A stretch of 32,616 nt of DNA, from contig JAJSAH010000019.1 in assembly GCA_024274875.1 (NCBI GenBank), positions 1 to 32,616 on the forward strand. Reading direction: 5' to 3'. This document shows positions 1 through 32,616 of the stretch, in pieces. The stretch's first letter is position 1. The number at the start of each line of letters is the position of its first letter. The notes beneath the pieces are model-generated. The model ran no database searches and was not told the origin of the DNA. It saw only the letters and a list, made by a program, of their open reading frames with translations. Made by a program: the position numbers and the translations under genes. Source of the stretch: an archaeon. GTDB taxonomy: Archaea > Micrarchaeota > Micrarchaeia > CAILAH01.

Positions 1-2
1 AA

Positions 3-65
3 CTCAATGCGAATATTGATGAGGTTATTGCATTACTGCCTGCTGGAGAAACAGATATAGCATAA
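3..65 (+). CDS. C-terminal end of a truncated upstream CDS, product unknown
   Basis: Frame 3 reads LNANIDEVIALLPAGETDIA* and is open from the window start; short, so uncertain. Confidence 0.4.
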   Translation, partial: LNANIDEVIALLPAGETDIA

Positions 66-72
66 ATATCTA

Positions 73-118
73 ATTTGCAAGGCGGGTGCGCGAATGAAAT
101 GAGTGCTCCCACCGGGAT
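73..118. repeat. 46-bp direct repeat, copy 1 (contains 15 nt of tRNA-Glu 3' end)
   Basis: atttgcaaggcgggtgcgcgaatgaaatgagtgctccc[a]ccgggat; one mismatch to 157-202. Confidence 0.95.
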
Positions 119-156
119 CGAGGTTTGCGAAGCAAAGCGAGAGTGGCAAATCGAAG

Positions 157-202
157 ATTTGCAAGGCGGGTGCGCGAATGAAATGAGTGCTCCCGCCGGG
201 AT
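157..202. repeat. 46-bp direct repeat, copy 2, overlapping the 3' end of tRNA-Glu
   Basis: Same 46-mer with g at position 195; 188-202 is the tRNA 3' acceptor/T-arm portion. Confidence 0.95.
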
Positions 203-282
203 TTGAACCCGGGTCTCAGCCTATCCTTGCGCTTGCAGCGCACGAAAGGGCCGCATCCTTGACCGGACTAGACGACAGGAGC
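188..282 (-). tRNA. tRNA-Glu(TTC) with a 20-nt intron (223-242)
   Basis: Acceptor GCTCCTG/CGGGAGC+A; T arm CCGGG-TTCAAAT-CCCGG; anticodon stem CGGCC/GGCTG; loop CTTTCG|intron|A. Canonical BHB: CUUU/AAGG helix, 3-nt bulges CGU and AUA, intron stem GCGC/GCGC. Confidence 0.95.
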
Positions 283-364
283 GATGTTCTGATGCATAAA
301 CAATCTCGGATAAGTTTGGACGCATATAATTAAATAATTATTTCGCACGAGAGATATCGGAATG

Positions 365-374
365 TTTATATAAA
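365..374 (+). promoter_or_regulatory. TATA box for the GGDEF gene (near-leaderless)
   Basis: tttatataaa about 25 nt upstream of ATG 395. Confidence 0.6.
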
Positions 375-394
375 GATTTTGATAAATTTCCGCC

Positions 395-1579
395 ATGCGA
401 ACAAAAAACATAGATATCAGAACCCGTTCAGTGTTAAGAAAAGGAATATTCGAAAGAATATTTAAGAGAAGGAATGCAGATGCAGGGAGAGCATTAAGCA
501 CTTCTTTGTATGAGCTCATCGCAAAAAGCACATTTGAGGAAGAAAGCTTGAATGAGGTTATACGAATCATATTCAACACATTGCAAGGGGAATTTTCTGT
601 ATACTTGCACATGATTAATTACGAGGATGAATGCATCGACCCGCACGCAAGATACAGCATAGTTAATGAAGAGATGGTTATCAAATGCCCTGCATACATT
701 CCAACTTTATTAGGGAAACTGAACCCTTTTCAACCAAATCGAAACCTTGGCGCATACTGGAACTGCCAAAGAAACATTATGTATACATTCACGCTAATCC
801 CGCACGATTTCAATATTGTCAGTAATGACACTCATGGGCTTTCTCTTCATCAGCCAGTGGGGATTATAACACCAATGGTATTCCAAAAAAAATGCCTGGG
901 GATGCTTGAAATCAGCGGAACCAACATAGGTTTTAATGGGCATAGTGAAAAAGAGCCGTTCAACTTGCTTTTATATTCAGCAAGCGTTGCGCGGATCATC
1001 GCGATGCACTTAGAATTGCAAAGCGATCCTTTGACATCGCTCAAAACAAGAAGAAGGTATGATGTAGAGCTTCCTATGAAGATATTGCGCGCAATCAACT
1101 CGGGAAATCCGCTCTCGTTAATATACATAGATGCTGATCATTTTAAATCAGTGAATGACACATATGGGCATGGCGCGGGCGATTCATTGCTGAGATTCCT
1201 TGCAAAGCAGTTATCTAATTCAATAAGAATGAGCGAGTGCGAAGTGTTCAGGATAGGCGGTGAAGAATTTGCAATCATCGCTAATGTTGATAGAGATGAT
1301 GCAATTTGCATTGCCAATCGCATCTCAGAATCTGTGAAAAAAGGCATTAAGATACGCGATAATGATGGAAATGTTCATCTAATCAAGCCAACAGTAAGCA
1401 TAGGTATCGCTACGCTGGAGCACGAACCATTAAAAGATAATTTCAGCATACGCAGAATATGCGAAACGATGGCAAGATATGCAGATAATGCATTGTATGC
1501 TGCCAAGAATGAATACGGAAGAGATTGCATAGTGCTAAGAACGCGGGAGAAGGGTTCAATCATACTTAAAAAAGTGTGA
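395..1579 (+). CDS. GGDEF-domain protein (putative diguanylate cyclase) with an N-terminal GAF-like region
   Basis: DPLTSLKTRRRYD linker, DADHFKSVNDTYGHGAGDSLL, RIGGEEF A-site, VSIGIA. Confidence 0.93.
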   Translation: MRTKNIDIRTRSVLRKGIFERIFKRRNADAGRALSTSLYELIAKSTFEEESLNEVIRIIFNTLQGEFSVYLHMINYEDECIDPHARYSIVNEEMVIKCPAYIPTLLGKLNPFQPNRNLGAYWNCQRNIMYTFTLIPHDFNIVSNDTHGLSLHQPVGIITPMVFQKKCLGMLEISGTNIGFNGHSEKEPFNLLLYSASVARIIAMHLELQSDPLTSLKTRRRYDVELPMKILRAINSGNPLSLIYIDADHFKSVNDTYGHGAGDSLLRFLAKQLSNSIRMSECEVFRIGGEEFAIIANVDRDDAICIANRISESVKKGIKIRDNDGNVHLIKPTVSIGIATLEHEPLKDNFSIRRICETMARYADNALYAAKNEYGRDCIVLRTREKGSIILKKV

Positions 1580-1600
1580 TGAATATAATGAGTGTTTTCT

Positions 1601-2584
1601 ATGGGCAGCAAACGCGCGAATGAAATAGAAAAATTAGTTAATATGGCTTTAGAATGCGCATCAGGCATTCAATATAATTCATTCACAACTTCGGTCAGAG
1701 TTCCTAAAGAATGGTTGAAAGAGGAGGAGGACCTAATTAAACGGGAGGGGTTGCGAAGCAATTCATTGAAAAGCGAGCTTAACAGGAGAGCGAGAGAGAT
1801 TATTTGCAATAAGACCGGAAAAGAGGCGAAAGCCGAAGGAGATATCATGTTTGTGTTCGATCTTAGATCGCATGATTGCAGTGTAAAAATAAATCCTATC
1901 TTCCTGCTGTGCAGATATAATAAATATTCGCGCAATCTTTCGCAGACGCGGTGGGACAAGTATAAATCTGTTGAGGATTATATTGTTGATGCAGCTGGCG
2001 TATTGTTTAATTCTGATAATGCATACCTCCACGGTGCAGGGAGAGAAGATGTTGATGTGCAAATGCTCGGTGATGGGAGGTTGTGCGTTATAGAGATAGA
2101 AAACCCTAAAACAAGAGATGTTGATTTAGATGCATTTGAAAAACTGGTTCTAGAATTATCAAAAGGTGATGTTGAACTGCAAGTGCTGAAAAGAGTTAAT
2201 AGGCCATTTGTAAGCATAGTAAAACTTGCTAGATTAGATAAATTGTATGAGGCAGTCGTTGAGTTTAATGAAGATGTAAATGAGCAAACATTAAAGAACA
2301 TCTGCGTAATAGAAAGGGTTGAGCAGAGAACTCCGCTGAGAGTAGTGCACAGGAGAGCTGATAAGGTTAGAGTAAGGGAAATTAAATCGGTTCATGCTAA
2401 AAAACTAAATGGAACCTATTCATTTATTATTAGGTGTGAGTCAGGGACATACATCAAAGAACTCATCAGCGGCGATGATGGGAGAACATGCCCAAGCTTT
2501 TCAAGCATTGCAGGTTGCCATGCTAAGTGCGTGCAGTTAGATGTTATAAAACTATTTGATGAATATATTGTAGATTGGTGGTAG
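1601..2584 (+). CDS. pus10: tRNA pseudouridine synthase Pus10
   Basis: YLHGAGREDVDVQMLGDGRLCVIEIENPKTR, QRTPLRVVHRRADKVR, YIKELISGDDGRTCPSFSSIAG. ORF opens at 1592; ATG 1601 is also possible. Confidence 0.92.
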   Translation: MGSKRANEIEKLVNMALECASGIQYNSFTTSVRVPKEWLKEEEDLIKREGLRSNSLKSELNRRAREIICNKTGKEAKAEGDIMFVFDLRSHDCSVKINPIFLLCRYNKYSRNLSQTRWDKYKSVEDYIVDAAGVLFNSDNAYLHGAGREDVDVQMLGDGRLCVIEIENPKTRDVDLDAFEKLVLELSKGDVELQVLKRVNRPFVSIVKLARLDKLYEAVVEFNEDVNEQTLKNICVIERVEQRTPLRVVHRRADKVRVREIKSVHAKKLNGTYSFIIRCESGTYIKELISGDDGRTCPSFSSIAGCHAKCVQLDVIKLFDEYIVDWW

Positions 2585-2585
2585 G

Positions 2586-3356
2586 ATGCTCGAATTTGCG
2601 ATCGCAATATTGTTTCTTGGTGTCGCTTCATACTATGATTTGTTCAAAAAGCGCGTAATTCCTGATTGGTTGTCATATTCGTTTGTAGCAGTATGCCTGC
2701 TGTATATGTTTTTTATGGAAGGAATAATTGCAGTAAAGATTGGAGCTGCTGCAGGAATATTTGCGTTAGGGTATCTTATATATAGGTTGGGGTACATAGG
2801 AGGGGCTGATGTGTTATTCATAAGCGGTTTGATGCTTCTCCTGCCCCTGCAGATTGGCGCAACTCCATCCATAATTATTGTGCTCCTGCTCTCAGCATTG
2901 CTTATGGCAGTATATTTAGAAGCATCGTACTTATCCAAGAACCGCAACCTGAACCCAAAAATGCAGGATATGATTACTGCATTTGTATGGATTGTTGGGT
3001 ATGGAATAATTGCATACATCATGCACTCCATATATCTTGACTGGCTGGCGCTGCTTGCTATAGTTGTTGGTGTAATCTCAGCAATATTCGCGCTCATTAA
3101 AAACGACTTAACAAAGAGCATGATTACGTGGGTTAAGCCCAACCAGATTATTGAGGAAGATATACTGGCTGTTGAAGAGATGGATAAAAAGATTATTGAA
3201 AAGCTTAAGCTTGAGAGACTGCTCACCGCAAAACAAATCAGCAAAATAAAGAAAGCGAAGATCTCAAAAGTTCCTGTGTATGGAAAACTGCCACCTTACA
3301 TGCCGTTCATACTCATAAGCGTAATCGGAGCGCTCGCTATGTCAATTATGCTGTAA
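2586..3356 (+). CDS. A24-family prepilin/preflagellin peptidase, polytopic membrane protein
   Basis: YYDLFKKRVIPDW and GYIGGAD catalytic aspartate motifs, multiple TM segments. Confidence 0.8.
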   Translation: MLEFAIAILFLGVASYYDLFKKRVIPDWLSYSFVAVCLLYMFFMEGIIAVKIGAAAGIFALGYLIYRLGYIGGADVLFISGLMLLLPLQIGATPSIIIVLLLSALLMAVYLEASYLSKNRNLNPKMQDMITAFVWIVGYGIIAYIMHSIYLDWLALLAIVVGVISAIFALIKNDLTKSMITWVKPNQIIEEDILAVEEMDKKIIEKLKLERLLTAKQISKIKKAKISKVPVYGKLPPYMPFILISVIGALAMSIML

Positions 3357-3373
3357 TATTACAAAAATAAAAA

Positions 3374-3442
3374 TCATGGAAGGACTTTATTATTCTCAAT
3401 CTTGTCTTTCACATATTCTCCAACGAAAGTGAGCTTTTTGCC
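3374..3442 (-). other. In-frame continuation of Top6A after the TAG: GKKLTFVGEYVKDKIENNKVLP*
   Basis: Manual minus-strand translation in the top6A frame from 3442 to TGA at 3374-3376; resembles the usual Top6A C-terminal tail. Confidence 0.75.
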
Positions 3443-4495
3443 CTACAACGCATCCTGCTCAAGTTTTTTCTTTGTTTTGAGCACAATATCGAGCTCCTCA
3501 ACCCATTCCTTATGCCTGGAAATCCAAGGGTATGATTTCATTTCTTCTGCGCGCTTAATATCAACATCCTTAGCTTTTATAGTAAGCTTATTCAAGAAAT
3601 CATACTCGTTAATGTCAGACATCGTAACCCCAATAAACCTTGCTTCTGGAGTTGCCAAATGCTTCGTAAGGTATGCAAGATTCATCGAACCTGTCTTAAT
3701 CGCCCAATATATATACCACCCCCATGCATCGCAATCAGTGAACACATATACAGGCAATTTCATATCAGCAAGCTTGCGTATCAACCTTCTCGTTCCCCTA
3801 GAGGCCTGGCCCTTAGGAGTAATCAGTATGCAGTTGTTCTTCTTCCAGAACTTATCTTCATTCAGCCTCTGCCACAGCGCATCCTTCTCTACCACCAGCA
3901 CATAATCGGCATTCACATCAACAAATTCCATATCATTATCAACATCGCTCGGGATCATCCAACCGCTCCTTCCTTGTTTGCTTGCATCTATGGTATTCTC
4001 TTCGCCTCCGAACCTATCCTTAATTATCATGTTTCCGGCAACCACTCCTTTTCGGTCCGTGCTTAAGTTGAAATCCTCGCGCTTTAGGTCAAGCGACGCT
4101 TCAAGGTCTTCAATAAGAGGGTTCGATTCTGACTGCTCGCTGAACAACTCTTCATCAAGATCCTCGCCTAAACTGAACTTGAGCTGGTAGAACAAACCTC
4201 TGATGCTCGTGTGCAACCCCTCTTCAAGAAATTTCTTCAGTTTGGCTGCTATTGCAATCGTCTGCATAAATTTCTTGGCCTGCGAGACATGAACGAATGT
4301 TCTTTTCTCCTTCTTGTCTCCAAGAACAAGAGTACCAGTATCTTCACTGAATGACACATTTGACCTGCTGCGCACAGGAGCATAAAATGAAGGAGATGTA
4401 TCCGAGTTAATTTCCTGAAGAGTCTCCCTGCCAAGGTTAACCAATCTTTCATAAGCAACATTATCTACTTTCCTGCCTTTCACCATAAACATCAC
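3443..4495 (-). CDS. top6A: DNA topoisomerase VI subunit A, ending at an in-frame TAG
   Basis: TSIRGLFYQ catalytic Tyr motif, VYVFTDCDAWGWYIYWAIKTGSMNLAYLTKHLATPEARFIG Toprim region. Confidence 0.95.
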   Translation of the reverse strand: MMFMVKGRKVDNVAYERLVNLGRETLQEINSDTSPSFYAPVRSRSNVSFSEDTGTLVLGDKKEKRTFVHVSQAKKFMQTIAIAAKLKKFLEEGLHTSIRGLFYQLKFSLGEDLDEELFSEQSESNPLIEDLEASLDLKREDFNLSTDRKGVVAGNMIIKDRFGGEENTIDASKQGRSGWMIPSDVDNDMEFVDVNADYVLVVEKDALWQRLNEDKFWKKNNCILITPKGQASRGTRRLIRKLADMKLPVYVFTDCDAWGWYIYWAIKTGSMNLAYLTKHLATPEARFIGVTMSDINEYDFLNKLTIKAKDVDIKRAEEMKSYPWISRHKEWVEELDIVLKTKKKLEQDAL

Positions 4496-4499
4496 CTAT

Positions 4500-6176
4500 T
4501 TACATGTCCTCCTCATCAAATTCTATCCCGCCCTCTTCATCAGATTTTCCTTCCTCACCAGATGATTCCTCAACCATAATCTTTCTTAACTTGACCTCTT
4601 TCTTTTCCTCAGCTTCCTCGGCTTTGAACTTCTCAAAAACCATCTTAGTGAGCTTTTTTTCTAGCATTTCAGGGTCGCCGCTGTTAGCAAGCAAAGGAAG
4701 GTTCAGAGCCAATTGGTGTATGTATCTCAATATAGCCTTCCGCTTCGCCTCCTTCCTTGCAACCCTTACCTTGCCCAACAAATACCTATTAAGGTCTCTT
4801 GCAACATCCATCACAGCAAACTTAATCTCATCCAACACCTCGGGTTCAGAAGCGATGGATTGCTTTCCAGCTCCAGTATATGGAACGAACGCCGAAACCA
4901 CATTCACAAATATAGATATTGGAGCGTTCTCGAAATCTTTTACCTCATACCTCTTCCAATCAACGCTCTTTATGGCTTTTGTGATAGCACAGCCGCCAGC
5001 ATCGAACAGCAATGGAGATCTGTTAGCAAACCTCATTATCTCAGCATTTGTGCTTCCCGTGCGCCTGCCTGCGCCACCACCGTAAGCAATCGCAACCTCT
5101 ACTATAAACGGCACGCCGCCCTTGTACACTTTAGGAGGCCTGGAACGGACTGATACAAATTCCGGGTTGAGCAAACTTCTCAGCGCGATCTCAACCTGCT
5201 CTTTTCCAATAGGCCTCAAACCATCAGCGGACGGCGCAATCCATTTTATGCGCTTGAACGCTTTCACAAGCCTGCGGGCATCCTCCCACGCAATATCCTT
5301 TGGGGATATGTCAAAATCAAGCTGCGGCAGAAGCGATTTAAGCTCCTCAACTTTTGAAGATGACACACGTGCCAACTCAGAAGTTAAGAATGAACTAATC
5401 TTTCTTGCAGGAGATATCCTCATCATGTTGTACAACACATGGGGCTCCAATCCAAGAGGATGAGGCAGCACTTCGTGCGGCCTGTCAGGCATCACATCAG
5501 AAACCCTCGGAAACCTTACTTTCCTGCCTTCTGGATCGATGAACAATATCTCTGCATGAGGGTTTGCAATCGCAGTTCGCTTTAAATATTCCAACGGGCC
5601 GTAATCGCTGCGATCATACTTAACATCAGCAAATTCCGCGGTTATTTCTATGCCTCTGTATTCTGCATCATACTCGGTTATATCAGATACCGTCGGCTCG
5701 TTCGTTTTCACATTAATCGAAACATTGCACTCTATAACTTTCCCGTTACCAGTCGAGGTTTTTATATGAACAGGTTTGCCGCTCGTTAATTGAGCAAACA
5801 TAGTGCATCCCGCTGCTCCTATGCCTTGCTGTCCTCTCTGCTGCATATACCTGTGAAACTTCGTCCCTGCAAGCATCATGCCCAGGGCCTTTCCCACATG
5901 ATCCAGCGGGATCCCAGGACCATTATCCGAAACCTTAACGAGCACATTATCATCTGGCAAAGTTGTGATTTTAACAGTAATGTCGGGAAGAATGCCTGCC
6001 TCTTCACACGCATCTAACGAATTAGTTACATATTCATGTATAACTGTGGTCAGCGACCGCACCTTGCCAGAAAAGCCAAGCATCTGCTTGTTCTTGGTGA
6101 AGAACTCAGCAACAGAATGCTCCCTAAACTCCTCAAATATCTCCTTTGCCTCCTTAATCTCAGACATCCATTTCAC
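4500..6176 (-). CDS. top6B: DNA topoisomerase VI subunit B
   Basis: GHKL ATPase: HEYVTNSLDACEEAG, VKVSDNGPGIP, GQQGIGAAG. Adjacent to top6A. Confidence 0.97.
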   Translation of the reverse strand: MKWMSEIKEAKEIFEEFREHSVAEFFTKNKQMLGFSGKVRSLTTVIHEYVTNSLDACEEAGILPDITVKITTLPDDNVLVKVSDNGPGIPLDHVGKALGMMLAGTKFHRYMQQRGQQGIGAAGCTMFAQLTSGKPVHIKTSTGNGKVIECNVSINVKTNEPTVSDITEYDAEYRGIEITAEFADVKYDRSDYGPLEYLKRTAIANPHAEILFIDPEGRKVRFPRVSDVMPDRPHEVLPHPLGLEPHVLYNMMRISPARKISSFLTSELARVSSSKVEELKSLLPQLDFDISPKDIAWEDARRLVKAFKRIKWIAPSADGLRPIGKEQVEIALRSLLNPEFVSVRSRPPKVYKGGVPFIVEVAIAYGGGAGRRTGSTNAEIMRFANRSPLLFDAGGCAITKAIKSVDWKRYEVKDFENAPISIFVNVVSAFVPYTGAGKQSIASEPEVLDEIKFAVMDVARDLNRYLLGKVRVARKEAKRKAILRYIHQLALNLPLLANSGDPEMLEKKLTKMVFEKFKAEEAEEKKEVKLRKIMVEESSGEEGKSDEEGGIEFDEEDM

Positions 6177-6699
6177 CTTTCCACAATCTCATTTTAGATT
6201 CCTTAATGGTGCGCCTGCCTGCTTCTAAAAGCCTGTACACTTTTTTATGCGGCGCGCCTCTTATAAGAGCATTTACCGCCTCAGACGCCAACTCCACTCC
6301 TTCAATAGCTCCAATTATAATTATTTTATCTTCGAACATATTTATATCAGTTTCGGTAATATCCTCCATAAACAGCTTCATCTTTCCATTTGAGCCAATA
6401 ATCCTTCCCATTATCCTGCGCACATCCTTCTTGGATCTTAAAATCTCGCTTAAATCGATTATTTTTAGCACATATGAATCTGAAAAAAGCTTGAAAGCGG
6501 TTTTTGAATCAACACCCCCTACTGCCATGCTCTTTATAACATCGCTGCATTTCATCTCCATATACGGATCATCGCAGCTGAACTCAATTGCCATCTTATC
6601 CTTGTTTACAATTATGCGAATGCCTTTATCCTCAAACCTCTTTATCACTGCAGGGTTAAACCTTCTGAGGTTTTTGGAGTTCAAAGCAATAATTTGCAT
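6160..6699 (-). CDS. KH-domain RNA-binding protein (Pno1/Dim2-like)
   Basis: GRIIGSNGKMK KH motif, GAPHKKVYRLLEAGRRTIK tail; upstream of top6B. Confidence 0.85.
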   Translation of the reverse strand: MQIIALNSKNLRRFNPAVIKRFEDKGIRIIVNKDKMAIEFSCDDPYMEMKCSDVIKSMAVGGVDSKTAFKLFSDSYVLKIIDLSEILRSKKDVRRIMGRIIGSNGKMKLFMEDITETDINMFEDKIIIIGAIEGVELASEAVNALIRGAPHKKVYRLLEAGRRTIKESKMRLWKGEMDV

Positions 6700-6891
6700 A
6701 GTTTATTCAGAGATATAATATATATAAAACTCTCGCGCCAAATGAAAAAAAGAGTTAAAGCACTAAATAAATGAAACAAAGATAGGATAGGCATTTATAT
6801 GAAAAACACAGAGTTTTAATCACTTATTTGCTTAAAACAGCCAAACTGAGCGTTTTTTCCCTTTTTTAAGGAATATGAAATCATCTCCGAA

Positions 6892-6901
6892 GATATATAA
6901 A
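6892..6901 (+). promoter_or_regulatory. TATA-like element upstream of the RNR gene
   Basis: gatatataaa about 55 nt before GTG 6950. Confidence 0.45.
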
Positions 6902-6949
6902 TCGTCTGAAATTGCTTCCTTATAAAAATAACACACTAATTCATAAAGG

Positions 6950-9481
6950 GTGGGGAAGTTGTCCATAGTTGTGCCAGAGTATGAAATTGAGGAGAGCGCC
7001 AATTCATTCGGGGAAATGTTCAGCCATAAGAGTAAGCTTGCAAGCATGCTGCCTGAAGAGTATCTGGTTAGGTACAAAAGGATATACATGCGCCTCAGGA
7101 AAATGCAGGACCAGGGCAAGCTGCCAGTTCATCAGAATTACCTTGGAGATAATGAGCTTGCTAACAGCATATTCAAGAAAAAATATTACCTTAAGGATTT
7201 AAGGGGCGGATGCATCGAATCAAAGCCGGAGGATGTGTTCGCGAGATTGAGCGCATTCGTATCAGCAGTGGAGAAGGAGGATAAGGTTGCGGAAGAGTGG
7301 GCAATCAATTTTTATAATGATCTTTACAATAGCGCATACATCCCTGGCGGCAGGGTGCTCGCAGGTGCGGGCGATTTGTACAGGTTGAAAACCCTGGCAA
7401 ATTGTTTTGTGTCAATCATACAAGATGACAGCATAGAATCTATATATAAAACCGCATATGAAGCCGCAAGGACTTACAGCTATGGAGGAGGCATAGGCAT
7501 AGATATGTCCTGCTTGAGGCCGAAAGGATCTGTTGTGCATAACGCTGCTGATAATTCGACTGGAGCAGTCAGCTTTATGGAGTTGTATTCTTTAACAACT
7601 GGATTGATTGGGCAGAGCGGCAGGAGAGGCGCCTTAATGCTTACAATAGATATAAAGCATCCAGACATATTCGATTTCATAGGAGTTAAAAGCATCCCAA
7701 ATTGGATAACAAATAAAATTGTGGAGCAGGCGAAATGGAGCGGCATGTTCAACGAGGAGCATATTGAGAAGATCAAAAAAATAGCGATGGAGAATACGCA
7801 AGTGCGGTTCGCGAACATAAGCGTTAAAGTGAGCGATGAGTTTATGCATGCCCTCACAGAACAGAATAGGCATGGAAGAGACGCTTATTTGGTTTACAAA
7901 AAGAAGAATAAGGAAGTTGTTATGGATATGTATCAAGATTACAGCGAAGTGCATTATTCTTATGGCATGCCATCAAAAAATATCGATGAGTATGAATTAT
8001 TAGGAAAGTTTGATGCGTTTGAAGACCTGAGTGATTTCTTGCTCGGACATTACACAAAAAACATTCTAAAAGAAGATTTGGGCGATGTGCATAAGAGAGA
8101 TGTTTATGGGGATTACATCATAAAGCTGGAGGATGAGGAGTATGACCTTGCAATAAGGCAGGCAGGGGATTTCCTTTTGTATTTTGGTTCTGAGAATACG
8201 GGGAGCATAAAGAGATTGGTTAAGGCAAGAGATGTGTGGAATAAGTTTATTGAGGGAAATTACAGGGCAGCTGAACCTGGACTGATTTTCTGGAGTAAAA
8301 TGAGCAAGTACAGCCCATCCAACTATGTGGGGAGATCTATCGGTTCTACGAATCCATGCGCAGAAGTGCCTCTAGAGGACGGCGGCGCATGCAATCTCGC
8401 CAGCATAAACCTTTCATCATTTGTCAACCGCGGATACTCAGATGATGCTGAAATTGATTGGGAACGAATGAAATACTCAATAAACAATTGCGTGAGGTTT
8501 CTTGATAATGTAGTAAGCTGGAATGAATTGCTTAACCCATTGGAAAAGCAGAAGGAATCTGTAAGGCAAACGAGGAGAGTTGGGCTTGGAGTTATGGGAA
8601 TTGCTGATATGCTAAACCAACTCGGAGTGGCTTATGATTCTGATGAAGGAGTGCAAATCATGGAGAGGATTATGAAATTTGTTGCTAATCAAGCATACAA
8701 AGCGTCCGCAAACATTGCAAAAGAGAAGGGGAAGTGCGAGGTTTTCAATTTCGAGAAATACTCAAAAAACCCTTTCTTCAAAGAAGCACTTGATGATGAC
8801 ACAAAACAGCTGATCAAGGAGCATGGGCTACGCAACATAGCTTTAATATCAATCGCGCCAACAGGAACAATATCAAACATTGCAGTTGGATTCAAAGCAA
8901 GAGATAAGAATTATATTGGAGTTAGCAGCGGTATTGAACCAATATTCGCATTGTATTATTTAAGAAGAAGCGAGAGTTTTGATAAAGTGTTCAAAGTGTT
9001 CCATCCTACTGTGCAGGCATACTTGGATTTCAAAGGATTGGAGAATGAAGTGCAGGATACAAATGATGAAGATGAAATGAAACAATACCTCCCAGAACAT
9101 TTCTTCAGGACTGCACATGCAATCGAGCCGCTTAAAAGAGTGCGCATACAAGCAGTATGCCAAAAATATGTTGACCATAGCATATCATCCACAGTTAATC
9201 TTCCAGAGAATATTCACCCTGAAATTATTTCGAATATATACATAAACGCGTGGAAAAATGGGTTGAAGGGGATTACTGTTTACAGGGATGGCAGCAGGTA
9301 TCCTGTGCTTTCTACGGGAGATGGCAAAACTGTTTTCCAAAAGATGAGCGATAAGAAATTTAAGATAAAAGTTGGGGAGAGGGAAATTACTGCAACAGGG
9401 AGCACCATACTGGTCATGCCAGACCAGAAGCTTACCACTGTGTACCATTTCCTTAAAGAAAATAATGAGGTGAAAACATGA
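6950..9481 (+). CDS. nrdJ: Class II (adenosylcobalamin-dependent) ribonucleotide reductase, catalytic part
   Basis: NCFVSI, YGGGIGID.SCLRPKGS, STNPCAEVPLEDGGACNLASINLSSF, GITVYRDGSR; GTG start. Confidence 0.93.
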   Translation: MGKLSIVVPEYEIEESANSFGEMFSHKSKLASMLPEEYLVRYKRIYMRLRKMQDQGKLPVHQNYLGDNELANSIFKKKYYLKDLRGGCIESKPEDVFARLSAFVSAVEKEDKVAEEWAINFYNDLYNSAYIPGGRVLAGAGDLYRLKTLANCFVSIIQDDSIESIYKTAYEAARTYSYGGGIGIDMSCLRPKGSVVHNAADNSTGAVSFMELYSLTTGLIGQSGRRGALMLTIDIKHPDIFDFIGVKSIPNWITNKIVEQAKWSGMFNEEHIEKIKKIAMENTQVRFANISVKVSDEFMHALTEQNRHGRDAYLVYKKKNKEVVMDMYQDYSEVHYSYGMPSKNIDEYELLGKFDAFEDLSDFLLGHYTKNILKEDLGDVHKRDVYGDYIIKLEDEEYDLAIRQAGDFLLYFGSENTGSIKRLVKARDVWNKFIEGNYRAAEPGLIFWSKMSKYSPSNYVGRSIGSTNPCAEVPLEDGGACNLASINLSSFVNRGYSDDAEIDWERMKYSINNCVRFLDNVVSWNELLNPLEKQKESVRQTRRVGLGVMGIADMLNQLGVAYDSDEGVQIMERIMKFVANQAYKASANIAKEKGKCEVFNFEKYSKNPFFKEALDDDTKQLIKEHGLRNIALISIAPTGTISNIAVGFKARDKNYIGVSSGIEPIFALYYLRRSESFDKVFKVFHPTVQAYLDFKGLENEVQDTNDEDEMKQYLPEHFFRTAHAIEPLKRVRIQAVCQKYVDHSISSTVNLPENIHPEIISNIYINAWKNGLKGITVYRDGSRYPVLSTGDGKTVFQKMSDKKFKIKVGEREITATGSTILVMPDQKLTTVYHFLKENNEVKT

Positions 9482-10080
9482 TTGATTTGAGTATGAATAA
9501 GAATGCGAATGAGATTGTTGTGGAGGAGACCTTGGACAGTCAAGCGGTAGGGGAGGTTAAGGTGATTAGGAGACCTCCTGTGCTCGATGCGAGAGTGTAC
9601 AAGCTTAAGAGCGGGTTTATAAACAATGCATTATACATCACAATATCATACATAAGAGAGGAAAATGGTAAGAACAGACCATTTGAAGTGTTCATAAATA
9701 CTAAAGATTTGAGCAAAGCGCCAGAATATGCTGTATTAACCAGGCTCATCTCAGCAATATTTAGGAGGGGCGGCGATTCGACATTCATCTTGGAAGAATT
9801 AAGGAGCATATACGACCCTAACGGAGGAATGTATAAAGAGGGAAAGTATGTGCCGTCATTGTACAGCGAAATTGCTGACCTGCTGGAAACTGCATTCATT
9901 GATCTTGGCGTGCTAGAGGAGAAGGAAGATGATAACCGCATGGTTGAGAAATTGAACAAAGATGAGATTGATCCCGCGCAACTTAAAATATGCCCGAAAT
10001 GCAATAGGAAATCACTGGTGGTGACCAATGGATGCTTCCAGTGCATAGAAAATGATTGCTTGTATTCTAAATGCAACTAA
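9478..10080 (+). CDS. Separate TSCPD/Zn-finger C-terminal module of class II RNR
   Basis: RPPVLDARVYKLKSGFINNALYITISY, RPFEVFINTKDLSKAPEYAVLTRLISAIFRRGGD, CPKC...C..C...C. Overlaps nrdJ stop by ATGA. Confidence 0.88.
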   Translation: MIDLSMNKNANEIVVEETLDSQAVGEVKVIRRPPVLDARVYKLKSGFINNALYITISYIREENGKNRPFEVFINTKDLSKAPEYAVLTRLISAIFRRGGDSTFILEELRSIYDPNGGMYKEGKYVPSLYSEIADLLETAFIDLGVLEEKEDDNRMVEKLNKDEIDPAQLKICPKCNRKSLVVTNGCFQCIENDCLYSKCN

Positions 10081-10096
10081 TTTTCATTTTTGGTTC

Positions 10097-10615
10097 TCAC
10101 AACCTTGCCCCATGCTCAGAAAGGTATGACATTATGGGATTGGAAAGGCCTCCTATGGCGAACATCATGACATTCAACCCAAACGCATGCTCGCGTGCAT
10201 TAACATTTGCACCGTTGTTCACAAGCAATTCCACCACTTTAAAATGCCTCCATAAAGAAGATACCATAAGAGATGTAACACCGCCAATGCTTTGCGCATT
10301 AACATCTGCACCTTTATCTATCAATAATTTTGCGATATCATAATACCCATTGGCCGATGCAAGAATTAGCGCGGTCCAACTAAACTCATTCCTCGCATTT
10401 GGGCTGGCGCCTAAATCAATGATGGCGCATGCATTGTTTAAGTCATTGCTCTTCACATAAGCAAACAAAGCTGCGTCAAGCCATCTTTTGCGCGCGCACT
10501 CTTTAGATGGATAGAGTATGTTCTCAATTTTCGGTTTCAAATATGATTTCCTACCGTTCAACCTCTGAACATGATGTTTAGAATTCATAATCTTAAACAC
10601 ATCCATGCTGCTCAC
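10097..10615 (-). CDS. Ankyrin-repeat protein
   Basis: Repeats such as GWTALILASANGYYDIAKLLIDKGADVNAQ / TSLMVSSLWRHFKVVELLVNNGANVNAR. GTG 10615 or ATG 10606 start. Confidence 0.9.
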   Translation of the reverse strand: MSSMDVFKIMNSKHHVQRLNGRKSYLKPKIENILYPSKECARKRWLDAALFAYVKSNDLNNACAIIDLGASPNARNEFSWTALILASANGYYDIAKLLIDKGADVNAQSIGGVTSLMVSSLWRHFKVVELLVNNGANVNAREHAFGLNVMMFAIGGLSNPIMSYLSEHGARL

Positions 10616-10637
10616 CTCTATGCGAATTTAAAAAACT

Positions 10638-10652
10638 AATGTTTTAAACATT
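10638..10652. repeat. Palindrome AATGTTT-T-AAACATT
   Basis: Perfect inverted repeat read directly. Confidence 0.9.
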
Positions 10653-10667
10653 TCTCCAATTGGAGAA
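10652..10667. terminator. Perfect palindrome TTCTCCAATTGGAGAA; possible terminator hairpin for minus-strand aCPSF1
   Basis: 16-bp perfect palindrome 22 bp past the final aCPSF1 stop; on the minus strand followed by a second palindrome and TTTTTT. Confidence 0.5.
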
Positions 10668-10688
10668 TAGAGAATGCAAAAAAGGGAA

Positions 10689-10952
10689 TCATGCAATCCT
10701 GAACCCATCTAAATTCATAGGTGCCCTCGCTTCAGTCTTAAATATGTATCCAAGGGTTTTTGCCATGTTCTCGCATTTTCCAGGCTCACCATGCATGGTG
10801 AATACATTTCTAAACTGCTGGTTCATATCCCTTACAAACGCAATCAACTGCCTCCTGTCTGAGTGGCCGGAGAATCCTTCAATTGTTTTATTCTCCATAT
10901 TTATTTTCAGGCTCTTAATCCTGCCATCATTATCAGTAATCTGGATCTCCTT
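10689..10952 (-). CDS. C-terminal portion of aCPSF1/FttA, in frame after an internal TAA
   Basis: [36 protein letters not shown]...[31 protein letters not shown]; carries beta-CASP GHSD and HGE motifs. Confidence 0.9.
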   Translation of the reverse strand, partial: [87 protein letters not shown]

Positions 10953-12593
10953 TTAACCGTTCTGTATCCTGCGGCCGATTGAAGTGGATGACTGATAACC
11001 TACAAAGAACAATGAATTCTTAGGCTCTTCAGCAAGCAGTTTCAAGTACTCGTTCGAAGGTCCTCCGGTAAGCATCCCTGAAGGTGCCAATATTATGCAC
11101 GGTTCGCCTTCAACAATATCCTTGCGGTTCTTTTTTACGGGTTCAAATATTGGGGATTCAAACGGAGATTCATCGCTAAGTATTCTGCGTTGAATAGTTC
11201 TCTTCAAATACTGCGGATATGCTGTATGGAATGCAGTAGTCTCTAAAATCATGCCGTCCATGTACACCTTGTAAGGAAACTCATCCTCTTTCCCGCGCAC
11301 AAATTTCTCAAGCGTTAGCATAACTTCCTGCGACCTCCCAACAGAAAATACTGGTATGAGAACCTTGCCGCCCCTCTTTAGCGTCTCCATGCACGAATCC
11401 CATAACTTTTGATCGCGTTCGTAGGAGCGGGGCATTATATCAGTTTTGCCGCCGTATGTGCTCTCTATGAACAGCGTCTCAACGCGCGGGAACATCGTGT
11501 CCGCAGGATCAAATAAAACAGAAGGCGTGTATCTAACATCTCCAGTATATACTATATTGTGCTTCCCCTCGCCTATGTGCAAATGAACGGTTGCGCTTCC
11601 AAGAATATGGCCGGCATTTCTGAATGTAAGTTTTATGTTCGGAGTTATATCAGTAACTTCTCCATAATTGCGCGTTATTGTGTGCGCAACAGCCTTGCGC
11701 ACATCTGAATCAGAGTATAACGGCTCTTTACCCATCATGTTTGCAATTTTAATATTATCGAACTGCAATAAGGTCATTATATCGCGCGTTGGTGGCGTGC
11801 AAAACACAGGACCATCATATCCGAGCTTGAATAAATAAGGAAGGAAACCACTGTGATCAGTATGCGCATGGCTGATTATGACTGCATCTATATCTTCTAT
11901 TGCCAAACCAATGCTGCTCAAATAAGGATATGCGCGGTTGGAATCAACAGTATCTATATTCATGCCCATATCTATGAGCACATGATCCTTGTTTGTCTGG
12001 ACAAGAAGGCAGCTTCTGCCTATTTCTTTAAAAGCACCTAACGCAACTGCTTTAACCCAATCAACTCCGCTCTCCTCTCTCTTAACATTAATCTTTTTTC
12101 CAAAACTCTTCAGAAATTTCTTACGTTCGCTAGCGAGCCCTGCCTCAGAACCGCGAATGCCTTTTATTATATTAGAGGGAATTGTGGGAGAGCGCTGAAC
12201 GCGCGGAGCCCATTTGGTCTCTATGATTATCTGTTTTAAGTTTGAACCGCTTTTCCCTATGACTAAACCTGGCTTTAGCGCGTTTATAACAACAACGCCA
12301 AACTCGGGTATGAATGTAATGCCGTTCTCCTCAACACCAGCATCCTCGGGAATGATTTTTCGTATGAATTCAAGAGCCTGTTCAGGAGGCATGCGTACAG
12401 ATGCATCGCACCTTACAAGGATTTTTTTCCGCAAACCTCTGGAAAGCGTTTTTATGTGCTCCTCGCTCTCGTAAAACGGAGCAGGGTTTGTAAGGTATAT
12501 TGCCACATCGGGACCTTCAAACTCAACTGAAGCCAATCCACACTCATGAGGCAGCAATTCCTCCGCCTTCTTTTTCATCTCTGCCTTATCCAT
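10953..12593 (-). CDS. aCPSF1/FttA beta-CASP ribonuclease (KH-MBL-beta-CASP), N-terminal part ending at an in-frame TAA
   Basis: [73 protein letters not shown], ends SIGRRIQNG*. Confidence 0.96.
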   Translation of the reverse strand: [546 protein letters not shown]

Positions 12594-12667
12594 GTTATAT
12601 ACCTCTAACTATGCATATGAATACAAAATACTTGAAGCATAACTATCAAACGTTTCCATGCATGCAA

Positions 12668-13294
12668 TTATTTCTTAAGAAGAGTCTCTATCTCTTCCTT
12701 TGAATACTTCTTGTATCCTTTTGAGGTTATGCTGACTAAATTTATTCCATCGCCTGTGGCAGCATCTCGCTTCATAGCTATGTTTATCGCTCTCGCGGCT
12801 ATGGGAAGCAACTGCTCAACATTCATGCCTTCTTTATAATTGCTTTCCAAAACTCCGTACGCAACAGGAGAGCCGCTGCCTGTGGAAGTGTATTTCTCAG
12901 TTGTTACTCCGCCAATCGGATCCAAGTTGAATATTGATGGACCGTTCTCATCAACACCTGCCACAACCAACTGCACAAGAAAAGGGAAGAATTTCTGCTG
13001 GAATAATATATTAGATAAAAGCGTTGCCGTAGATTCAACCGACATATGCTTTCCATTCTGAAGATTGTACAACCTCAATTCAGCCTGCATCCACCTTACT
13101 AATGCCTGAGCATCACCCACGCTGCCAGCAATCGTCATGCCAATCCTGTCATCTAACTTATGAATTTTCTCAGCTTCTTTGTTAGCTATAAAATAGCCCA
13201 TGCTAGCGCGCATGTCCGCAGCAAGCACCACTCCATCCTTGCCAACTAATCCCACTGTTGTAGTACCTTTCTTCGGGTCAAAATTCTGTTCCAT
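12668..13294 (-). CDS. psmB: Proteasome beta subunit
   Basis: GTTTVGLVGKDGVVLAADMRASMG, GSVGDAQALVRW, YTSTGSGSPVAYGVLE. Confidence 0.97.
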   Translation of the reverse strand: MEQNFDPKKGTTTVGLVGKDGVVLAADMRASMGYFIANKEAEKIHKLDDRIGMTIAGSVGDAQALVRWMQAELRLYNLQNGKHMSVESTATLLSNILFQQKFFPFLVQLVVAGVDENGPSIFNLDPIGGVTTEKYTSTGSGSPVAYGVLESNYKEGMNVEQLLPIAARAINIAMKRDAATGDGINLVSITSKGYKKYSKEEIETLLKK

Positions 13295-13451
13295 CTAAAC
13301 ACCACAAAAAGAAGAGAATGGTTTAAATAAAAAGTAAAAGTTTTTAAAGTTATTCATTGTGCCTGCTCAAATGCATTTTGGGTCCAATGGTTATGGTAAT
13401 GCTCTCCTCAAAAATCGCAAAATTTATAAATGGTCGCCCTGTTTAAAAATT

Positions 13452-13901
13452 ATGGCATTGATCACAAAGCATGCTAAACGCGATAAGAGCAGCAAATGCA
13501 AAAGACGCGTTAATGAGGATATGCTTATGCTTGAGAACATAAGAAATATATTTTATTCTTTAAATAACAATTCAAACGTGCTGACTAATGAGGGAACGCA
13601 AAGATTTCTGGATGATATTCACAAGGAATTTGTGAGGGCATCGTCTAGGGCAGATCCTGAACAGGTGCTGCTGGATATTGAGCACACGCTTAATGTATTC
13701 GCATGGATTAAGGAACAAGAAGTAATAAATGCCAAAACACCATCGCAGGAGCGGAAGGCGCTTAATTGCATAGAACTGCTGTACATTGCGCTTGAGAGAG
13801 TAGACATGCAGATGGATTTGACAGTAGCTAGGAAAGAGATATTGGACAGCGAATTGGAAGAGGATTTATTTCTAAACTTAGATGAGCCTGGAGAGGCATA
13901 A
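13452..13901 (+). CDS. Hypothetical protein
   Basis: ORF opens at 13359, but ATG 13452 (MALITKHAKRDK) fits the TATA-like aaatttataaat about 25 nt upstream. Confidence 0.6.
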   Translation: MALITKHAKRDKSSKCKRRVNEDMLMLENIRNIFYSLNNNSNVLTNEGTQRFLDDIHKEFVRASSRADPEQVLLDIEHTLNVFAWIKEQEVINAKTPSQERKALNCIELLYIALERVDMQMDLTVARKEILDSELEEDLFLNLDEPGEA

Positions 13902-13906
13902 CTTTC

Positions 13907-14416
13907 TTATTTTTTAAGTTCATCCTTCTGCGCTTGCCTGCTCCTGACATCATCGACTATTGCCAACCATGATTCTCCTATTTTTGTAAGATAATTCCCA
14001 AATGTTTTGCTCAATGAAATCATCATGGGCCTGTACTTCTGTTTGCTGCGCTCAGGAGAAATCGTTTCCCTCTCAACTTTTACAACGCCTATGCGCTTGA
14101 GCCTCGGCAAGACCCTGTTGTAAAATGTCGCTTTTGAAATAGAATTGGTTCTTAAAAAAGCCGAAATTTCTCTGCCCTCTAATTTCTGGCGCGATGCCAG
14201 CTCATCAAGAAATTTTAGCGCTATCTTATTGTATTTTGGCTGATACTTAGCTGGGAATATGAAATTTACCAGTTCATCCAAACTCCAATAATTGCGCAGC
14301 ATATTTTCATCATTATCCTGGAACTTGCGCAGCTCGGAGGAATAATGTGCAGGAAGATAGAATGCCTCTTTGCTGGGTATGCCTCGCGAAGCGATTGATT
14401 TGCGCTCATCACTCAT
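13907..14416 (-). CDS. Putative winged-helix DNA-binding protein
   Basis: KIALKFLDELASRQKLEGREISAFLRTNSISKATFYNRVLPRLKRIGVVKVER resembles wHTH. Confidence 0.6.
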   Translation of the reverse strand: MSDERKSIASRGIPSKEAFYLPAHYSSELRKFQDNDENMLRNYWSLDELVNFIFPAKYQPKYNKIALKFLDELASRQKLEGREISAFLRTNSISKATFYNRVLPRLKRIGVVKVERETISPERSKQKYRPMMISLSKTFGNYLTKIGESWLAIVDDVRSRQAQKDELKK

Positions 14417-14466
14417 ACTGATATATTGCAGTTTATGTTTTTAATATTTGCTAATTAAATAGGATT

Positions 14467-14688
14467 ATGTCAAGCGAGGGAGCGTATAAAAAAAGCGGAC
14501 CGGAGATTGCTGAAAAAAAGGGCGAGGCGTTCAAAGAGAAGGAAGTCATGGGAGAGATGAAAAAGGAGCATGCATACACATCTCACGCTAAAAAATTATC
14601 CACCAAAGAAATATTTGGAATGATATCAGGATTTAAGAAAAAATGGGTTAAAGGGCTCTTATCAGTGCTCAAAAAATTATTGGGTTAA
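14467..14688 (+). CDS. Small Lys-rich protein with a cationic amphipathic C-terminus
   Basis: 73 aa ending KEIFGMISGFKKKWVKGLLSVLKKLLG. Confidence 0.5.
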   Translation: MSSEGAYKKSGPEIAEKKGEAFKEKEVMGEMKKEHAYTSHAKKLSTKEIFGMISGFKKKWVKGLLSVLKKLLG

Positions 14689-15243
14689 TTTTTTCTTGAG
14701 TTTGTCTATGGATGCTTTTACTGCAACTTTCTCATCTGCGGTGATGTTCTCATCCTTCAGTATAAGCTCCACATACAACTCATCGAAAAACTTAAGCGTA
14801 AATTCCTTGTCCTTTTCAATCGCACGCTTAAACCACACTGTTGCTTCCTTGTCATTATCCAACAAAACATAGCAAAGGCCAAGCAGGCAGGCAGTTTGAG
14901 TATCCATGCATTTAATAAACGCCTCCTTAAGAATTGATACTGCATTCTCAAAATCAAACAGCTTGATATGCACATACGCTTTTCCGAGCAATGGTTCAAT
15001 TAGGTTTATGTCCAACTTCGACGCCATATCAAACGCCAACAGCGCTTCATCATACTTGCCCATCTTAAACAGAGTCATGCCTTTCATGTACCACGCCAGA
15101 CCTTGCTTTGGGTCTAACTTGCTCGCGTCATCATATGTTTCCAATGCCTCTTCATACTCTCCGCTTTCATAAAACTCGTTAGACCTGGCAACCAGTTCCT
15201 CATAGATCTTATCAACATCTTCATTCTCCTGCGGCGAATCCAT
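14677..15243 (-). CDS. TPR-repeat protein
   Basis: ARSNEFYESGEYEEALETYDDASKLDPKQGLAWYMKGMTLFKMGKYDEALLAFDMASKLD. Confidence 0.88.
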   Translation of the reverse strand: MDSPQENEDVDKIYEELVARSNEFYESGEYEEALETYDDASKLDPKQGLAWYMKGMTLFKMGKYDEALLAFDMASKLDINLIEPLLGKAYVHIKLFDFENAVSILKEAFIKCMDTQTACLLGLCYVLLDNDKEATVWFKRAIEKDKEFTLKFFDELYVELILKDENITADEKVAVKASIDKLKKKLTQ

Positions 15244-15294
15244 AAGTTATAATTTAGAGTGAATGTTTAAATAAGTTCTATTCAGTATAAGCAT

Positions 15295-15576
15295 ATGCAC
15301 TGCAGAAGGCACGAAATGAATGGAAGAGTTGTGTTTGCATTATGCGATAAAGAACTTATAGGAAAAATAATCAAAGATGAAAAACGCATAATAAACTTAA
15401 AAGATTATGCAGAATTCTACATCGGAAATGACGCAGATCTCTTGGGTGATCATTTCGAATCCATAAATGCAGTGGGTAAAAAAAGCGTGAACTTCCTCCT
15501 AAAAAAAGGGATCATAAAAAGAAAAAACATCGTGCGCGTGGGAGGGATTCCGCACGTGCAAGTGTATAAAATATAA
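15295..15576 (+). CDS. DUF424 family protein
   Basis: GRVVFALCDKELIGK...GKKSVNFLLKKGIIKRKNIVRVGGIPHVQVYKI; start may be the internal ATG (MNGRV). Confidence 0.75.
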   Translation: MHCRRHEMNGRVVFALCDKELIGKIIKDEKRIINLKDYAEFYIGNDADLLGDHFESINAVGKKSVNFLLKKGIIKRKNIVRVGGIPHVQVYKI

Positions 15577-15580
15577 AAAA

Positions 15581-16039
15581 TTACTTTTTCAGCATATCTG
15601 TAACCACGGGGACAGCTACATCCTCACCATTAGCTGCTTTCCAGCCAACATAGAGCATGTAAAGCCATACCAAAATGCCAATCATAAAGAAGGACAGCAC
15701 AAACGCCACCACCCACAAAACAGCGGACTGCTTGCAGTGGAACACCGTTCTGTCTTCCTTATTCATAAGCCATAGCACCAAGCTACCTATTGGCGCAAAA
15801 AAGTATGCCAAAAACAAATCCCATCTTGTTTCTCCCATAGATTCACCTCTTTCATTAATATTAGGTTCTTCACCTACACCGGGCTTTGCTATCTCGCCTA
15901 TCACTACCATTTCGCTCTCTCCCTGATCAACCCTAAGCTTCTGGCTTTGCTCGCCAAGCAGCTTCCCCTTAAACGCGCCTTTCTTAGCGCCGGGCTTCTG
16001 CTTTGAAACTTTTTTCTTCTCTTTAAGAGGCAAGCCCAT
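15581..16039 (-). CDS. Membrane protein, DUF4870-like, with a basic N-terminal tail
   Basis: LFLAYFFAPIGSLVLWLMNKEDRTVFHCKQSAVLWVVAFVLSFFMIGILVWLYMLYVGWKAANGE. Confidence 0.6.
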   Translation of the reverse strand: MGLPLKEKKKVSKQKPGAKKGAFKGKLLGEQSQKLRVDQGESEMVVIGEIAKPGVGEEPNINERGESMGETRWDLFLAYFFAPIGSLVLWLMNKEDRTVFHCKQSAVLWVVAFVLSFFMIGILVWLYMLYVGWKAANGEDVAVPVVTDMLKK

Positions 16040-16094
16040 AAAACAGGTTAGTTCAGAATATTTATAAATATTTCATGATTGCCATATTTAAAAA

Positions 16095-16445
16095 TTACAA
16101 GAGTTTCAGCGAACCTGTTAAAGGATGTATATCACTTCTCCGCGCCGGGCCGATCCCAAGAGCAGTCACAGTGCCTGGCTCAAGCTGAGTCAGCCCAGCA
16201 TCTCTTATGAGTGCGCACGGCAACTCATTGCGCGCGTTTTCATATATGCGCATTATTGCTTCTAAATCCGCCTTCAAAACAATCTTTTTCTCGCCTTGCA
16301 TCTTCCAATCAGAAACTATTCTTGGTGTCTCCTGCTTGGCCATTTCATATGCGCGAACTGCCGCATGGCATCCCTGAGCAACCGCCTTGCCTTTGCCCAT
16401 GTTCAAATCGCAGCGCACTATGATAACTTGCTCAATCTCGTCCAT
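16095..16445 (-). CDS. pth2: Peptidyl-tRNA hydrolase Pth2
   Basis: IIVRCDLNMGKGKAVAQGCHAAVRAY, IRDAGLTQLEPGTVTALGIGPA; ATG at 16445. Confidence 0.95.
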   Translation of the reverse strand: MDEIEQVIIVRCDLNMGKGKAVAQGCHAAVRAYEMAKQETPRIVSDWKMQGEKKIVLKADLEAIMRIYENARNELPCALIRDAGLTQLEPGTVTALGIGPARRSDIHPLTGSLKLL

Positions 16446-16482
16446 AAGGAAAATAACTTGCCAAAGTATTATATACATTCAA

Positions 16483-17475
16483 ATGCTAAGCGAATTCATG
16501 AATGTGCAGGAGCTGGTAAGCACTCTTAGGAGAATTGAAGATGAACGAATAAAATGCGCTGACCAGATAAGAAATATGGGCATTATAAAAAAATGCCTCA
16601 GCAATGCAAATATGAATATTAGGGTAGGGGCGGTGGATGCCAGCATAGTTGCGCAGGAATTCCATTCATTCGATTTGATAATCACTAAAACCGCAGGAGC
16701 AGTGTTTGAATACAAGGATGGAAAACTCAAATCACATGAATATATTCCGTCATCGATACCTAATGAAAAATTGCATACGCACGGCACGATGGATTTGGTT
16801 GAGTTAAACCAGTATAGAAATCTCGTAAGATTGAATGAGGAGATCTCACTCGCGCAAGAAATCGCTGAGAAATGCGATATAATGTTCATAGATGGTAGTA
16901 TCGTCCCATTGCAAAGCGATAAGCCGTCAAATAATAGATTGAGAAAAATGTATGAGGAGCTAAAGGGAAAATACCTTAAACTGTTCTCAAAACACAACAG
17001 AAAAATTGCTGGGATTGTTAAAGACAGCAGAAGCAAGAGGTTCATTGAGGAGCATTTAGGAAAAGAGTGGGAACAGGTTGCAAGCAACAGCACGGATACA
17101 ACACTCCTGAACCTTTCATTGAAAAAAGGGGAGATGACTGAACCCCTAACATACAGCAAAGATGCAAAAATGAACAATGTGCTGAAGGATTTCATGCCAT
17201 ATGCAGAGGATATGAAAGTTACTTACATAAAAGCAGGAGAAAATGACTGGCCGATAAGAGTTGAAACTATAGGATATAATGAGGAACTTATGCAAAAAAT
17301 TTATGCGCTCTGTGCAATAAATGACAGCTATTCCTACCCAGCCATACTCATTGATGTAGATTTAAGGGCTATGATAGACCCTAAGCAAGTTGAGCAGATA
17401 TTTAATGATATACAAATTTCGCCATTTCTGAGGGATTCAAAGCTTCTGAGAAGAAATCGCCGTCCATTTAGGTAG
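16483..17475 (+). CDS. nurA: NurA-family nuclease
   Basis: GAVDASIVAQEF, IMFIDGSIVPLQ, GIVKDSRSKRF, PAILIDVDLRAMI. ATG 16483 or 16498. Confidence 0.8.
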   Translation: MLSEFMNVQELVSTLRRIEDERIKCADQIRNMGIIKKCLSNANMNIRVGAVDASIVAQEFHSFDLIITKTAGAVFEYKDGKLKSHEYIPSSIPNEKLHTHGTMDLVELNQYRNLVRLNEEISLAQEIAEKCDIMFIDGSIVPLQSDKPSNNRLRKMYEELKGKYLKLFSKHNRKIAGIVKDSRSKRFIEEHLGKEWEQVASNSTDTTLLNLSLKKGEMTEPLTYSKDAKMNNVLKDFMPYAEDMKVTYIKAGENDWPIRVETIGYNEELMQKIYALCAINDSYSYPAILIDVDLRAMIDPKQVEQIFNDIQISPFLRDSKLLRRNRRPFR

Positions 17476-17481
17476 CAAAAG

Positions 17482-17491
17482 CTTATAAATA
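17482..17491 (+). promoter_or_regulatory. TATA box preceding a non-coding segment
   Basis: cttataaata immediately after the nurA stop, about 25 nt before 17508. Confidence 0.5.
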
Positions 17492-17507
17492 TTTATGCCA
17501 AAAGTAT

Positions 17508-17592
17508 TACTGTAGCTCCACTCCGAGTTGCGGCTATAAGCCGCGTAAGTACGCCACCGCCAGTCCGATGGGCTGGCCTAATTCTTTACGGG
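17508..17592 (+). ncRNA. Candidate structured small RNA
   Basis: GCGGC-TATAA-GCCGC; GCCAGTCC-GAT-GGGCTGGC; enclosing CGTAA(G).../CTTTACG; own TATA box; no ORF. Confidence 0.4.
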
Positions 17593-17631
17593 ATGGAAAT
17601 GTTTATATCCCAAACTAATTTGAATAGAATT

Positions 17632-18264
17632 ATGCGAGTGGTTGTATTAAGGCATTCATACAGGAAAAAGATTAAGTCTCCACGGCATGCGCCGTTCGCA
17701 AAACTGACATTTAAAGGGAAGATCGCTGCGCTGAAGGCAGGCAAACTGCTTTCAGAAGGATTCAAAAAAGCAGATGTAATTACAAGCAATGTGCACAGAT
17801 GCTACCAAACTGGCAGATTAATGAACCTGTTTATAAGAGGAAAAGTGATTCGAGAGAGCATAAACGCACTGCCTTCGTTGGGATATGTGGTAGAAAGCGA
17901 GTATTTGTTCTGGAATGAAAATTATAATCTTCCAAGCAGAGATAGCCCCTATTATGAGAGGTTCGCTGCATGGAGAAGGATGGGATGCATTAAATACTCG
18001 TTAAAAGAATTCGTGCATGAATTCATCGAATGGATGAGGAAAATGCAGAAAAATACAGTAATCATAACGCATGATTCGCATATTGCTCCAATACTTGAGC
18101 ACATGTCAATAAAATACTCCTTGCCTTATCGAAAAGAATTCACATTCCCAAACCCATTATCTGGATATGAAATCGAATTCAACGGCAGGAAAGAAATCAA
18201 AGAAATAAACCTGGTGAAAATAAGTAAAAAAATCGTTAGGGAAAATATATTGCCTAACCTTTAA
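17632..18264 (+). CDS. Histidine phosphatase superfamily protein
   Basis: MRVVVLRHSYRKK (RH motif), TSNVHRCYQTG, VIITHDSHIAP; TATA gtttatatcc about 27 nt before ATG 17632. Confidence 0.8.
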   Translation: MRVVVLRHSYRKKIKSPRHAPFAKLTFKGKIAALKAGKLLSEGFKKADVITSNVHRCYQTGRLMNLFIRGKVIRESINALPSLGYVVESEYLFWNENYNLPSRDSPYYERFAAWRRMGCIKYSLKEFVHEFIEWMRKMQKNTVIITHDSHIAPILEHMSIKYSLPYRKEFTFPNPLSGYEIEFNGRKEIKEINLVKISKKIVRENILPNL

Positions 18265-18919
18265 TGAATCTGCTCAAATATCTTGCAAGCGAGCTTGGGC
18301 TCTCCGTTTGATAATATACTTTTGCAGGCCCAGTTATTTTAAGCATAATTCCTTCGCCGCCAGCTATCTTACTGACAAGGCCTTTGCCCGCGATGAACCT
18401 CTCCATATTCGCATTCTCATCTACTCCAACAAAGCAGGAATTGTCTAAGTAGAATGTTTCCCCATCAACTAAATCCTTAACGAACATGCTCTCCGCGCCT
18501 GCTAAGTATAGTTTTCCCTTGCCGCTCGCGTGAAGGAACATCAGCCCTGCGCCTGCGCTCAAAGATGAGAGTCCACCGAATTTTGCGGAGATGTCTATAT
18601 CGCCAGCGTGCGCAAGATAGACTCCATCACCTAAAATCATAGCGCCATCCAAATCAACCTCAACTATCTCGCTGGGCAAGGTGGTTCCCAGTTCAACTAT
18701 TGCATCTTCAACAGCAGTGATTTTGTTTATGAATGCGCTTTCACCACCACCAAGCATTCTTAACGCGCCTGATGCCAATCCACCTGCAAGTTCGCTCTTT
18801 ATCTCAACTTCTCCAGAAGATGAAATTATCGCACCAGGCTCTGCATTTATGCGCTCGCCCTTATTCAATTTCGCAACCAAAAGATGACCTATTGTTGTCT
18901 TCTTGATTTCAACTTCCAT
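18254..18919 (-). CDS. AIM24/TIGR00266-like protein
   Basis: LNKGERINAEPGAIISSSGEVEIKSELAGG...GGGESAFINKITA...GGEGIMLKITGPAKVYYQTESPSSLA. Confidence 0.85.
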   Translation of the reverse strand: MEVEIKKTTIGHLLVAKLNKGERINAEPGAIISSSGEVEIKSELAGGLASGALRMLGGGESAFINKITAVEDAIVELGTTLPSEIVEVDLDGAMILGDGVYLAHAGDIDISAKFGGLSSLSAGAGLMFLHASGKGKLYLAGAESMFVKDLVDGETFYLDNSCFVGVDENANMERFIAGKGLVSKIAGGEGIMLKITGPAKVYYQTESPSSLARYLSRFIKG

Positions 18920-19230
18920 TATCTCACCTTTGTATTGTTTCGCACCCATTCATTAAATTGTTTAGTGGAATCAACATTCCACCAGAGTATAGCGGGCAGA
19001 TCATAAGGGTGGTTTTCCTCTATCATGCGAATTGCCGTAGTTCTTCTGCGCTTGGCAGTTTTTACCAACAGCACATGCTCTCTTGACTTTTCGAGTTTGC
19101 CTTTCCATTCATAAACGCTGTATGATTGAATTATGTTAACGCAGGCGGCTAACCGATGCTTCACCAACAACCTTGCAACTTTTGAAGCAGATCGCAGGCC
19201 TGGAAAAGGAGAGTATATTATCGTGACCAT
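18919..19230 (-). CDS. cutA: CutA family divalent-ion tolerance protein
   Basis: SKVARLLVKHRLAACVNIIQSYSVYEWKGKLEKSREHVLLVKT...ENHPYDLPAILWW; TAATG junction with downstream gene. Confidence 0.93.
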   Translation of the reverse strand: MVTIIYSPFPGLRSASKVARLLVKHRLAACVNIIQSYSVYEWKGKLEKSREHVLLVKTAKRRRTTAIRMIEENHPYDLPAILWWNVDSTKQFNEWVRNNTKVR

Positions 19231-19292
19231 ATGTTAAATCTGCCGCAAAACAATAAAAATTATGCCTGCATAAAATTGCTAAGGCAGTAAAT

Positions 19293-19445
19293 GCCGAGGT
19301 GGCAGAAAGGCTATGCGACCGGCTGCAGACGAAGGGCCCACAGCGCGGCCCTTCGCAACATGGTCGTTTGCACATATCGGTTTTATGACCGTATGGAATG
19401 ATTAGCTGAAACCGGTATACGGGAGTTCAAATCTCCCCCTCGGCT
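19293..19445 (+). tRNA. tRNA-Cys(GCA) with an 82-nt intron (19329-19410)
   Basis: Acceptor GCCGAGG/CCTCGGC+T (U73 typical of tRNA-Cys); T arm GGGAG-TTCAAAT-CTCCC; anticodon stem ACCGG/CCGGT; loop CTGCAG|intron|A; intron contains 9-bp hairpin CGAAGGGCC/GGCCCTTCG. Confidence 0.92.
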
Positions 19446-20287
19446 CTTTCAGGATTATTAATCAAAACGGCTTGAACTTCTCCATCCCCGTTTATGCATA
19501 TTACATCGGATTTTTCATCTGGGAGTATGCAAAGCAAGTCATCGTTTATATCTATGCGCGGGCGCCCAAGCTCGCTCACATTGTTCAATGGGACATATTT
19601 AACAACATTCTCATTTGGGTCTATAATGTATGCATTCTTAAAGCCCTTGCCAACGACAACAACGCTCCCGCTTGCATTAGTATCCAAAACAGGATGAATT
19701 ATGCGATCAATATCTTCATGTTCAAGCACAAGATTCAGCCCGATCTCTCTAACAACTCCATCTGGATGCGCAATATACAAACTGCGCGCTCCGTTCGCAA
19801 TAATGTACACATTACCTCTGTTTGAACCTATGCTCACAGGTTCATTCATGCTAACGCTAACTTCCGCGCGCATCACTTCCTTTGTTGATTTATGTATTCT
19901 AAATAAAGTGCTGCCTGCTGAACGGGCAACGAGCACATGCACATAAAGCTTATCTGCAGTTATGTAAGGAGATCCATCCATAACACCATTTATTTTGAGC
20001 AAGTTAATATCTGTCTTGCCTTTGCCTATCAATAGCATTGAGCCGTTGGAGATTTTTGCAGAATAAAACTCTCTGCCATACTTGCATGAACTGCGCACAA
20101 AAAACAATTTCCAGAGCCCATTCACATCTCTCTCAGTAATTCTGCTTACTTCCGCAGGCCTGCGCGGGGCTGTTGATGAACACTTGCACCCACCGAAAGC
20201 CAATAGGGATGCTGCGCAAAACGCAAACGCGCTCTTCCTTGCTGCGCTCATTGCCCTGCGCCGCTTTATTCGCATCATATTTCCCAT
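19427..20287 (-). CDS. Putative secreted lipoprotein, beta-rich extracellular domain
   Basis: SAFAFCAASLLAFGGCKCSS signal/lipobox-like region; 3' end overlaps tRNA-Cys. Confidence 0.7.
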   Translation of the reverse strand: MGNMMRIKRRRAMSAARKSAFAFCAASLLAFGGCKCSSTAPRRPAEVSRITERDVNGLWKLFFVRSSCKYGREFYSAKISNGSMLLIGKGKTDINLLKINGVMDGSPYITADKLYVHVLVARSAGSTLFRIHKSTKEVMRAEVSVSMNEPVSIGSNRGNVYIIANGARSLYIAHPDGVVREIGLNLVLEHEDIDRIIHPVLDTNASGSVVVVGKGFKNAYIIDPNENVVKYVPLNNVSELGRPRIDINDDLLCILPDEKSDVICINGDGEVQAVLINNPERAEGEI

Positions 20288-20784
20288 TCCCCGACATAGC
20301 TCGGATCCAGATTATCTATTTTATTCCAAGTGAAAAATTTCTTATCAACAACTTTCATCTCAGCAACAACCTCACCCTTGGGCTTTTTCTGCTGGAACAC
20401 TGCGCGATACAACAAATCAGCGTTCCTATCTCCAGACGCTTTAAGCTTTTTCAAATGGTAAAATTTTGCTTCAATGTATGCATACAATCTCACATTGCCT
20501 TCCTTGTCCACGGCAAGCTTAAATGAAAAATAATTTATCAAATCTCTGTGCGCTCTCAGCGCAGTTAAGAATTCTTGAGCTTCATACTGCTTCCCGCCAA
20601 CATTTATCGTCCCGAACTTTGACATAAGGTCATTCACAGAACCATCCAAACCATGCTCATAAATAAAATCTTCTATCCTTGAATCCTTGTAATAATGCCA
20701 AAAAAGAAACCTGTTCTGCTCCAATGTCCCCAGCGTTTTTCCTTTTTCAAAGCGGGTCTGCTCCTGCGGTTCTTGGTATCTCAT
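20275..20784 (-). CDS. Hypothetical protein
   Basis: 169-aa ORF overlapping its downstream neighbour by 13 bp; same-strand cluster. Confidence 0.65.
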   Translation of the reverse strand: MRYQEPQEQTRFEKGKTLGTLEQNRFLFWHYYKDSRIEDFIYEHGLDGSVNDLMSKFGTINVGGKQYEAQEFLTALRAHRDLINYFSFKLAVDKEGNVRLYAYIEAKFYHLKKLKASGDRNADLLYRAVFQQKKPKGEVVAEMKVVDKKFFTWNKIDNLDPSYVGEWEI

Positions 20785-20816
20785 TATATCACCTTTTTGT
20801 AGATATATACAACTAT

Positions 20817-21374
20817 TTAAACATATCGGTTCAGCTTAGTTTTAATCTTTCTAAGAGCAGCGATTCTGTGTTCAGCCGCATCGCGCAGTTTTGACGCATT
20901 ATGCTCAAACTCATGAAGGATTATTTCATTGCCTAATGATTCAGCATCTGCGCGCATTTCATCTATTTTTTGCATGATATATTCTATCGCGCAGTCTTCA
21001 GGGAATGAAAGCTCCTCTTCCATCCACCTAAACAATGCATTCATATTCTTCTCTTCTTTAGAAATGCCTGCCGCTGCAGAAGAGTACTCTTTAAGAGGGT
21101 CATCTAAAATGCGCCTCAACCTAACCATATCGTCTTCTATGAGAAAAGCGCCTTCCCCTTTGGACAATCTTACCCAGTATTTGCGCGTCTTGGATTTTAA
21201 CGCACCAACCAAATACAAGGCAGTTATTTTTCTTGATGTGGGCATGCGCGCAGTATGAATGCTTTTCTCAATCGCATCTAAACGCCTAAGCACATCTTTC
21301 TTTGCGGGTTTGCGCTTTGAGAGCTTGCCCAATACCCCTAGTTCAACCACGCCGAACGAAACATCTTTGTCCAT
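20817..21374 (-). CDS. Hypothetical, helical protein
   Basis: 185-aa ORF with Lys/Glu-rich helical composition. Confidence 0.65.
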   Translation of the reverse strand: MDKDVSFGVVELGVLGKLSKRKPAKKDVLRRLDAIEKSIHTARMPTSRKITALYLVGALKSKTRKYWVRLSKGEGAFLIEDDMVRLRRILDDPLKEYSSAAAGISKEEKNMNALFRWMEEELSFPEDCAIEYIMQKIDEMRADAESLGNEIILHEFEHNASKLRDAAEHRIAALRKIKTKLNRYV

Positions 21375-21398
21375 GCAATCACAGTAATAAATACGCCA

Positions 21399-21878
21399 TT
21401 ATCTTTTAAAATCATCTGGCCCGCGTATATCCTTCCTGATGATAAGCTCAATCGCATTCTCAATGCTTTCTATGTACTCAACGCCAATGCAGTGCAAGCT
21501 CATGGTGGGTTTGTCTCTGGCAGCATGCTTTAAAACCATCGTTGCAGTGCCAGCAAGCTTATCTAACAGACCAGCATGTATTTCATAACTCTGTATTCTG
21601 CGTATGGGCATTTTATGAACGCTGTCTGTTACAAACCTCTTTGATTTTTCAACTGAAGTATCGGTAATTTTATAGGTATAAAAAGAGAGGGCCATCATAC
21701 GCATGAACACATAAACAACTCCAAGGAAAATCAGGCTGTCTACCACCCAAAAATAGTGGACTCCTTCTAAGTACAAATATGCAGAGATAATAATGGCCAC
21801 CGCTATGAGCGCAGCAATGATTAGCGCATAACCTCTCAGCTTAGGCTTTACGATAAAATAGGTCCTTGCGCTGCTCAT
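21399..21878 (-). CDS. Membrane protein with bacterial PH-like (DUF304-type) domain
   Basis: Two TM segments then YTYKITDTSVEKSKRFVTDSVHKMPIRRIQSYEI. Confidence 0.7.
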   Translation of the reverse strand: MSSARTYFIVKPKLRGYALIIAALIAVAIIISAYLYLEGVHYFWVVDSLIFLGVVYVFMRMMALSFYTYKITDTSVEKSKRFVTDSVHKMPIRRIQSYEIHAGLLDKLAGTATMVLKHAARDKPTMSLHCIGVEYIESIENAIELIIRKDIRGPDDFKR

Positions 21879-21999
21879 TGCTTATATTATGCATGCAAAA
21901 ATTATTATTAGAAGTGGGAGTTTAGAAAAGTTTATAAATGTTATGAAAGAGAGTATTAGCTGCACGTAAGTTTTAAATAAGTATCTTAGAGGTGTATGA

Positions 22000-22923
22000 A
22001 TGGCTGAAAAAAAATGTCCTGAATGTACCGGAACGAAAATTATACAAGATTATGAGCGTGGAGAGCTCATTTGCGCTACCTGCGGGTTGGTTATTAGTGA
22101 TAGTATGGTTGATGAGGGTCCTGAATGGAGGGCGTTCGATTCGCAGCAAAGAGACAAGCGCGCTAGAACCGGCGCGCCGATAAAACTTATGAGGCCTAAC
22201 AAAGGTTTGAGCACTGAGATTGACCAGTATAACAGAGATATAAGAGGCGCAAAAATCACAACGAAAAAACAGGCGCAACTATACAGAATGAGAAAATGGC
22301 ATAAAAGAAGCAGCATACAAAGCTCGGTTGAAAGAAATCTTGCGATAGCATTGACCGAACTTGATAAGATTGCGTCTTACCTGGGGTTGCATGAGTCCAT
22401 AAGAGAAGAAGCCGCGCTGATGTACAGGAGATGCATAGAGAAGGGTGTGAGAGGAAAGAATATTGAAGCGCTTGTAGCAGCTGTTATATATGCAGTATGC
22501 AGGCAAAGAAACATGCCGAGAACGCTTGCAGAAATCGCGCAGGTGTCGGGAGTTAAAAGAAAAGACATCGGAAGAACTTACAGAATACTTGTAAGCGAAC
22601 TGAAAATAGGAATTCCGCTCGCAAATCCGCTGCATTATGTCCCAAGATTCGTTACCGCACTGGGATTAAGCGGAAGAGTGCAGGAGACCGCTATTGATAT
22701 ACTTAAAGATGCGATAGATAGGAAACTTATATCAGGAAGGGGCCCCACAGGGCTTGCTGCGGCAGCAGTGTACGCCTCATGCCTGCACCATAATGAACAG
22801 AGAACCCAAAAAGAAGTTGCAGAAGCTGCGGGAATTACGGAAGTTACAATAAGGAACAGGTTTAAAGAGCTTAAAGACACTCTTAAACTCGACCTGCCTG
22901 AGATAGAGGCACCATACGCATGA
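22000..22923 (+). CDS. tfb: Transcription initiation factor TFB (TFIIB)
   Basis: Zn ribbon CPEC...CATCG, GPEWRAFD B-finger, two cyclin-like repeats. Confidence 0.97.
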   Translation: MAEKKCPECTGTKIIQDYERGELICATCGLVISDSMVDEGPEWRAFDSQQRDKRARTGAPIKLMRPNKGLSTEIDQYNRDIRGAKITTKKQAQLYRMRKWHKRSSIQSSVERNLAIALTELDKIASYLGLHESIREEAALMYRRCIEKGVRGKNIEALVAAVIYAVCRQRNMPRTLAEIAQVSGVKRKDIGRTYRILVSELKIGIPLANPLHYVPRFVTALGLSGRVQETAIDILKDAIDRKLISGRGPTGLAAAAVYASCLHHNEQRTQKEVAEAAGITEVTIRNRFKELKDTLKLDLPEIEAPYA

Positions 22924-23645
22924 AAGCAATAGATGCAATACGAAGAGAATGCGATGTAATTATAAGGGTTGCTGATCCGCGCAACCTAAAAACTCTTTTT
23001 CCATTCAAAACCCGAAAACGAATAATCATCGTGTTCAATAAGATAGATATTTGCCCTAAGAATGTGTTGGATGCACTGCGCAAGAAATACAGACAGGCAG
23101 TGTTCGTTTCAACAAGGACGCGCAAAGGAAAAAGAACTCTGCTTAGCAAGCTCTCAATGATTGCGAAATCTGAAAAACGCCTTATCAGAGTAGGGGTCAT
23201 AGGATATCCAAATGTTGGGAAATCATCGCTTATAAACATGCTGAGAGGCAGAAGGTCTGCAAGAGTAAGCGCAACACCTGGGGAAACAAAAGGAATTCAA
23301 TGGCTGAAAATTAAGGAGAATATATTGATGTATGATACGCCCGGAGTGGTAATAAATAGGGCAAGGATGAGCGAATCTGAACTTGTCAGCTCGTTCGTCA
23401 TTAGCCCAAGCAAAATAAAGAACCCAGAAGCAGCCGCTGAACGCATAATAGTTGATGTGATGAAAAAGCGCGGTGTTGAATTCCTGCGCAAGCATTACAA
23501 ACTGAACTTAAACAGTTCTGAATCTCCATCAAAGATTATTGAGAAAATCGCTAAACGGCAGGGGATGCTTCTTAAAAGGGGCGAGCTTGATCTGGACAGA
23601 GCCGCAAAAAAAATTATTATGGATAGGCAGAAAGGTAAGATATAA
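22920..23645 (+). CDS. Circularly permuted GTPase, YlqF/RbgA-like
   Basis: NKID (G4) precedes GYPNVGKSSLINML (G1) and DTPGV (G3); ATGA overlap with tfb. Confidence 0.92.
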   Translation: MKAIDAIRRECDVIIRVADPRNLKTLFPFKTRKRIIIVFNKIDICPKNVLDALRKKYRQAVFVSTRTRKGKRTLLSKLSMIAKSEKRLIRVGVIGYPNVGKSSLINMLRGRRSARVSATPGETKGIQWLKIKENILMYDTPGVVINRARMSESELVSSFVISPSKIKNPEAAAERIIVDVMKKRGVEFLRKHYKLNLNSSESPSKIIEKIAKRQGMLLKRGELDLDRAAKKIIMDRQKGKI

Positions 23646-23670
23646 AAATATAAATTATCGATGCTGAAAT

Positions 23671-24963
23671 ATGTTTATGAAATCTGCTGTTTTGCTTGCA
23701 TTTATCTTATTGTTCTCATTCATGCATGCTGCGTGGACGGAGTCGTTGGAAGTTCATGTGGTTGATGCAAAGAATCGGCCGCTTAAAGGAGCAGTTATAG
23801 AAATAAAATATCAAAAAAACAATTTTCCAATTTACAGAGACAGCAATCTTGATGGGCATTCCACACTAATAACTGATGAAACCGGAAGAGTTGATTTCAC
23901 ATTCTCGAATAATGTTGATAACAATCTGTATGAGATAAGATACTATTACCTGTCTGCAAACTACAGCGGAGAATACCAATCTGAGAAAATTGTGTGCAGC
24001 ACGCTTGGAGAAAGATGCCACAGCAAAACATATCTTAAAACATTTTTCATGGATGCATACAGGGTTACTGTGTATGTAAGGGATCAAAAGCAGAGGCCCA
24101 TATCTAACGCAGTAGTTAGGTATGCAGGGATGGAATATGAAACTGATTCAAACGGAATGGCATGGGTAAATGTGTTGAATAAGAAATCATACTCAATTTC
24201 AGTGGAATACGAAGGAAAAAAACGGACTGTGCAAGGAAAAATCAATGGAAATGATGAGATTGCCTACGCAATAATACCAAGATACAATATTAGGCTGAGG
24301 GTTGTTGATGATAATGGAAATGTTATGCATGCTGAAGCAATGCTTAACAATATAACGAAAGAAAGCGATGAGAATGGATACATAACCTTCGAGAAAATAC
24401 TGAGCGATAATGTTGAGGTGCTCGTGAGATATAAGGGTGGATTCAGAAAAGTTGAACTTGCGTTGTCTGATGATGTTGATATGGATGTGGTTGTTGATGA
24501 GACGCCGCCAACAATAGTTCTCGTAAGCAAGGAAGCTGATGAAGATGAGAATGCAATAATCATCAGCGCAAGCATAAGGGATCCTGGAAGTAAGGGAAGC
24601 GGTTTGAGAGAATCTGACCCGGCAAGATTAAGGTATAAAATTGGAAATGAAGGGTGGAGTTCAGTGAGCATGTACCAAACTGGCAAAGATGCATTCCAAG
24701 CAACAATACCGCTTAAATATGATGTTAAGATAAATTTCGAGATAGAGGCGTTTGATGCGCAGGGAAATGCGCAGAGCTATGTGGACAGCATAATTGTAAA
24801 AAGCACCGGAAAAATCGAGAGCGAGAAAAAAGATGGTGAAGAAGAGAAACCTGAGGAGGTTAAAGAAAAAAGCGGCATAGATATCGTGACATTGATTGCC
24901 GGAATAATAATATTCCTGGTGATATTGCTCATAATATACAAAAAATACACAGGAGAGATATAG
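23671..24963 (+). CDS. Secreted Ig-like/CarboxypepD_reg-like protein with C-terminal TM anchor
   Basis: Signal peptide, repeats of VDAKNRPLKGAVIEIKY / VRDQKQRPISNAVVRYAG / VVDDNGNVMHAEAML, terminal TM IVTLIAGIIIFLVILLIIYKKY. Confidence 0.78.
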   Translation: MFMKSAVLLAFILLFSFMHAAWTESLEVHVVDAKNRPLKGAVIEIKYQKNNFPIYRDSNLDGHSTLITDETGRVDFTFSNNVDNNLYEIRYYYLSANYSGEYQSEKIVCSTLGERCHSKTYLKTFFMDAYRVTVYVRDQKQRPISNAVVRYAGMEYETDSNGMAWVNVLNKKSYSISVEYEGKKRTVQGKINGNDEIAYAIIPRYNIRLRVVDDNGNVMHAEAMLNNITKESDENGYITFEKILSDNVEVLVRYKGGFRKVELALSDDVDMDVVVDETPPTIVLVSKEADEDENAIIISASIRDPGSKGSGLRESDPARLRYKIGNEGWSSVSMYQTGKDAFQATIPLKYDVKINFEIEAFDAQGNAQSYVDSIIVKSTGKIESEKKDGEEEKPEEVKEKSGIDIVTLIAGIIIFLVILLIIYKKYTGEI

Positions 24964-25041
24964 GCATAAATATAAATTTTATTCTTGCTAAAAATAGAGC
25001 ATATGCCTCGGTAGTGTAGTGGTTTAGCATTCGGCCCTGTC

Positions 25042-25060
25042 GCAGCCCTTTTCGGGATGC
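25042..25060 (+). repeat. 19-nt stem-loop repeat copy 1 at tRNA-Asp exon 1/intron boundary
   Basis: GCAGCCCTTTTCGGGATGC, identical to 25089-25107. Confidence 0.97.
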
Positions 25061-25088
25061 CTAAAAGCGCTGGCGGAAAAGAGATATG

Positions 25089-25107
25089 GCAGCCCTTTTC
25101 GGGATGC
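25089..25107 (+). repeat. 19-nt stem-loop repeat copy 2 in tRNA-Asp intron
   Basis: GCAGCCCTTTTCGGGATGC, identical to 25042-25060. Confidence 0.97.
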
Positions 25108-25317
25108 AGATAGGCCGCGACCCGGGTTCGAACCCCGGCCGAGGCGTCTTATTTTTAAGTGCGCGTTTCCTGTTTGCCTATACTTAACACGGTATTTGCA
25201 TAATTTGAAATCAGTAAGCTCGTAGAATATGTTTGCCTTTTGGCAGTAAAAAGAAGGGACTAGCAGCGTTTATCATATAACAAAGTATATATATAACTTA
25301 CTTGCAAAGAATATATC

Positions 25318-25878
25318 ATGAAAGCTCTTGAAAGAGTGCAAAAAGCATCACGGCACAACAGAAAGCCGTTGGCGCACATCGCAAAAATATGTGAAAATAG
25401 CGATGAGCCCATAATAAAAAAAGTTCCAAAAGGAGATTTTAAAGTTCTTCTTGCTCATAGCCTACCGCTTAATGAATGCACTTTGGATATATGGAAGAAA
25501 AATGTGCTCGCAATGGGAAATAGAGGAATTTCCGATAAGGTAATAAATATAATCTGTAATGAATTGGATTATATCGCATTAACAAAGGTAAAAAAGGGTG
25601 CGTATGGAATCGAGTTTATGATTATGGGGAAAGGATTTGTGTATTGGAAGGATTACATCAGCATTCTTGAGAAGGAAATATGTGGTATTAAAGAAGGAGT
25701 TAAAGAGAGGATGTCAACTTACATTTCGCTGTATGCTGGGGAAGCGCATGAAAACAAAATCCTTAGCGGCGTCGTGCTGTTGGCGAAATTGAGCAAAAGA
25801 GTTAAATTCTCAACATTAAACCGCCCAACTATATCATTGTCAGAATTATTTGCTGGTGAGGACACAGTTGCAGTTTAA
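25318..25878 (+). CDS. Hypothetical protein
   Basis: 186-aa ORF preceded by TATA-like AT-rich region; no family recognised. Confidence 0.6.
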   Translation: MKALERVQKASRHNRKPLAHIAKICENSDEPIIKKVPKGDFKVLLAHSLPLNECTLDIWKKNVLAMGNRGISDKVINIICNELDYIALTKVKKGAYGIEFMIMGKGFVYWKDYISILEKEICGIKEGVKERMSTYISLYAGEAHENKILSGVVLLAKLSKRVKFSTLNRPTISLSELFAGEDTVAV

Positions 25879-25912
25879 TGCTATTTTAATTTTTTAGCAT
25901 TAATATGTCATT

Positions 25913-26770
25913 GTGAAAATCATACCTGTTGCATTCGATTCATTAGGAACGCGGTCTATGGCAACCTACATCGAAACAAAAGATGTGAAATTATTCATAG
26001 ACCCTGGAGTATCGCTAGCTCCTGTAAGGTTTGGATTGCCTCCCCATCCTATAGAGATTGAAAGAATGAATGAGCACTGGGAGCAGATAAAAAAATATAT
26101 GGAAAAGGCTGAGCATGTTTGCATATCGCATTACCATTATGACCATCATGATCCAGAACATCCAGAGATATTCAAAGGAAAGCATGTGTTTGTAAAACAT
26201 CCTACGCAAAATATTAACAAGAGCCAGAAAGAAAGAGCCGCATACTTTCTTCCAAAAATAAAAGAAATTTGCAGTCTTGAATATGCCGAAGGCAAGAACA
26301 TATGCGTCGGGAATACTGAAATAAAATTTTCAAGAGCGGTTCCGCATGGTCCAGGGATCAGGCTGGGCTATGTTGTTGAGACAATCATTGATGATGGAAG
26401 GGAAGTTCTTGTGCATACAAGCGATGTTGAAGGTCCTGCGCTTAAAGAGCAATTAGAGCCAATATTAAACAACAGAGCAAGCATCGTCTTTCTGGATGGT
26501 CCTCTTTCATATATAATCTACAGGTATGGCAATAAGAATTTAGGGAATGCATTAGCAAACATGAAAAAAATGATTGATGCAGGGGTTAAAATACTTGTTT
26601 ATGACCATCATTTTTTGAGAGATCCAAAATACAAGGAAAGAATTGCAGAGGTTGAGGACTATGGGAAAGAACTCGGATGCAAAGTGCAGACCGCAGCAGA
26701 ATTCAGAGGAATGAAAGTTGATGCATTGGAAATGAGAAGGAAAGAGTTGCATGAGAATATGCCCGCTTAA
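25913..26770 (+). CDS. UPF0282-like MBL-fold metallohydrolase
   Basis: DSLGTRSMATYIETKDVKLFIDPGVSLAP, ISHYHYDHHDP, VHTSDVEGP, YDHHFLRD; GTG start. Confidence 0.88.
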   Translation: MKIIPVAFDSLGTRSMATYIETKDVKLFIDPGVSLAPVRFGLPPHPIEIERMNEHWEQIKKYMEKAEHVCISHYHYDHHDPEHPEIFKGKHVFVKHPTQNINKSQKERAAYFLPKIKEICSLEYAEGKNICVGNTEIKFSRAVPHGPGIRLGYVVETIIDDGREVLVHTSDVEGPALKEQLEPILNNRASIVFLDGPLSYIIYRYGNKNLGNALANMKKMIDAGVKILVYDHHFLRDPKYKERIAEVEDYGKELGCKVQTAAEFRGMKVDALEMRRKELHENMPA

Positions 26771-26845
26771 AAAATCTGTGATCGCTTATATATAATAAGA
26801 ATAATATAGTTATAGCTCCACATAGGTAAGGAATAAGGTGTTAAT

Positions 26846-28093
26846 ATGAACGGAAAAGTTGCGATTGCTGTTATATTTGTTGCTCTGCTATTGGGCTGCA
26901 TTGGCCCGAAAGAGATTGGTCCGGAAAAGATTGGCCCGGAAGAGAAGTTGGATAGTTTGGGCCATACCCTTGATGGCATGAATGCAATTAAAGAGAGCAA
27001 TAACTTGTTCGCATTCAAAATGTATATGGAAATGAGGGATTACGAAAATTTGTTCTTTTCTCCGTTCAGCATGTACAGCGCGTTTGCTGTGTTGTATGAG
27101 GGCGCAAACGGAAGCTCCGAACAACAGCTCCGAGATGCATTTGGATATCTGGATAAAGAGAAGATGAGACCTAACTATGCAGAAATTCAAAACATTCTGA
27201 ACGATAACTCACAGCAATATGTGTTGAGGAATGCAAATTCAATATGGATTCAAGAAGAATTCGATGTGAGAAAGGGATATTTAGAGATTTTAAGAACGCG
27301 ATACGGAGCGCACTCGAAAAATGTTGATTTCATCAACAATCCAGAAGAAGCAAAAAGCCAAATAAACGGTTGGATAGAGCAAAAAACGAATAGCAGGATA
27401 AAAAACTTGATTGCAGATATTCCAATAAATACGCGGTCAATCATAGCGAATGCAATATATTTTAAGGGTAAATGGGAACACAAATTTGACAAGTATAGGA
27501 CTAAGGATGACTATTTTATATTGGAAGACGGAACAAAAAAACAAATTAAAATGATGCAGTTAGGGAATGAATACAAAGGAGAAACGCTAAGATATGCCTA
27601 TGTAAACGGCGTTGAGGTGTTAGAACTTCCATATAATGGAAACATATCTATGTATGTGATTCTGCCCAATAAAACGCTGAATGAATTTGAGCAGGAATTC
27701 ACTTATGAAAAGTATGTTGAGTATAAGAAAAGAATGGGATATGAGTATGTGTATGTTGAACTGCCTAAATTCGAAGTTAGAACTGATGCTTACGAAATAA
27801 CAGAACCCATAAAACGCTTGGGCGCAGTTGATGTGTTCGACCCAAATAGAGCTGATTTATCTGGGATGACTGAAAAAAGAGGTTTGTATGTATCGAGCGT
27901 TGTTCATAAGGCATACATCAAAGTTGATGAGGAGGGCACAGAAGCTGCTGCTGCAACAGGCATTGTTGCTGGACTTACTTCACTTCCCGCGCAATTAATT
28001 ATCATTCATTTCAGGGCAGATCATCCGTTCATATACATAATTGAGCACAAAGATGCAGGGATTTTATTCATGGGAAAGCTTGAGAACCCTTAA
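26846..28093 (+). CDS. Serpin-family lipoprotein
   Basis: LLLGCIG lipobox; NLFFSPFSMYSAFAVLYEGANGSSEQQL; ANAIYFKGKWEHKF; hinge VDEEGTEAAAATGIVAG; ADHPFIYIIEHKDAGILFMGKL. Confidence 0.95.
   Translation: MNGKVAIAVIFVALLLGCIGPKEIGPEKIGPEEKLDSLGHTLDGMNAIKESNNLFAFKMYMEMRDYENLFFSPFSMYSAFAVLYEGANGSSEQQLRDAFGYLDKEKMRPNYAEIQNILNDNSQQYVLRNANSIWIQEEFDVRKGYLEILRTRYGAHSKNVDFINNPEEAKSQINGWIEQKTNSRIKNLIADIPINTRSIIANAIYFKGKWEHKFDKYRTKDDYFILEDGTKKQIKMMQLGNEYKGETLRYAYVNGVEVLELPYNGNISMYVILPNKTLNEFEQEFTYEKYVEYKKRMGYEYVYVELPKFEVRTDAYEITEPIKRLGAVDVFDPNRADLSGMTEKRGLYVSSVVHKAYIKVDEEGTEAAAATGIVAGLTSLPAQLIIIHFRADHPFIYIIEHKDAGILFMGKLENP
26903..26947 (+). repeat. 3 x 15-bp in-frame repeat encoding GP(K/E)(E/K)IGPEK-type linker
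   Basis: ggcccgaaagagatt / ggtccggaaaagatt / ggcccggaagagaag. Confidence 0.85.
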
Positions 28094-28112
28094 CCTCTCA
28101 CCTCTCCCATTA

Positions 28113-28871
28113 TTATATGCACATGAAATGTTTAAATGCAGAAAACCCAAATAAAAATAACAGCAATAAAGGAAATGCCATGCATATTCCAGAGGAGAGC
28201 TGCGGTTCATTTTCACTGTCTTCAAACTCTGATTGCGCAGGGCTTTCGGCGATTAAACATTCATTGTTTATGCATGCGTTACCTAAACCATTATTTATGC
28301 AGTAATCATTGGATATGCAGTATTTAAGGTCTTGTTCAAGCTCATAATCTAGATTCTCCGGAATTTCACCATCTATCAATATTATTCCTGGATTGTTGGG
28401 TTGAGCATATTTTTCCGTTTCAATATCAACAACTTCTTTGTATGAATTTATGTAGGACATTGTATCCGTGAAATCAAGGTAATCTGCGAGAGGCATATTG
28501 AATGCAATTTTCCATGAGCCACCAACATTATGAAACAGCGCAACGTATGTTAGGTTTACATTAATGTTCTCATAGCCCGTTATTGCAGATTCAAGATTAT
28601 ACACTGCCATCGCATAATCTCCATTTACCTCGTAATGAAAGTTGGATATTGAATATGATTCAGTGTCATAATTTTGCCAGACTCCTTCAACCATGTTCTC
28701 CATCACATCATAATCTTCCTGGGACCAATTCGATGTATCAATATATGATAAATACGCACCATAATCTTCATCAACAGTCGCTTGATAAAATGAATCAATT
28801 AAATTCTCATACATTGATGCAGAATATGTTGCTGCGCTTAATATAATGAGCAATAAAACATAGTATTTCAT
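28113..28871 (-). CDS. Secreted/membrane protein with C-terminal Cys-rich segment and TM
   Basis: Signal peptide; CISNDYCINNGLGNACINNEC; terminal hydrophobic helix. Confidence 0.72.
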   Translation of the reverse strand: MKYYVLLLIILSAATYSASMYENLIDSFYQATVDEDYGAYLSYIDTSNWSQEDYDVMENMVEGVWQNYDTESYSISNFHYEVNGDYAMAVYNLESAITGYENINVNLTYVALFHNVGGSWKIAFNMPLADYLDFTDTMSYINSYKEVVDIETEKYAQPNNPGIILIDGEIPENLDYELEQDLKYCISNDYCINNGLGNACINNECLIAESPAQSEFEDSENEPQLSSGICMAFPLLLLFLFGFSAFKHFMCI

Positions 28872-30620
28872 CTAACCACCGTCCTGCGTCCTTTTAAATC
28901 CAACATACCTAACTGGGAATGAAATCGTTTTTGTGGATGCATAACCATCGCCATCTTCAACATCTACTCTAATCATGCAAGGCATTTCCATAGGTTCGGA
29001 GTTAAGTATTCTTTCTCTTAAAGCAGCATTATCAACATAATCACGCACAGAACCTAACACACTTTGCGCAATATCATTGCCGTATGTTGCCGCTTTCCCT
29101 ACCAAAGGTATTGCTGAGACTGTTGAAGAAACTGCTCCTATGTATATCTTTACCGTTGTAATACCCATATCTATTAACAATAAACCTCCTTCGTATGAAC
29201 CTGATGCGCGTTCTGTTTGCTTGCCGATTTCAACAAAATGCTTTGCATCATCAACCATGCCTTTTATATTCCATGCAGTATCTGCGATCGGCACTAGCCA
29301 GCCCAATAATTTTTTTGTGAGCGATTTTGCAGCTATTTTTTCAGCGCGTTCTTCAGCGATCTCTTTGGTAGTTGTTGCAGCAACATCTTGCAGAGATGAT
29401 TCAGCAGATTCGAGCACATTAGCAGCGAGAGCAATCTCTAATGGGGTCAACCCGCGCTGTATTGAATCCCATTCTATAGTTGTTGATTTATCGGAACTGC
29501 TGAATTTTGCACCTTCTGTATCTATGCGCTCCATTCCATCATTAAGCCTAAACTTTCCGCATAAAGTTGGGCTTGTTAAAGTGTATGTATAAACATCATC
29601 TTTATCATCAGATATTTCTACTGAAATGTTGTATGACGAATATGAAACAACCGTTTTTGGGTTAACTGATATAGATTCAATCTTTGGAGCTGGAGATCTA
29701 ACGGACATTTTTAATGATTTCTCAACCTTCCACTCCTCGCCATCCGTGTGCTTTATTCCATAAACTTTCAAACTCAGATCATAGGGAAACTCATCCCAAT
29801 AAATTTTGCTTATGCCATTAATATCTGGAAAGGAGATTGTAATGGATGCTCTGCCATTGGAATCTGTTGATTTTGATTTATGCACTCTATCCCACATACC
29901 AAGCATGCCAGTAGATTTAGGATCATCCAACTCAAAATACACGCGCGCGCCTTTAACAGGAGCGCCACCAGAATATGTTAACACGACATCGATTTTAACA
30001 GAATCCTTTCCATTTAAGTAGGCATGATCTTTTGATAAATCAACAGTTAGGGATGGAATTCCTTTCTCAGGAGGTTTCTCGCACGAGCTCCCGTATTCAT
30101 CGCAACCATAAGCGCATTCAAACGTATAATAGTAGCATTGTCCATCATCTCCGCAATAACCATCGTAATAATATAGACCATCTCTGCAAAATGTCTGGGA
30201 GCAATCATCCTCGCATTCAATATTGCCCTGCGGTTCAGTTTGATTGTCTTGTTGCATGTATTCTTCACATCCTTCTCCGTATTTATCGCATGTGCTGCAA
30301 TAACTTACGCACTGCGCGCGGAATGTGCAATCCTCTGCATTATCTCCGCACATAACACCTACACAATTGTTTATGCAAAAATCCACATCAAACTCTGCAT
30401 CCTCAACGCTCGGTTCTTCACTCCAATTGCCCGTCTCAATAGGTTTAAGATACTCGCAGTAATAATCACATGATCCAAGATATGCCGCACACGGATCAGT
30501 ATCAAATGAACATTTGCTCATGCAATCATTGTAATCTGAATATTCAGGGCAATTGAGATCAACTGAATGCACAGTTAATGAAAGCAGCATGAGATATAAT
30601 AACATCAAAGCATGCTTCAT
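28872..30620 (-). CDS. Large secreted Cys-rich protein with Ig-like and Ala/Gly-rich helical regions
   Basis: Signal peptide; many Cys pairs in first ~190 aa; Ig-like PSLTVDLSKDHAYLNGKDSVKIDVVLTYSGGAPVKGARVYFEL. Confidence 0.78.
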   Translation of the reverse strand: MKHALMLLYLMLLSLTVHSVDLNCPEYSDYNDCMSKCSFDTDPCAAYLGSCDYYCEYLKPIETGNWSEEPSVEDAEFDVDFCINNCVGVMCGDNAEDCTFRAQCVSYCSTCDKYGEGCEEYMQQDNQTEPQGNIECEDDCSQTFCRDGLYYYDGYCGDDGQCYYYTFECAYGCDEYGSSCEKPPEKGIPSLTVDLSKDHAYLNGKDSVKIDVVLTYSGGAPVKGARVYFELDDPKSTGMLGMWDRVHKSKSTDSNGRASITISFPDINGISKIYWDEFPYDLSLKVYGIKHTDGEEWKVEKSLKMSVRSPAPKIESISVNPKTVVSYSSYNISVEISDDKDDVYTYTLTSPTLCGKFRLNDGMERIDTEGAKFSSSDKSTTIEWDSIQRGLTPLEIALAANVLESAESSLQDVAATTTKEIAEERAEKIAAKSLTKKLLGWLVPIADTAWNIKGMVDDAKHFVEIGKQTERASGSYEGGLLLIDMGITTVKIYIGAVSSTVSAIPLVGKAATYGNDIAQSVLGSVRDYVDNAALRERILNSEPMEMPCMIRVDVEDGDGYASTKTISFPVRYVGFKRTQDGG

Positions 30621-30664
30621 AGTGCATTAATCGTTAGAAATTATATAAATATAAGCATTAACAT

Positions 30665-30991
30665 ATGTTTATGTTGAGAAATATTCGTGATTTTATTGCT
30701 GAACAATGGTTCAGGTTCAGCGTGGGGTTGCAGTTGTTATCGATAGTTAATTTCGCACTGCTCGTGATTGCAACTTCTGACAAGCTGAGAAATGCAGTGC
30801 CATTAACATATACTTCGGAATTAATCCTACTGTTTGTCCCTGCTGCGTTTTTGTTTGCATGGGTTGCAGGTTACATAATGGAGGGAGTAGTAAAACTGCC
30901 ACAGGCAAGAGAAAAAGCTGCGATCAAACGCAGCCCTGCCTGGCAGGAAGTTTTTGAGAGACTGGACAGAATAGAGAAAAAAATAAAATAG
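30665..30991 (+). CDS. Small membrane protein, two TM segments
   Basis: 108-aa ORF with hydrophobic segments and a basic C-terminal helix. Confidence 0.6.
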   Translation: MFMLRNIRDFIAEQWFRFSVGLQLLSIVNFALLVIATSDKLRNAVPLTYTSELILLFVPAAFLFAWVAGYIMEGVVKLPQAREKAAIKRSPAWQEVFERLDRIEKKIK

Positions 30992-31720
30992 TCATTTGCT
31001 AAAAAGTATCGCAAGCATTACATCTCCAACCGCTTTCCCGCCTTCAAAATCATAACTGGTGTTTATAAAAATCAGATCAGGCCGTTTTACAATATATCTT
31101 TTAAGCGTCACGCATCCTTGTATTGAGTTAGTTATTTCAATAGGCTTCCAAAATTTCACATCATCCTTGCCAATTATAAAAGATAACATGAATTGGATGT
31201 CGCGGAGCATCACTGGATCAATTTCACTTAATCGCGCAATCAACCTGAACATATCAAGTGCAACGAGCTTTGATGGGTCGCCACCGCGCAATAAGTATGT
31301 TTTATACATATTTAACCTCCGCAACACCGAATCATCCCTAAATTTTGCAAGGTCTGTTTGCGTAAAACCTGATTCCGCCAATATCTGCTTTGCCAAACCT
31401 GATTTAATTACATGATAGAGAAATGCATATACCATTTGATTATAGCATAATGTGGTCTCTATATCAGTCAAATGATCTGGAAAATCGCTTAGTTTCTTAA
31501 TTATGCTCTTTGGAACATAGAAATGGCCTTTAACATCCAAGACAGACTTAACTTGAAGGAAATGATCTTTAACACTGTATAAAACCTCTGCAGATTTAAT
31601 CGTCTGGCATTGCTCGGTATATATGCTTTGAGATTCCATAAGCGTATCTTCAGGTATCTTGCTCCTGACAACATTCTTGGGACAATTGGTTGAACTATTG
31701 GAATATTTTCTCCTTCTCAT
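30992..31720 (-). CDS. Hypothetical soluble protein, 26-bp overlap with upstream 7-8 TM gene
   Basis: 242-aa ORF; overlap suggests translational coupling. Confidence 0.65.
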   Translation of the reverse strand: MRRRKYSNSSTNCPKNVVRSKIPEDTLMESQSIYTEQCQTIKSAEVLYSVKDHFLQVKSVLDVKGHFYVPKSIIKKLSDFPDHLTDIETTLCYNQMVYAFLYHVIKSGLAKQILAESGFTQTDLAKFRDDSVLRRLNMYKTYLLRGGDPSKLVALDMFRLIARLSEIDPVMLRDIQFMLSFIIGKDDVKFWKPIEITNSIQGCVTLKRYIVKRPDLIFINTSYDFEGGKAVGDVMLAILFSK

Positions 31721-32453
31721 TAGAAACCACCTCCAACATCTTCCGCATTCCGTACAACATAATCACATAAAAGAGGAGGTATAACAGGTATGCGCCCGAA
31801 GCAATTTCTCTTATGCCATTAATTTTTGAATAATTGTCGAGCATTGAGTAAACCACTAAAAGCAGAGAGCCCAAACAAAATATGCCGACAACATTGCTGA
31901 GCGGATTCATCCCACCTCCGAGATATGCATACAGAGCCATGCTGAAAAGAGATATGGAAATTACTGAATATATGAAATAAACCACAGTTGGTTGCATCAA
32001 TATGCCTATATCAAGAGTCCAGTTAAATGCTATAACAAATCCTATCACAAAAAACAAAACTGTCAAAAGAATGTGAATCAATCTGTTGGTGCGAGTAATG
32101 TTTATGAATACAAACTTAACCATAGTATAGAATGAATACAAGTAAAGGAAGTAGGATGCAACCCAAAACAGATCTATTATATTTTCATGCGATTGCATCC
32201 CTCCGGATATGAACCTATCAAATACTGTGCCAGCGAATGTTAGTGACAATGCGATTATCAGGAGGCCTATCCATTTTATGCGAGATTGTCTATAAGTGCC
32301 TATTAAGTATACAACGCCTGTTATTTGGAGTATGATTAATGTGATTGATTCTACAACGCGCAACAGCAATCCATTCGTAAGATGCAGAACTGCCGTTAAA
32401 AACAGCATAAATATGCACAGTGCAAATAAATATTCATACGCCACCCTATTCAT
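31695..32453 (-). CDS. Polytopic (about 7-8 TM) membrane protein, possible sensor-type domain
   Basis: Repeated hydrophobic helices; ATG 32453 with TATA-like taatatatt about 25 nt upstream on minus strand. Confidence 0.65.
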   Translation of the reverse strand: MNRVAYEYLFALCIFMLFLTAVLHLTNGLLLRVVESITLIILQITGVVYLIGTYRQSRIKWIGLLIIALSLTFAGTVFDRFISGGMQSHENIIDLFWVASYFLYLYSFYTMVKFVFINITRTNRLIHILLTVLFFVIGFVIAFNWTLDIGILMQPTVVYFIYSVISISLFSMALYAYLGGGMNPLSNVVGIFCLGSLLLVVYSMLDNYSKINGIREIASGAYLLYLLFYVIMLYGMRKMLEVVSNEKEKIFQ

Positions 32454-32500
32454 GCAAAGGTATTGCATCAAAATATATTAAATCTGTGATAAATTTCAGT

Positions 32501-32616
32501 TAAACTTATAATAAACTTATAATAAACTTATAATAAACTTATAATAAACTTATAATAAACTTATAATAAACTTATAATAAACTTATAATAAACTTATAAT
32601 AAACTTATAATAAACT
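32501..32616. repeat. 11-bp tandem repeat (taaacttataa)n, at least 10.5 copies, reaching window end
   Basis: Exact repetition of taaacttataa from 32501 to 32616. Confidence 0.98.

Follow-up and report, generated by a model that had tools for sequence, protein, structure and literature searches.

M. maripaludis cannot dispense with the archaeal termination factor aCPSF1, or FttA (PMC7515710), which has also been suggested as a marker for phylogeny (PMC8653824). In the structure of FttA from T. kodakarensis, the beta-CASP domain (bCASP) extends over residues 433–557 and part b of the metallo-beta-lactamase domain (MBLb) over residues 576–639, with H591 coordinating Zn (PMC11616081). Here we describe an interrupted gene for this factor in the window, the 32,616-nucleotide stretch of DNA analyzed as a whole, which is the complete contig C19 of the draft assembly GCA_024274875.1 (G000), an uncultured Micrarchaeota genome of 833,113 bases in 24 contigs that is about 90% complete. 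Four members of the same family (G001, G002, G003 and G004) were used for comparison, all of them uncultured Micrarchaeota and one named Candidatus Micrarchaeum sp.; the contig scan for relatives gave these four and otherwise only distant genomes, none of the same species, and all comparisons were made at the level of the family or the phylum.

On the minus strand, a single frame leads from the ATG at 12593 to the TGA at 10689–10691 without insertion or deletion. In translation it is broken only by one TAA at 10953–10955, as the initial annotation had described. Pfam detected the domains KH_TffA (residues 4–67), Lactamase_B (193–256, metallo-beta-lactamase part a) and Beta-Casp (422–543) in the product of the upstream open frame (10953–12593, minus strand, 546 aa), and RMMBL, the MBL part b (PF07521, 55.4 bits), in that of the downstream frame (10689–10952, minus strand, 87 aa plus TGA). 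Together, the two pieces cover intact orthologues of 634 aa over their whole length and without gaps, the sole missing residue being that of column 547, and the downstream piece is 77% identical to the G001 orthologue, which passes the cut-off of the aCPSF1 family TIGR03675 (780 versus 580 bits). With the component domains of the KH-MBL-bCASP-RMMBL architecture thus matched, the frame 12593–10689 is predicted to encode aCPSF1/FttA and is no chance ORF. The locus is a normal aCPSF1 locus, since psmB, the gene of the proteasome beta subunit (12668–13294, minus strand), adjoins it upstream as it does in all four family relatives. No second intact aCPSF1 was present among the contigs of the assembly, where shorter paralogues only were found, and aCPSF1 is single copy.

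The TAA separates the beta-CASP domain from the MBL segment at the C-terminus and aligns to residue 561 of the T. kodakarensis protein, in the bCASP/MBLb linker. Both the GHSD motif (10857–10868, minus strand; beta-CASP motif B, the His of which is equivalent to T. kodakarensis H591, PMC11616081) and the MHGE motif (10785–10796, minus strand; motif C) are encoded after it, in agreement with the initial annotation. As assembled, the catalytic motifs are therefore not all in one chain, whereas they are in the relatives examined. The expectation that the upstream product would be inactive on its own also stands, because the part it lacks carries the Zn-ligating His.

Directly downstream of aCPSF1, an ankyrin-repeat protein is encoded at 10097–10615 (minus strand); in the four family relatives, the sequence retrieved around aCPSF1 contains no match to it. 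Elsewhere in the window, a GGDEF-domain protein (diguanylate cyclase, PF00990) is encoded in this archaeon at 395–1579 (plus strand), and a serpin with a strong match (PF00079, 357 bits) and an N-terminus like that of a lipoprotein at 26846–28093 (plus strand) in this Micrarchaeota genome.

Compared in related genomes, as had been proposed, the position of the TAA is occupied by sense codons at both family and phylum level, an outcome that the initial annotation had named as refuting its reading. It is GAG (Glu) in G001, G003 and G004 and GAC (Asp) in G002, and many different residues are found across the class. The statement that homologues usually have Trp here did not hold: Methanothermobacter (2YCB), outside this group, has Trp, whereas T. 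kodakarensis has Leu and Pyrococcus Ile. With it falls the argument that a change from TGG to TAA would take two substitutions and would speak against an error: the family codons are GAG and GAC, and from GAA to TAA a single change is enough. Apart from places where the query ends, no stop was found in the aCPSF1 orthologue matches of 60 genomes of the class. A search of 303 genomes of the phylum with a degenerate motif followed by TAA or TAG produced 25 hits, a number similar to that of the control with the reversed pattern, and among the sites fetched only the present one lay in aCPSF1. At invariant aCPSF1 columns, taken as a test for errors, this genome shows 2 private changes, which is within the range of 0 to 12 in the others and so tells nothing about errors.

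In two other Micrarchaeota, aCPSF1 carries an intein (locus L207, 101–3802, G023:C57; locus L208, 256–3888, G051:C11). It comprises about 570 residues with a LAGLIDADG endonuclease (PF14890 and PF14528) and interrupts the Zn-binding motif, HAHLDH^C...HN^SGF. No description of this intein was found among the titles returned by a literature search.

Selection on the part behind the TAA was followed by pairwise pN/pS, a comparison in which synonymous sites are near saturation. Downstream of the TAA, the values were 0.165–0.257 for this genome versus its relatives and 0.089–0.286 among the relatives, and for the conserved core they were 0.10–0.20 and 0.10–0.21, respectively. A decay of the downstream part was considered and rejected, pN/pS being as in the relatives. 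These values indicate that the 3' part has been under purifying selection until recently, which excludes an old loss and is compatible with a recent one.

A screen of all contigs of the assembly (833,113 bases) against the ORFs from three relatives of the family, with 650, 286 and 239 kb of sequence, covered about 541 genes and 127,572 aligned amino acids. It revealed six in-frame stops, each of them private, in otherwise collinear genes. Besides the TAA in aCPSF1 (C19:10955), two further TAA codons were located in the genes of RpoB'' (C17:48548; Glu in G001) and SepF (C17:74379; Glu in two relatives). A TAG interrupts the gene of topoisomerase VI subunit A (TopoVI-A) at window positions 3443–3445 (minus strand, C19:3445), where two relatives have Gln (CAG); read through this codon, the frame covers 3374–4495 (minus strand) with 22 conserved residues after the TAG and its natural stop at 3374–3376. 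The remaining two are TGA codons, one in PriS (C13:8390; Leu in two relatives) and one in a P-loop protein (C12:2473; Gly in a relative). Five of the six interrupted genes were confirmed as family members by NCBIfam or Pfam, the sixth having a sub-threshold P-loop match only and no curated family assignment. The TAA in RpoB'' was read again in a separately retrieved locus of the same assembly.

The reverse comparisons yielded no confirmed private stop in G001 (128,167 aa), G004 or G002. The candidates left over in the relatives looked like antisense frames, 5' extensions or gene ends, a judgement that came from a filter in some cases and from inspection in others; antisense shadow ORFs, at first the source of numerous false stops, were later filtered, and what remained was judged by eye. 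Six versus none corresponds to a Fisher P of 0.015 against G001 alone and of 0.003 against all three relatives, so that private nonsense codons are in excess over the relatives, as is expected when an assembly contains base errors. The implied substitution rate is 3.3 × 10−4 per base (95% range 1.2–7.3 × 10−4). Four of the six stops fit a G to T change on the coding strand, for which 21% would be expected (P = 0.022 versus uniform substitution), a share based on six events only and on inferred ancestral codons. Such a G to T pattern is known for oxidized or depurinated DNA.

We therefore attribute the TAA most likely, and with good confidence, to an erroneous base in the consensus sequence of this metagenome-assembled genome, because at least five other genes, mostly housekeeping, carry private stops while the close relatives have none. 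At least six protein genes are interrupted, with all three types of stop represented among them and the frame otherwise intact on both sides. A living cell in which RpoB'', PriS, TopoVI-A and FttA are all broken is implausible: the first three are core genes, and M. maripaludis has been found to require FttA (PMC7515710). The true gene, adjoining psmB, would then encode a normal aCPSF1/FttA of 634 residues without interruption, and the errors would be scattered substitutions at about 3 per 10,000 bases, as is expected when coverage is low or the DNA is damaged. Missense errors that arose in the same way are inseparable from natural divergence. The rate itself counts against an error, as it is high for a consensus built from short reads. 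Nor may low coverage by itself account for the stops, since G004, with a coverage of about 5x according to its contig titles, shows none in the 286 kb examined. Our guess is that the errors may derive from damage, as an oxidized or depurinated template would suit the share of G to T changes. The TAA is present in the sequence, but a biological split of the gene is very probably not real. Among the three options given in the initial annotation, it is the damaged or misassembled allele that fits the stops found across the genome, and neither the two-subunit enzyme nor readthrough does so.

Second after a base error ranks a real, recent nonsense allele, carried by part of the population or by dying cells and picked by the assembler, which would leave a truncated, inactive FttA in those cells. 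The single step from GAA, the restriction of the TAA to this genome and a downstream part that has not yet decayed all agree with such an allele. We nevertheless consider it unlikely, as five other genes, mostly of core function, have private stops as well. A single lineage could not survive with the whole set, although each stop might be confined to a subpopulation of its own. In addition, aCPSF1 is single copy here and essential where this has been tested (PMC7515710).

A translational bypass, in which stop codons are read through at a useful frequency in this lineage, so that many genes can tolerate nonsense changes, appears still less probable. It would account for the constraint that persists downstream of the aCPSF1 stop, and conserved in-frame stops under purifying selection have been argued to represent readthrough in bacteria (PMC7918605). 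That argument, however, needs orthologous stops common to several species, whereas every stop found here is private; for aCPSF1, a stop at this position was seen in this genome only, among 303. Three different stop codons moreover replace Glu, Gln, Leu and Gly, and all three act as normal terminators, with conserved genes ended by TAA in 141 cases, by TGA in 110 and by TAG in 54. The release factor aRF1 is an intact frame of 408 aa, and the tRNA scan of the assembly, which returned an incomplete set, showed no credible suppressor tRNA with the anticodon UUA. One tta tRNA candidate (C17:79571–79662) appeared at a relaxed threshold only, overlapped an ORF of 139 codons, had mispaired stems and was rejected. 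The most far-reaching reading, namely that the lineage either tolerates nonsense codons in essential genes such as RpoB'' and FttA through efficient general readthrough or has split FttA alone into two separately translated subunits at the bCASP/MBLb linker, seems highly improbable to us.

In a natural two-subunit FttA, the TAA would end an N-terminal subunit (KH-MBLa-bCASP), and a restart at the ATT (10938–10940, minus strand) or at the ATG (10896–10898, minus strand) would give a small MBLb subunit of about 70 to 85 residues that completes the active site. The break would be well placed, as the site (residue 561) lies in the linker between the end of bCASP at 557 and the start of MBLb at 576 in T. 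kodakarensis (PMC11616081), and Shine-Dalgarno-like sites precede 46% of the starts in this genome versus 13% of internal Met codons. AAGGAG (10947–10952, minus strand), 6 nucleotides before the ATT, is Shine-Dalgarno-like, and all three elements are present where the initial annotation had placed them. As a sign of re-initiation, however, AAGGAG proved unspecific, since it encodes Lys-Glu and is found with identical bases in 6 of 28 relatives whose gene is intact. At the would-be start ATT, G001, G003 and G004 read GTG (Val) and G002 reads GTA, and the ATG is a coding Met in G002 and G004 as well and has no Shine-Dalgarno-like site before it. Neither a split in any relative nor a dedicated second start signal was found, and the stops of the other five genes would be left unexplained. 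A restart is conceivable given the Shine-Dalgarno-like sites of this genome, but the signals at the locus are unspecific and we hold a two-subunit enzyme to be the least probable of these readings. Reassignment of a stop codon is excluded for practical purposes, because TAA, TGA and TAG all end conserved genes and aRF1 is intact; no codon that has ceased to terminate, no suppressor tRNA in the incomplete set of the tRNA scan and no altered or lost release factor was found.

A real stop would mean that a termination factor which is essential and universal in archaea consists of two chains or relies on readthrough. Taken as an error, it means that this draft genome yields false pseudogenes in aCPSF1, RpoB'', PriS and TopoVI-A, and the private stops in RpoB'', SepF, PriS and the P-loop gene call for caution as to the base quality of the assembly. 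A family-wide screen for private stops offers a quick test of split-gene claims of this kind.

In comparison with known systems, the recoded stops of archaea, pyrrolysine TAG and selenocysteine TGA, have in common with the present case an in-frame stop in a functional gene; unlike them, the stops described here are mixed and the residues that they replace vary (Glu, Gln, Leu, Gly). For TAA, recoding is not known in archaea. The in-frame stops that have been read as readthrough in prokaryotes (PMC7918605) likewise lie inside an otherwise constrained frame, but they are common to orthologues of several species, whereas the TAA in aCPSF1 is private to one draft genome. Closest of all is aCPSF1/FttA itself (TIGR03675; PDB 9BCT, 3AF5, 2YCB and 2XR1), with which the locus shares the order KH-MBLa-bCASP-MBLb, the catalytic motifs, the adjoining psmB and a collinear alignment over 634 residues, and from which it differs in that one codon, 547, reads TAA.
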